Source: Sulfurimonadaceae bacterium (GTDB taxonomy: Bacteria > Campylobacterota > Campylobacteria > Campylobacterales > Sulfurimonadaceae). Taken from it: a DNA stretch of 51,092 nucleotides. Every line of letters starts with the position of its first letter. Within the stretch, counting starts at the first letter, position 1. Shown piece by piece: positions 1 to 51,092 of this stretch. A program made the translations under genes and the position numbers. The DNA lies in contig JADGDM010000013.1 of assembly GCA_016744905.1 (NCBI GenBank), positions 1 through 51,092 of the forward strand, written 5' to 3'. Below the pieces are notes generated by a model. It had not been told where the DNA came from and ran no database searches. It was given only the letters and a program-made list of their open reading frames with translations.

Positions 1-2435
1 GGTTAGATAGTTTACATAAATATGATCAAAAACTCTATCAAGCTCTTTTGAATAATCTACTTTTAACAAAGAATAATGAAGAAAGTATTTTAAAAGAGCA
101 ACTTATTTTCACATTGATCATCATCTTATTTTTACTACTTTTCAACCGCTTTTTGGGCTTAAGCATGCTTAAGTCAATTATTTTACTTAAAGAGGGAACA
201 CATAATTTCTTTAGCTATCTTCATCATAACTCAGAAACTGCGACACAAATCAAGGTCAACTCTAATGATGAGTTTTCAGATATGTCTGATGAGATTAACT
301 CTGCAATGACAAAGTTACAAGAGCAATTTGAAAGTGACCGTGAATTTATTATGGAGATCACACATATTGCTGACCTTATGAGTGAAGGTGATTTTAGTGA
401 AAAGATCTATTTTGATGCCAACAATCCGAACCTTATTAAGTTAAAAGAAGTTTTTAACAATCTACTTACAATTATTCAGCAAAAGATCGATGCGCAATCT
501 GATGAGATGCAGATGATTAATAATTCTCTTGAAACACAGGTTTACCAACAAACACTCACCTTAGAAGAAAACTTAAAAGAGCTAAGTGCTTTTCAACTCG
601 CTATCAATGAGAGTTTGATGTTTATGAAAGTAGATATTGATAATGGTATATTAGATATTAATGACGCCATGCTACAAACATTTTTATATCCTAAAGAGCA
701 GATGTTAGGAAAAATGCCAAATGACTTTTTATCAGCTGATTATATAGACGATACAAGAGAACAAGTCCTTAATGTTGTTCGAAATAAAGAGATTTACAAC
801 GGAGTAATTGGATGGAAGGATAGTCAAGGAAATGAATTTTTTACTGATTCACATATTATTCCAATTTTGAAACGCAGTGGTGAAGTTGATTATCTTTTAT
901 CTCTATTTCATGACATTACCCCCATCATTCATTCAAGAGATAAAGCAATTCTAGCGGAGAAATCAAAAGATGAATTTTTATCTAATATGTCTCATGAGAT
1001 TCGTACACCACTAAATGCCATTTTAGGTTTTGTTGGAATATTACAAAAACGTGCTTTAGATGATAAGTCTTTACATTATCTTGATATTATTAACAGTAGT
1101 TCAAATTCTCTCTTAGGCATTATCAACGATATACTGGACTTTTCTAAAATTCAAAGTGGCAAATTCATGATTGAAAAACGTCTTTTTAGTCCGATACAAA
1201 TTATTAGTAATGCCATTTTACTTTTTGCTTCCAAAGCCTATGAGAAAGACATTCATCTCTTAAGTTATATTGACCCAAATATGCCTGCAGGACTTATTGG
1301 TGACGAAGTAAGAATTAAACAAGTCCTTTCCAACTTACTGTCTAACGCCTTGAAGTTTTCACCAGAGGGTTCCAGTATCCGACTCCGCGCTGTCTACAAA
1401 AACTCAGAGTTACATATTGATGTAAAAGATGAGGGTATTGGTATCGCTTTAGAAAACCAAGAGAAGGTATTTAAGGCTTTTGAACAAGCAGATGGTTCAA
1501 CAACAAGAGAGTTTGGAGGTACCGGTCTGGGGCTTTCCATCTCCGCTCATTTGGTAGAACTTATGAATGGTCACATCTCTTTAAAAAGTACACTAGGGGA
1601 AGGATCAACCTTCTCTTTTGCTCTAAATTTACCAGTTTCTCATGAATTAAGTGCCCAAGAAACCCATATCGAAAAGATTAAAAAACTCTCGATTGCCTTA
1701 CTAAAAGATGAAAACAATGCAGCCATGACAGATCTTTTAGAGAAGTACTTTAAAGATTATGGTGTCGAGAACTTTACTATCTATACCCATCTACAAGATG
1801 TTCAAGCTGATCTACTCATCTTTGTTTCTAGCCCCTATATAAATGATAAAATTCAAGCACTCAATATTCCATCCATCGCTTTACATAAGCAACCTTCTCA
1901 TATTTTTGATCACAATACACACATTTATAATCTCAATGCCCCTTTTGTACCACGCTTGGTTCTGGAATCACTTGATGATGCAACCATTGAACGTTTACGT
2001 ATTGATGAAGAGGTAGAAGTGGTAGAGGAACTTCTATTTGATGCACGCGTCTTAGTCGCCGAGGACAATAAAACCAATCAGATGCTCATCACCTTACTAC
2101 TTGAAGATTATGGAATTGATTATAAAGTCGCTGATGATGGAGATATTGCTGTTGAAATATTCAAAAAAGACAGTGAATTTGACCTCATATTAATGGATGA
2201 AAATATGCCAAATCTCAATGGAATTGCTGCTATGAGTATCATTAAATCATACATCAAAGAAAATGCCTTAAAAGAGACGCCTATCGTTGCGTTAACTGCC
2301 AATGCTATGCAAGGGGACAGAGAACGATTTTTAGATGAGGGGATGGATGACTTTATGACAAAACCTATTGAAACAACAGAGCTTGAACGTATCTTTTTAA
2401 AGTTTCTCAAACCAGCGCACGGAAAAACTAAGTGA
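1..2435 (+). CDS. Hybrid sensor histidine kinase, 5' end cut by window edge
   Basis: The reading frame is open to base 3 with no stop, so the true start and most of the sensor region lie upstream; the TTG at 48 is only an internal codon. In order the visible part has one membrane segment (about 110-170), a HAMP-like linker (about 190-330), a coiled coil, a PAS-like domain (about 580-930), a HisKA domain with phospho-acceptor His in SHEIRTP (codon 993-995), a HATPase with N box, DEGIGIA and GGTGLGLS, a degenerate receiver-like segment (about 1670-1990), and a C-terminal receiver with Asp in LILMDENMP (codon 2196-2198) and the KP lysine. It should autophosphorylate and pass phosphate to its own receiver, as hybrid kinases do. 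The signal and target are unknown. The downstream gene overlaps its stop (GTGA). Confidence 0.9.
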   Translation, partial: LDSLHKYDQKLYQALLNNLLLTKNNEESILKEQLIFTLIIILFLLLFNRFLGLSMLKSIILLKEGTHNFFSYLHHNSETATQIKVNSNDEFSDMSDEINSAMTKLQEQFESDREFIMEITHIADLMSEGDFSEKIYFDANNPNLIKLKEVFNNLLTIIQQKIDAQSDEMQMINNSLETQVYQQTLTLEENLKELSAFQLAINESLMFMKVDIDNGILDINDAMLQTFLYPKEQMLGKMPNDFLSADYIDDTREQVLNVVRNKEIYNGVIGWKDSQGNEFFTDSHIIPILKRSGEVDYLLSLFHDITPIIHSRDKAILAEKSKDEFLSNMSHEIRTPLNAILGFVGILQKRALDDKSLHYLDIINSSSNSLLGIINDILDFSKIQSGKFMIEKRLFSPIQIISNAILLFASKAYEKDIHLLSYIDPNMPAGLIGDEVRIKQVLSNLLSNALKFSPEGSSIRLRAVYKNSELHIDVKDEGIGIALENQEKVFKAFEQADGSTTREFGGTGLGLSISAHLVELMNGHISLKSTLGEGSTFSFALNLPVSHELSAQETHIEKIKKLSIALLKDENNAAMTDLLEKYFKDYGVENFTIYTHLQDVQADLLIFVSSPYINDKIQALNIPSIALHKQPSHIFDHNTHIYNLNAPFVPRLVLESLDDATIERLRIDEEVEVVEELLFDARVLVAEDNKTNQMLITLLLEDYGIDYKVADDGDIAVEIFKKDSEFDLILMDENMPNLNGIAAMSIIKSYIKENALKETPIVALTANAMQGDRERFLDEGMDDFMTKPIETTELERIFLKFLKPAHGKTK

Positions 2436-2812
2436 TTGAAATTTCTATGATGCTTGCTTTTATATTGGCCTTGGGTCTCTCATTTTGGAAACTCTATATG
2501 TTTATGCCCAACAAGCCATTAGCCGATGATGATACAACAAAAGAGTCTATCGAAGAGCTGACACATCTTTTATACAAAAATATGTCGGTAATTGAAGTGC
2601 CTTTATTAGATAATAAATCTCTATACGAATCGATAATAAGTGACAATAATTTTGATAAAAAGCATTTTTGGAGATTTAATGAAAACCGACTCCATCAACT
2701 GCTTGAACAACAATATTTAAAATATAATATTACTGATACCAGTGACGAATTTTCAAATCCCCATCCACGTATTCATCAACTAAAATCTTTATCACTTCAT
2801 CATCAGAAATAG
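2432..2812 (+). CDS. Small membrane-anchored protein of unknown function
   Basis: 126 aa from a GTG that overlaps the kinase stop codon (GTGA), so it is probably translationally coupled to the kinase. An N-terminal hydrophobic helix (about residues 5-25) suggests a membrane anchor, followed by a polar domain with no motif I recognise. The last 83 bp overlap the 3' end of the opposite-strand gene at 2730-3266, an unusually long convergent overlap; either this C-terminus or that of the opposite gene is less constrained. Function is unknown; pairing with the kinase suggests an accessory role, which is inference. Confidence 0.6.
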   Translation: MIEISMMLAFILALGLSFWKLYMFMPNKPLADDDTTKESIEELTHLLYKNMSVIEVPLLDNKSLYESIISDNNFDKKHFWRFNENRLHQLLEQQYLKYNITDTSDEFSNPHPRIHQLKSLSLHHQK

Positions 2813-3266
2813 AGATCATCAATGTTTTGCTCTCTAACTCAATCTTAATCATTTTTGGACTATTAATAATTATCTCGTATTCATTATGAGAAATTTTTTC
2901 AAATATTTTAGAAAGAATATGCTCAGATAGAGGCAATGAGAGGTTACTCATATCAATATCATCAATCATAAACTGGTATAAAAGACGTTTTTGAAGAACC
3001 AATGATGAAAAGTATGAAGCTGTTTCGCGTGCGGAGAGAGATTGAACCAATTTCTTTTGCAAAAAGCCTAGAGGGTTAATGTTATCTACTTCTGCGCATG
3101 AAAGACCAACCATAGCAACAAACATCTCATCTTCTTTCCCGCCATAATATTTTTTCAAACCCTCTTTACAGACCTTTTTATAGTTTTTCTTTCCAAAGTC
3201 ATACACCAGATCTTTAGCCATAAGCGAATCCATAGAGACGAATAAAATTAACAGTAATAAAATCAT
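2730..3266 (-). CDS. Secreted or periplasmic protein of unknown function
   Basis: 178 aa with a hydrophobic N-terminus ending near MAKD, which looks like a signal peptide, then a soluble domain with two cysteines and no recognised family. From the ATG at 3266 the signal peptide has no basic n-region. In-frame codons upstream encode KKFKY, and the Shine-Dalgarno-like AGGGA (3291-3295) sits 6 nt before an in-frame ATA (3282-3284) and 3 nt before an ATT (3285-3287); a stop lies just beyond. The real start may therefore be a rare ATA or ATT codon. Its 3' end overlaps the + strand gene ending at 2812. Confidence 0.6.
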   Translation of the reverse strand: MILLLLILFVSMDSLMAKDLVYDFGKKNYKKVCKEGLKKYYGGKEDEMFVAMVGLSCAEVDNINPLGFLQKKLVQSLSARETASYFSSLVLQKRLLYQFMIDDIDMSNLSLPLSEHILSKIFEKISHNEYEIIINSPKMIKIELESKTLMISISDDEVIKILVDEYVDGDLKIRHWYQ

Positions 3267-3380
3267 ATATTTGAATTTTTTTATAATATTTCCCTATATT
3301 TAATCGCGCAATAATAACATAAATTTTAAAAGGAGTAAAAATTGTGCTATTATTTTAAGATTAAAATGATGGGATAGAAT

Positions 3381-4037
3381 TTGAATAATAGCTCTACCAA
3401 GCCAATAAAAACAGACATTGTTCTCGTTGATATTATAAATTTTTCCAAACTCACAACCCCTCAACAAGCTGAAATCATCACTTTTCTAACAAAAAGTTAT
3501 TCCAAGATGATTAAGACTATGTTAAGTAATTCCAATCTTGCGGCCAATAAACTCATCTTAGGAAATGTCAGTACTGGCGATGGATTTTATACCATATTAA
3601 ATCCCCGTCTTAAAGGATTTGGTGCAATATTAGGTCTTAGTTTTAACCATTTTTCTGAACTAATTGCTAAAAAATACCCCTATTTTGAAGGAATCAGGAT
3701 TGCCGTTCATTACGGAGAGATTCTAGGATTTAAAGATATTTTAGCTCAAGACAACTACATTGGGAAAGGTCTCAATGACTGTGCGCGCTATCTTGAGCTT
3801 AAAGAGTTTTCTATCTCTACTGTTATTATTTCAAAAGAGGCTTATCAGCAATTTGAACGATTTTTGATTCGCTATAAACATTATGATGCACTACTACTTA
3901 AACATGAGCTAAAACGTTCACAGACCTACTCTTTCTTTGATAAACATGAAAACAAAAGAGAAGGTGTTATGATCTGGCTTAGAAAGGGTGGAATTATTAA
4001 TCCGCCTGATATGAATTTCAACTCACTATTACACTAA
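3381..4037 (+). CDS. Class III nucleotidyl cyclase homology domain protein
   Basis: 218 aa from a TTG behind GGGAT. It looks like a stand-alone cyclase homology domain: VDIINFSK near the start carries the first metal-binding Asp, STGDGF carries the second, then AVHYGEI, then GLNDCARYLEL, which resembles the Asn and Arg region that binds ribose and the transition state. Such domains make cAMP or cGMP from NTP; many bacterial versions are regulatory or inactive. There is no membrane segment or sensor domain, so it should be cytosolic. It sits 10 bp before the coiled-coil gene at 4048, probably co-transcribed. A cNMP-binding-domain protein lies at 16493, but any link is speculative. Confidence 0.65.
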   Translation: MNNSSTKPIKTDIVLVDIINFSKLTTPQQAEIITFLTKSYSKMIKTMLSNSNLAANKLILGNVSTGDGFYTILNPRLKGFGAILGLSFNHFSELIAKKYPYFEGIRIAVHYGEILGFKDILAQDNYIGKGLNDCARYLELKEFSISTVIISKEAYQQFERFLIRYKHYDALLLKHELKRSQTYSFFDKHENKREGVMIWLRKGGIINPPDMNFNSLLH

Positions 4038-4047
4038 AGGATAACCA

Positions 4048-4770
4048 TTGCGCTTTACTATAGAAGATTATTCACAACAATTTAAAATGTCAAAAGAGAT
4101 GATACACACCAAAATTAGAGAAAAAAAACTTAATTATATTATTGAAAATGCAATCACCTATATCATCGTGGCGCGCAGTAAATTAAGTTCTGAAAAGCGC
4201 CAAGATATACATGAAGAAAAAGTCGCTAAAAAAAATCGAGAAAAAATAATAACCGATATAGAGAAACCTAAAACTACTGTAGCTACTATTATTGCCCTTT
4301 ATCAAAGAGAGAATGCACAACTCAAAATTAAGATACAAAACCTGGAACAAAAAGTTGATTCACTCATAGATGACAAAGAACAGATGCTTCGTCAAGAGAG
4401 AGATAGAATTGAAAGTGTCTACCAAGATAAAGATGCTCAACTCAAATCTATCCTAGAACTTGTCAATACAAAATTACTTTTAGAAGCACAGCATAGAGAT
4501 GAACCCTTACTTGAAAATGACTATCATGAAGCAGAACTGGACTCTAAATCGGAACCTGAACCTGAAGAAGAATATAGAGAGATAAACAATACACAACTCG
4601 TTGAGCTTAAACATTATCTTAAGACACTTGACTTAAAATCAAGCCTACGTAAAAAGATTCGTCATAGATTTCAAGATGCCTTTGGTCATGATGTACGTGT
4701 TATTCAACAAAATGGACTCTTTTATCTTGATTTTACAAAATATGACTACTCTGATCTTTTAAACTACTAA
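4048..4770 (+). CDS. Putative DNA-binding coiled-coil protein
   Basis: 240 aa from a TTG preceded by AAAGGAT. The first 45 residues look like a small winged-helix or MerR-type helix-turn-helix unit (FTIEDYSQQFKMSKEMIHTK). A basic stretch follows, then a long coiled coil (about residues 88-145), an acidic linker (SEPEPEEEY) and a C-terminal globular part. This layout resembles plasmid-type or phage-type DNA-binding proteins and cytoskeletal adaptors, but I do not recognise the family. It follows the cyclase-like gene by 10 bp. No function is assigned. Confidence 0.6.
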   Translation: MRFTIEDYSQQFKMSKEMIHTKIREKKLNYIIENAITYIIVARSKLSSEKRQDIHEEKVAKKNREKIITDIEKPKTTVATIIALYQRENAQLKIKIQNLEQKVDSLIDDKEQMLRQERDRIESVYQDKDAQLKSILELVNTKLLLEAQHRDEPLLENDYHEAELDSKSEPEPEEEYREINNTQLVELKHYLKTLDLKSSLRKKIRHRFQDAFGHDVRVIQQNGLFYLDFTKYDYSDLLNY

Positions 4771-4811
4771 ATAATACAAGCCCTCTTCATTTATCATTTT
4801 ACTCTCTTTAT

Positions 4812-4834
4812 TTTGTGAGACACCGTCTCACAAA
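4812..4834. promoter_or_regulatory. Perfect 10-bp inverted repeat, operator candidate
   Basis: The arms TTTGTGAGAC (4812-4821) and GTCTCACAAA (4825-4834) are exact reverse complements separated by ACC. No T-run follows on either strand, so it does not look like an intrinsic terminator of the gene ending at 4770. Its position in front of an HTH regulator gene suggests an operator for that or another dimeric regulator; this is inference. Confidence 0.5.
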
Positions 4835-5041
4835 TACAAATTACACAGACTATACTTTTACTAATTGTCATATAATATTTATACGAATAACCGTATATTA
4901 ACTACAATATAAATATCAATTAACCATATAAACACAATATTTTATTCGCTAATACCAATTTAAAGCACTAATTACTACATATTAATATAGTAAATACGAA
5001 TATATTATTAGTTATAACGTATAATATTAAGATAGACTCTG

Positions 5042-5047
5042 TATAAT
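5042..5047 (+). promoter_or_regulatory. -10 box, possibly giving a leaderless mRNA
   Basis: TATAAT preceded by TG ends only 6 nt before the ATG at 5054, so transcription from it would begin at or next to the start codon. No Shine-Dalgarno sequence precedes the ATG. A second TATAAT at 5020-5025 would give a short leader that also lacks one. Confidence 0.4.
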
Positions 5048-5053
5048 TGCAAT

Positions 5054-5299
5054 ATGAATTCTTCAGATCTATTTAATCTACTTCACAATGCTGTCGAAGC
5101 ACAAAATTTTGGTAAAAAAATCTCACAAAAAGAGATGGCCTTAACATTAGGTCTCTCTATGAGAACTTATCAAGACTGGAAGCTTGGCAATGCAAAACCA
5201 CAAGCTTCTGTTGCTGTTATGCAACTGCTTAATATGCTTGATGATGAAGACATAATTAGAGTTGTAAGAAAAATCAATCGATTAGGATCATCCTCATGA
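5054..5299 (+). CDS. Small XRE-type helix-turn-helix regulator
   Basis: 81 aa. Residues about 23-48 (SQKEMALTLGLSMRTYQDWK followed by GNAKP) form a clear Cro/CI-type helix-turn-helix with the glycine turn, followed by a helical tail. It is a likely sequence-specific DNA-binding protein, possibly acting on the AT-rich region or palindrome upstream. No Shine-Dalgarno sequence is visible. Its stop overlaps the start of the next small gene (ATGA at 5296), so the two are probably translated together. Confidence 0.65.
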   Translation: MNSSDLFNLLHNAVEAQNFGKKISQKEMALTLGLSMRTYQDWKLGNAKPQASVAVMQLLNMLDDEDIIRVVRKINRLGSSS

Positions 5300-5517
5300 A
5301 TTCACTCACAGAACAAGAGAGATTAGGATTAGACGACGTCTTTATGTCAATATCTGCTAACCATAATAGTAACCGTCCGTTTGAACAAATAAAAGTATTT
5401 TTTACAAAAATTGATTTTAAAAAACATATGAAAAAGCCCAAAAATGCGTTACTTAGTATCAAAAAAGGCTTCAAAAAGAGTAAAAATCAACACTTCTGGC
5501 ATAAAAATACAAAATAG
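5296..5517 (+). CDS. Small basic protein of unknown function
   Basis: 73 aa starting inside the stop of the HTH gene (ATGA overlap). The N-terminal half is mixed; the C-terminal half is strongly basic, with many Lys (KKHMKKPK, KKGFKKSK), which would suit nucleic-acid binding or contact with membranes. No family is recognised. The tight coupling to the HTH gene is the main reason to accept it as real. Confidence 0.45.
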   Translation: MNSLTEQERLGLDDVFMSISANHNSNRPFEQIKVFFTKIDFKKHMKKPKNALLSIKKGFKKSKNQHFWHKNTK

Positions 5518-5632
5518 AAGAAAAGATTAAGCTTTAGTGCTATAAAGTATGCGTAGATGAATAGTTAAAGACGTCTGTATGGATGTTTAGAGCCACTCAC
5601 ATCACAAATACATAACAAAAAAAGGGATTTAA

Positions 5633-5917
5633 ATGAACAAAGCACAATTTGTTGAATTGGTACAAAAAAACGGAGATTACAAAACTAAAGTTGAAGCTGA
5701 ATTAGCTATCAAAGCATTTACTGAAGCAGTTGCAGAAGCACTTGTTGCAAAAGAAGATGTATCTTTAGTAGGTTTTGGATCATTTAATGCTGCTCTTCAA
5801 AAAGGTAAAAGTGGTAAAGTTCCAGGAACAGATAAAACTTATACAACTCAAGATAAAATGGTTCCTAAGTTCAAAGCCGGTAAAGGTCTTAAAGACCGTG
5901 TTGCTGCTGGTAAATAA
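5633..5917 (+). CDS. hup: DNA-binding protein HU
   Basis: 94 aa, the usual length of the HU/IHF family. It starts MNKAQFVELV, has the two N-terminal helices, the VGFGSF beta segment, and the arm and C-terminal helix typical of HU (FKAGKGLKDRV). HU dimers bend and compact DNA in the nucleoid. It has its own RBS (AAAAAAGGGAT before ATG) and stands alone, with an intrinsic terminator just downstream. Confidence 0.95.
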   Translation: MNKAQFVELVQKNGDYKTKVEAELAIKAFTEAVAEALVAKEDVSLVGFGSFNAALQKGKSGKVPGTDKTYTTQDKMVPKFKAGKGLKDRVAAGK

Positions 5918-5934
5918 TTAGACTTTTTTATACT

Positions 5935-5956
5935 TTTGCCGCTTATTAGCGGCAAA
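5935..5956 (+). terminator. Intrinsic terminator after hup
   Basis: A 9-bp perfect stem, TTTGCCGCT (5935-5943) with AGCGGCAAA (5948-5956), loop TATT, lies 18 nt after the hup stop. A pyrimidine-rich tail (TCCTCTTCT) follows instead of a pure T-run. Confidence 0.65.
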
Positions 5957-6017
5957 TCCTCTTCTACTTTCGCTATAATCATTATACTTTTCAAAATCAG
6001 ACTTAAAGGTATAATAG

Positions 6018-7619
6018 ATGGATCTTCCATTTTTTTCACTCTTTCAAAAGAAAACAGTTACACTTTCTGCCCTCGAGTCACAACTGATAAATAATCTTAA
6101 AAGTTATGCCACAAATACACAGACAACTTTTTTAAATGAAGTAAGCCTCTTTCATCAAAAAGATCATCTACGTATCCCAGCGCTGCTCTTTGATAAAGAG
6201 AGAGGTCTTTATATTTTTGAGAAAAAAAGTTGGAACTTTCAAGAACTTAAAAATGCCAAAGTAGAAAGTAATAAACAAAATCCTAAAAAAGAGTCCTCTT
6301 TAAAAATAGAAGAGAGTGATGACTTTGTAACTATGAAGTTTAATGATATATTACATAATGATGGATGTCAATCAACACATATTTTACTTTTAGAACACCT
6401 AAGTAAAAATGACTATGAAAATCTAGACCCTTCATTCGCTGCCCTCATTCCAGAAAACAGAGTTTTATTTAGTGATGAAAATGACGAAACGATTGCCCTA
6501 AAATTGTCTGAGGCCTTAGATATAAGTGAAGAGATACTTGATGAAAAAGAGATGATCTCAACACTTATCTCTCATGAAGTTATTATTGATGATGAGACAA
6601 AAGAGATCTCTCTACCAACGCTAGAACAAAGAGAGTTCATTGAAACCCCTCTTCAAAACAATTCACTTTTAATTGCCCCATATGGATCGGGAAAAAGTAC
6701 TACACTCTTACTCAAAGCGCTTTATCATATCTTACTTGACAGAGAAGAGAAAATTATTATTATACAAAATAGCCAATACGGAGTAGACAAACTAAAATCT
6801 CAACTCCTTGATATCATAGAGTTTGGATTAATTGATATAGACTTTGAACGTTTAGAAATCATCACAGATCAACAGTTAATGCAAAAACACTATATGAAGC
6901 TTTATAAAAAGCCCTATAAAATGGGTCATCTACCAACAGATAAAATGCTTTCCAAAAGTTATAAAGCTGCTCCTTTAATCTTCTGTGATGATGCAGAACT
7001 CCATTCTCAGGATTTTTTACAATATCTTAAACATATTCAAAAAAATGAACTTTTATTATTAAGTACTGCACTTAATGAGTCTATGAACTACACAACATAT
7101 CATTTAGAAAAGAGTTTTCGTTGTAGTAAAGATCTACTAAATCTTCTTAAAAACTATTATAACTACACTTTTGAAGAACAATTTCAAGCAACACCCTATG
7201 CTGAAGATATTCAAATTACACAAGGAAATGAAATCATCTTAACGCTCTTAAGTGCAAAAAGAGTTCTAAAAGAGAGTAAACAAAAAGACCTTCTTATAGT
7301 TATGCCTGATGAAAAAAGTGTAGAAATTATTCAAGAAGAGCTTAATGAGTACCTAGGTAATATCGCTTCCTCAATCGATATGCAAGAGAGTTCTCTTTAC
7401 CAAAATTTTACCGGCGTTATTGTGACACAGATTTCTAAACTCTCTTCTATACAAAGAGACCATGTTATCGTCTCAGGCGTCGATAATGAGATGCTGATGT
7501 ATGAACTCTCTTATGCCATATCAAGAGGAAAAAAGAGTACCCATATCATCTTGACTCAAGAGTGTGATAAAGAGAACTTTTTTAATAAAACAAAGAGAGA
7601 GCATGATGCCAAAAATTGA
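6018..7619 (+). CDS. Divergent NERD/SF1 helicase-like ATPase
   Basis: 533 aa. The N-terminal 90 residues weakly resemble a NERD nuclease-related domain ([18 protein letters not shown]), without an obvious complete catalytic set. From about residue 205 there is a P-loop NTPase: [11 protein letters not shown] is Walker [10 protein letters not shown] is a Walker B-like motif (DD in place of DE), LEKSFRC resembles motif IV, and [12 protein letters not shown] resembles motif VI of UvrD/Rep helicases. The usual motif III Gln (GDxxQ) is not evident, so helicase activity is uncertain while ATP binding is likely. An AAAGG lies 10 nt before the ATG, with TATAAT at 5974. It overlaps the start of msrB, so the two are likely co-transcribed. 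Confidence 0.6.
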
Positions 7620-7998
7620 AAAAACAGACTTACAATGGAGAGAGCAACTCTCACCAGAGTCGTACAACGTAGCGCGCCAACATGGAACAGAAGCAGCATT
7701 TAGTGGAGCATACTATGACTATAAAGGTGATGGTGTTTATAAATGTATCTGTTGTGATACCGTACTTTTTGATTCAAATAGTAAATTTGACTCAGGCACT
7801 GGCTGGCCAAGTTATTTTGAAGAGATCGAAGAAGGACGTATAAAAGAAGTTCGTGATGAGGCTTATGGAATGGTGCGTGTAGAAGTATTATGTGCTGCGT
7901 GTGATGCACACCTAGGACATGTATTTCCAGATGGTCCAGAACCAACAGGACAAAGATACTGTATCAATTCAGTCTGCTTGGACTTTGAAGAGCGATAA
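7603..7998 (+). CDS. msrB: Peptide methionine (R)-S-oxide reductase MsrB
   Basis: 131 aa from ATG 7603 (or ATG 7606), within the last codons of the preceding gene and behind GAGAGAG. It repairs oxidised methionine of the R epimer in proteins. Both zinc CxxC pairs are present (CICC near residue 46, CAAC near residue 95), as are the substrate-site motifs SGTGWPS and HLGHVF and the catalytic Cys in RYCINS. Length fits single-domain MsrB. There is no signal peptide, so it is cytosolic. Confidence 0.95.
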
Positions 7999-8001
7999 CA
8001 A

Positions 8002-8027
8002 TTTCTAAGAGCACTTGCTCTTAGAAA
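8002..8027. terminator. Convergent stem-loop between msrB and outer membrane gene
   Basis: An 11-bp perfect stem, TTTCTAAGAGC (8002-8012) with GCTCTTAGAAA (8017-8027), tetraloop ACTT. It overlaps the stop codon of the minus-strand gene and lies just past msrB, so it can serve both transcripts. The T-tracts are weak. Confidence 0.6.
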
Positions 8028-8617
8028 CCGTACGTGTACGTTACCCCAAACATATTAGAATATGAGCCACCATAATATGCCAATCCTACAGAACCTATTT
8101 TCTCATCAATTTTATAATCAAATGATGCACCATATACTAGGTTGATGTCACTACTACTTTGATCATATGAATTCCAATAAACACTATTGGGACCTGAATA
8201 CTCCCAGCTATAGATACTGTATGCTAAACCTGCTTTTACTTTTGCAGACATATGAGAATCAATTGCATATTTATACGTTGCTAAAGCATTTAAATTAGTC
8301 ACTTGATAGCTGTAATAATATATCTCTTCACCTGTATCATAGTTCAAGCCAAGTTCAACACCTAAAGAGCCAGGTCCTAAGTCACCAGTAACTGAACTTA
8401 AATCTCTGTGATAATTCACGCCCAGTGCTAAGCCATAAGTCGCTGTTCCAAACATAACACCAATCTCATTAACTTTATTGTTTGAAGTTGCTGCAGGAGC
8501 ACTCTCTTCATAAGTAGATTCATTTCCAGACTCTTCTTCTGCATACTTCATATTAGCCGCATTTAAGCCTGTTGTTAATAATGCTAAGGCAGCTATTGAT
8601 GATACGATTTTTTTCAT
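8021..8617 (-). CDS. Outer membrane beta-barrel protein
   Basis: 198 aa. A signal peptide (MKKIVSSIAALALLTTGLNA) is followed by a low-complexity Ser/Glu linker and then alternating-polarity strands rich in Gly, Tyr and Ser (for example VYGASFDYKIDEKIGSVGLAYYGGS). It ends in aromatic YGF, as required for Bam recognition. This looks like a small 8-strand OmpA/OmpW-type barrel of the kind common in this phylum; the exact family and ligand are unknown. RBS AAGGAA precedes the ATG. Its promoter region carries an 11-bp tandem repeat. Confidence 0.75.
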   Translation of the reverse strand: MKKIVSSIAALALLTTGLNAANMKYAEEESGNESTYEESAPAATSNNKVNEIGVMFGTATYGLALGVNYHRDLSSVTGDLGPGSLGVELGLNYDTGEEIYYYSYQVTNLNALATYKYAIDSHMSAKVKAGLAYSIYSWEYSGPNSVYWNSYDQSSSDINLVYGASFDYKIDEKIGSVGLAYYGGSYSNMFGVTYTYGF

Positions 8618-8644
8618 TTCTATTCCTTACTTTAAATATAAGTC

Positions 8645-8650
8645 ATTGTA
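8645..8650 (-). promoter_or_regulatory. -10 box of the outer membrane gene
   Basis: TACAAT on the minus strand, about 28 bp before the ATG at 8617. The tandem repeats at 8656-8677 cover the -35 position. Confidence 0.4.
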
Positions 8651-8655
8651 ACATT

Positions 8656-8677
8656 AAACCATTGCAAAACCATTGCA
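8656..8677. promoter_or_regulatory. Perfect 11-bp tandem repeat, response-regulator site candidate
   Basis: AAACCATTGCA occurs twice head to tail (8656-8666 and 8667-8677). One helical turn between repeats is typical of OmpR/PhoB-family response-regulator sites. It lies between the divergent outer membrane gene and cyclophilin gene, directly upstream of the minus-strand -10 box. Confidence 0.5.
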
Positions 8678-8747
8678 ATTGTGTTCTCAAACTGCTATTT
8701 ACTAAATATTACCTATAATGACGGGAATTTAAAACAGGAGCATTAAT

Positions 8748-9380
8748 ATGCGTTATCTACTTATCTTAGTAACAAGTCTATTTTTCATCGGTTCATTCAC
8801 TGCTTGTGAAAGTAATGAATCTAATACCGTCGAATCCCATCAAAGTACAAAACAAAGTACTTCTAATGAACACTCAAAATTAGCCGCGATGCTGGGTAAA
8901 AAAAGTTCGACTTCAAATCCTATTGCTATACTTGAGACAACACAAGGTACTATTGAAATTGAGCTTTTTCCAAATGTTGCACCTAAAACAGTGGAAAATT
9001 TCACTACACATATTAAAAATGGATACTACAATGGTTTAACATTTCACCGTATTATCAAAAATTTCATGATTCAAGGTGGAGATCCAGATGGTACTGGTCG
9101 TGGTGGAAAATCTATCTGGGGTAAATCTTTTGAAGATGAATTTAAAGGGGGCGTTGTATTTGATAAACCAGGCATCTTAGCAATGGCCAATGCTGGTCCA
9201 AACACCAATGGAAGTCAGTTTTTTATCACCACTGTACCCACGCCACATCTAAACGGTCATCACACCATCTTTGGTAAAGTAATCAATGGAATGTCTGTCT
9301 TAAGAGCTTTAGAAAATGTTCCAACAAATAGAAGTGTTCCAGTAGAGAAACAGCTTATTATCAAAGCAAGCTTGCGTTGA
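8748..9380 (+). CDS. Cyclophilin-type peptidyl-prolyl isomerase, lipoprotein
   Basis: 210 aa. A lipoprotein signal peptide ends at Cys20 (SFTAC), then a Ser/Thr/Gln linker to about residue 55, then a complete cyclophilin domain. Active-site signatures are visible: [15 protein letters not shown] (catalytic Arg), NGSQFFITT and [12 protein letters not shown]. It should catalyse cis-trans isomerisation of proline bonds during folding of exported proteins, anchored to a membrane. AGGAG lies 7 nt before ATG, with TATAAT at 8714-8719. Confidence 0.92.
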
Positions 9381-9401
9381 TAAATACAGGTCTTCAAAAT
9401 A

Positions 9402-9432
9402 AGTATGCGTTGTATTTAGAATAACGCATACT
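9402..9432. terminator. Convergent stem-loop between cyclophilin and porin genes
   Basis: A 10-bp perfect stem, AGTATGCGTT (9402-9411) with AACGCATACT (9423-9432), and an 11-nt loop, placed between two convergent genes. On the minus strand it is followed by TATTTTG, so it terminates the porin transcript better than the plus one. Confidence 0.6.
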
Positions 9433-9450
9433 AAAGAAGTTATTGATGGC

Positions 9451-10695
9451 TTAGAAAAACCATTGAGATACTAAACGTACTCTCTCAACACCCTTATTTC
9501 CGGTATCAACACCATATGAATCTTTTTGATAATACATACCAACTTTGGTTGTATTTCCACGTAAATACCAATTGATTCCAGCGATGGCTGATTTAACTTG
9601 GTAATCTTTTGTCTCTGAATCAAATCTTTCCCAAGACTCATATCTAGCAAATGGTGCGATATATCCTAAGTCAACAAATACATACTCACCTGTCACATAG
9701 TAACCAGTAGAGCTACCCGTAGTCACGTCAGTCGTTGCTTTCCAATCTTCCACAACCCCAGCAAAATCAAAATACTCTGCTTGTAAGAAAAGACCATTGT
9801 AATGCGCTGAAATTTCATAATTTTGCAACTCTCTGCTCAAATCGAATGAACCTCCAGCTGATGTGGAGCCTTTAAGCTTAGGAATTATCCAATAAGAAGC
9901 ACCAACACTAAAGTGTTTACCCTTACCAAAATATGTCTCTGTTCTTTTAGTCTCTTCCCAACCATCAAATGGAGAAACTCTCACTTTTCCACCTACAAAG
10001 TAGCTCTGTTCTGTCAAAGTAACCGTAGAAGCTTTTCCACCAGATGCATCAATAATCTTATCAGGACTTGAAGAGTCACCTGCAGCAATTTGATAGTGAA
10101 TTTTCTTTTTCCAATCTCCATAAACCTGAGCATTGGTACCACGACGGTTAAACGATATATATTGCGCAGCTGCGTCGGCTACATACGGTCTATCATAAGC
10201 GATAACGCGTGCTGACTTTACCGTTTCTGTACGAGAAACATCGATCTTAGCGCGGTACAGTTTGTAGTTTATTAAAGAAGTTCCATGTGGTTTTTTGATT
10301 TTAACATAAGCATCACCAACATTAAAATTACCCTCAGTATTTTGGATTCCGTAGTTTGATTTATCATTACGAACATCCATAACAAAAGAGGCGTGTTTAC
10401 CAAAACCAGCAGCTACCTCAAAACGTACACGTCTAAGATATGCATCGGTAAGATCAGTATTTTCTTTTGCACCACGATAGTCAATTTGTTCATTTTCAAA
10501 AGTACCTTGAATACGGACACCCGCTTTTAACCACATATCGGGTGCATCATCAGGTACAAACTTCATATTAATATGTGTCTGTTTACCTAAGATAAAGTCA
10601 GGTGACTTTTGATCGATAATTGTAATTTCATTTGCAGAAGCTGCCATAGTTGCCATTACTAAAGATGTAAATGCACTAAATAGGACTTTTTTCAT
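9451..10695 (-). CDS. Phosphate-selective porin (OprO/OprP family)
   Basis: About 414 aa from the ATG at 10695, which has GGGAGAG just upstream and begins a normal signal peptide (MKKVLFSAFTSLVMATMAASA); an in-frame ATG at 10725 lacks these. The body resembles OprO/OprP porins: WLKAGVRIQGTFEN, LRRVRFEVAAGFGKHASF, and a run of beta strands ending VRLVSQWFF with terminal Phe. These trimeric channels pass phosphate or polyphosphate through the outer membrane. It is divergent from a PiT phosphate transporter, with 11-bp TTAC repeats at its promoter, which supports the phosphate assignment. Confidence 0.85.
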   Translation of the reverse strand: MKKVLFSAFTSLVMATMAASANEITIIDQKSPDFILGKQTHINMKFVPDDAPDMWLKAGVRIQGTFENEQIDYRGAKENTDLTDAYLRRVRFEVAAGFGKHASFVMDVRNDKSNYGIQNTEGNFNVGDAYVKIKKPHGTSLINYKLYRAKIDVSRTETVKSARVIAYDRPYVADAAAQYISFNRRGTNAQVYGDWKKKIHYQIAAGDSSSPDKIIDASGGKASTVTLTEQSYFVGGKVRVSPFDGWEETKRTETYFGKGKHFSVGASYWIIPKLKGSTSAGGSFDLSRELQNYEISAHYNGLFLQAEYFDFAGVVEDWKATTDVTTGSSTGYYVTGEYVFVDLGYIAPFARYESWERFDSETKDYQVKSAIAGINWYLRGNTTKVGMYYQKDSYGVDTGNKGVERVRLVSQWFF

Positions 10696-10724
10696 TGAAC
10701 TCTCCCAAGTTTTTAAGTGACACA

Positions 10725-10730
10725 ATTGTA
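10725..10730 (-). promoter_or_regulatory. -10 box of the porin gene
   Basis: TACAAT on the minus strand, 30 bp before the porin ATG and 12 bp from the nearest TTAC repeat, the layout of a promoter activated by a PhoB-type regulator. Confidence 0.45.
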
Positions 10731-10741
10731 GAACACTTTGA

Positions 10742-10767
10742 TTACAGTAAGGTTACATAGATGTTAC
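10742..10767 (+). promoter_or_regulatory. Pho-box-like triple direct repeat, porin side
   Basis: TTAC begins at 10742, 10753 and 10764, exactly 11 bp apart, in the contexts TTACAG, TTACAT and TTACGT. PhoB/PhoP-type regulators bind 11-bp direct repeats; the Bacillus PhoP repeat is TTNACA-like. The block covers the -35 region of the divergent porin promoter. Confidence 0.6.
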
Positions 10768-10811
10768 GTCTGAACTAAAAAATAGAGCCTATATATGTAA
10801 GACTATTCATA

Positions 10812-10837
10812 CAACAATGTTCGTAACCTTGTTGTAA
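10812..10837 (-). promoter_or_regulatory. Pho-box-like direct repeats, transporter side
   Basis: On the minus strand TTAC occurs at 10837-10834 and 10826-10823, again 11 bp apart, with a weaker third unit (GTTG) one turn further at 10815-10812. They end 11 bp before a GATAAT -10 box (10849-10854) for the transporter gene, mirroring the porin side. Confidence 0.55.
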
Positions 10838-10882
10838 TCTAATTAGAGGATAATTCGCCAACTTAAATCAAGAAGGTCACGA

Positions 10883-12367
10883 ATGTTTTCTACAAAAGAG
10901 AATTTAATTGCATTTTATGCAATGCTTATTTCAACGGTTGTTTTCCTATTTTGGGGATTTGACTATATCAATAATAACTACACCATCTTTGTTCTTGCAA
11001 CAGCCTTTGGTCTATTTATGGCCTTTAATATTGGTGGTAATGATGTAGCCAACTCATTTGGAACCAGTGTTGGTGCTAAAACTTTAACCATTAAACAAGC
11101 ACTAATTATTGCAGCTGTTTTTGAAATCTCTGGAGCCATGATTGCCGGTGGAGAAGTAACCAAAACAATTCGTAAAGGGATTGTAAACCTAGAAGGTATG
11201 ATTTTCGATCCTATGCTTTTTGTATTTGTAATGATGGGCGCGCTACTGGCTGCGGGAACATGGTTACTCATCGCAACAAAACGCGGTCTACCTGTCTCAA
11301 CAACCCACTCTATTGTTGGTGGTATCGTTGGAGCTTCTTTAACATTAGGCGCCGTTGTTTCAACAGAAGGTCAAAGTGCAATGGATATGGTGCAATGGAG
11401 TAAAATTTCTATGATAGCTGCTTCATGGGTTCTTTCTCCTTTACTAGGTGGTCTTCTATCTTATGCTATATACTGGTATTTAAAGAAAAATATACTTGAT
11501 TATAATGATGTTGCAGAAGCAAAAATCGAAGCTGCAAAATTAAAAATTGCAGATCTTAAGACACAACTTCAAGTAGAAAACCTTGATGAAGACACTTCAA
11601 TAAGATTAAAAAATGAACTGCATGAACAACAAGATGTGACTAAGAAATCAAATGCATTTCGCGCTATTCGTAAACATGTACCCATTGCGACTGCCTTCGC
11701 TGCAGCGATTATTACAGGTATGATGCTGTTTAAAGGTCTTAAAAAACTACACTTTGATCTAAGCACTATGGATGTTGTATTTATTCTAGCTGCCTTTACT
11801 GCATTGGCTTATGGTTTCTCTTACGCTATTGTAAAAGTAATGCGAAAAGACACCCCTAAAAAAGCAACAATTCGTGTGTTTTCAATGCTTCAAATCTTCA
11901 CTGCCTCTGCATTTGCATTCTCTCATGGTGCCAATGATATTGCCAATGCAATCGGGCCATTTGCTGCCATCATTGATGTCCTAGCAACGGGTGAGATCAA
12001 CTCTAAAGCACCAGTACCCGCTATCGCAATGCTTACCTTTGGTATTGCGCTTATCGTAGGTCTATGGTTCATCGGTAAAGAAGTTATCGCTACCGTTGGT
12101 GGACGTTTGGCAGAGATCTTTCCAGTAACTGGTTTCGCAGCAGAGTTGGGTGCCAGCGCCGTTATCTTAGGTGCTACAAAACTGGGCATCCCAGTCTCAT
12201 CAACACACATCTTAATTGGTGCAGTAATCGGGATTGGTGTACTTAATAAAGATGCAAACTGGAGTCTAATGAAACCAATCGCAATGGCATGGGTAATTAC
12301 TCTACCAGCCGCAGGATTGATGGCTTCTGCATTCTTTTTAATTCTAAAAGTATCTTTTGGATATTAA
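10883..12367 (+). CDS. Inorganic phosphate transporter, PiT family
   Basis: 494 aa inner-membrane permease. The two family-defining repeats are present: GGNDVANSFG near residue 52 and HGANDIANAIGP near residue 350, each within a bundle of hydrophobic helices. A cytosolic helical loop (about residues 205-255, rich in Lys, Gln and Glu) separates the halves, as usual in PiT. It co-transports phosphate, often as metal phosphate, with a cation. The upstream direct repeats and divergent phosphate porin suggest induction by phosphate limitation, although classical PitA is often constitutive; sulfate or another anion is a less likely substrate. Confidence 0.93.
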   Translation: MFSTKENLIAFYAMLISTVVFLFWGFDYINNNYTIFVLATAFGLFMAFNIGGNDVANSFGTSVGAKTLTIKQALIIAAVFEISGAMIAGGEVTKTIRKGIVNLEGMIFDPMLFVFVMMGALLAAGTWLLIATKRGLPVSTTHSIVGGIVGASLTLGAVVSTEGQSAMDMVQWSKISMIAASWVLSPLLGGLLSYAIYWYLKKNILDYNDVAEAKIEAAKLKIADLKTQLQVENLDEDTSIRLKNELHEQQDVTKKSNAFRAIRKHVPIATAFAAAIITGMMLFKGLKKLHFDLSTMDVVFILAAFTALAYGFSYAIVKVMRKDTPKKATIRVFSMLQIFTASAFAFSHGANDIANAIGPFAAIIDVLATGEINSKAPVPAIAMLTFGIALIVGLWFIGKEVIATVGGRLAEIFPVTGFAAELGASAVILGATKLGIPVSSTHILIGAVIGIGVLNKDANWSLMKPIAMAWVITLPAAGLMASAFFLILKVSFGY

Positions 12368-12373
12368 ACGAAG

Positions 12374-12394
12374 AAGGGGAAATTTCCCTTTTTT
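12374..12394. terminator. Bidirectional intrinsic terminator
   Basis: AAGGG (12374-12378) pairs with CCCTT (12386-12390), and the inner AAATTT can pair further. A run of T to 12394 serves the plus-strand transporter transcript; the A-rich left flank is weaker for folP, which ends at 12401 on the minus strand. Confidence 0.6.
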
Positions 12395-12400
12395 AAGAGA

Positions 12401-13540
12401 CTAAGCGCGTAAGGCTTTAAAAACTTTTAGAGCTTGCACGTGTTCTTTCACATCATGCACTCTTAAAATAGACGCTCCATTTTCTAAAGCTTGATGATGT
12501 AAAATCAAACTCCCACTTAAACGTTCACTGACTGCTGAAGGTGAAATCATATCGATAAGTGACTTCCGACTGGCACCCACTAACTGTTCACACCCTAAGT
12601 ATGAGAAATGCTCTAAGTTATTAATTAAAGAGAGATTATGTTCCAGTGTTTTACCAAAACCAATCCCAACATCTAAAATAATATCTTTGACACCATAGCG
12701 CGCTGCCTTCTCTAAACGTTCTTCAAAAAATAGACCCACATCTTGTAAGAGATTATCATATTTTGGAGTATCTTGCATCATAGCAGGAGTCCCTTGCATA
12801 TGCATAATTACAGCGCTTGCTCCGTTTTGAGCTGTAATTTCACACAGTTCATCATTGGCTAAACCCGTAATATCATTGGTCATTGAAAATCCATGTTCAA
12901 GTGCGTACGCTACTACTTTTGGGGCATAAGAATCTATACTAAAACGTACTCTCTCATACAGCTTTTCACTCTTGACTAAATCAATAATCTCACGAACTCT
13001 TTCTAACTCTTCATTTTCATGCACTGGTGCGCTACCTGGGCGAGAAGAGACACCACCGATATCAATAATATCAGCACCCTCTTCTATCATAGCATCTAGC
13101 CGACTCAGCGCACTGGTAGTATCAAAACGACTTTGTGCATAAAAGCTGTCATCATTGGCATTTAAAATACCCATGATTTTGGCCTTAGGTGTTTCACCTA
13201 TAGTCATGTACAATTTAAGCTTGTGCGCTACCTCTTTAAGCCCAAAAGGTTGCGCCAACTCTTTACGACTTAAAACTTCCATCTGCTTACTCGTCCCAAT
13301 TAAAAGCACATCGACATAAGGATCTTGTGCGATGATAGTACCACGTGGAACGGCTAAATCAGCCCCTATAGAGAGGGCATCTTGTTTTAAGATATTTGCA
13401 GCACCAACATGCAGTTGCTTAATTAAAAAGAGATGGGATTGAGCTTTAGAGGCAAGAATTTTTTTACCGCCACTGTCTACTTTTAAAGTCGAGAGTAACG
13501 CTTTAATATTGGTTTGCGAATTAAGTTTTTCAACGTGCAT
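12401..13540 (-). CDS. folP: Dihydropteroate synthase
   Basis: 379 aa, about 100 residues longer than typical FolP because of an N-terminal extension, as in other Campylobacterota. Core signatures are GILNANDDSF (pterin site), IGGVSSRPGS (pABA/diphosphate loop), IDSY, MTNDITG, DVGIGFGKT and the final RVHDV. It condenses 6-hydroxymethyl-dihydropterin diphosphate with p-aminobenzoate in folate synthesis. Its start overlaps the end of holB by 11 bp, the last gene of the rppH-lysC-hobA-holB-folP block. Contains one AGCGCGCT palindrome (12707). Confidence 0.95.
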   Translation of the reverse strand: MHVEKLNSQTNIKALLSTLKVDSGGKKILASKAQSHLFLIKQLHVGAANILKQDALSIGADLAVPRGTIIAQDPYVDVLLIGTSKQMEVLSRKELAQPFGLKEVAHKLKLYMTIGETPKAKIMGILNANDDSFYAQSRFDTTSALSRLDAMIEEGADIIDIGGVSSRPGSAPVHENEELERVREIIDLVKSEKLYERVRFSIDSYAPKVVAYALEHGFSMTNDITGLANDELCEITAQNGASAVIMHMQGTPAMMQDTPKYDNLLQDVGLFFEERLEKAARYGVKDIILDVGIGFGKTLEHNLSLINNLEHFSYLGCEQLVGASRKSLIDMISPSAVSERLSGSLILHHQALENGASILRVHDVKEHVQALKVFKALRA

Positions 13541-14153
13541 TTTGAGGACTTGGTAAAAATTTCATTAAAACATTCACAATCACAACCTTCGCATTTGCAT
13601 TTAAATCCAGCAACTTATATGCTTGTTCAAACGATTCAAGTTGTGCACCATTAAGTGTCATTTTTTCGATAATAGTGGCTTGAAAAAAAAGATCTTCAAT
13701 AATCGCTTTTGCCTCATGCTTTTTAGTATAATCATGTCCCTTTGAGAACTCAAAAAGCTGAGCCAAGTCCATACGAGACATCGATATATCAAGCGTATTA
13801 TGCGTACGTTTTTGATTTAGGCTGACCACACGTAAACGCGAAAGTATTGTAGGAAGTAAAACAGATTTGTTAGGTACGATTAGAATAAATTCTATATTTT
13901 TTGGTGGTTCTTCTAAAACTTTAAGAAGAGAGTTTTGTGAGACAGGATTAATACTCTTACCTGCGATAATAATATACTTTGTTGCACTCTCACTAATGTA
14001 CGCCTCCGCCACTGCTGCTTTAGCATGTTCTATTTTGATATCATCTTCAATAAAACCAACTACTCGAAAAGGGTGTAACTCCTCTTTAAGTTCACTAAAA
14101 CGCTCTTCATAATTTTCACAAACTATGATGTGACTACGGACATAATCACTCAT
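13530..14153 (-). CDS. holB: DNA polymerase III delta' subunit
   Basis: 207 aa from ATG 14153 (MSDYVRSH), which overlaps the hobA stop by 8 bp; an upstream in-frame ATG at 14183 would run deeper into hobA. It contains the clamp-loader features IIAGKSINPVSQNSLLKVLEEPP and ILPTILSRLR-like segments (here LLPTILSRLRVVSL), the delta' SRC-like region without a P-loop. It is shorter than E. coli HolB, as in Helicobacter. It forms part of the complex loading the beta clamp. The identification also rests on position between hobA and folP. Confidence 0.88.
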   Translation of the reverse strand: MSDYVRSHIIVCENYEERFSELKEELHPFRVVGFIEDDIKIEHAKAAVAEAYISESATKYIIIAGKSINPVSQNSLLKVLEEPPKNIEFILIVPNKSVLLPTILSRLRVVSLNQKRTHNTLDISMSRMDLAQLFEFSKGHDYTKKHEAKAIIEDLFFQATIIEKMTLNGAQLESFEQAYKLLDLNANAKVVIVNVLMKFLPSPQNAR

Positions 14154-14694
14154 CAATATCAACTTCTCCAAAAAGTGCTGCACTCAGTGAAGTATTAAAG
14201 AGTTCAAAAAGTTGAAGCAGTTGAATATCCAGTTTTTTATCATAAGACTTCAATGTCAGTGCATTGATAAACACTTCATCCATAATCCAAAGATATGATT
14301 CATCATTACGCTTTGCGATATCAGCGCGCTTATCATCACCACGTCCGACATACCAGAAGATATAATCGCCCTTATAGGTAATATCAAGCATATCATCAAT
14401 CACATCAATCATCTCACCACCACTCACGCTATCAAAGCTTGGGTAGAGACTGTCCAATGAGACAATAGGAATAATAGGACGTTCATTAGAGGTTTTATTC
14501 AGTGTAGTAAGAATATAGGTTTCAAACCATTTTCGCTCACTGTCTGTAATAAGGATAAGGGTTTTACTCTCTAAGATATGACGAAGTGCTTGAAGCGTTG
14601 CTGCACTCCACTCGAAGCGCGATTCTTCTATCCAGTTCATCATGGCACCACGAGCGCGTATCGTCTCTAGTGTCCATGAATCAAATGCAGGCAT
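14146..14694 (-). CDS. hobA: DnaA initiator-associating protein HobA
   Basis: 182 aa, the length of H. pylori HobA (HP1230). It has a flavodoxin/SIS-like alpha-beta fold pattern, with recognisable segments SWTLETIRARGAMMNWIEE, LILITDSERKWFE and YIFWYVGRGDDKRADIAKR. HobA tetramers bind domain I-II of DnaA and promote its assembly at oriC; it is the counterpart of E. coli DiaA and is limited to Campylobacterota. It lies 2 bp after lysC and overlaps holB. Contains an AGCGCGCT palindrome at 14323. Confidence 0.9.
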   Translation of the reverse strand: MPAFDSWTLETIRARGAMMNWIEESRFEWSAATLQALRHILESKTLILITDSERKWFETYILTTLNKTSNERPIIPIVSLDSLYPSFDSVSGGEMIDVIDDMLDITYKGDYIFWYVGRGDDKRADIAKRNDESYLWIMDEVFINALTLKSYDKKLDIQLLQLFELFNTSLSAALFGEVDIDE

Positions 14695-14696
14695 GT

Positions 14697-15908
14697 TTAT
14701 TTTTCTAGCTCATAGATAGCATGAAGAGAACGTACTGCTAATTCAGCATATTTTTCATCAATAACCATAGAAACTTTAATCTCAGAAGTTGAGATCATAT
14801 TGATATTAATACTTTCAACTGCCATTGTTTTAAAAGCTTTAGCAGCCACACCAGTGTGTGATTTCATTCCTACACCAACAATAGAAACCTTACAGATACC
14901 CTCATCATAAGAGACTTCTTTGATTTCATCATTATCAATGAATTTTTTCACTACATCTTTAGCATCAATCAATTCATTTGATGGAACCGTAAAATCTATT
15001 GAGGTGTTTCCCTCTTTAGACGACGTTTGGATAATCATATCTATGTTTACTTCAGCTTCTGAAAGTGCAGAGAAGATATCTGAAGCGATACCCGGGCGAT
15101 CAATAACTCCACTCATTGAGATACGTGCTTGATTTCTATCCAGTGCGATTCCGCTTACTAGTGGTTTTTCCATGATATTTTCTTCCTTAGTGATTAATGT
15201 TCCTTCTGCATCTGAGAAGCTAGATCGGGTTACAAGATTTACATTGAGTTTTTTAGCCATCTCAACAGAGCGGTTTTGCAGAACCTTAGCACCTAAAGAA
15301 GCCAATTCTAACATCTCATCATAAGAGATCTCATTTAACTTTTTAGCATGTGGTTCGATACGTGGATCGGTAGTATAGATACCATCAACATCCGTATAGA
15401 TTTCACAAAGTTCTGCGCCCAGCGCGCCAGCCAATGCAACAGCAGAGAGATCAGAACCTCCACGACCAAGCGTTGTAATTTTTCCACTTTCACTCACACC
15501 TTGAAAACCAGCGACCACAACAACTCTTCCTCGCTTTACTTCTGCATGAATATACTGAGGATCAATATTTTCAATACGTGCCTTAGTATGTACATCATCA
15601 GTTATAATACCAGCCGCACGTCCACTCATAGACAGTGCGTTGTGTCCCATCTCATTAAGTGCAATAGAGAGTAGTGAAGCAGTAACGCGCTCACCTGAAC
15701 TTAAAAGCATATCTACTTCTGCACGCATTGGCGTTTTAGAAAAATGCTCTGCATAACCTACAAGCTTGTTCGTCTCACCACTCATCGCAGAGACAACTGC
15801 AACCACGTCATTACCTTCATTTAAGGTTTTAGATATACGATTTGCCACGTTTTGAATACGTTCTAAATCACCAACACTTGTTCCACCAAATTTTTGAACT
15901 ATCAACAT
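14697..15908 (-). CDS. lysC: Aspartate kinase
   Basis: 403 aa. The N-terminal kinase domain starts IVQKFGGTSVG and has LLSSGERVTASLLS, FQGVSESGKITTLGRGGSDLSAVALA and the EIYTDVDGIYTTDPR loop. Two ACT domains follow (about residues 260-400, for example SMSGVIDRPGIASDIF and SIVGVGMKSHTGVAAK), which bind feedback inhibitors such as lysine or threonine. It phosphorylates aspartate, the first step to lysine, diaminopimelate, threonine and methionine. It abuts rppH (stop at 15909) and is followed by hobA. Confidence 0.96.
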   Translation of the reverse strand: MLIVQKFGGTSVGDLERIQNVANRISKTLNEGNDVVAVVSAMSGETNKLVGYAEHFSKTPMRAEVDMLLSSGERVTASLLSIALNEMGHNALSMSGRAAGIITDDVHTKARIENIDPQYIHAEVKRGRVVVVAGFQGVSESGKITTLGRGGSDLSAVALAGALGAELCEIYTDVDGIYTTDPRIEPHAKKLNEISYDEMLELASLGAKVLQNRSVEMAKKLNVNLVTRSSFSDAEGTLITKEENIMEKPLVSGIALDRNQARISMSGVIDRPGIASDIFSALSEAEVNIDMIIQTSSKEGNTSIDFTVPSNELIDAKDVVKKFIDNDEIKEVSYDEGICKVSIVGVGMKSHTGVAAKAFKTMAVESININMISTSEIKVSMVIDEKYAELAVRSLHAIYELEK

Positions 15909-16379
15909 TTATAAAAGTCCCTCTTTCTCAAAATACTCTAAAACCTCTTGATACACACCTTGTTTAAAGTGTGCCAATCTTCCAAGAAGACCATCATAAG
16001 GTACAAATTCATGTTTATCAAACTCAGGATGCTCGGTATCAAGGTTAATCTCTGCATCTTCGTTTAATTTGACTAAAAAATAACGTTGTGTTTGACCCTT
16101 ATAGGGTGTCATTTTTTTAGCTATTTTTTTCGGAAAATCATATGATATCCATTCTGGATATTCTGCCACAATTTTTACACTGTTTGTTCCGATCTCTTCT
16201 TCTAACTCACGAAGCAGTGCGACTTCTGGTGTTTCACCTGCATCAATACCCCCTTGAGGAAATTGCCAAATACCCTCAATATCAGAACGCTGTGCAATAA
16301 ATACCTCTTTTTTATCTGGGTATGAAGATGAGACAATAACCGCTGCTACATTGGGTCTATAATCTGGTTTTTTACTCAA
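15909..16379 (-). CDS. rppH: RNA pyrophosphohydrolase, Nudix family
   Basis: 156 aa. The complete Nudix box GGIDAGETPEVALLRELEEE plus IG is present (about residues 44-66), after the typical N-terminus YRPNVAAVIVSS and FIAQRSDIEGIWQFPQGG. RppH removes pyrophosphate from 5'-triphosphorylated RNA, triggering decay; the Helicobacter homologue is HP1228. It is the first gene of the operon, with a minus-strand TATAAT at 16418-16423. The start codon is TTG-like on the minus strand (about 16379). Confidence 0.9.
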   Translation of the reverse strand: MSKKPDYRPNVAAVIVSSSYPDKKEVFIAQRSDIEGIWQFPQGGIDAGETPEVALLRELEEEIGTNSVKIVAEYPEWISYDFPKKIAKKMTPYKGQTQRYFLVKLNEDAEINLDTEHPEFDKHEFVPYDGLLGRLAHFKQGVYQEVLEYFEKEGLL

Positions 16380-16492
16380 TTTAAAAGCCTTAAATTTTCA
16401 TCATTTATATTTTCGAAATTATAGTAAAAAACGGCTAAGACCTCACTTATTTTAAGTGTTCAGTCGTTATACTAAAATAAAAAGTTGGTCTT

Positions 16493-16993
16493 ATGAAATT
16501 AAATGTACTTTGGGATAATTTTTTTACAACTGATTCTGAGCAGAGTGAAAATGAGTTTTTACGTGAAATTCCACTTTTTGATAGCCTCAAAAACTCTGAA
16601 ATAGTTCGATTAGAACGTAATTTACACATACGTAAGTACAAAGAAAATGAGACTATTTTTGCAGAAGGTGAACCGGGTGCGGCTCTTTATATCATCAAAA
16701 AAGGTTTTGTAAACATCTATAAAATGAACGGCGACGATAAGATTCTTCTAGTACGTCTACTTCCAGGAAACTTTTTTGGAGAGCTGGCACTTTTTGATGA
16801 GTCACCGCGTAGTGCCACTGCCATCGCCACAAAAGAGAGTACACTTTACGCACTTAGTCAAGCTGATTTGGCTCAATTCTCAGAGAAAAATCCTGATATT
16901 GGTTTCAAAATCAGTATGCGTCTTGGGGGTATATTGTCCCAACGCCTAAGAATGGCAAATACACAGATAGAAGCGAAAAATAGCGATGTTTAA
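16493..16993 (+). CDS. Cyclic-nucleotide-binding domain protein
   Basis: 166 aa, a single CNB domain (about residues 20-140) with short flanks and no DNA-binding or kinase domain. The phosphate-binding cassette FFGELALFDESPRSATA keeps the Glu and Arg that contact cNMP ribose and phosphate in CRP-type domains, so ligand binding is plausible. It starts a run that overlaps the AI-2E permease gene by 8 bp. TATACT at 16468-16473 is a likely -10. Ligand and output are unknown; a cyclase-like gene at 3381 is the only candidate source seen here. Confidence 0.85.
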   Translation: MKLNVLWDNFFTTDSEQSENEFLREIPLFDSLKNSEIVRLERNLHIRKYKENETIFAEGEPGAALYIIKKGFVNIYKMNGDDKILLVRLLPGNFFGELALFDESPRSATAIATKESTLYALSQADLAQFSEKNPDIGFKISMRLGGILSQRLRMANTQIEAKNSDV

Positions 16994-18038
16994 AAATCTC
17001 GGTATCAAAAGTTTTTATTATGGTGTTTTAGGCTTAGCACTTCTTATTTTATTTTATGGAATTCACTCTCTATTTTTACCGCTACTTATCGCATTTTTAT
17101 TTGCTAATTTACTGCGTCCTGTTATACACTATTTTGAATCACGTGGTTTCTCTCAAATCACCGTTATCTCAGGAATTTATCTGATTTTTTTAACATTTGC
17201 TATCCTATTTTTTACCTTTATCATGCCTCAATTGATTCAAGAAGGCGCCATTCTTTCTAAAGAGTTACCACACTATCTCACCAACTTAAAAGCTTTTTTA
17301 TCTGACTTTGAACTCACTCTACAAACCAAACTCTCTTTTGTAGAAATCCCTGATTTCACACAATTGGCTCAAGATTTTGTTGCCTCAAAAGCGACGCAGG
17401 CTACTGGATATATCTCTAGCTATGTTAGCAGTGTCCTTTCACTATTTACCTATGCACTCATCGTGCCTTTTATCGCTTTTTATATTTTAAAAGACATGCA
17501 CTTGATGAGAAAAGAGCTGCTAACAATGGTGCCAAATCGTCACTTTGAAATGTTTGTGCTACTTTTTTATAAAATAGGTCAATCCATTCAACTCTATATC
17601 CGTGGTCAACTTATCGATGCATCATTTGTTGGAATAGCCACGGGTCTTGGTTTGGCACTCATTGGTTTTCCTTACGCACTGACCATTGGTCTCATTGCTG
17701 GTATTGGGAATCTCGTTCCTTACTTTGGTCCTATACTGGGTGCCATTCCTGCCATTATAATTATAATAGTAAGTCCTGATTGGGGAAGTCCTGAATCTAT
17801 ATTAATGGTTGTGGCTGTTTTTATGGCAGTTCAAGTAGTCGAAACTATTTTTGTCTATCCCACTGCCGTTGGTAATTCAGTCAACCTTCATCCTCTTTTA
17901 ATTTTATTGTCTCTTTTAGTTGGTGGTGAATTTGCAGGAATACTGGGCATGATTATTATCATTCCTCTCATTGCTATTTTAAAAGTCACCCTAGAACTTT
18001 TACACAAATATCTTAAAGAGTATAGAGTCCTTACTTAA
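16986..18038 (+). CDS. AI-2E family transporter (PerM-like)
   Basis: 350 aa with about eight hydrophobic helices and the family layout: two N-terminal helices with LLIAFLFANLLRPVIHYFE, an amphipathic middle (residues about 90-150), and a conserved C-terminal half with FIAFYILKD, YIRGQLIDASFVGI, GNLVPYFGPILGAIPA and the ending PLIAILKVTLE. Members export small molecules or act as ion antiporters; the AI-2 role is proven only for some. It overlaps the cNMP-binding gene upstream and is directly followed by hemW. Confidence 0.88.
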   Translation: MFKNLGIKSFYYGVLGLALLILFYGIHSLFLPLLIAFLFANLLRPVIHYFESRGFSQITVISGIYLIFLTFAILFFTFIMPQLIQEGAILSKELPHYLTNLKAFLSDFELTLQTKLSFVEIPDFTQLAQDFVASKATQATGYISSYVSSVLSLFTYALIVPFIAFYILKDMHLMRKELLTMVPNRHFEMFVLLFYKIGQSIQLYIRGQLIDASFVGIATGLGLALIGFPYALTIGLIAGIGNLVPYFGPILGAIPAIIIIIVSPDWGSPESILMVVAVFMAVQVVETIFVYPTAVGNSVNLHPLLILLSLLVGGEFAGILGMIIIIPLIAILKVTLELLHKYLKEYRVLT

Positions 18039-19094
18039 ATGCTTTTATACATCCATATCCCATTTTGCGATTCCAAATGTTCATACTGTAGCTTTAACTC
18101 CTATGTTGATAAATTTCATCTAAAAAAAACGTATATGAAGGCACTGTATACTCAACTTGAACATGAACTAGCACGCTATGAAGTTCAGGGAAAAGTGATA
18201 GAATCTGTCTTTATTGGAGGGGGTACACCCTCCACTGTATCTGCTGAATTATACGCCCCTATATTTGAACTTATTACACCTTTTTTTAAAGATAATATCG
18301 AGGTAACATCTGAAGTAAACCCTAATAGTGGGACGATAGAGTGGATGCGTGGACTTTTTAATCTCGGTGTAAACAGACTCAGCTTTGGAGTCCAAAGCTT
18401 CAACAATGAGAAACTTAAAAAACTCGCACGCGCTCATAATTCTGATCAGGCAAAAAGTGCCATTACGAATGCTAAGAAAGTTGGTTTTAAGAATATTTCT
18501 CTTGACATCATTTATGCTACAGCCTTTGAATCTAAAGCACTATTAGAAGAAGATTTGAAAATCGCTTTTACACTGCCTATCAATCATCTCTCTGCCTATG
18601 CACTCACTATTGAAGCCAATACCGCTTTTGAACATACTCCAGAGGTCGCCTTAGAAAAGCTAGAGAGAACACAGTGGTTTTTGCAAGCCATCAAAGATCA
18701 CGGTTTTGAGCAGTATGAAATCTCAAACTTTGGAACCTATAAATCAAAACATAACCTTGGTTATTGGGAGTACAAAGACTACATTGGCGCTGGTGCTGGT
18801 GCGGTTGGTTTTTTAAAAGACACCCGCTATTATCCACTCACTGATATAGAACAGTACATCAAAACACCACTGAGTATCAATGAAGAGACATTAAGTGCTG
18901 AAGAGATATTGAGTGAAAAGATATTTTTAGGATTTCGTTCTTTGATTGGTGTAGATAAAAAAATACTCTCCGCTTATCAAATTCAGCGCGCTGAGATCCT
19001 ACTTGAAGAAGAGAAGTTAACTTTTTTAGAAGGTAAATATTATAATCCTGATTACTTACTTAGTGATGAATTGGCACTATTTTTAGACACCTGA
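18039..19094 (+). CDS. hemW: Radical SAM protein HemW (HemN-like)
   Basis: 351 aa. The radical-SAM cluster motif is Cys10, Cys14, Cys17 in PFCDSKCSYCSF; Phe after the third Cys and the short length fit HemW rather than the oxygen-independent coproporphyrinogen oxidase HemN. Further segments are FIGGGTPST (glycine-rich SAM site), TSEVNPNS, RLSFGVQSF and QYEISNF. HemW binds haem and is thought to act as a haem chaperone. It starts directly at the stop of the AI-2E gene. Contains AGCGCGCT at 18985. Confidence 0.87.
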   Translation: MLLYIHIPFCDSKCSYCSFNSYVDKFHLKKTYMKALYTQLEHELARYEVQGKVIESVFIGGGTPSTVSAELYAPIFELITPFFKDNIEVTSEVNPNSGTIEWMRGLFNLGVNRLSFGVQSFNNEKLKKLARAHNSDQAKSAITNAKKVGFKNISLDIIYATAFESKALLEEDLKIAFTLPINHLSAYALTIEANTAFEHTPEVALEKLERTQWFLQAIKDHGFEQYEISNFGTYKSKHNLGYWEYKDYIGAGAGAVGFLKDTRYYPLTDIEQYIKTPLSINEETLSAEEILSEKIFLGFRSLIGVDKKILSAYQIQRAEILLEEEKLTFLEGKYYNPDYLLSDELALFLDT

Positions 19095-19160
19095 ATATAA
19101 GTTCTTATAATATCATTTTTTGATATACTATGTTTAATATAATTATCAAGGTTTTAGTCA

Positions 19161-19841
19161 ATGCAAACACTATCAAAACTAACCCTCTTAACTTTACTTC
19201 CATTAAGCATGTTATTTTTAGCTTGTGAAGAGAGTGCCCTAAGTGAAAAAGCTGTCATCGTTGAGCCAACTCCGTCTATCGCATCTAGTACAAAATATAA
19301 TCTTAGAAACCTCGCCACGCAAGAAGCCACCTATCAATTTGAGATTGCCAGTGGCCTACTGCGTGGTTCTATAAAAGAGATCAAATCCGAAGTTTATGAG
19401 CTCAATGGGTCACAGCAAATAATTATGGAGACCCATACAGAACTGATGCAAGAAGAGACAGAGTTAAGCTACCGTTTTGCCAGTATGCATACGGTCAACG
19501 AAGAAGGTAATGTCATCAAAACACAAGGCGATAACACGCTTATATGTCTTTTAAACAATGACGTAGACCCCATGCCTACGGAAGCACGTATTCATAGCCA
19601 TTCAGAAATAACGAGAGAATACCTTTGTAATAATGGCAGCCGTTATAGTAGCCAATGGGAACTGATTGAAGACAGTGATGGAGAGGCCCTGTATATCATC
19701 AAAAAGACACTCTATCTTGATGATGAAGAGAAAGAGAGTATTAGTTCATTTAAGATAGATTCAAATAGCCACATCACTACCATACTGGGAAGTACGAGTT
19801 TTAGTGGAATAGACTATGACTTTCAAGCATCTCCCAAGTAG
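19161..19841 (+). CDS. Lipoprotein of unknown function
   Basis: 226 aa with a type II signal peptide ending at Cys22 (LFLAC). The mature part is soluble and acidic, with two further cysteines (ICLLNN, YLCNNG) that may pair. No known domain is recognised. It stands alone with an AT-rich promoter containing TATAAT-like words around 19135, and converges tail to tail with the PhoD-type phosphatase gene 2 bp away. Confidence 0.7.
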   Translation: MQTLSKLTLLTLLPLSMLFLACEESALSEKAVIVEPTPSIASSTKYNLRNLATQEATYQFEIASGLLRGSIKEIKSEVYELNGSQQIIMETHTELMQEETELSYRFASMHTVNEEGNVIKTQGDNTLICLLNNDVDPMPTEARIHSHSEITREYLCNNGSRYSSQWELIEDSDGEALYIIKKTLYLDDEEKESISSFKIDSNSHITTILGSTSFSGIDYDFQASPK

Positions 19842-19843
19842 TT

Positions 19844-21706
19844 TTAAAACAGAGAATTAAACAGCGCATCTTTTGCATTAGGTAGCGTCTCTTTTAAAAG
19901 TACTTCAGCCGCACTTGCCAACTTATTTTCACCCACATAAGAGATTAAATTCTTTTTACGAGAGAGTTTGGTGGAGTAATCACGAGATTTAATGGTATCT
20001 ACATAAATCCACTCATTTGAAACTTTTTCCTTAGTATAGGTACTGAGCATAAATCCTCTATTGTTTAGATTACAATAAGCCAGATCTTTAAAAAGAAGTT
20101 CAAAGGCCTCTTCTATTAAACGCAGATCCCAAAATTCAGGAGTCATTAGATATTTTTCCATCCCTGGAGAAGAGATAGAGGCTGTAGCAAATTCTACACC
20201 GATGGCATCACCTTGGTCATCAACGAGATTATTTGACCATGCATTATGACTATCTCCGGCATAAACCACGACATTTTTATTGAGTTTTTTCAAAACAGCA
20301 TAGAGCTTTTCACGCTCATAAGCATATCCATCCCAAGCATCTAGGTTATAGGCGATACCTGTTTCTGTTCGCCTAATTTCTTCCTCACTCAGTGTTGGAT
20401 CATTCAGCAGCACGCGCGCTTTAATGGCGGAGAGTTCAAGAATATTTTTAACAAAAGAGCCACTGGCATCCACTGTCCCAAACTGTAAAAGAAGCTCATT
20501 GGGTACACTCATTTTCCCCATAAGAACTTGTTGTCCAAGCACCTGCCACAGCGCGCTGGATTCACTTAAACTTTTTTCTAACCAATCAAACTGTGTTTGA
20601 CCCAATAGTGAGCGCGCTGGGTCATACATATCATCTATCATCTTATCTCTGTCATACCCTAAGCCTTGATTATCATTCGCCACCAGATAATCAGAGATAA
20701 TATTTTGCTCATCACGACCAACCAGACGGGTATCTAACATATGAAGTGAAACCAACTCTCCAAAATCAAAAGAGCGATAGATGACACTGTTGTCCCCTTC
20801 TATTACTGGGCGAATTGGTAGCCACTCAAAATAGGCTTGTGTTGCCGCATTTTTGCGTATTTGGAAATTACCTTCATCAAAATCAGAATATTCATTATGG
20901 TTATGCGCCCCATCTTTATAGCTGTTATCCGCTAATTCATGGTCATCCCAAACACAGATAAATGCGATATTTTGATGTAGTGCTTGTAATTCTGGTTCAG
21001 TTTTGTACAGCGCATATCTATTACGGTACTGATCCAAAGTAAGTAACTCTTCGTCATTTCCCTGTGGTAAAACTCGACCTATATCTTTTGCATTTTCTGT
21101 TGCATATCCAGGCGCACCAGCATCATCAAACATTCCATACTCGTAAATATAATCACCCGTATGCACAACAACATCTAAGTTACTTAGTTTAGCGACTTCA
21201 CTGTAAACATTAAAGTAACCTGCTGGATAATTAGCGCAACACAATACCGCAAATCTAACCTCTTCAATATCACCCACTCTTAAAGTTTTCATCTTTCCAA
21301 TAACAGAGAATGCCTCTCCAATAAAGAAGCGATAAAAGTACTCACTTTCTGCATCTAACTCTTGAATATCTACCTTAACAGTAAAGTCTTGTGCTGCAGA
21401 AGTTTTAACACTCCCACTTCTCAAAATAACATCGAATTTTTTGCTTTTAGAAATCTGGAAATGTACTAAAACCTCTCCAGTAACTTCATTTAAAGGCGTA
21501 ATACGACTCCAGATAATCACTCTATCCGCTAAAGGGTCTCCACTTGCCACACCATGATTAAAGGCGAACAAGTCACTATCAATCGCAACTTTACTCAGTT
21601 TACTTGTGTTTATTAATTCACAACCTGTCATCGATGTCGAGACACCTAAACTCGCCACTGCTACAGCACTAATGTTTAAAAAGTCTCTTCTGTTAAATTT
21701 AGCCAA
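19844..21706 (-). CDS. phoD: PhoD-type alkaline phosphatase, Tat substrate
   Basis: 620 aa. The N-terminus holds a twin-arginine signal (NRRDFLNISAVAV) that may end in a lipobox (SMTGC, Cys29). The PhoD catalytic domain follows: FNHGVASGDPLADRVIIWSR, FAVLCCANYP, VVHTGDYIYEYG, VWDDHELADNSY and VYAGDSHNAW give the metal-binding Asp, Asn and His residues. PhoD enzymes hydrolyse phosphate mono- and diesters outside the cytoplasm, usually with Ca/Fe cofactors. It is divergent from tatB-tatC, which encode its likely export machinery. No convincing 11-bp Pho repeats were found in the 176-bp gap. Contains two AGCGCGCT copies (20550, 20611). Confidence 0.9.
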   Translation of the reverse strand: MAKFNRRDFLNISAVAVASLGVSTSMTGCELINTSKLSKVAIDSDLFAFNHGVASGDPLADRVIIWSRITPLNEVTGEVLVHFQISKSKKFDVILRSGSVKTSAAQDFTVKVDIQELDAESEYFYRFFIGEAFSVIGKMKTLRVGDIEEVRFAVLCCANYPAGYFNVYSEVAKLSNLDVVVHTGDYIYEYGMFDDAGAPGYATENAKDIGRVLPQGNDEELLTLDQYRNRYALYKTEPELQALHQNIAFICVWDDHELADNSYKDGAHNHNEYSDFDEGNFQIRKNAATQAYFEWLPIRPVIEGDNSVIYRSFDFGELVSLHMLDTRLVGRDEQNIISDYLVANDNQGLGYDRDKMIDDMYDPARSLLGQTQFDWLEKSLSESSALWQVLGQQVLMGKMSVPNELLLQFGTVDASGSFVKNILELSAIKARVLLNDPTLSEEEIRRTETGIAYNLDAWDGYAYEREKLYAVLKKLNKNVVVYAGDSHNAWSNNLVDDQGDAIGVEFATASISSPGMEKYLMTPEFWDLRLIEEAFELLFKDLAYCNLNNRGFMLSTYTKEKVSNEWIYVDTIKSRDYSTKLSRKKNLISYVGENKLASAAEVLLKETLPNAKDALFNSLF

Positions 21707-21882
21707 TAGATTGCCTTTATGATGTTTTATATACAGTAATAATAGTAAGAGTATAATAATTAATAATATTATAGCACGATTACACTTTTACTCTTTTTTT
21801 TTACGTCAATTTATAAAGAAATAATCTTTTAACATTTTTTTAGATAAAATCCCTTAAATTAGATTAACAAAAGAGAGAAACT

Positions 21883-22359
21883 ATGTTTGGGATTGGATTT
21901 GCAGAGATGCTTATCATCGGCGTTATCGCCATACTCTTTTTAGGACCAGATAAACTACCAGAAGCCATGGTACAAATTGCCAAGTTTTTTAACAGTGCAA
22001 AAAAAACCATTACTGCAGCTAAAAGTTCTATAGAAGAAGAACTCCATGTTTCAGAACTTAAAGAAGAAGCACTTCGTTATAAACAAGAGATGATGAGTGC
22101 ACAAGCAGACCTAGCCAAGATGACGGATATGAATGATCTCTCACATGAGATGGATGAACTAAAAGAGTTGGCTCATGTTGACATCCAAAAAGAGGTGACC
22201 GCACAAGAAGGCAACACTCCCTATGCAGATGCACAAGACAGTACAGTAGAAGAGATCCAAGATGAGACACCAAAAGCAGCATCTGAACCAGAGGTTGTTA
22301 CCTTTGCTAAAAAAGAAAAAAGAAAAAAAGTAATTGAAACTGATGAGGAAAATGTTTAA
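21883..22359 (+). CDS. tatB: Sec-independent translocase protein TatB
   Basis: 158 aa. One N-terminal membrane helix (IGFAEMLIIGVIAILFLGPD) with the Glu and the FLGPDKLPE hinge, then a long amphipathic and charged coiled region, is the TatB pattern; TatA would be shorter. TatB with TatC recognises twin-arginine signals of folded proteins. Its stop overlaps the tatC start (TAATG). It is divergent from a Tat substrate gene (PhoD-type). Confidence 0.9.
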   Translation: MFGIGFAEMLIIGVIAILFLGPDKLPEAMVQIAKFFNSAKKTITAAKSSIEEELHVSELKEEALRYKQEMMSAQADLAKMTDMNDLSHEMDELKELAHVDIQKEVTAQEGNTPYADAQDSTVEEIQDETPKAASEPEVVTFAKKEKRKKVIETDEENV

Positions 22360-23171
22360 TGTTTGCAGAATTACGCCCCCACTTAGTTGAATTAAGAAAA
22401 AGATTGGCTTACTCTGCAGGTAGCCTAGTTGTTATGTTTTTTGTGATGTTTTACTTTCATGAACCTATTTTAGAGTGGATGGTTGCCCCCTTAAATACAG
22501 CGCTTACCGAGATTGGTAAAGTGTCTGTCAATGTTGCTAATGGTATGGTCACAACCTCACAAGTCGGTGGAGCATTTTTCGTTGCTTTAAAGGTCTCCTT
22601 TTTTGCAGCTATTCTTGGTGCCTTACCAATAATTTTGTCGCAGGTTTGGCTTTTTATCGCACCAGGTCTGTATGCCAATGAAAAGAAGATGTTGATTCCA
22701 TTTGTGATTGGTGGAAGTTTAATGTTCTTTATCGGAACGGCCTTCGCTTACTACATCGTAACGCCATTTGGATTTGACTTTCTTATCACCTTTGGTAGTT
22801 TTAAATTCACACCACTGATTAACATCGAAGATTATGTAGGATTTTTCTCTAAAATTCTCTTTGGTTTTGGTGTTGCTTTTGAATTGCCTGTTTTTGCTTA
22901 TTTTCTCGCCCTTTTAGGTCTTGTAGATGATAAGAATATGAAAGACTTTTTCAAATATGCTGTTGTTTTGAGCTTTGTTCTTGCGGCACTATTAACCCCA
23001 CCAGATATTTTAACGCAACTGCTCATGGCTGGACCACTTATCATACTTTATTCGATCTCTATCTATATCGTTAAAATGGTCAATCCAGCAACAACGCCTG
23101 AAGAAGATGAAGAAGAAGCAGGAACACTTCAAGAAGAGATGAGCAAACTTCAAAAAGAGCTAGACAAGTAA
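22359..23171 (+). CDS. tatC: Sec-independent translocase protein TatC
   Basis: 270 aa with six hydrophobic helices. Family signatures include HLVELRKRL near the N-terminus, FIAPGLYANEKK, FVIGGSLMFFIGTAFAYY, FGFGVAFELPVF with the conserved Glu, and LTPPDILTQ. It ends in an acidic coiled tail. It is the signal-peptide receptor of the Tat pathway in the inner membrane. It overlaps tatB by one base and is followed with no gap by queA. Confidence 0.95.
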   Translation: MFAELRPHLVELRKRLAYSAGSLVVMFFVMFYFHEPILEWMVAPLNTALTEIGKVSVNVANGMVTTSQVGGAFFVALKVSFFAAILGALPIILSQVWLFIAPGLYANEKKMLIPFVIGGSLMFFIGTAFAYYIVTPFGFDFLITFGSFKFTPLINIEDYVGFFSKILFGFGVAFELPVFAYFLALLGLVDDKNMKDFFKYAVVLSFVLAALLTPPDILTQLLMAGPLIILYSISIYIVKMVNPATTPEEDEEEAGTLQEEMSKLQKELDK

Positions 23172-24197
23172 ATGCAAAAAGATCCACTACTAACCAGTAG
23201 TTACGACTATACCTTACCAGAAAATCTCATCGCTAAGTATCCTGTCTCTCCTAGAGACAGTGCCAAGCTTTTAGTTTATAATCGTGCAGATGAGAGCATT
23301 ACCCACACATATTTTTATGATTTAGAGAAATTTATCCCAAAAGATTACGCCCTACTTTTAAATGATACTAAGGTAATAAAAGCACGTCTTTTTGGGCATA
23401 AACCCTCAGGTGGGAAAATAGAAATCTTAATTAACCGTCCTTTAGATGCGCATAAAATCAATGTTTATGCCCGTGGAAAAGTGAAAGTAGATACGCTTAT
23501 CAATTTTGACAGCGCGCTGAGTGCAAAGATACTTAAAATACATGAAGATGGAAGTCGTGACGTTGAGTTTTATCATGAAGACGCACGCATTCGTTTTGAA
23601 GAGTTACTTCCAATTATTGATAAAATTGGTCATATTCCTTTGCCTCCTTATCTTCAACGTGATGATGAGAACATAGATAAAAGTGAATACCAAAGTGTAT
23701 TTGCTGAGCATGAGGGCGCCGTTGCTGCACCAACCGCTTCACTACATTTTACAGATGAGCAGTTCGATAAAATAAAGAAGAAATATGCCCATGCTTTTTT
23801 AACACTTCATGTCGGTGCAGGTACTTTTAAACCAGTAGACGCCAAAATTATTACAGATCATCCCATGCATAGTGAGTATTTTGATATCTCAGAACACGCA
23901 CAAGAGATTTTAAATTCAAAAGTAAAAGTACTCTCAATAGGGACGACATCAACACGCACCGTAGAGTATTGGGCACGTACAAAAGAGATACATGGTGAGG
24001 CCAACCTTTTTTTACACCCCAACAATCGACCCAAACGTGTTGATGCACTCTTAACGAATTTTCATCTGCCAAAATCAACTCTACTTATGTTGGTTGCTTC
24101 ATTTGTAGGACTAGAAACAACACAGAGAATTTATAAAGAGGCTATTGAAAAAGAGTACCGCTTTTTCTCTTATGGGGATGCGATGTTGATTTTATGA
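23172..24197 (+). CDS. queA: tRNA preQ1(34) S-adenosylmethionine ribosyltransferase-isomerase
   Basis: 341 aa, normal length. Signatures include YDYTLPENLIAKYPVSPRDS at the start, LLLNDTKVIKARL, GHIPLPPYLQR, SLHFTDEQ, THVGAG-like LHVGAGTFKPV and SIGTTSTRTVE, ending FFSYGDAMLI. The enzyme transfers the ribosyl part of SAM to preQ1 in tRNA, making epoxyqueuosine. It lies directly after tatC and overlaps the diguanylate cyclase gene by 4 bp (ATGA). Contains AGCGCGCT at 23511. Confidence 0.96.
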   Translation: MQKDPLLTSSYDYTLPENLIAKYPVSPRDSAKLLVYNRADESITHTYFYDLEKFIPKDYALLLNDTKVIKARLFGHKPSGGKIEILINRPLDAHKINVYARGKVKVDTLINFDSALSAKILKIHEDGSRDVEFYHEDARIRFEELLPIIDKIGHIPLPPYLQRDDENIDKSEYQSVFAEHEGAVAAPTASLHFTDEQFDKIKKKYAHAFLTLHVGAGTFKPVDAKIITDHPMHSEYFDISEHAQEILNSKVKVLSIGTTSTRTVEYWARTKEIHGEANLFLHPNNRPKRVDALLTNFHLPKSTLLMLVASFVGLETTQRIYKEAIEKEYRFFSYGDAMLIL

Positions 24198-25312
24198 AAA
24201 ATAGTTTACTCAAACTTTTAACTTCAAATATAAATTATGAAGATTCTGTCTCATACAGACGCCTTATTTTAATTAATGTTATTTTACTTACCACCACCAT
24301 TATTTTCTATTTTTTTGCCTACTTTAATATTGCTGCATTAAACGCACCTGTCGTTGCTTTATTGGATTTTGTAGCAGGTAGTATTTCAGCAGCTACCTTT
24401 TATCTTCTGCGTTATAATAAAAATATCACGCTCTCTGCAAAAATTGCTTCTGCAAATCTTATTCTCTTTTTTATATTCTTTCTTCAAATTAACGGTAGTG
24501 ACCACTTTGGTCTAATATGGAGTATCTTTATTCCCATCTTTGTAATATTAATTAATGGACGAAAAATAGGTTTTATTTTCACCTTAATTTTTTACGCCAT
24601 CATACATCCTATCGCTTTCCTTAACATCGGTGTTTGGCAAGATGGTGCGTGGATAATTCAAGATTTTATACGTTTTTTCATCTCCTCAGTCATGCTCACC
24701 TATATTGTCTACATGAATGAGTTTGCACAAGAAGAGTCGGATAAAGAGCTTATATCTATTAGAAAACGAGAACAAGAGCATATCCAAGCGCTCAAGCAAC
24801 TGAGCAATACTGACTCATTAACTGAGCTTTATAATCGAAGATATTTTAATGATGTTGCCCCTAAACTCCTCTCCCTTGCGCAAAGACAAAATCAATTTCT
24901 AAGCTTTTTTATTTTAGATGTGGATAACTTTAAAGACTATAATGATAACTACGGACATAACGAAGGGGATAAGGTTCTTAAGCTTGTTGCCGATGCCATA
25001 CGTTCTAATGTACAACGTGGAGATGACTTTGTCTTTAGACTTGGTGGAGAAGAGTTTGCAGGGGTCATACTATCAAGTCAAAAGTCCACTCAAGTCGATA
25101 TGATCGAGCGATTATGTCACTTGATAGAATCTCTAAAAATTGAGCACTCTTACTCTGATATTTCGAAGTATATCACTGTAAGTATTGGAATTAGGACTAT
25201 ATCCCCCGAAGATAATATCTCTCTTGAGGAGCTGTATAAATCAGCAGACGCAGAGCTGTATAAGGCAAAGTTTTCTGGAAAAAATAGAGCTTTTCGTTTT
25301 CAAGAGCGATAA
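24194..25312 (+). CDS. Membrane-bound diguanylate cyclase (GGDEF)
   Basis: 372 aa. Six or so membrane helices (residues about 25-180) are followed by a short coiled linker and a GGDEF domain. The active site is GGEEF in FRLGGEEFAG, and the inhibitory I-site RxxD (RGDD) sits at the usual distance before it, so it should make c-di-GMP and be product-inhibited. The sensor part looks like a 5-6 helix membrane domain without a known name. It overlaps queA (ATGA) and, tail to tail, dprA by 13 bp. Confidence 0.92.
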   Translation: MKNSLLKLLTSNINYEDSVSYRRLILINVILLTTTIIFYFFAYFNIAALNAPVVALLDFVAGSISAATFYLLRYNKNITLSAKIASANLILFFIFFLQINGSDHFGLIWSIFIPIFVILINGRKIGFIFTLIFYAIIHPIAFLNIGVWQDGAWIIQDFIRFFISSVMLTYIVYMNEFAQEESDKELISIRKREQEHIQALKQLSNTDSLTELYNRRYFNDVAPKLLSLAQRQNQFLSFFILDVDNFKDYNDNYGHNEGDKVLKLVADAIRSNVQRGDDFVFRLGGEEFAGVILSSQKSTQVDMIERLCHLIESLKIEHSYSDISKYITVSIGIRTISPEDNISLEELYKSADAELYKAKFSGKNRAFRFQER

Positions 25313-26076
25313 ACGACACCTCGTTCAATATAGATACTACCATTAAGTTCTGCTTCAAAAGTTTCTACAGCGTAGCGCGCTACTAAAGTCTCATAACTTG
25401 GGTTTGTTTCACAAAACTCTAAAAAAGGTGTCTTAGGCCTCGTTATCTTTGCAGTCCCAAATTTATCACAAAAACTGTCAACATCATAAATGGCTTCAGC
25501 CAGACCATGACTTAGTAAAGTGTTGGTTCCCTCACTTTCACCTATGTGGTGAGGCAAAACATAAATCTTTTTTCCCATCTTTTGTGCAAACTCAACACTA
25601 CGCATACTTCCACTGTTCAGATCAGCGTGGGTGACGATAAGAACTTCGCCTAAGGCAACCACCAATTCATTTCGTACAACAAAACTCCAAGGCGCTGCAC
25701 GGAAGTCCTCATCAAACTGAGAAAGTAAAAGTCCTTCATTTTCTATGCCTGTAATAAGGGAAGCATTGACCTTCGGATACCGAACACTCAGTCCTGTTGG
25801 TAACACCGCAATAGTATGTCCATTTCCTGCTCCACGATGAGCTATGGCATCCACACCCATCGCTGCACCACTGACAATAATTACACCACGCTTTGAAAGT
25901 TCTAAAGCCAACTTCTGCGTAAACATTTTACTATAGGCATTGGGTTTACGACTTCCAATAATTGAAACTTTTTGCTTTTCTAGAAGTAATTGATTGCCAC
26001 TAAAAAATAGTTTAGAAGGGTACTTTTTCATAGTATCTAGCGCACTGAGATGTGTACGAAGAGAAGAGAAGGCCAT
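25300..26076 (-). CDS. dprA: DNA-processing protein DprA
   Basis: 258 aa. The Rossmann-like core shows VSIIGSRKPNAYS, GVIIVSGAAMGVDAIAH, TIAVLPTGLSVRYP and SGSMRSVEFAQKMGKKIYVLPH. It lacks most of the N-terminal SAM and C-terminal winged-helix extensions, as in Helicobacter and Campylobacter. DprA loads RecA on incoming single strands in natural transformation, so competence is plausible; no other competence gene is in the window. It is followed by a 1-bp gap from the YibQ-like gene upstream. Contains AGCGCGCT at 25374. Confidence 0.9.
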   Translation of the reverse strand: MAFSSLRTHLSALDTMKKYPSKLFFSGNQLLLEKQKVSIIGSRKPNAYSKMFTQKLALELSKRGVIIVSGAAMGVDAIAHRGAGNGHTIAVLPTGLSVRYPKVNASLITGIENEGLLLSQFDEDFRAAPWSFVVRNELVVALGEVLIVTHADLNSGSMRSVEFAQKMGKKIYVLPHHIGESEGTNTLLSHGLAEAIYDVDSFCDKFGTAKITRPKTPFLEFCETNPSYETLVARYAVETFEAELNGSIYIERGVVYRS

Positions 26077-26077
26077 T

Positions 26078-27085
26078 TTAGATGTACTGATCTATGCGCA
26101 CCAGTTGCACTTCTTTGAAAAGATGTTTTGACTCACGTAAAGCACGTAGAGTATTTTTATGTGGATGACCGATAGCTATCGCTTTACCATATTTCTTTGC
26201 TTTTTTAATCGCTATTTTAATCTGTTTTTTGATGGCACTCACACTATCTTCGTGATCTAAAAAAACATCACGGGCGATATAGGCGTAGCCATAATTTTTC
26301 ATAACTAATGGCACTTTAGTGGCTGCCGTAGTACGAGAATCAATAAAGCTTATTCCATTTTTTCGCATCGAAAAGACAAGACGATTCATGGCTATTTCAC
26401 TCGAAGTAAACTTACTTCCAGTATGATTATTAATATATTTAACACGAGGAAAATCTTCTTTGATTTTATCAATGCGCGCTGAGATCTGTTTTTGAGAACT
26501 TGTAATACGAAGCGTTGTTGGTTCCTCCGCAGAAAAGCTTTGCGCCTCTAGTGGTAAATGCACCATATAATATGGTTCTTTGGCTGCTAATTTTGCAGAA
26601 TCTGGATGTATCTTACTTGGGGGTAAAAATGACATCGTCAATGGCAAACCTAAGGATTTAATATTTTTAACGTCCCATTTAAAAGAGACATCATCAATAA
26701 TGATGGCCAACTTTGGCTTATTACTACTTTTAACTATCTCTCTTTTAGGTGCCACAGGTGGTAATTTGGTGTATTCATGAGAAGCTGTTGTCTTTTTGTA
26801 TTGCTCTTTTTTAAGAACCTTGTGTAACTCTTTTTTAAGAGAAGGTGTTTTCACCTCAGCTTTTGGCTTTATATTGACGGCACTTTGGAGCTTTTTAAGT
26901 GCTTTTTCTCTTTGAATATTTTTATGAATTGCCACACTATTGGCATCACTCAGTCCTTGTTCATATCCTAAATAATACCCCAAACCTAAGAGGGCAATAA
27001 TTAAAAGGAATACTGCGATAACCCAAGAGATAAGTCTGATTATAAAACCACTTTGTTCTTTTGTTTTTGTTTTTTTTCTACTCAA
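26078..27085 (-). CDS. Divergent polysaccharide deacetylase family protein (YibQ-like)
   Basis: 335 aa. One N-terminal membrane helix (LISWVIAVFLLIIALLGLGY), a Lys-rich linker to about residue 125, then a NodB-like barrel: LAIIIDDVSFKW (metal Asp pair), LGLPLTMSFLPPS, YYMVHLPLEAQ, YINNHTGSKF, GISFIDSRTT and AIAIGHPHKNT. It should act in the periplasm on cell-wall or envelope glycans; YibQ-type substrates are not established. Directly upstream of dprA and probably co-transcribed. Confidence 0.85.
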   Translation of the reverse strand: MSRKKTKTKEQSGFIIRLISWVIAVFLLIIALLGLGYYLGYEQGLSDANSVAIHKNIQREKALKKLQSAVNIKPKAEVKTPSLKKELHKVLKKEQYKKTTASHEYTKLPPVAPKREIVKSSNKPKLAIIIDDVSFKWDVKNIKSLGLPLTMSFLPPSKIHPDSAKLAAKEPYYMVHLPLEAQSFSAEEPTTLRITSSQKQISARIDKIKEDFPRVKYINNHTGSKFTSSEIAMNRLVFSMRKNGISFIDSRTTAATKVPLVMKNYGYAYIARDVFLDHEDSVSAIKKQIKIAIKKAKKYGKAIAIGHPHKNTLRALRESKHLFKEVQLVRIDQYI

Positions 27086-27157
27086 TTAAATAACCTATTT
27101 TTTTTATTCACTAAGCATAGCGAAACTAATCTATAACTCTGAAAATATTGCACAGTG

Positions 27158-28015
27158 TTATGAAAAAATTGACTTAATTTTCATCAAAAGTCGCGCTAAA
27201 AACGATGAACTTGCAGCACTTAGCTTTGTATTTTGAGATAATTTCTCCAATGCTGCAATCGCTTCTTCGATGCTCAGTTCTAATTCAAATCCTTGATACA
27301 TATTTAAATCTTCTTTTTTAAGATAGTAAAATGGTTTTGAAAACTGCTCTAGATACATCGCAATCATGACAATATTGAGTCGTTTTAATAGTGCATCATA
27401 ATTATCATAATAGTTCACCTCATCATCGTCTATAACATCTCTTTCACTTTTAAAAAACTTCTTAAAATGTTGTGCACGAGGATCTTTTGCACTATTAAGA
27501 TAAAAAGCAAACGCATCTCTATCTTCTAATGTCGCAATAAAACGCAAAATATATTTACGTTCTAAATGCACAGCATCTTCAATACAGTCAAATCCACCAA
27601 TATTTTCATCAGATAAGGCTGTAATATTTTCTATTAATCTCGTAAATGTCATTTCAGAATTGGGGACCAAGTTTTCGGCTAAAAAATCATCATAACGTTT
27701 TGTCATGTCCGGAAAAAATGGTTTAAGCAGTTTTTCTCGCTCATCTTCTTCGATATCATCACGAATTAAAAAGTAAATAAGTCGTGCTATCTCTTTTTGT
27801 GCATCTTCATAAAGATCTGCTTTGAACTCTATAGTACTCAGCGCGCTAAGAAGTGCTTCTGCTTTTGCTTCTTCCATCACACTTGTAAAAAACTCCACCT
27901 CATCTTTTTTCACACTTAGGTACATTTCTAATAGTTCTGTTCCCACATTGTTCGAAATAAATGTGATTTTTTCACTGTCTAGTTTATTTATCAAAAGTTG
28001 TCCAATTTTTTTCAT
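27158..28015 (-). CDS. Conserved-looking acidic protein of unknown function
   Basis: 285 aa, soluble, strongly helical and acidic (DDIEEDEREKLL, ERDVIDDDEVNYYDNYD), with no membrane segment or motif I recognise. Charged repeats suggest a protein-interaction role. Its start region overlaps the leader of the divergent DUF2062 gene. Contains AGCGCGCT at 27840. No function is assigned. Confidence 0.65.
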   Translation of the reverse strand: MKKIGQLLINKLDSEKITFISNNVGTELLEMYLSVKKDEVEFFTSVMEEAKAEALLSALSTIEFKADLYEDAQKEIARLIYFLIRDDIEEDEREKLLKPFFPDMTKRYDDFLAENLVPNSEMTFTRLIENITALSDENIGGFDCIEDAVHLERKYILRFIATLEDRDAFAFYLNSAKDPRAQHFKKFFKSERDVIDDDEVNYYDNYDALLKRLNIVMIAMYLEQFSKPFYYLKKEDLNMYQGFELELSIEEAIAALEKLSQNTKLSAASSSFLARLLMKIKSIFS

Positions 28016-28036
28016 ATTTTAGCGACATTTTACCCT

Positions 28037-28051
28037 TATAATAGATATAAT
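28037..28051 (+). promoter_or_regulatory. Two overlapping -10 boxes close to a start codon
   Basis: TATAAT occurs at 28037-28042 and 28046-28051; the second ends 6 nt before the ATG at 28058. As at 5042, this predicts a leaderless or near-leaderless mRNA, and no Shine-Dalgarno sequence is visible. Confidence 0.4.
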
Positions 28052-28057
28052 CCTCTC

Positions 28058-28558
28058 ATGATTCGTAGAGTGTTCAAAAAACAGACTAAAAGCCATACCA
28101 TTGATAAATTCATAAAGAAATATAAGATTCCTCGTGAGTACCTTTCCATCAATAGAAAGTCGATGGCTAAAGCTGCTTTTATTGGACTTTTTGTGGCCAT
28201 GATACCTATGCCATTTCAGATGTTGGCCGTACTACTTTTTATCCCTCTTATTAAATACAACGTCCCTTTTGCACTCTCACTGGTTTGGATAACCAACCCA
28301 TTTACTATGCCTATTATCTATTATATTGAATACTACACAGGGAGCCTATTACTTTTTTCTCCAGGAGTTGGAGACTTAGAGATGAGTGTTCAGTGGTTTC
28401 AAGACAATCTCAGCACTATATTTTTCCCACTTTATGTAGGTGCACTATTTTATGCCACTATAGTGGGTTCACTTTCGTATTATCTTATCACCCATCTTTG
28501 GTTGACCTCAGTACGACAAGCCCATAAACTTCGTAAACATAAACGTAACAAAAAGTGA
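28058..28558 (+). CDS. DUF2062 membrane protein
   Basis: 166 aa from ATG 28058. A longer frame open from 27998 would overlap the divergent gene, and the two -10 boxes lie before 28058. It has a basic N-terminus, then AKAAFIGLFVAMIPMPFQM, a conserved DUF2062 segment, LVWITNPFTMPIIYY, and two or three membrane helices, ending in a basic tail. The family is of unknown function, sometimes fused to glycosyltransferases. Its stop overlaps the GTG of the phosphoesterase gene. Confidence 0.8.
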   Translation: MIRRVFKKQTKSHTIDKFIKKYKIPREYLSINRKSMAKAAFIGLFVAMIPMPFQMLAVLLFIPLIKYNVPFALSLVWITNPFTMPIIYYIEYYTGSLLLFSPGVGDLEMSVQWFQDNLSTIFFPLYVGALFYATIVGSLSYYLITHLWLTSVRQAHKLRKHKRNKK

Positions 28559-29670
28559 TTATCCTTTTTCCATTAATCTTTGCCCTTATTTTGGGCATGT
28601 TACATTATCTCTCTTATACCAGAGTGATTAAACGTCTACATATAAAAACTAAGACAGAAACATTACTTTTATCTCTTTTAAGTTTAAACTTTATCGGTGT
28701 ACTTGGTTTTGTTTATACCCACTATTTTCACGATACTGCACTCACTCTTTATTATCTATTTTCACTCTCAATCGGTGTAAGTATGATGCTTTTCTTTGGA
28801 ACAATTATCTATGAGTTCCTACATCTTCTCCAACATAAGCTCCCCCTAGATGAATCTAAACGCAAACTGTTTAAGCGAACCAGTGATGCAGGCTTTTTAG
28901 CTCTAGGTAGTGCCTATATCGGTGCCGGTGTGTATGAGGGTTCAAAAACACCTACCATCCTAGGCGTAGAAATTAAACAAAAACTTTTTAACACCCCAAA
29001 GAGAGTAGTGCAGATTTCAGATCTACATATTGGTGGGCTTATTGATAAAGCTTTTGTGAAAACAAGTGTGGAACAGATTAATTCTCTCCATGCTGATGTC
29101 GTTGTTATCACAGGTGATTTGATAGATGCGTCTATAGAACGTGTGAAAGAGACTGTTGATGAGTTAAAAGCCATTGACTCACGTCTTGGCGTCTATTATA
29201 TTGTAGGAAATCATGAATATTTTCATGGCATAGAATCAATTTTAGCCTATATGAAAAGTATCGGTGTACATGTTTTAGAAAATAGTGCACTATTGATTGA
29301 AGATGTGGAGCCTTTTTATATTGCAGGGGTTTATGATGTCTTTGGTTATCGTCATGGCTCATTTCAACCTGACATTCAAAAAGCCTATGAAAATATCACT
29401 CAAGGATATCCTGTTTTACTCCTTGCACATCAACCGCGTTACATCTACAACCTAGAAGACAAAAAACCAGATCTTATTTTAAGTGGACATACTCATGGTG
29501 GTCAAATTTGGCCATTTAATCATTTGGTAAAATTACAACAACCTTTTCTTAAAGGTCTACATGAGTTAGAAGATAATAGACATATCTATATTAACTCAGG
29601 CATCGGTTTTTGGGGTCCTCCTATGAGACTGGGTTCAAGTGCAGAGATCACCAATATCTTGTGGAATTAA
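28555..29670 (+). CDS. Membrane-anchored metallophosphoesterase (YaeI-like)
   Basis: 371 aa from GTG 28555, overlapping the previous stop (GTGA). Three N-terminal membrane helices precede a calcineurin-like domain with the ordered metal motifs VVQISDLHIGG, VVITGDLID, YYIVGNHEYF, LLLAHQP and LSGHTHGGQIWPF. Close families include YaeI/YkuE phosphodiesterases acting on UDP-linked sugars or lipids; the substrate here is unknown. It is second in a + strand run from 28058 to 32302. Confidence 0.88.
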   Translation: MIILFPLIFALILGMLHYLSYTRVIKRLHIKTKTETLLLSLLSLNFIGVLGFVYTHYFHDTALTLYYLFSLSIGVSMMLFFGTIIYEFLHLLQHKLPLDESKRKLFKRTSDAGFLALGSAYIGAGVYEGSKTPTILGVEIKQKLFNTPKRVVQISDLHIGGLIDKAFVKTSVEQINSLHADVVVITGDLIDASIERVKETVDELKAIDSRLGVYYIVGNHEYFHGIESILAYMKSIGVHVLENSALLIEDVEPFYIAGVYDVFGYRHGSFQPDIQKAYENITQGYPVLLLAHQPRYIYNLEDKKPDLILSGHTHGGQIWPFNHLVKLQQPFLKGLHELEDNRHIYINSGIGFWGPPMRLGSSAEITNILWN

Positions 29671-29671
29671 T

Positions 29672-30106
29672 ATGAGTGTGGTCTATCTGGTTCAAAGTGA
29701 TACAACCGTTGGCTTCCTTTCTCAAAACCCTAGCGCGCTAGACTCCCTAAAAAAACGCTCTGCGGATAAAGAGTATCTTAAAGTTTATGCCTCATTTTCT
29801 GAGATGAAAAAAAATCAAGCCCGTATCCCAGAGCGCTATAAAAAGCAAATAAGACGTGCAGATAAAACTACGTATATCGTTAAAAACTCTGCCTTTAGAG
29901 TGGTACAAAACTCGGAACACTCAGAATTTTTAAAATCATTTAAATGGATGTATTCGACTTCAGCCAATAAAAGTGGTCAAGATTTTGAACAATCTTGGTG
30001 TGAAGAAAAAGCAGATATAATTGTCTATACACAAAATGCGTTTGAGAGCAAAAGTTCATCTAAAATATTTAGACTGCATAAGAGAAAAAAAGAGAGGTTA
30101 CGATGA
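29672..30106 (+). CDS. Sua5/YciO/YrdC family protein, short form
   Basis: 144 aa from ATG 29672, one base after the previous stop. It resembles the YrdC fold: LVQSDTTVGFLSQ corresponds to the PTDTVYGL nucleotide region and MYSTSANKSG to the STSAN motif, while the KR pair is in KKRSADKEY. Full-length TsaC/YrdC makes threonylcarbamoyl-AMP for tRNA t6A. This protein is shorter and divergent, so it may be the phylum's minimal form or a paralogue. It overlaps the next gene by 4 bp. Contains AGCGCGCT at 29732. Confidence 0.75.
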   Translation: MSVVYLVQSDTTVGFLSQNPSALDSLKKRSADKEYLKVYASFSEMKKNQARIPERYKKQIRRADKTTYIVKNSAFRVVQNSEHSEFLKSFKWMYSTSANKSGQDFEQSWCEEKADIIVYTQNAFESKSSSKIFRLHKRKKERLR

Positions 30107-30546
30107 GTAAGTTTATTCAAGCACTACTTGTTGGTGTCTTTTTCACATTTATCTATGACTATCTACTATTTTTGGGCATGTTTCTTCACTACATCAAACC
30201 CAATGAAATTCCTGAATACTACAATATTCTCTTCGCTGATCATCAAAACTATCTTTACATTTTACTCAGTGTTATTTTTATTGGATTTGTCAGTACGTAT
30301 TTGAAGCAAAAAGTACTCTCATTTGCGCTTATCTTTGCCTTACTTCTATTGAGTGCCAGCGCGCTGATACCAACTATCGGTAAAGCACTGGCGAAAAGTG
30401 TACTTTATAGTGCAGACCAGCGACTTCAAGATGATCGTTATATCTACAAGGGTGAAACCTACTATGAAGGTCGAGAAATCATCTACTTTTATGATGAAGA
30501 TTTACAAAAAATGATAAACATACAAAAAAAGGATTTAAAAAAGTGA
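30103..30546 (+). CDS. Small membrane protein of unknown function
   Basis: 147 aa with three hydrophobic helices (about residues 5-25, 48-66, 72-92) and a soluble acidic C-terminal tail rich in Tyr and Asp (GETYYEGREIIYFYDED). It overlaps the genes on both sides (ATGA upstream, GTGA downstream), so it belongs to the operon. No family is recognised. Contains AGCGCGCT at 30358. Confidence 0.65.
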   Translation: MSKFIQALLVGVFFTFIYDYLLFLGMFLHYIKPNEIPEYYNILFADHQNYLYILLSVIFIGFVSTYLKQKVLSFALIFALLLLSASALIPTIGKALAKSVLYSADQRLQDDRYIYKGETYYEGREIIYFYDEDLQKMINIQKKDLKK

Positions 30547-31118
30547 AACACTTATCTACATCAGCGCGTAGCGCTCTACTAGGCACCGTAGGCATCTCAG
30601 TTATGGCAGTTTTAACTGGCTGTGAAGCACCTCAAGAAGAGGCAGCAAATCGTTACTTAATTATCGAACAACAAGCCAATGGAAAATATGTTGTAGTTGA
30701 AGAGATGCCAACAGATGGACCTTCTCGCGCTATTATTCGTGAACGTGATGAAAGTGGAAATATGCAAGAGCGTTTTATGAATGAAGCTGAGATGAAATCT
30801 TTAGCCGAACAAGAGTATCAAAAAGTTCAAAATGGAACTTCTGAAGTCACTCAAGAGTCATCAGGTGGAGCAGGTATGGGATTGGCTGGAACTATCCTAG
30901 CCGTAGCAGCAGGTTCATTGATGGGAAATATGATAGGTAACGCACTGATGGGTAACAAAAACTTTGCCAATCGTTCAAACTCTGTTAACAAATCAGCCTA
31001 TCACCGTTCAAAATCAGGGGGTGGTTCAAGTTCTAAAGCAAGAAGTGGTAGTTCTAAAAAAAGCTTTTTTGGTGGCTCACAATCACGTAGTTCAAGCTCT
31101 CGTTCATACGGTGGTTGA
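30543..31118 (+). CDS. UPF0323 family lipoprotein
   Basis: 191 aa from GTG 30543, overlapping the previous stop. A type II signal peptide ends at Cys27 (VLTGC). The middle has RYLIIEQQANGKYVVVEEMP and a Gly/Ala helix (GLAGTILAVAAGSLMGNMIG), and the last 50 residues are a Ser/Gly/Arg/Lys-rich tail. This matches the UPF0323 family limited to Campylobacterota (HP0232, Cj0371), whose function is unknown; the following GSP-synthase-like gene is the same neighbour as in those genomes (from memory). Confidence 0.82.
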   Translation: MKHLSTSARSALLGTVGISVMAVLTGCEAPQEEAANRYLIIEQQANGKYVVVEEMPTDGPSRAIIRERDESGNMQERFMNEAEMKSLAEQEYQKVQNGTSEVTQESSGGAGMGLAGTILAVAAGSLMGNMIGNALMGNKNFANRSNSVNKSAYHRSKSGGGSSSKARSGSSKKSFFGGSQSRSSSSRSYGG

Positions 31119-31120
31119 TT

Positions 31121-32302
31121 GTGAGTGTTTCTTTAAAACAGATCAAACCTTTAAGTGATGCGACCCTAGATGAGATAGGCTTTACTTGGCATACGGATAG
31201 TGATGGTTCTAAATATGTCAGCGACGAGATGGTTGAAGTTACCTATGGAGAAGCCGAAGTCTATTATGAAGCGACCAATGCTATTTATGAGATGTATGTG
31301 GAAGCCGCTGAGCATGTTATTGAAAATGATCTATTTTTTGATTTAGGTATTCCATTTAATTTAGTAGACATCATCAAAAAATCTTGGGAAAGTGATGTGC
31401 ATTGGCATATTTATGGACGTTTTGATCTGAGCGGTGGGATTGATGGCGCACCAATTAAACTCATCGAGTTTAACGCCGACACCCCAACGGCTCTTTTTGA
31501 AACAGCAGTCCTTCAATGGGCACTTTTAAAAGACAATGGTCTTAATGAAGAGGCACAATTCAACAATGTTTATAACGCTATTCGTGATAATTTCAAACGT
31601 CTTATTACCCTTTTTGATGATGTAGAAAATTTTGATGAACGTTATGATGGTTGGAAAATTCTATTCTCTTCTATCAGTGGAAATGAAGAGGAAGAAGTGA
31701 CGACCAAACTTCTTCAACAAATCGCACTTGATGCAGGCTTTGCAACCGCTTATGAATATCTTGAAAACACCCACTTTACAGACGAAGGTGTTTTTGATGC
31801 AGATGATGTAGAGTATGAGTACTGGTTTAAACTTTTCCCTTGGGAAGATTTAGCTACCGATGAGCCTGAACTTGTTGTGATGTTAAAACAGATTATGGAT
31901 GATCAGCGCGCTATCATTTTAAATCCAGCCTACACCCTACTTTTCCAATCAAAAGGAATGATGAAAATATTATGTGACCTCTTCCCAGACTCACCGTATC
32001 TACTGAAAACTTCTTTTGAGCCACTAGAGGGTATTGCTCAAGTAGAGAAAAAGATGTTTGGACGTGAAGGTGCCAATACTAAAATCACCGCTCAAGATGG
32101 AAGCACTATTGCTGAGCGCGCTGGTGAGTATGAAAACCATAAAAGCGTCTTTCAAGAGTATGTAGACTTTCCAAAAGATAAAAATGGAGACAAATACCAA
32201 GCTGGTGTCTTTTTTGCCTACGAAGCCTGTGGACTTGCCTTTAGAAAAGGTGGAGAGATCATGGATAACATGAGTAAATTTGTAGGACATGTTTTAAAGT
32301 AA
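31121..32302 (+). CDS. Glutathionylspermidine synthase family ATP-grasp protein
   Basis: About 394 aa from GTG 31121, behind GGTGG; a TTG at 31115 also fits. It shows the family pattern KLIEFNADTPTALFE, SDVHWHIYGRFDL, WEDLATDEPEL, LNPAYTLLFQSKGMMK, SPYLLKTSFEP, VEKKMFGREGANTKI and the final AFRKGGEIMDNMSKFVGH. The domain resembles the C-terminal synthetase of E. coli Gss, which joins glutathione to spermidine by an ATP-grasp reaction; no amidase domain is fused here and the true substrate is unknown. It ends the operon at a strong stem-loop. Contains two AGCGCGCT copies (31905, 32115). Confidence 0.85.
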   Translation: MSVSLKQIKPLSDATLDEIGFTWHTDSDGSKYVSDEMVEVTYGEAEVYYEATNAIYEMYVEAAEHVIENDLFFDLGIPFNLVDIIKKSWESDVHWHIYGRFDLSGGIDGAPIKLIEFNADTPTALFETAVLQWALLKDNGLNEEAQFNNVYNAIRDNFKRLITLFDDVENFDERYDGWKILFSSISGNEEEEVTTKLLQQIALDAGFATAYEYLENTHFTDEGVFDADDVEYEYWFKLFPWEDLATDEPELVVMLKQIMDDQRAIILNPAYTLLFQSKGMMKILCDLFPDSPYLLKTSFEPLEGIAQVEKKMFGREGANTKITAQDGSTIAERAGEYENHKSVFQEYVDFPKDKNGDKYQAGVFFAYEACGLAFRKGGEIMDNMSKFVGHVLK

Positions 32303-32331
32303 AAGATAAAACAAATGTCTTATCTTTTACT
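32298..32331. terminator. Bidirectional stem-loop terminator
   Basis: A 12-bp perfect stem, AGTAAAAGATAA (32298-32309) with TTATCTTTTACT (32320-32331), loop of 10 nt. It covers the stop codons of both convergent genes. Confidence 0.65.
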
Positions 32332-32872
32332 AAAACCTCACACCAACAACAGCCTTAGGCATAATCGCAAAAAATGGAACTAAGTATTCCATTGAGAGGT
32401 CTAGGAAGAGGTAATTATAGGTAACTCTATATCCAAGTCCAAGACCTAAGCTTGGTGACCTGTTCACCCCACTTTGTGCTATAGTAATATTACTAGTAAA
32501 TCCTAAAATATCTACATCATCATTGGCACTCAGATTAATAACCTCAGAACCATAACCCGCTGAAGCCATCATGTAAAAACCACTATTGTCTTGGGTAAGA
32601 TATCTTTTGATAAACAGTTCTACATTTAAAAAATCTACATCCGTATTCCCATATCCACTAATATCATTAGATTCAATAGAATAATTTTTTGAGATGTAGT
32701 ATGCACCTAAACCATACTCATAATGTTTATGATGATAAAACAGCTCTGCCCCTATAGCGCCTACTGCAACACCAAAATGTGAAGAAATATCACTCTTAAT
32801 CTCTTGCGCAGTAAGTTCTGTAAAGGGGAGAAAGAAAAATATCATAGACCTAGTCAAGATTTTGTAATACAT
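32330..32872 (-). CDS. Outer membrane beta-barrel protein
   Basis: 180 aa. An N-terminal hydrophobic segment (MIFFFLPFTELTAQE) looks like a signal peptide, possibly from the internal Met at residue 10. The rest is alternating beta strands with Gly and aromatic residues (GAYYISKNYS, YMMASAGYGSE, SLGLGLGYRVTYNYLFLDL) and ends VVGVRF with terminal Phe. It is a small barrel of the OmpA-like or acyloxyacyl-hydrolase-like size class. Minus-strand TATAAT lies at 32895-32900. Confidence 0.7.
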   Translation of the reverse strand: MYYKILTRSMIFFFLPFTELTAQEIKSDISSHFGVAVGAIGAELFYHHKHYEYGLGAYYISKNYSIESNDISGYGNTDVDFLNVELFIKRYLTQDNSGFYMMASAGYGSEVINLSANDDVDILGFTSNITIAQSGVNRSPSLGLGLGYRVTYNYLFLDLSMEYLVPFFAIMPKAVVGVRF

Positions 32873-33034
32873 ATACTGCCTACTTTTTTGTCCAATTATA
32901 GTAAGATATTTTTAAAGCTAGTGAATCTCAAACCAAACAAACAAGGCCATCAAGTAGTCTCGTATAATCTTCCCAACCCAATTTGTGAAATGTGTGGAAA
33001 CTTTGAGTAAAATTTACAATAATTTAGGTTTATT

Positions 33035-33060
33035 TAAATAGAGTACAGTTATTCTATTTA
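33035..33060. promoter_or_regulatory. Inverted repeat in leader of the small lipoprotein gene
   Basis: TAAATAGA (33035-33042) and TCTATTTA (33053-33060) are exact reverse complements 10 bp apart. They lie after a TACAAT -10 box (33015-33020) and before the RBS of the 53-aa lipoprotein gene, so they may be an operator or an mRNA hairpin. Confidence 0.4.
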
Positions 33061-33084
33061 GAAGTAAGGTTTAAAGGAGGTGCA

Positions 33085-33246
33085 ATGCGATTATTTAAAT
33101 ATTTACTCATTATTGTAGCAATATTCTTTTTTATTGCATGTGGTAGTAATGAAGAGGAAGGCAGTACTCCTTCCGATCTGCATGAGAATCTATCTACTGC
33201 ATTATATTGGAATGATGTTAATTGGAATGAAACTAATTGGCAATAA
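33085..33246 (+). CDS. 53-aa lipoprotein with WNxxN repeat tail
   Basis: A short gene with a textbook AAAGGAGG (33073-33080) 4 nt before ATG. It encodes a type II signal peptide (MRLFKYLL, then a hydrophobic core, lipobox FIAC with Cys19), an acidic linker GSNEEEG and a tail with Trp at residues 42, 47 and 52 in the pattern WNDVN-WNETN-WQ. The next gene starts 24 bp later, so the two are probably one unit. The opposite strand is also open here, but the RBS, lipobox and spacing favour this reading. Family unknown to me. Confidence 0.7.
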   Translation: MRLFKYLLIIVAIFFFIACGSNEEEGSTPSDLHENLSTALYWNDVNWNETNWQ

Positions 33247-33270
33247 ATAATTTTATTACGAGGAATAAAC

Positions 33271-33840
33271 ATGAAAAAAATAGTTACTCTTTCAACGATA
33301 GTATTTATAAGTTTTAGCTTATATGCTGCAGAATTAAAGAACTTCACACCTGGTACTCCGGCAAAGGCTGAAGAGGTAAATAGTAATTTTCAGGTTCTAT
33401 TGGATGAAATCAATGCTTTAAAATCAGAAGTTGCAAAACTAAATGGTGATGAATCTACTCTTAGTGGAGAGTATACATGTAAAGGGTATCAAACTCAGGT
33501 TCATGGTGGGATAAATGCAGAAGCAACAGCTATACTCGCTTATGTAATACTATTGGATTTAAATTTTTTAGATACAGGAAATTATTCTGGAACTCTAAAT
33601 CTTAAGTATATTAAAAATAGCTACTTGGATGCGACAGGAGATGCGTACGAAATGAATCTAACTGTTGATAGCGCTTCAGGAGGAATTTCTGGAACATGGA
33701 GTAATAATAGTCGTGAAATTACATTAAGTGATTTTGACTTTACATTCAAGGCTTCAAAATCATATGACACTCTTATAGGCTCATCGTATACAACTACTAA
33801 TGATCCTCAAGTGAGTATAATGAATTGTGTCCAAAAATAG
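33271..33840 (+). CDS. Secreted protein of unknown function with N-terminal coiled stalk
   Basis: 189 aa. Signal peptide MKKIVTLSTIVFISFSLYAA, then FTPGTPAKAEEVNSNFQVLL, a segment seen in many exported proteins of unknown role, and a short coiled coil (residues about 38-58, LLDEINALKSEVAKLNG). The remaining 130 residues are beta-rich, with a Cys near residue 70 and one near the C-terminus that could pair. It follows the small lipoprotein gene by 24 bp behind GAGGAAT. A surface or periplasmic role is inferred. Confidence 0.7.
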   Translation: MKKIVTLSTIVFISFSLYAAELKNFTPGTPAKAEEVNSNFQVLLDEINALKSEVAKLNGDESTLSGEYTCKGYQTQVHGGINAEATAILAYVILLDLNFLDTGNYSGTLNLKYIKNSYLDATGDAYEMNLTVDSASGGISGTWSNNSREITLSDFDFTFKASKSYDTLIGSSYTTTNDPQVSIMNCVQK

Positions 33841-34165
33841 AATTCTCAACAGCTTATAATATTTCCAATAAAAAGTAGACAAAAATTGGTGCCTAAATGT
33901 GAGTGATGCAAATTAAAAAGAGTACTATACACATAATGGTAGAAAATCTGGTGGGTAAAAAGAGAAACTGATATATAGCTTTGGCTTTTCAGTTTCTTAT
34001 CAAGTACGATAACCTACTAGTCCTTCTTTTAGATGTGTGATGAGAGTACTAAGTATGCACTACAGCTTTTAGTCATTACCACAAAGTCTAAAGTCGTTGT
34101 TGTTGAAGCAGCTACGACAGTACTTTAAGAAGTTAAAACTGAGTGAATCAGAAAATATTAAAACT
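33841..34165. other. Intergenic region with one stem-loop
   Basis: About 325 bp without a supportable gene. AGAAACTGA (33963-33971) pairs with TCAGTTTCT (33989-33997), followed by TATC, a possible terminator for the gene ending at 33840, though 120 bp away. A 31-codon frame (34033-34128) vaguely recalls an Rrf2-type N-terminus (STKYALQLLV) but has no RBS; it may be a relic or chance. Confidence 0.4.
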
Positions 34166-35197
34166 CTATTTTCCATCAGAGGGACCAAGAAGCTCTGCAA
34201 AAAACCTTGTATTTTCATCTGCGTAGAGTACGATTTTTGCCATGATGGTGAGTGGAATAGAGAGTAACATACCTACGGGGCCGAGAACCCATCCCCAAAA
34301 GATCAAGGACAAAAATACAATCAGGGTTGATAATCCTAAACCTTTACCCATTACTTTTGGTTCGACCATTGAACCAATAAGTGTATTGATAATCATATAG
34401 CCCGTAGCGATTAGACCTGTGTCTATAAATCCAAGTTGGATAATAGAGAGCATGATAGCAGGGATGGCAGCGATAATAGACCCGATATTTGGGATAAAAT
34501 TAAACAAAAATGCGATGACGCCCCAAAGAAAGGCATAATCAAGACCAAATACACTCAACATAATCGTAACGATGGTACCTGTAACCAGGGAAATAACTGT
34601 TTTAAGGGCCATATAGTGTTTAATCTTCGCTGTAATCTCATCTATGTGAGAAGGCCCTCTATTGTCTTCACGTCCTGATAGTTTTTTAACAAAATCACCC
34701 GCTTCAGTAATCATAAACACAACCATCAATAAAATAACAAAGCTATTGGTTATCGTTGCGCCCACACTTTTTAAAGTACCTGCTGCAAATCTCATTATCA
34801 TGGCCGGATCAAGCATTTTAGTGATCTCATCTTCAGGCACATCAATACCAATAGTGAGTAAAAAATTAAAAAAATCAGCCAGTTGTATCTTCAACTGTAT
34901 CTCATAAGAGGGAAGATTGGCTGAGAAGTTTTGTATCGACGTTCCCAGTAAAACACCCATCAAAGAGAGAACCCCAACAAAGGTCAATAAAACAATCACT
35001 AAAGAGAGCACTTGTGGTGATTTTTTAGAATTCAACCAATTATAATAAGGGGTTAAAATGATAGCGATAAAAACGGAAAGAATAAAAGGTACCACGATAG
35101 GAGCAGCGGCTTTAATACCACTTATTACTACAACAATAGCTGCAGCGACTAAAAAATAGTAGCCTGCGGTATTGGTTTTAATTAAATGTTTATTCAT
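34166..35197 (-). CDS. AI-2E family transporter (PerM-like), second copy
   Basis: 343 aa, with the same eight-helix family layout as the protein at 16986: VPFILSVFIAIILTPYYNWL, a central amphipathic part (about residues 90-150), then FNFIPNIGSIIAAIPAI, NTLIGSMVEPKVMGKGLGLS and FLSLIFWGWVLGPVGMLLSIPLT, the most conserved C-terminal region. The substrate is unknown. It starts 10 bp after the orphan ABC permease gene and is probably the last gene of the flagellar operon transcript. Confidence 0.88.
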   Translation of the reverse strand: MNKHLIKTNTAGYYFLVAAAIVVVISGIKAAAPIVVPFILSVFIAIILTPYYNWLNSKKSPQVLSLVIVLLTFVGVLSLMGVLLGTSIQNFSANLPSYEIQLKIQLADFFNFLLTIGIDVPEDEITKMLDPAMIMRFAAGTLKSVGATITNSFVILLMVVFMITEAGDFVKKLSGREDNRGPSHIDEITAKIKHYMALKTVISLVTGTIVTIMLSVFGLDYAFLWGVIAFLFNFIPNIGSIIAAIPAIMLSIIQLGFIDTGLIATGYMIINTLIGSMVEPKVMGKGLGLSTLIVFLSLIFWGWVLGPVGMLLSIPLTIMAKIVLYADENTRFFAELLGPSDGK

Positions 35198-35207
35198 AAA
35201 TATTATC

Positions 35208-36014
35208 CTAAGACTGAATCTGTTTTTTATTGCTCAAAGTTTGAAGATAAGATGATATATTAATTAAGCTAAAAGTGATGATAAAAATCATTAAGCCTGG
35301 GAAGAAACTCACCCACCATGCGATATCAATGACCTCTTTACCATTACTTAAAATACTTCCCCAACTCATTTGGGGTGCCGTAATACCTAGCCCTAAGAAG
35401 CTCAGTCCTGACTCAGCTAAAATTGCCCCACCAACACCAAAGGTAAAACTAACAAAAAATATCGGGGCTAAAAGTGGTGCAAAATATTTTAAAATAATTT
35501 TACTATCACCTACTTTTGCTATTTTTAATATCTTAATATACGGTTTTGTAGAAATTGCAAAACTCTCAGAACGTATCAAGCGCGCTGTGGTCATCCACGC
35601 CGTAATGGAGATAATAAATATCAGTACAAAAATAGAAGCACTAATATAACTCACCAAAGCTAAGAGTAAAAAGAAGGTCGGAAAGGTTAAAAACAGATCC
35701 ACAATAACCACAAAACTTTTATCAAAGGTTCCACGAAAGTAACCCGCACTTGCCCCATAAATAAGCCCTATAAAAGAGGCAATAAAAGCACTCCCTACCC
35801 CGATGAGGATAGAGACTTTTCCACCCTCAATCAAGCGCGCTAGAATATCTCGACCTAAGCGATCTGTTCCACAAAAGTGTGTCATAGAAGGTCCCAGTAA
35901 AATAGCATCTTTATTCAAATCATACGCAGAAACGGTATAAACAAAAGAGCCAAGAAATGTAAAAAGTAAAACGGAGATGAGAAGTGCGATACTAACGCGG
36001 GGCAGACTCTGCAT
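35208..36014 (-). CDS. Peptide/nickel-type ABC transporter permease (OppC/DppC-like)
   Basis: 268 aa with about six membrane helices. It has an N-terminal region typical of OppC and DppC (HFCGTDRLGRDILARLIEGGKVSILIG, here split by its family spacing) and the coupling-helix EAA region (GDSKIILKYFAPLL, then GLSFLGLGITAPQMSWG). It should pair with an OppB-type permease, two ATPases and a binding protein, but none of these is adjacent. It begins 3 bp after flgK and is followed closely by a PerM gene. Contains two AGCGCGCT copies (35579, 35834). Confidence 0.88.
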   Translation of the reverse strand: MQSLPRVSIALLISVLLFTFLGSFVYTVSAYDLNKDAILLGPSMTHFCGTDRLGRDILARLIEGGKVSILIGVGSAFIASFIGLIYGASAGYFRGTFDKSFVVIVDLFLTFPTFFLLLALVSYISASIFVLIFIISITAWMTTARLIRSESFAISTKPYIKILKIAKVGDSKIILKYFAPLLAPIFFVSFTFGVGGAILAESGLSFLGLGITAPQMSWGSILSNGKEVIDIAWWVSFFPGLMIFIITFSLINISSYLQTLSNKKQIQS

Positions 36015-36017
36015 AAA

Positions 36018-37928
36018 CTACTGTTTAATGCCTAAAAGTGTCTGCATCATCTGATCCACAGTAGTGATCACCTTCGCGGCTGCACCATAAGAGGTTTGAT
36101 ACTTGATAAGGTTGGTTAACTCTTCATCGATACTTACCTTTGAAACAGAGTTATACTCTAATTCAATGGCTGCAAATTGCGCTGTCAATGTCTCATTTTT
36201 AGAGATGGCACTGTTGGTTTTAGTACCCACTGCCGTCACCAATGAGTCATAGTATCCATAAACTGTATCTTCAGTTGTTAAACCATCACTGGTAAACTTG
36301 ACTGATTCAAACTGAAACTGTACCATAGAAATCGCCACATCATTATTTCCTGCTACGTTTTCTGCATGCGCAGATATTTGAGTCGGATCGGCTTTCAAAC
36401 TTGCATTCAAATCAATATTGGTAGCGTCATCACCATCAAAGAATCTATTCATACCCAGCGCGCCACCAAAGTTGGTTCCACTTGCGTCATTTGTCGTATT
36501 GTCAACTATAGCAAAAGTATAACCTTGCGCTCTAAAATCTGCATTCATCGCAAAATTTAATTGACCATCTTTAACACTTGCACCTGAGGCTTCTACATAG
36601 ACAGCGCTAAACATGTCATCTAAATCATTTAATGAATTATTGTCATCATTGTCATCAAGACTCATACTCAACTGCTCAACAATAGAATTTTGTCGTGTCA
36701 CTCCATCTTTATCAATAAACGTAGATGTTGAAGCATCCATTACCGTTTGAGTATTGATAAATATATCTCTATTCGCCACTTCATTACCATCAGCATCATA
36801 AATTTTAACCGAAAAATCGCCTGTATTTATCTGCATTTCTGTATCAATCAGTGAAGTTGAATTACGAATATCCACCTCTTTTGAGGTCATTACTTGAGAA
36901 ACGCTGTTGGCATAAATATTATTGGTGTAATTTATCAAACCCTCTGCAAAAGCATCAAGTTGGTTGATAGTATCTTGTAAATCACCATCTTGTGGTATAC
37001 CAAGACTGTCCATCTCTGCACCACGAAGTTCCAATATGGCTCCAATTTTTCCACCATACACTTCACTTTCAAGCGGAATACGTATTCCATCTTGACGTTC
37101 ATAATACAGTTCACTAAAACCATCTGCATTGGCGCTGTTATCTGTACCAATAGGGTGAAAGGTTCCCCCATCAACGATATTAAATCCAGCAACTTGAATC
37201 GTGTAAGGTCCTTGTGCTTCTGCCACGCGAGAGTCAATAGAGCTATCACTAACAATATAGCTATTTAATGTATCTGCACCAATTAACTTGGATAAACTCA
37301 ACTCTAAAAGATTACGTTGATCTCTTAGATCATTGGCATTATTACCTGCCACACTCTCAATTTCATTAATAGATTTATTCAAATCTGCAATAGAAGAGGC
37401 AATTCGGTTTACTTCATCTACTGCGACATCCATTTCGTCATTAATCTGTTGTTGAAGAGTAAAAACTCTCTCACGAGTCGCACTAACATTGTCACTAAGT
37501 GTCTGAGTTTGTTGAGCAAGTGCTACTTTAATGGCGGTACTGTCAGGATTATCCGCTAACGATTGCCAAAGATTAAAGTACTCTTGCATATCATTTTTAA
37601 CACCTACATTATCAATCTCTAAAAAGTAACTTGATAACTCTTCTAAGGTTTGACGTGAAAAATCAGAACCCTCTTTATTTTGAGCAGAACTGGTATAACG
37701 ATCATAAACAAACTGATCAAAAACACGGGCAATCTGATCAACATCAACCCCATTACCTACATTTCCAGGAGTAGTATTTAAAGGGGTTGCTGCAGATTGA
37801 ACCACACGTTGACGGCTATAACCCTCCGTTTCTGCATTGGCGATATTGTGTCCAGTGACACTGATACCTGTTTCAGCAGCTTTAAGCCCACTGTATCCAA
37901 TATTTAGCGCATTAAAAATGGAAGACAT
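36018..37928 (-). CDS. flgK: Flagellar hook-associated protein 1
   Basis: 636 aa. The N-terminus IFNALNIGYSGLKAAETGIS followed by HNIANAETEGYSRQRV is the conserved rod/hook family signature, and the C-terminus (SIDEELTNLIKYQTSYGAAA, MMQTLLGI) is the paired coiled coil. The middle is the variable domain. FlgK joins hook and filament. It follows the FlgN-like chaperone gene by 1 bp and is in a sigma28-type operon with flgM. Confidence 0.95.
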   Translation of the reverse strand: MSSIFNALNIGYSGLKAAETGISVTGHNIANAETEGYSRQRVVQSAATPLNTTPGNVGNGVDVDQIARVFDQFVYDRYTSSAQNKEGSDFSRQTLEELSSYFLEIDNVGVKNDMQEYFNLWQSLADNPDSTAIKVALAQQTQTLSDNVSATRERVFTLQQQINDEMDVAVDEVNRIASSIADLNKSINEIESVAGNNANDLRDQRNLLELSLSKLIGADTLNSYIVSDSSIDSRVAEAQGPYTIQVAGFNIVDGGTFHPIGTDNSANADGFSELYYERQDGIRIPLESEVYGGKIGAILELRGAEMDSLGIPQDGDLQDTINQLDAFAEGLINYTNNIYANSVSQVMTSKEVDIRNSTSLIDTEMQINTGDFSVKIYDADGNEVANRDIFINTQTVMDASTSTFIDKDGVTRQNSIVEQLSMSLDDNDDNNSLNDLDDMFSAVYVEASGASVKDGQLNFAMNADFRAQGYTFAIVDNTTNDASGTNFGGALGMNRFFDGDDATNIDLNASLKADPTQISAHAENVAGNNDVAISMVQFQFESVKFTSDGLTTEDTVYGYYDSLVTAVGTKTNSAISKNETLTAQFAAIELEYNSVSKVSIDEELTNLIKYQTSYGAAAKVITTVDQMMQTLLGIKQ

Positions 37929-37929
37929 A

Positions 37930-38361
37930 TTAGACTCTTACTTGTAAAAGTGATGAAGATTTTTTGGCAACCGATGTGTACCCTTGCATTTCAGTCGGAA
38001 CTATGCGCTCAAGAACCGAGTTGTAAAATGCACTGACACTGAGTACCATTTTGGCGTAATCTTTATTGACATCTCTTAGATTAGAGAGTTCTGTTTTTAA
38101 TTCATCTAGAAGTTTATGTTGTGTCGCATCAAGCAGCGCGCTGATCTCTTTGTCACTGTTCTCTCTCATCAACCTTGAGATTTCATGATCAATCATCGCT
38201 TTTTTCTGCTCAAAGCTTTTTAGTTTCTCTTCTTTGTATTCCACTCTATCAAACTGAGCGTTATGAGAGGCAACTTTAATATCGTTTATGTCGTTTTGGG
38301 TGATAGAGATTAACTCTCTTAAATCACTTAAAGCACTTTGTAAATGGTGAGACAACATCAT
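37930..38361 (-). CDS. FlgN-like flagellar export chaperone
   Basis: 143 aa, almost entirely helical with heptad-like spacing (LSDLRELISITQNDI, EEKLKSFEQKKAMID, ELKTELSNLRDVNK), and a C-terminal SVSAFYNSVLERI. This length, fold and its place between flgM and flgK fit FlgN, the chaperone of FlgK and FlgL, whose sequence is poorly conserved. Two adjacent ATGs (38361, 38358) follow AAGGAG; the second has the better spacing. Contains AGCGCGCT at 38135. Confidence 0.75.
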   Translation of the reverse strand: MMLSHHLQSALSDLRELISITQNDINDIKVASHNAQFDRVEYKEEKLKSFEQKKAMIDHEISRLMRENSDKEISALLDATQHKLLDELKTELSNLRDVNKDYAKMVLSVSAFYNSVLERIVPTEMQGYTSVAKKSSSLLQVRV

Positions 38362-38389
38362 AAACTCCTTCTAACTCTATAATTAATTT

Positions 38390-38593
38390 TTAGAGCAAAT
38401 CATCCGCAATACGTTCAGCTAAAGCTTGTAAATCGACTTGGTAATCACCACTTTCAATATCCGCTTTTAACTGTTCAACTTTTGATAAGTCGCCTTGTTG
38501 AGACAACTTCTGCTCTTTTACTTTTGTATTTTTATCTTGGTCAGCGTTTTGATAAACTGATCTAGCAACTTCACTATTCATCCTTGAAATCAT
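38390..38593 (-). CDS. flgM: Anti-sigma28 factor FlgM
   Basis: 67 aa. The C-terminal half (KVEQLKADIESGDYQVDLQA then LAERIADDLL) is the FliA-binding region of FlgM; the N-terminus is short and disordered as in Campylobacterota. It holds FliA inactive until hook completion, when it is exported. GAAAGGA lies 6 nt before ATG 38593. It has its own sigma28-type promoter, giving the usual feedback loop. Confidence 0.9.
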   Translation of the reverse strand: MISRMNSEVARSVYQNADQDKNTKVKEQKLSQQGDLSKVEQLKADIESGDYQVDLQALAERIADDLL

Positions 38594-38626
38594 GCTGTAT
38601 CCTTTCTATAATTCTTATTATAAATT

Positions 38627-38653
38627 ATATCGGTAAAAGCACCAAAAACTTTA
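38627..38653 (-). promoter_or_regulatory. Sigma28 (FliA) promoter of flgM-flgN-flgK
   Basis: On the minus strand TAAAGTTT (38653-38646) is followed after 12 nt by CCGATAT (38633-38627), close to the FliA consensus TAAAGTTT-N11-GCCGATAA. It is about 34 bp upstream of the flgM start. Confidence 0.8.
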
Positions 38654-38684
38654 GTAAATATGCACAACTTTTATAGTATAACTA

Positions 38685-38990
38685 TTACTTATTATTACGC
38701 TCAACCAAATGATCAAATAGCATCTGAGAAAAACCAAATCCACCTGCTGATGACTTCGATAATTCATCGTTGTACATGGACTTGTAGATGTCATCACCCG
38801 GATCATTATCTGTAAAAATATTTTTCTCATTTTTATTAGATTCATCCAGCAACATCTTCAAAATAATCGCTTCAAACTGGTCCGTTTTCTCTTTGATTTT
38901 TGCCGCTTCATCAGAGTTGGCAAAAGTAGGTGCTTTTCCATAATCTTGTGCGATTAATCCCTTTTGAATTGTAAAGTTTGCTCCATCCAT
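38685..38990 (-). CDS. Rod-binding protein (FlgJ N-terminal domain)
   Basis: 101 aa. It contains the rod-binding domain KEKTDQFEAIILKMLLDES, NDPGDDIYKSMYNDELS and GGFGFSQMLFDHL, without the muramidase domain that enterobacterial FlgJ carries. It should help assemble the rod under the P ring. Its ATG overlaps the flgI stop (TAATG), so the two are co-translated. Confidence 0.88.
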   Translation of the reverse strand: MDGANFTIQKGLIAQDYGKAPTFANSDEAAKIKEKTDQFEAIILKMLLDESNKNEKNIFTDNDPGDDIYKSMYNDELSKSSAGGFGFSQMLFDHLVERNNK

Positions 38991-40042
38991 TAGATGACCT
39001 CCAAATCTGCTGCTATTGCACCAGCACTTTTCATCGCTTCAAGTATTGAGATGATATCTTTAGGCGTTGCGCCCAATTTTTGAAGTGAACGTGTAATATT
39101 CGCCACCGTTGTTGTTCCATTTTTAGTATACAGCTCATTTTCATTAAGTCCGATAACCAGATTTGGATCAACTTCAACGCTACCAGCTGGTTTGTTGACT
39201 GCATCTTGGGCTAAAACTTTGATGGTGATATCACCATGCGAAATGACAACAGGTTTAATATTAATATTTACCCCAGCAATAATCGTCCCTGTACGCTCAT
39301 TAATAATAATTTTTGCTTTTGCTTTATAGTCAACATCAAGTTCTTGTACTGTTGCCAAAAATTCGATCATCGAGCGATTTTTAGGACGTTGTAGTTTGAT
39401 CGTTCTTGGGTCAAGTGCTACGGCAACTTGTGAACTAAATTCATTGTTAATCCGGCTTTGAATTTTGATAGCATTTTGAAAACTAGACTCTTTCATAGAG
39501 AGGTTAATATAATCTTGATGAAAAATATCTTGCACAATTTCACGCTCGACAATCCCTCCACCATAGACACTACCAGCAGTTGGATGTGATTCACTCCCAC
39601 CACCACGCTCATTTTTTCCACCAATACTTAAAGGACCTTGCCCTAAAGCATATATTTTATTATCAACCCCACGTAGTGGCGCCATTAAAAGTGTTCCACC
39701 CTCTAAAGACTTTGCATCACCAATAGAAGAGACAGTAATATCAAACTTATCACCTTGGCGCGCAAAAGGTTTCAATTTAGCCGTAACAACAACCGCTGCA
39801 ACATTTTTTGATTTGATGTCAACAGGGTCCATATCTATATTCATAGCACGCAACATATTTGAGATTGATTGGAGTGTAAAACGTGAAGTGGTTCCATCAC
39901 CAGTCTTTTTAAGACCAACAACCAAAGAGTAACCGATAAGCTGATTATCTCGCACGCCAACGACGTTTGCGACTTCACTGATCTTCTCAGCAAAGAGTGG
40001 TAAAGTAAATAAAAGTGTCAAAAAAAGTTTAAATATCATCAT
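38990..40042 (-). CDS. flgI: Flagellar P-ring protein
   Basis: 350 aa. Signal peptide (MIFKLFLTLLFTLPLFAE), then the hallmark NVVGVRDNQLIGYSLVVGL with KTGDGTTSRFT, KNVAAVVVTAKLKPFARQG, GTLLMAPLRGVD, GGKNERGGGSES and INERTGTIIAGV. It forms the ring around the rod in the peptidoglycan layer. Two adjacent ATGs (40042, 40039) follow AAGGATGG, the second better spaced. A sigma54 promoter lies just upstream. Confidence 0.96.
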   Translation of the reverse strand: MMIFKLFLTLLFTLPLFAEKISEVANVVGVRDNQLIGYSLVVGLKKTGDGTTSRFTLQSISNMLRAMNIDMDPVDIKSKNVAAVVVTAKLKPFARQGDKFDITVSSIGDAKSLEGGTLLMAPLRGVDNKIYALGQGPLSIGGKNERGGGSESHPTAGSVYGGGIVEREIVQDIFHQDYINLSMKESSFQNAIKIQSRINNEFSSQVAVALDPRTIKLQRPKNRSMIEFLATVQELDVDYKAKAKIIINERTGTIIAGVNINIKPVVISHGDITIKVLAQDAVNKPAGSVEVDPNLVIGLNENELYTKNGTTTVANITRSLQKLGATPKDIISILEAMKSAGAIAADLEVI

Positions 40043-40067
40043 CCATCCTTGGGTTCATATGACTTTT

Positions 40068-40087
40068 AAAGCATTTATTGTTCCATA
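40068..40087 (-). promoter_or_regulatory. Sigma54 promoter of flgI
   Basis: On the minus strand TGGAAC then, with exactly 10 nt between GG (40084-40083) and GC (40072-40071), TGCTTT. This fits the -24/-12 consensus TTGGAAC-N5-TTGCTTT, and the predicted start lies about 17 nt before the flgI ATG. Confidence 0.75.
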
Positions 40088-40182
40088 GGTTATTGGCGTG
40101 TTGCAGAAGACAGTTTAGGAGCGCAGTTTTTAAATTTTTGGATTAGAAATATATTCTAGTAAGTGTTGAATAACGAAGATAA

Positions 40183-40206
40183 ACAGTGGGACTTTTATTC
40201 CACTGT
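40183..40206 (-). terminator. Stem-loop after the DUF6174 lipoprotein gene
   Basis: ACAGTGG (40183-40189) pairs with CCACTGT (40200-40206), loop 10 nt, overlapping the stop codon at 40195. On the minus strand it is followed by TTATCTT. Confidence 0.5.
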
Positions 40207-40929
40207 AGGTTCGAGATAGACATCAAGTGTTCTTGTTATGACATGACAAGAGTCTTTTTTAATTTTAAAGTTTTCAACTGTTTGTGTTTGATAACCTTCT
40301 TTGCTGATTTCAACATCAAATAAACCAGCGCGCTCCCCTAAACCAATCAGCTGAGAGGAAGCATTACAATCCACTATATCACTGGTATCTAAACTCTCTA
40401 CTGCGCCATTAAAGTCACTGATATCAGCACGTGATCCACAGGTAATTGAGTTATTTGTCTTTTTATCAAATACATTAATATAAATACCTCTTACATACAC
40501 TGCACTACATACTAAAGCACCCATTTTAATATCAAAAGCATATTCATCATCTACACTTGCTTTGTCATAATCTATTTTAACAGACCTCGGATAATAACGA
40601 TCACTATCATACTCAACTTCAACACTGTCTGCACGATCAATGGCGTCACGAAGTACTGCATAAAGTTCATCTATCGTTTTGTACCCACCAATATCTTCAA
40701 TTGGCTGATAGTTATCATCTAAGACCGCTGAGACTTTAGCTTCTGAAACCGTGATCGAGACCTCTTGACCAGCATCAGGGCAGAAGCAGTGCTCAACAAA
40801 CTCAAACTTATAATAATTTCCATTCGCTTTTTTGAAATTGTCATAATTCTCATCCATCTCATCAATTTGACTGGTACACGCCAAAAATGTCAAACTTATC
40901 ATACTTAAAAAAAGTACTTTCCAATACAT
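40195..40929 (-). CDS. DUF6174-like lipoprotein
   Basis: 244 aa. Type II signal peptide with lipobox TFLAC (Cys18). Residues about 30-140 follow the DUF6174 pattern: YYKFEFVEHCFCP, a beta hairpin VSITVSEAKVSAV, YKTIDELYAVLRDAIDRADS and YDSDRYYPRSVKIDYD. The C-terminal part (DVEISKEGYQTQTVENF) resembles the small beta-sandwich of carboxypeptidase-regulatory-like domains. Anchored in a membrane facing the periplasm; function unknown. Contains AGCGCGCT at 40327. Confidence 0.72.
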   Translation of the reverse strand: MYWKVLFLSMISLTFLACTSQIDEMDENYDNFKKANGNYYKFEFVEHCFCPDAGQEVSITVSEAKVSAVLDDNYQPIEDIGGYKTIDELYAVLRDAIDRADSVEVEYDSDRYYPRSVKIDYDKASVDDEYAFDIKMGALVCSAVYVRGIYINVFDKKTNNSITCGSRADISDFNGAVESLDTSDIVDCNASSQLIGLGERAGLFDVEISKEGYQTQTVENFKIKKDSCHVITRTLDVYLEPTVE

Positions 40930-40967
40930 AGTAGACCTTTTTATATAATTTATATAATTATATCCTA

Positions 40968-42689
40968 TTATATTGAGTTAGTAATATACCTTTGACGTTT
41001 GGCTGGTTTTAGTTTTCTAATGTCTACCATGATATATCCATCAATACAGTCATTAAACTCGGTATCTATTCCAAAGTCCATAAACTCTACACCACCCTCT
41101 TCACAGATATCACTGTACTGTTTGTACAGTGTTGGAACCGTCACATTAAACTCTCTTAAGTACTCACGTAAAATCTTAAAGTCCGCTCTATAATCATCAC
41201 CTTTAAACATCGCACCCATCTCTTCGCGTGTATATGCTGAAAGTCTATATGGATTGCGCGCATGGATATGTGGCTCTTTAGAACCAAAATAGTGTGAATA
41301 AAAATAGACCAAAGCCTCTTTTGCGTGTTGATGATAAGAAGCACTGATACTCACAGGCCCATACATATACTTGATATGTGGGTTGTGACTTAAGTACGCC
41401 CCGATGCCTTGCCATAGATAATCAAGCGCACGCGTTCCCCAATACTTAGGCTGTACAAAACTACGACCCAATTCAATCGCCTCATACAGTGTCTCCTCAA
41501 TCTCTTCATCAATTTTACAAAGCTCATTCATATAAAGCCCCTCTTTACCCATCCAAGGAAGAACACACTCGCACTCACCGATACGGTAAGCACCAACAAT
41601 TTCAAGTGCCTCTTCATCCCACAGTACGAGGTGTTGATAATATTGATCATATTTATCAAGATCTTTATAAAGGCCACTGCCCTCACCTACTTTTCTAAAT
41701 GAGTACTCACGTAGACGACCGATCTCATTCATCAATGTTGGGGAGACTTCATGCTCTATAAGATAGATATGTTTATCATCACTCGTTGTTCCTAAACGCT
41801 CTCCACTTTTAAGTTCACGCTTGATATCTTGACGTGATTCAGGATGGGCGATACACTGCTCCGTGGAGTAAATACCTTTTTTTCCACGTGCCAGTCGGTA
41901 GAGATGTTTTCTAAAAAGTTTGGCGTGTGCTTTATGAGAGAGTTGCATACCACTAAGTGTTTGTGCAGCGATCTGTTCTCCAACATTAAACTCTAAAACA
42001 GAGTTGCGCGCCTTAAACATCTCATGAGAGAGTAACATCGTTGCTAAGGGACGATACACCCAAGAGGCACCATAAAAGAGGTTGGAATTTTTGGCCTTGA
42101 TATGGATTGGCAAGATAGGGCTTTGGGTGCGCTTTGCAAATTTTACAAACCCACTTTTCCATTTTGAGTCACGGATACCATTAAAGTACGCTCGAGAGAC
42201 CTCACCTGATGGGAAAAAGATTACTGCTTCTTCATTGTTTAAAGCCGTATCAATTCTATTCAAACTCTCTTTGGAAAGTTTGCCATTAAAGTTATCTACA
42301 GGAATAAAATGATCTTTAAACGGTGAAAATTGTGCCAGCATATTGTTCGCCACTATTTTAACTTTTTTGTCACTTCTCACACTCGCAATCATCTGAACCA
42401 ATGCCAAACCATCCAGCGCGCCAAGAGGATGATTGGCAACAATAATGACCTTTCCCAATGCAGGAATATTTTTGATTTTTTTATTATCTACCGTATAAGA
42501 GATGTTAAGATAATCCATAACCGTATCAATAAAAGCCAAACCAGTTTCAGTGGAGTTTTCTAAAAAATCATTGATTCCTTTTTCATGAAAAAGAAACTTT
42601 AATGCACCCACTGTTGGCTTATGTACATACTTTGGATAGTCAAAAAGTTTTGGATACTGTTTACGTAAAGCGTTTTCTACTGTTATCAT
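40968..42689 (-). CDS. olsF: Bifunctional acyltransferase, OlsF-type ornithine lipid synthase
   Basis: 573 aa in two parts. The N-terminal half (to about residue 280) is a PlsC/OlsA-like acyltransferase with NHPLGALDG (His87, Asp93) and FFPSGEVSR. The C-terminal half (from about residue 310) is OlsB/hemolysin-like GNAT: LREYSFRKVGEGSG, DLDKYDQYYQHLVLWDE, IVGAYRIG, ELGRSFVQPKYWGTRALDYLW and YGPVSIS. This order matches OlsF, where the C-terminal domain N-acylates ornithine and the N-terminal domain O-acylates the product, giving a phosphorus-free membrane lipid. A lysyl or glycine lipid product is an alternative. Confidence 0.78.
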   Translation of the reverse strand: MITVENALRKQYPKLFDYPKYVHKPTVGALKFLFHEKGINDFLENSTETGLAFIDTVMDYLNISYTVDNKKIKNIPALGKVIIVANHPLGALDGLALVQMIASVRSDKKVKIVANNMLAQFSPFKDHFIPVDNFNGKLSKESLNRIDTALNNEEAVIFFPSGEVSRAYFNGIRDSKWKSGFVKFAKRTQSPILPIHIKAKNSNLFYGASWVYRPLATMLLSHEMFKARNSVLEFNVGEQIAAQTLSGMQLSHKAHAKLFRKHLYRLARGKKGIYSTEQCIAHPESRQDIKRELKSGERLGTTSDDKHIYLIEHEVSPTLMNEIGRLREYSFRKVGEGSGLYKDLDKYDQYYQHLVLWDEEALEIVGAYRIGECECVLPWMGKEGLYMNELCKIDEEIEETLYEAIELGRSFVQPKYWGTRALDYLWQGIGAYLSHNPHIKYMYGPVSISASYHQHAKEALVYFYSHYFGSKEPHIHARNPYRLSAYTREEMGAMFKGDDYRADFKILREYLREFNVTVPTLYKQYSDICEEGGVEFMDFGIDTEFNDCIDGYIMVDIRKLKPAKRQRYITNSI

Positions 42690-42761
42690 TTTTATTCCTA
42701 TCTGTTATTGTTTGTGAAAGTATAAAAGGAGTAGATTACGATTTAAATGCCAAAGGGGAAC

Positions 42762-42777
42762 AGATTGGTAACAATCT
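42762..42777. promoter_or_regulatory. Short palindrome between olsF and Nudix gene
   Basis: AGATTG (42762-42767) and CAATCT (42772-42777) flank GTAA, a 16-bp operator-like palindrome in the divergent gap. A TATACT box at 42798-42803 serves the Nudix gene. No 11-bp TTAC repeat was found here. Confidence 0.35.
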
Positions 42778-42831
42778 AAAAATTACATTTAAAGCGCTAT
42801 ACTTTGAAAAATTCTGAATAAAGAGAAAACT

Positions 42832-43269
42832 TTGAGCTTAACTTGGAAACCAAAAACTCCCTATCTAACTGCTGATGGAATTGTAGAAATTATTATTGAT
42901 GGAGAATTCAAAGGCATCGTTTTAATCAGCCGTTTAAACCCTCCCTATGGAACAGCACTGCCGGGTGGATTTGTTGATATAGGAGAGTCTGTTGAAGACG
43001 CTATGATACGTGAAATGAAAGAGGAAATTGGGCTTGATGTCGAAATACAGCACCTTTTAGGTATCTACTCAGATCCTAAACGTGATCCAAGGTTTCATAC
43101 TGCTTCTGCCGTTTATATCGCCCATGCCAGCGCGCTACCAACGGCAGGTGATGATGCAAAAAGTACTAAGATTGTTGAACTCAGCGCGCTGAATCAAGAG
43201 GACTTTGTATTTGATCATGGTAAAATCATTGAAGACTATTTACATTACAAAAGAGTACATACCTTATAA
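42832..43269 (+). CDS. Nudix hydrolase
   Basis: 145 aa from TTG 42832. The Nudix box is complete: GGFVDIGESVEDAMIREMKE then EIG (residues about 46-68). The N-terminus (YLTADGIVEI and FKGIVLISRLNPPYG) and the LLGIYSDPKRDPR region suit ADP-ribose or NADH pyrophosphatases of this size. It hydrolyses a nucleoside diphosphate linked to another group; substrate unknown. Contains two AGCGCGCT copies (43129, 43183) only 54 bp apart. Confidence 0.9.
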   Translation: MSLTWKPKTPYLTADGIVEIIIDGEFKGIVLISRLNPPYGTALPGGFVDIGESVEDAMIREMKEEIGLDVEIQHLLGIYSDPKRDPRFHTASAVYIAHASALPTAGDDAKSTKIVELSALNQEDFVFDHGKIIEDYLHYKRVHTL

Positions 43270-43309
43270 TGTATATAACTTCTTGATAAAATTCAAGTAC
43301 ACTACTGTT

Positions 43310-43675
43310 ATGAAATCATTTTATATCTATTTTACATTATTATTGTCATCTCTACTTGCAGATCCGAATGCTGCACTCTATTTTCACGGAAACTGTACCA
43401 CGTGTCATGAAGAGACAAAAGAGGTCTCTGCACCCTCTGTTATGGAGTTTAGACAGCGATATATTGACGCCTTTGTAAAAAAAGAGGATTTTGTTCATTA
43501 TATGTCTACTTGGGTATTAAAACCTGATGCGGGGACTTCTATCATGGGCGATGCGATTGAGAAACATGAATTAATGCCTGAACTTGCTTATGACTTAGAA
43601 ACCTTAAAAATTATTACGGGATATATCTACGATACGGACTTTAGTAAAGCACATAAAAATCACTCAGAACCTTGA
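43310..43675 (+). CDS. Small periplasmic c-type cytochrome
   Basis: 121 aa from ATG 43310; an in-frame ATG at 43205 lies inside the Nudix gene and would spoil the signal peptide. Signal MKSFYIYFTLLLSSLLA is followed by one haem site CTTCH near residue 29 and several Met (SIMGDAIEKHELMPEL) that could supply the sixth ligand. It is a single-haem electron carrier of the periplasm. Its last 16 bp overlap rsmD, tail to tail. Confidence 0.8.
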   Translation: MKSFYIYFTLLLSSLLADPNAALYFHGNCTTCHEETKEVSAPSVMEFRQRYIDAFVKKEDFVHYMSTWVLKPDAGTSIMGDAIEKHELMPELAYDLETLKIITGYIYDTDFSKAHKNHSEP

Positions 43676-44247
43676 GTAAAATAGGTCAAAGAGGTTTTTC
43701 CAAACTTTTTACTCTTTTTCTTTTTAAACAATCCAATCTCATCTGCCAACTCTAAACCTGTCATATGTTCCACGATGATGAGTTTTACATTTTTTTCTTT
43801 GAGGTTTTTGATAAGGTTGATGGTTTTATCATAAATATCTTCCATCCCTTCTCTTATAGAAAATGGTGGGTCGATATAGAAGTACGCTTCTTCATCACCC
43901 AGCGCGCTGAGTGTCATATTAATATTTTCAAAACTGTTCCCGGCATAGACTTGACATGAAGAGGGATCTGTTCTTGAGATATTTTCTTTTAGTGCACGTA
44001 AAGCTTCTCTATTTTGTTCCATAAAGTAGACTTTTTTTGCTCCACGTGAGAGTGCTTCAAGACCAATCGAGCCACTTCCTGAGAAGACTTCAACAAAATT
44101 TGCATCAATAATATCAAACTGAATGGTGTTAAAAAAAGACTCTAAAACAATGGTTTTAGAACTACGTGTGGTATCGGTAGCGGGGAGTTCAATACGTGCA
44201 CCCTTAAACTTACCACTAATAATCTGCTTCACAAACTTATTTTTCAT
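43660..44247 (-). CDS. rsmD: 16S rRNA (guanine966-N2)-methyltransferase RsmD
   Basis: 195 aa. RsmD signatures: IISGKFKGARIELP, TRSSKTIVLESFFNTIQ (the RPT-K-R segment is altered), FVEVFSGSGSIGLEALSRGA for SAM and FYIDPPF as catalytic motif IV. It methylates G966 of 16S rRNA in the assembled small subunit. It overlaps the upstream unknown gene by 11 bp. Contains AGCGCGCT at 43901. Confidence 0.9.
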   Translation of the reverse strand: MKNKFVKQIISGKFKGARIELPATDTTRSSKTIVLESFFNTIQFDIIDANFVEVFSGSGSIGLEALSRGAKKVYFMEQNREALRALKENISRTDPSSCQVYAGNSFENINMTLSALGDEEAYFYIDPPFSIREGMEDIYDKTINLIKNLKEKNVKLIIVEHMTGLELADEIGLFKKKKSKKFGKTSLTYFTQGSE

Positions 44248-44635
44248 AAAAGGCCTTCACGACATTGAGGATATTTTTTTGATATTCTAAGGTGAGCAGT
44301 TCGATGCGTTTTTCTAAAAGATCAAAGTTGGGTGTTTTTGGCTCGATATTTTCATCTGTAAACGTCTCTAACTCTTCTAAGGTTTTTACCGTATCAGATA
44401 GACCCAGTTCAGAATATTTTTTTTCTAAAAACTGGAGGAGGTATGAGCGCGTAAATGGCTTTTGGATATCCGCATCTTCATTAGAAGCGATAAAAAAGTG
44501 GGGCTTAGTTTCATCTTTTTTTTGAAAGTCACGAAGAACAATATCGCTCTGTTTATAAGTACTTAGATAGTCACTTAAAAACATCTCTAAAGAGCGCTGA
44601 AGAAGCGCTGATTTACATTGAATATATATCTTCAT
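44237..44635 (-). CDS. Conserved-looking protein of unknown function
   Basis: 132 aa, cytosolic, mixed alpha/beta first half (MKIYIQCKSALLQRSLEMFL, DIVLRDF, PHFFIAS) and a helical second half with a coiled segment (FDLLEKRIELLTLEYQKNI). The first half recalls a small receiver-like or PilZ-size fold but without key residues. Overlaps the start of rsmD, so co-translated. No function assigned. Confidence 0.65.
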   Translation of the reverse strand: MKIYIQCKSALLQRSLEMFLSDYLSTYKQSDIVLRDFQKKDETKPHFFIASNEDADIQKPFTRSYLLQFLEKKYSELGLSDTVKTLEELETFTDENIEPKTPNFDLLEKRIELLTLEYQKNILNVVKAFYEK

Positions 44636-44679
44636 AATTTACCTTACACATCTTAAATAATGTGCAACACTATAACATA

Positions 44680-45018
44680 CTACCCTTTATAAGGTTCTAA
44701 GGTATATCCCTCACTCATGAGTTTCATAACCCCACCTGCCAAGTTTTTAACATTATATCCGTGTTGTAACATAAAACCTGTAATTTGCGCTGTTCTTGAA
44801 CCAGTACGACAGATCAGACCAATCTCTTGACTCTTTCCGCCTAACTCATCCATATGCTTTAAAAAACTCTCAGCATCATAACCACCACGCTCATCAAAAA
44901 ACATTATAGTATGTGCACCTTTTACAACGCCAGTTTGCTGCCACTCCATTGGTGTACGAATATCAACAATCACCATGTCTGAATCTTCTAATATCTCTTT
45001 AGTTGGATAAATGTCCAT
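44680..45018 (-). CDS. Rhodanese-like domain protein
   Basis: 112 aa, a single rhodanese domain. VIVDIRTPMEWQQTGVVKGAHTI is the CH2A-like start, and the active-site loop is CRTGSRT with catalytic Cys near residue 88; the ending NLAGGVMKLMSEG is typical. It transfers sulfane sulfur to thiophilic acceptors in the cytosol. A Fur-box-like palindrome sits at its promoter. Confidence 0.9.
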   Translation of the reverse strand: MDIYPTKEILEDSDMVIVDIRTPMEWQQTGVVKGAHTIMFFDERGGYDAESFLKHMDELGGKSQEIGLICRTGSRTAQITGFMLQHGYNVKNLAGGVMKLMSEGYTLEPYKG

Positions 45019-45054
45019 ATTAATAAGCCTTTATTTTTCAATTTAAAAATTGTA

Positions 45055-45073
45055 TCTAATAATAATTATTACT
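45055..45073. promoter_or_regulatory. Fur-box-like palindrome upstream of rhodanese gene
   Basis: The 19-bp site contains the perfect 12-bp palindrome TAATAATTATTA (45060-45071) and matches the classic Fur consensus at 13 of 19 positions by hand count. It starts one base upstream of a minus-strand TACAAT -10 box (45049-45054), a repressor position. Confidence 0.4.
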
Positions 45074-45095
45074 AAAAGTAAAATTAAAATTCAAT

Positions 45096-45794
45096 TTATT
45101 GCTTTAAGTAATACTCAAGTGTATACAGCATATCTTCATCTATCTCTTCTAAATTTTCACGCATCCAAGCCAGATACGAGAGATCCATCATCGCAACCTC
45201 TTCAATATACATGTCCTTGTATTTTCCAAAAGTAAATCTTTTATATAAGACAGGTGTTGAAGAGAGTTCTATAAGTTTCTTTTCATTTTCTAACTCTAGA
45301 AGATACTCAAAAAGAAGTGAGACATGAATCACATCACTGTTTGAATGGTGGGCATGAAGACGGACTTGAAACTGTTCAGCGCGCACAACTTCCTCTTTGT
45401 AAAGCCCAAATTCATAACGTAGAAATTGTAAACTGTATGTTTCACAATCCTCTACCAAGTGTTGTGTACACCGCAACGTGTCAATCACTTCTCCTTGCCA
45501 TGTCAAGCCACTACTGTCTAACATTAACATATTGAAGTTTGCATTATGCATGACTAAAATATTATCTTTACTGTTCAACGCTGAAAGTTGTGTAAAAATT
45601 TCTGATTTTCTAAATATTACTTTATCTTGAATCATCTCGTTGGTGATGTTATGAATTTGCATAACTATAGGTTTCAACTTTTGACTTGGTTTTAAAAGAG
45701 ACGAGTAAAGATTTTGATTTTCTATAAAAGAGAGTGCGCAAATTTCATCACTACTTTGAACACCACTTGTCTCTAAGTCTAAAAATATCAACAT
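45096..45794 (-). CDS. DEDDh 3'-5' exonuclease, ExoX-like
   Basis: 232 aa. ExoI motif is LIFLDLETSG (Asp6, Glu8), ExoII lies around VMHNANFNMLMLD, and ExoIII around LHAHHSNSDVIHV (His and Asp). The C-terminal 50 residues, starting FTFGKYKDMYIEEVAMMDLSY, match the short domain at the end of exodeoxyribonuclease X and DUF3820 proteins. It should degrade DNA from 3' ends. It overlaps the upstream membrane gene by 7 bp. Confidence 0.85.
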   Translation of the reverse strand: MLIFLDLETSGVQSSDEICALSFIENQNLYSSLLKPSQKLKPIVMQIHNITNEMIQDKVIFRKSEIFTQLSALNSKDNILVMHNANFNMLMLDSSGLTWQGEVIDTLRCTQHLVEDCETYSLQFLRYEFGLYKEEVVRAEQFQVRLHAHHSNSDVIHVSLLFEYLLELENEKKLIELSSTPVLYKRFTFGKYKDMYIEEVAMMDLSYLAWMRENLEEIDEDMLYTLEYYLKQ

Positions 45795-46318
45795 TGCTTA
45801 ATCCTTATCATCGTACAGCGTACACCCAACATAGGTAAAACCAGAGCCCCACTACTTAAAACTAAAATGTAAAGATAGTAGACATTGAACCAGGCAAAAC
45901 TGCCCTCAGTAAAAAAGTAACTTAATACAGAAATAATAATCATCTGCACCGCAACACTCCAGATGATGGCAAAGAAGAATTTTCTAAAGATTTTTGTCTG
46001 CTCAAATACCTCAGGACGATCAATCACACTTTTTCCATCGCAAGACAGGAGTAGAAGTTTTTTACCATCAAAGCAGTGTTTAAATAGTTTTTTTACACTT
46101 AATAGTAAACCTACAACAAAAGAGAAACTCCATGCAAAAGCAAAATAAAATAAAAATATACTCCACAGTGCACTAAGTGTTTCAAAATTCAACATAGCAC
46201 TGCTTCGAAAAAAATGTATGGATGTAATAAAAAAAGAGAGAAGTGATGCAAGCAATACCGAAAAACCACTAAGCCAAGTTGCCCAATAGCCCCAAGTAAA
46301 AAACCAAAATTTAGACAT
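45788..46318 (-). CDS. Membrane protein of unknown function
   Basis: 176 aa with four hydrophobic helices (about residues 12-33, 48-70, 108-132, 140-160) and short loops; starts MSKFWFFTWGYWATWLSGF, rich in Trp. No family recognised. It overlaps the genes on both sides (8 bp with 46311-46742, 7 bp with the exonuclease), so all three form one operon. Confidence 0.65.
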   Translation of the reverse strand: MSKFWFFTWGYWATWLSGFSVLLASLLSFFITSIHFFRSSAMLNFETLSALWSIFLFYFAFAWSFSFVVGLLLSVKKLFKHCFDGKKLLLLSCDGKSVIDRPEVFEQTKIFRKFFFAIIWSVAVQMIIISVLSYFFTEGSFAWFNVYYLYILVLSSGALVLPMLGVRCTMIRIKQC

Positions 46319-46742
46319 CTAGTTTTTTCACACTGCCAATCATGTCATGATAATGTTCTAAGGTTTTAAAACTTTTTTCAAATCGCCAACGCAAAACAAA
46401 GGTGATAATAGAATTTTTAACTTTCTCATCGACTTTCTCAGCGCGCCCAAAATAACCCAAAGAGATGTTTTGTGATTTTGTTTTGGCATTAGGGTTGTAC
46501 TTGATAGCAATAATTTGCATATATTTACCTTCTCTAACGGTTCCCAAATCTTCATCACTCAGACTCACTCCACTAAGGTTCATCGCTTTATACGCAAAAA
46601 TCTCTTCAAATTCACTGTGTTTATTATCAATCTCAAGTGTTTTATAAAGCTCTTTTAAAATTTCCATATTCTCTTTTCTAGCCACTTCATAGCTAGAGAT
46701 TTTGGCTGTTAAATTCTTAAGACGATCCAGTGCAGAACTCAT
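46311..46742 (-). CDS. Protein of unknown function
   Basis: 143 aa, soluble, with a helical N-terminus (residues 1-45) and a C-terminal alpha/beta part (YMQIIAIKYNP, LRWRFEKSFKTLEHY). No motif recognised. First gene of the minus-strand operon and divergent from the cloverleaf element and murA. Confidence 0.6.
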   Translation of the reverse strand: MSSALDRLKNLTAKISSYEVARKENMEILKELYKTLEIDNKHSEFEEIFAYKAMNLSGVSLSDEDLGTVREGKYMQIIAIKYNPNAKTKSQNISLGYFGRAEKVDEKVKNSIITFVLRWRFEKSFKTLEHYHDMIGSVKKLDV

Positions 46743-46797
46743 ACGTTAATCCTTAATTCTATCTAAGAGATTATACCAAGATAAAGATTGAAGAACA

Positions 46798-46806
46798 TGC
46801 TATAAT
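46798..46806 (+). promoter_or_regulatory. Extended -10 promoter before the cloverleaf element
   Basis: TGCTATAAT matches the extended -10 form TGnTATAAT common in this phylum. The predicted transcription start (about 46813) is roughly 9 nt before the first base of the cloverleaf structure. Confidence 0.6.
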
Positions 46807-46821
46807 TGCGCAAAATATTAA

Positions 46822-47087
46822 AGGCACATCTAAAAACCCTAGATACTCTCAGAGGGATAAAGAGGTGTTAGTTAGTTCTGAACTTTTTAGGAGTCTTAGC
46901 CACTGCTAAGATGATGAAAAATTCTGAGCTAAATGGCACCTCATTATCCCTCCCTGCGGGCTTACAAGCGGAACACACACTCTGCGTTAAATTTTTACGT
47001 CGTAGCTATGGCTATGACTTAAAAAATTTGTCTTGATTGTGAATTCCGCTTGTAAGCTGAGAATATCTAGGATTTTTAGATATGCCT
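46822..47087 (+). ncRNA. Candidate structured RNA or palindromic element (three-way junction)
   Basis: Nearly all of this 266-bp stretch is self-complementary. The outer stem pairs 46822-46852 with 47057-47087: 31 positions, three mismatches. Inside are two long hairpins. Hairpin B (46852-46952) has a 16-bp base (46852-46867 with 46937-46952, one mismatch), an imperfect middle, and a 7-bp tip TCTTAGC/GCTAAGA. Hairpin C (46960-47057) has a 14-bp perfect base (46960-46973 with 47044-47057) and an 8-bp tip, GTCGTAGC with GCTATGAC. It directly follows an extended -10 promoter and ends 14 bp before the murA start. It could be a structured leader, a separate sRNA, or a MITE-like element; no known family is recognised. 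Confidence 0.6.
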
Positions 47088-47101
47088 GCACTAGGGTTTA
47101 T

Positions 47102-48364
47102 ATGGATTATTTACAGATACAAGGGCCAACGAGACTCAGCGGTGAAGTACGCATCTCTGGAGCTAAAAATGCAGCACTACCAATCATCGCTATGATGTTA
47201 TTGGCAAAGAATCGTGTTGAGATTGACAATATGCCTGAAGTTGTTGATATAAAGACCCTACTTAAACTCATCGAGAACCTTGGTGGAAACTTTGCACTTG
47301 AAGACAACCACCTAAGTATCGAAACCCATAAAATCACCAATACAAAAGCAACCTATGACATCGTTAAAACCATGCGTGCTTCGATCCTTGTTTTAGGACC
47401 ACTACTTGCACGTTTTGGGCACTGTGAAGTATCACTACCTGGTGGATGTGCTATTGGTCAACGACCTATTGATCTTCATCTTAAAGCCTTAGAACAGATG
47501 GGGGCAAGTATCAGTATTCATGCTGGATATGTTCAAGCTGTTGCAGAAGATGGACTAAAAGGTGCGGAGATTATATTTGATAAAATCACCGTCACTGGAA
47601 CTGCCAACATCGTAATGGCAGCTGCCTTGGCCAAAGGCAAATCAACACTTATTAACTGTGCCAGAGAGCCTGAAGTTGTTCAACTTTGTGAAGTGCTTCG
47701 TGATAGTGGCGTCAGTATAGAAGGAATCGGTACCTCTCAGCTTACTATCTATGGAACAGATAGACGTCTTATCGAAATCGAGCCTTTTAGTGTTATACCT
47801 GATCGTATCGAAGCCGGAACATATCTTTGTGCCGGAGCTATTACCAAATCAACCATGAGTATTACAAATGCCAACCCTCATCATCTTAGTGCTGTCATTA
47901 CAAAACTTGAAGAGATGGGTTGTACTTTTGACATTACTGAAGATCGCATCGAGATTAGACCCACTGAGTTTATTAAAAACGTCAATATTATCACCCAAGA
48001 GTATCCAGCCTTTCCAACAGATCTTCAAGCACAATTTTTAGCACTCTCCACACAAGCTGATAGTACCAGTAGTATAGAAGAACGCCTATTTGAAAATCGT
48101 TTTATGCATGTAAGTGAATTACAACGTCTTGGTGCAGATATCAAAATATCTGGGAACACTGCTTTGGTCGCAGGAGAGAGTGAGCTTTTTGGCGCCGATG
48201 TTATGGCAACAGACCTTCGAGCATCTAGCGCGCTGATCCTTGCCGCACTCGTAGCAAAGGGTGAGACGAATATCCACCGTATCTATCATTTAGACCGTGG
48301 ATATGAGAGACTAGAAGAGAAATTTATCTCTCTAGGTGCCAATATTAAACGTTTAAAAGAGTAA
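47102..48364 (+). CDS. murA: UDP-N-acetylglucosamine 1-carboxyvinyltransferase
   Basis: 420 aa from ATG 47102, with AGGG 5 nt before; the longer frame from 47033 runs through the cloverleaf element. Active-site features: [10 protein letters not shown] (Lys22, Asn23), the loop [12 protein letters not shown] with catalytic Cys116 (the fosfomycin target), and PEYPTDLQ-like [13 protein letters not shown]. It adds enolpyruvate to UDP-GlcNAc, the first step of peptidoglycan synthesis, in the cytosol. It stands alone with a terminator at its stop. Contains AGCGCGCT at 48227. Confidence 0.96.
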
Positions 48365-48393
48365 CAATCTAAATAATATTTAGCGTTACTCTT
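48357..48393 (+). terminator. Stem-loop terminator at murA stop
   Basis: AAGAGTAAC (48357-48365, containing the stop codon) pairs with GTTACTCTT (48385-48393), extended inside by CTAAAT/ATTTAG. A pyrimidine-rich tract and a T-run (about 48412-48420) follow. Confidence 0.65.
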
Positions 48394-48445
48394 CGTTCTT
48401 CTTTAGTTTCACTTTTTTTTTACCTACTTTATGCGATAATCAATT

Positions 48446-48907
48446 ATGAAAAAAAATAATAATGCAATTTTTGATGGCAGAAATACTGCTGAAATGTATC
48501 AAATGGAAAGAAACAAGGGTAAAAAAGAAGAAACTCCTTCTTTTATGTCTCAAGATATTGATATTTTTGACTATCTTTGGGCACCTCAAGGTATGGAAAA
48601 ACCAGCGATTACAATCTACATAATATTTATGCCCTATATTGCTGGTCTTGTATTTATGTATCTTTTTATCGCACATGGAAATATTGACCACTTTTTAGTA
48701 CTGGATTTCACCATGTTTTTTCTCGTCTGGGCCATCGGTTATGAATTTTTAGGTTCTCTTATTTTAGGCGGAATTATATGGGCTTTTATTCGTTATCTTT
48801 ATCGGTCTCGAAAACCACAGGTAGAAGAGAAAACACGGGGTGCGCATAATGGACGGAAACAATACTCAAATACCGTTACTTACACACGAGGGAACAGAGA
48901 TCCATAA
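48446..48907 (+). CDS. Small membrane protein of unknown function
   Basis: 153 aa. A polar 45-residue N-terminus with many Asn and Lys is followed by two or three hydrophobic helices (IYIIFMPYIAGLVFMYLFIA and LDFTMFFLVWAIGYEFLGSL) and a basic, polar tail. No family recognised. It converges with the hybrid kinase gene 11 bp away. Confidence 0.65.
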   Translation: MKKNNNAIFDGRNTAEMYQMERNKGKKEETPSFMSQDIDIFDYLWAPQGMEKPAITIYIIFMPYIAGLVFMYLFIAHGNIDHFLVLDFTMFFLVWAIGYEFLGSLILGGIIWAFIRYLYRSRKPQVEEKTRGAHNGRKQYSNTVTYTRGNRDP

Positions 48908-48918
48908 AAACCATACAC

Positions 48919-50865
48919 TTATAAAAAGTGACGTAAGGCTTTTTCTAGTTTCTGCGCATCTATCGGTTTAGAAAGGTAGTCATTCATACCTACGTCTAAA
49001 AACCGTTCTCTATCTCCCTTTAAAGCATTCGCCGTTACAGCCACTATTGGTGTCGTCTTTAATTCATTTAATACTTCGATTTCTCTAATCTTTTGTGTGG
49101 CTTCAATCCCATTCATATTGGGCATATTCTCATCCATTAAAATCAGCTCATAGTGATTGTTTTTAAACATTTCAATTGACTCTACTCCATCATTGGCAAT
49201 ACTTACTTCGCATCCTAATTCATTTAAAAGTATCTTCATTAAAAGTTGATTAGATTGATTGTCTTCTACCAATAATATATGTGCCTCTATGCGCTCACCT
49301 TTTTCAATATTAATATCCTCAACGTCAGTACTTGCACCATCTTCTAAGGCACCTATAAAAAGTGGCACTACAAAGCTAAAAGTACTGCCTTTATTAATAA
49401 TACTGTGCACATCAAGACTCCCATCCATTAACTCAACCAAGGCCTTAGAAATAGAGAGACCCAAACCAGTACCTCCAAATTTACGTGTTGTACTACTATC
49501 TGCTTGTTCAAAGGCGGAGAAAACTTTATTAATATTTTTATTTTCAATGCCGATACCACTGTCTTTTACAGAGCAGATGAGCGTAGAGTTACTTTTGTCA
49601 TAATCTAATTTGACAAAGATTTCACTATTTTCGTGAGAAAATTTAATAGCATTACTTAAAAAGTTAGAATATATCTGTTTAATTCGTGTTGTATCACCAA
49701 ATCCATTTTCAGGAAGATTATCACTATATTCGCAACGAATGGTAATATTTTTTTCACCAGCGCGCTCAAGATAGAGTTCGGTAATTAAATCATACGGTTC
49801 TATGGTTTTAAAATGTATCTTCTCTATATAAAGTTTTCCACTTTCTATTTTTGAAAAGTCTAAAATGTCATTAATAATAGAAAGGAGGGAGTTTCCAGAG
49901 TTTTTAATAATATCAAGCTTTTTTAGTTTTTCTGATGAATCTTCATTTTTATGTAAAAGGTCAATAAAACCGATAATTGCATTCATTGGTGTTCTAATTT
50001 CATGTGACATATTTGCCAGAAAAGAAGATTTACTTTCACTGGCTTCTTCCGCACGCTGCTTTGCAGTCTTCAACTCTTCTTCGACACGTTTACGCTGCGC
50101 AATTTCTGTTTCAAGTTGATTATGTTGATTAAGCATATCAATAGAAACACCTATTCTTGCTGTCACCTCTTCACGTACTAAAGGCTTAGTAATAAAATCA
50201 TTCGCGCCCGCTTTTAAAAATTCAACGGTAATAATTGAAGTGGTATGTGCAGAAATAGCTAAAATAGCCATTTCACTTCGAGAGTAGGATTTTCTTATAA
50301 TCTTGGTGAGTTCCACCCCATTCATATTGGGCATCTCATAATCGATTAATGCAATTTTTATATCACTGTGTTTTTTTAATAGTGAGAGTGCTTCTAATGG
50401 TTCTGTGGCGACTAAGACAGTAAAGTTTTGGTGGTTTAGGTATTTTTTAAGTTGGAATCTGGCGGATTGTGAATCATCCACCAGTAAGATTTTGGTATCT
50501 TTATTATTTAAAATTCTATCAACAGTTGTTTGTAAAAGTTCAAGATTTTGATCATCTTCAAGAACAATGTAATCAATAATTCCCTTATCTACGACATCTT
50601 CTCTTAACTCAGAGTGAAAACTTCCTGTCATAGCAATACATGGTATATTGAGTTTTAAAATATAATCTAAGGCGCAAGAACCGCAATCTGGAAGGTTAAC
50701 ATCAACTACCGCTAAAGTAATTCTTTTTTTTGAATCTCTTAACCTCTGCTTGGCTTCAATAAGATCGTAAGCAATAACTACATCATAGCCTTTATCCATT
50801 AAGACTTTTTGCTCATAGAGCGCAATGGTTTTATTGTCTTCTACAACGAGTATCACATCTTTCAT
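48919..50865 (-). CDS. Soluble hybrid histidine kinase with three receiver domains
   Basis: 648 aa with no membrane segment. Order: receiver 1 (residues about 4-120, Asp in [10 protein letters not shown]), receiver 2 (about 128-245, Asp in [10 protein letters not shown]), coiled linker, HisKA ([16 protein letters not shown], about 283), HATPase ([27 protein letters not shown]), and receiver 3 (about 530-645, Asp in [13 protein letters not shown], Lys in SKP). Two receivers in front of a kinase suggest it is controlled by upstream phosphotransfer instead of by a ligand. Receiver 3 closely resembles the one in the kinase at the window start. Contains AGCGCGCT at 49759. Confidence 0.92.
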
Positions 50866-50913
50866 ATCTAGGTACCTGAATATAATTATTTATAATATAC
50901 TACTCTATTTAGC

Positions 50914-51092
50914 TTAATTATTACTTTCAAATATTATCATCTCATAGACACTTCTTTTCGCAACCAAAGACTTATCAGATGAGACACCACCACTACTTCT
51001 TGAGCGCGCCAACTCTAAACGTAAATCAGCAATTTCTTGCTCCATTGATTCCATTTTATCTTTTAATCTTAGTGCAATATCCACACCTGCTA
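50914..51092 (-). CDS. C-terminal part of a coiled-coil protein, cut by window edge
   Basis: The minus-strand frame is open from the window end to a TAA at 50914-50916, giving 59 residues: a coiled coil (IALRLKDKMESMEQEIADLR and on) and a Ser/Gly-rich then polar tail. It lies 48 bp upstream of the three-receiver kinase and may be in its operon, although AT-rich -10-like words occur in the gap. Family unknown. Confidence 0.55.
   Translation of the reverse strand, partial: AGVDIALRLKDKMESMEQEIADLRLELARSRSSGGVSSDKSLVAKRSVYEMIIFESNN

Follow-up and report, generated by a model that had tools for sequence, protein, structure and literature searches.

The 266-base cloverleaf in front of murA, at positions 46,822–47,087 of the window (the whole 51,092-nt stretch of Sulfurimonadaceae DNA analysed here), is very probably an old copy, no longer mobile, of a type II MITE with IS5-family ends and no genes of its own. 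An earlier note on this DNA had offered two readings, a MITE-like palindromic element, or an sRNA or regulatory leader controlling murA. The first of them stood: the element is multi-copy, has terminal inverted repeats (TIRs) and a 4-bp target-site duplication (TSD), and an autonomous IS5-family element carries the same ends. The second found no support as a conserved function.

The window copy folds as a cloverleaf

The minimum-free-energy (MFE) fold of the 266 bases is branched as the earlier note had described, on both strands, with −131 kcal/mol (z −13.7) on the + strand and −129.7 kcal/mol (z −17.0) on the − strand; none of 200 dinucleotide shuffles came near these values. The coordinates that had been proposed hold to the base. 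So does the architecture: an outer stem of 31 bp with three mismatches (90% complementary), which are C opposite A on the + strand as had been remarked, encloses two long hairpins, here called arms B and C. Between the arms sits a mini-hairpin, CCCTGCGGG, which was absent from the earlier description and is kept across the family. The copy consists of a 264-bp core (46,823–47,086) plus a mutated outermost pair, A...T in place of the G...C of the family. No open reading frame of at least 80 aa lies inside the 264-bp element; a spurious upstream extension of murA alone enters it. The features of the locus are as follows.

46,798–46,806, + strand: extended −10 box (TGC TATAAT), TGCTATAAT, ancestral murA promoter; TATAAT stands at the matching place before murA in relatives
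46,818–46,821, no strand: TTAA, left half of the 4-bp TSD, still present; from family TSD statistics and the unoccupied site CAAAATATTAACTTTGG in a relative (G019, locus L264)
46,822–47,087, + strand: whole copy of the element read as a MITE; from BLAST matches in relatives and 112 distinct insertions
46,822–46,839, + strand: left TIR, AGGCACATCTAAAAACCC (family GGGCACCTCTAAAAACCC)
46,822–46,852, + strand: outer stem, 5' side
46,852–46,952, + strand: arm B (hairpin), tip TAGCCACTGCTA; stem halves 46,852–46,887 with 46,917–46,952
46,952–46,960, + strand: mini-hairpin CCCTGCGGG at the junction (family CCCNNNGGG)
46,960–47,057, + strand: arm C (hairpin), tip TAGCTATGGCTA; stem halves 46,960–47,006 with 47,011–47,057
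46,985–46,988, + strand: CGTT, 5' half of the arm C internal-loop motif, non-complementary; identical in all 36 aligned copies
47,030–47,033, + strand: GTCT (family GCCT, 34 of 36), 3' half of the arm C internal-loop motif
47,057–47,087, + strand: outer stem, 3' side
47,070–47,087, − strand: right TIR, AGGCATATCTAAAAATCC as read on the − strand
47,093–47,096, + strand: AGGG, likely Shine-Dalgarno of murA, five bases past the element end; from sequence inspection
47,102–48,364, + strand: murA coding sequence, ATG at 47,102; 57 of 60 genomes have a homologue of the 420-aa protein

Elsewhere in the window, two hybrid sensor kinase-like genes, at 48–2,435 (+ strand) and 48,919–50,865 (− strand), contain inverted stretches that are 78–79% identical (1,476–1,543 with 49,448–49,515, and 2,166–2,226 with 49,104–49,164).

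The element belongs to a dispersed family with defined ends

BLAST returned matches in 31 of 100 relatives, at most 14 per genome, many of them full-length at 264 bp and ungapped over positions 2–265. When the GTDB collection was searched with a pattern of two 13-bp ends spaced 220–250 bp apart, 86 stretches fitted. Nearly all come from Sulfurimonas, 'Helicobacteraceae' and 'Campylobacterales' MAGs, Sulfurospirillum, Arcobacter, Sulfuricurvum and Sulfurovum bins; such stretches also occur in Reinekea marinisedimentorum and one Eubacteriaceae MAG. After removal of repeats of one insertion we collected 112 insertions, again nearly all from Campylobacterota, among which a few may be one insertion present in two collections. 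Exactly 264 bp is the length of 64 of them, and 107 fall within 262–266 bp. Copies of one genome can be 95–100% identical, against a median of 70% over all pairs, which points to separate lineages having each had bursts of movement. No other copy exceeds 78% identity to the one in the window. A search of IMG/VR gave no copy with perfect 13-bp ends.

The ends of the family are inverted repeats, GGGCACCTCTAAAAACCC, degenerate in the window copy. With the outer G...C taken as part of the element, an exact 4-bp flank duplication was found at 60 of 105 insertions, compared with 12.9 expected from partner shuffling, and duplications of 3 and 5 bp were below expectation. The duplicated sequences are chiefly TTAA, TTTA and TAAA. 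Among 82 usable insertions 71 are intergenic; of 82 points placed at random in that DNA, 15 are. By simple ORF calling without curated annotation, 29 of these 71 gaps are divergent and 4 convergent, compared with 39 and 26 of 148 other gaps; convergent gaps are thus avoided (p=0.02) and upstream regions favoured.

These data bear on a third explanation, a chance or mutational palindrome that arose locally with no element behind it. Template switching can grow palindromes, and copying between arm halves does happen in this family (see L059 below); against this stand 112 related insertions with defined ends and TSDs, and the 200 shuffles, of which none folds as well. We give this explanation practically no weight, as the dispersed homologues refute it.

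No Rfam family matched at the gathering threshold, and a relaxed threshold gave one chance match (E 0.75). Our searches of the literature on the TIR sequence and on MITEs in Sulfurimonas and Sulfurovum found no description of the family. The family itself is new; its kind, a type II MITE with IS5-type ends, is already known.

An IS5-family element is the probable partner

Scanning the copy-rich genomes with PF01609 led to a 342-aa transposase in genome G048, encoded within a 1252-bp IS (L224) with the ends GGGCATCTCTAAAAAC. This protein belongs to the IS5 family (NF033581, 275.5 bits against a cut-off of 140, E 4.8e-82) and also matches PF01609. Its homologue in genome G068 lies in a 1270-bp IS (L235) with the left end GGGCACCTCTAAAAAC, one mismatch in the right end and TTAA on both flanks, and is 98% identical to an annotated 'IS5 family transposase' of an Aliarcobacter faecis plasmid. 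MITE and intact IS, both present in one bacterial order, have 16-bp ends and a 4-bp TTAA-type duplication in common; unlike the IS, the MITE has no transposase gene, and outside the ends the two show no similarity. Such ends-only likeness defines a type II MITE (PMC10969869). Because the ends are common to both, the MITE is probably moved in trans by an IS5-family transposase. A 533-bp internally deleted IS5-family element with a 4-bp TATA duplication (L238:1410–1942, genome G030) indicates that non-autonomous derivatives do move.

In most copy-rich genomes an IS of the partner type was not detected; fragmented assemblies often lose multi-copy IS. The window's own genome yielded no transposase of this type. 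Two sets of candidates were discarded: TIR pairs 1–1.5 kb apart in L214 and L208 enclose ordinary genes between stray ends, and other IS of the same genomes (L225–L232) have different ends.

Whole arms are gained and lost

Some copies differ in size. Versions of 158 bp lack exactly arm B (L200:993–1150 and L201:1069–1226, the latter with its TTAA duplication intact), and a 56-bp version flanked by TTAA on both sides has lost both arms (L203:1037–1092). Others, of 290–319 bp, contain extra inner sequence or palindromes (for example L193, L215 and L221). Whole arms thus behave as units of gain and loss.

Palindromes nested in palindromes were also seen, with AT-rich CTCCTAATAAGAGTAC...GTACTCTTATTAGGAG and similar sequences within an element arm (L221:1077–1381, L215:2699–3017 and L222:2742–3072). 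A related 264-bp copy has changed ends, GAGATCTCTGAA, and AATT on either side (L062:119–382); it is possibly a subfamily with a different transposase. The Eubacteriaceae MAG holds a 252-bp element with identical ends, a TTAA duplication and a different interior (L145:4982–5233), which could reflect binning contamination or another phylum. In the gammaproteobacterium Reinekea marinisedimentorum the same ends and fold and TTAA occur with other arm sequences (L122:2433–2694); there are four full copies, 92–100% identical, and a search for a related IS5 transposase in Reinekea found none.

The fold is kept by paired changes

Folded singly, 57 of 57 copies give essentially one branched fold. The covariation check of the stems, which the earlier note had proposed, gave values far above shuffled and slid controls. 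Among 36 copies less than 90% identical to each other, 94.5% of pair cells hold standard pairs, compared with 78.2 after shuffling; changes on both sides occur at 80 of 95 pairs (40.4 when shuffled, 34–48 for slid structures), and the covariation score is 0.458 against 0.146 when shuffled. In the window copy, despite its decayed ends, 93.7% of the consensus pairs survive.

Arm C is an inverted homologue of arm B, tips and flanks of the two corresponding in alignment, so that the first arm encountered in the 5'-to-3' direction is of one type on either strand. Consistently, the family profile matches both strands of the copies over their full length. A selected RNA is expected to tolerate G-U more than A-C. 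Across the family we counted 40 distinct GT and 47 distinct CA intermediates, which is about equal, and by cells the strand bias of GT and CA is opposite in arms B and C. In one copy (L059:533–795), comparison with its nearest relatives shows that the 5' half of arm C carries, in place of its former sequence, the 3' half in reverse complement, which by sequence is a templated quasipalindrome conversion. Together with the GT/CA symmetry, this conversion argues that the covariation has, at least in part, a mutational origin at the DNA level, and for that reason we claim no RNA function for the fold, which looks to be maintained at the level of DNA.

Palindrome copying does not account for everything. 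The non-complementary CGTT/GCCT of arm C hardly varies, and tandem G-A and U-G mismatches (G-T in DNA) persist in arm B, pointing to a sequence-specific constraint beyond simple copying. It is conceivable, though we lean against it, that the three-armed fold itself does work for the transposon, as a folded strand of DNA (or RNA) whose fixed internal-loop motif is recognised by something and which has been retained between Campylobacterota and a gammaproteobacterium through replacement of the arm sequences.

Alternatively, the family could be a mobile structured RNA, its copies transcribed from outside and selected for the folded RNA with its two arms, mini-hairpin and conserved internal loop, while DNA transposition does no more than spread them. 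The Reinekea copies, alike in fold and different in arm sequence, would fit this, as would a conserved internal loop, tandem G-A and U-G mismatches such as RNA loops often contain, and the preference for upstream regions over convergent gene ends (4 of 71 against 26 of 148 gaps). However, the equality of GT and CA, the opposite strand bias of the two arms, and the templated arm conversion that accounts for part of the covariation all speak against it, and we consider a mobile RNA unlikely.

A lone copy in the probable murA leader

The extended −10 box claimed in the earlier note is indeed present upstream of the element and aligns with TATAAT before murA of relatives. Alignments of the MurA protein to its homologues usually begin at residue 1. 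None of the murA loci of 29 relatives has the element, while the divergent neighbour gene (46,311–46,742) is conserved at 25 of them, which speaks against a conserved function as the regulatory leader that had been suggested. The proposed search for further copies thus found them scattered in relatives, with none before murA in the 29 and none more in the own genome, where a genome sequence search gave a single copy. A TIR search of that genome allowing two mismatches gave 30 places, compared with 15 for a reversed control, with the known element as the sole pair.

An unoccupied site in G019 (L264) reads CTATAATTACAAAATATTAA-CTTTGG...ATGGATTACTTA, matching CTATAATTGCGCAAAATATTAA-[element]-GCACTAGGG...ATGGATTATTTA in the window. 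By this correspondence, the element apparently entered directly after TTAA, between the −10 box and the ribosome site. The right TSD half is gone, GCAC following position 47,087. Judged from its sequence, the window copy is a lone, immobile relic, with a mutated end pair, half of its TSD lost and no such transposase in the genome.

Since it lies between the murA promoter and the ribosome-binding site, the element probably forms most of the murA leader in this genome, and it may affect murA expression. When the leader was folded from the expected start to codon 13, the element formed a closed domain with AGGG outside, and a pattern scan of the leader gave one weak terminator-like site. This position, the strong fold and the consensus pairs retained despite decayed ends speak for an sRNA or cis-regulatory leader under selection for murA control. 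However, such an RNA is missing before murA in the relatives, copies are scattered at many other sites, Rfam has no such family, and G-T is no commoner than A-C, so neither strand acts as a selected RNA. We regard selection for murA control as improbable and retain the reading as an inserted MITE.

Proposed history

We propose that the element was excised and inserted in trans by a transposase of the IS5 family, and that in this genome one copy came to lie at TTAA in the 5' untranslated region of murA and afterwards could no longer move. After insertion, the right TSD half would have been lost and the outermost G-C pair changed to A-T. The old murA promoter would now transcribe the element, so that murA mRNA would begin with a self-contained fold of about 265 nt. 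This fold is predicted to end five bases before the Shine-Dalgarno sequence without pairing to the ribosome site, and may alter mRNA stability or processing. Its upkeep in the family would be mainly at the DNA level, because palindrome arms are copied from one another, because a folded strand of DNA is required, or for both reasons.

Relation to known elements and implications

The type II MITEs QMITE1/2 of Coxiella and Chunjie of Geobacter (PMC10969869) likewise have TIRs, a target duplication, intergenic sites, a stable folded transcript, size variants and IS similarity confined to the TIRs; unlike them, the murA-element family has a nearly fixed length of 264 bp and a branched fold that paired changes have preserved across genera. 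CIR elements of Caulobacter and Brucella (PMC2229807) also have two hairpin arms joined by a linker, and conserved features; they are not listed with terminal inverted repeats, whereas the arms of the murA element are enclosed by a TIR stem. The bcr1–bcr18 repeats of Bacillus cereus (PMC3446304) are likewise MITE-like and often in UTRs, some families having conserved secondary structure; they differ by host and repeat family, the comparison being one of description. Correia/NEMIS elements of Neisseria (PMC10969869, PMC2229807) are MITEs carried in mRNAs and suggest a plausible way in which RNase III might cut the murA leader; they differ in having 5'-TA-3' termini and a simple stem-loop.

Collectively, a MITE family, absent from the libraries and literature that we searched, is spread through Campylobacterota together with a likely IS5 partner. 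Very strong base-pair covariation, normally taken as proof of a functional RNA, is found here in a DNA transposon with arm copying, and pipelines for RNA discovery could take such elements wrongly for riboswitch-like leaders, as at murA. If the conserved loop is bound by a protein, why MITEs stay folded would become directly testable.
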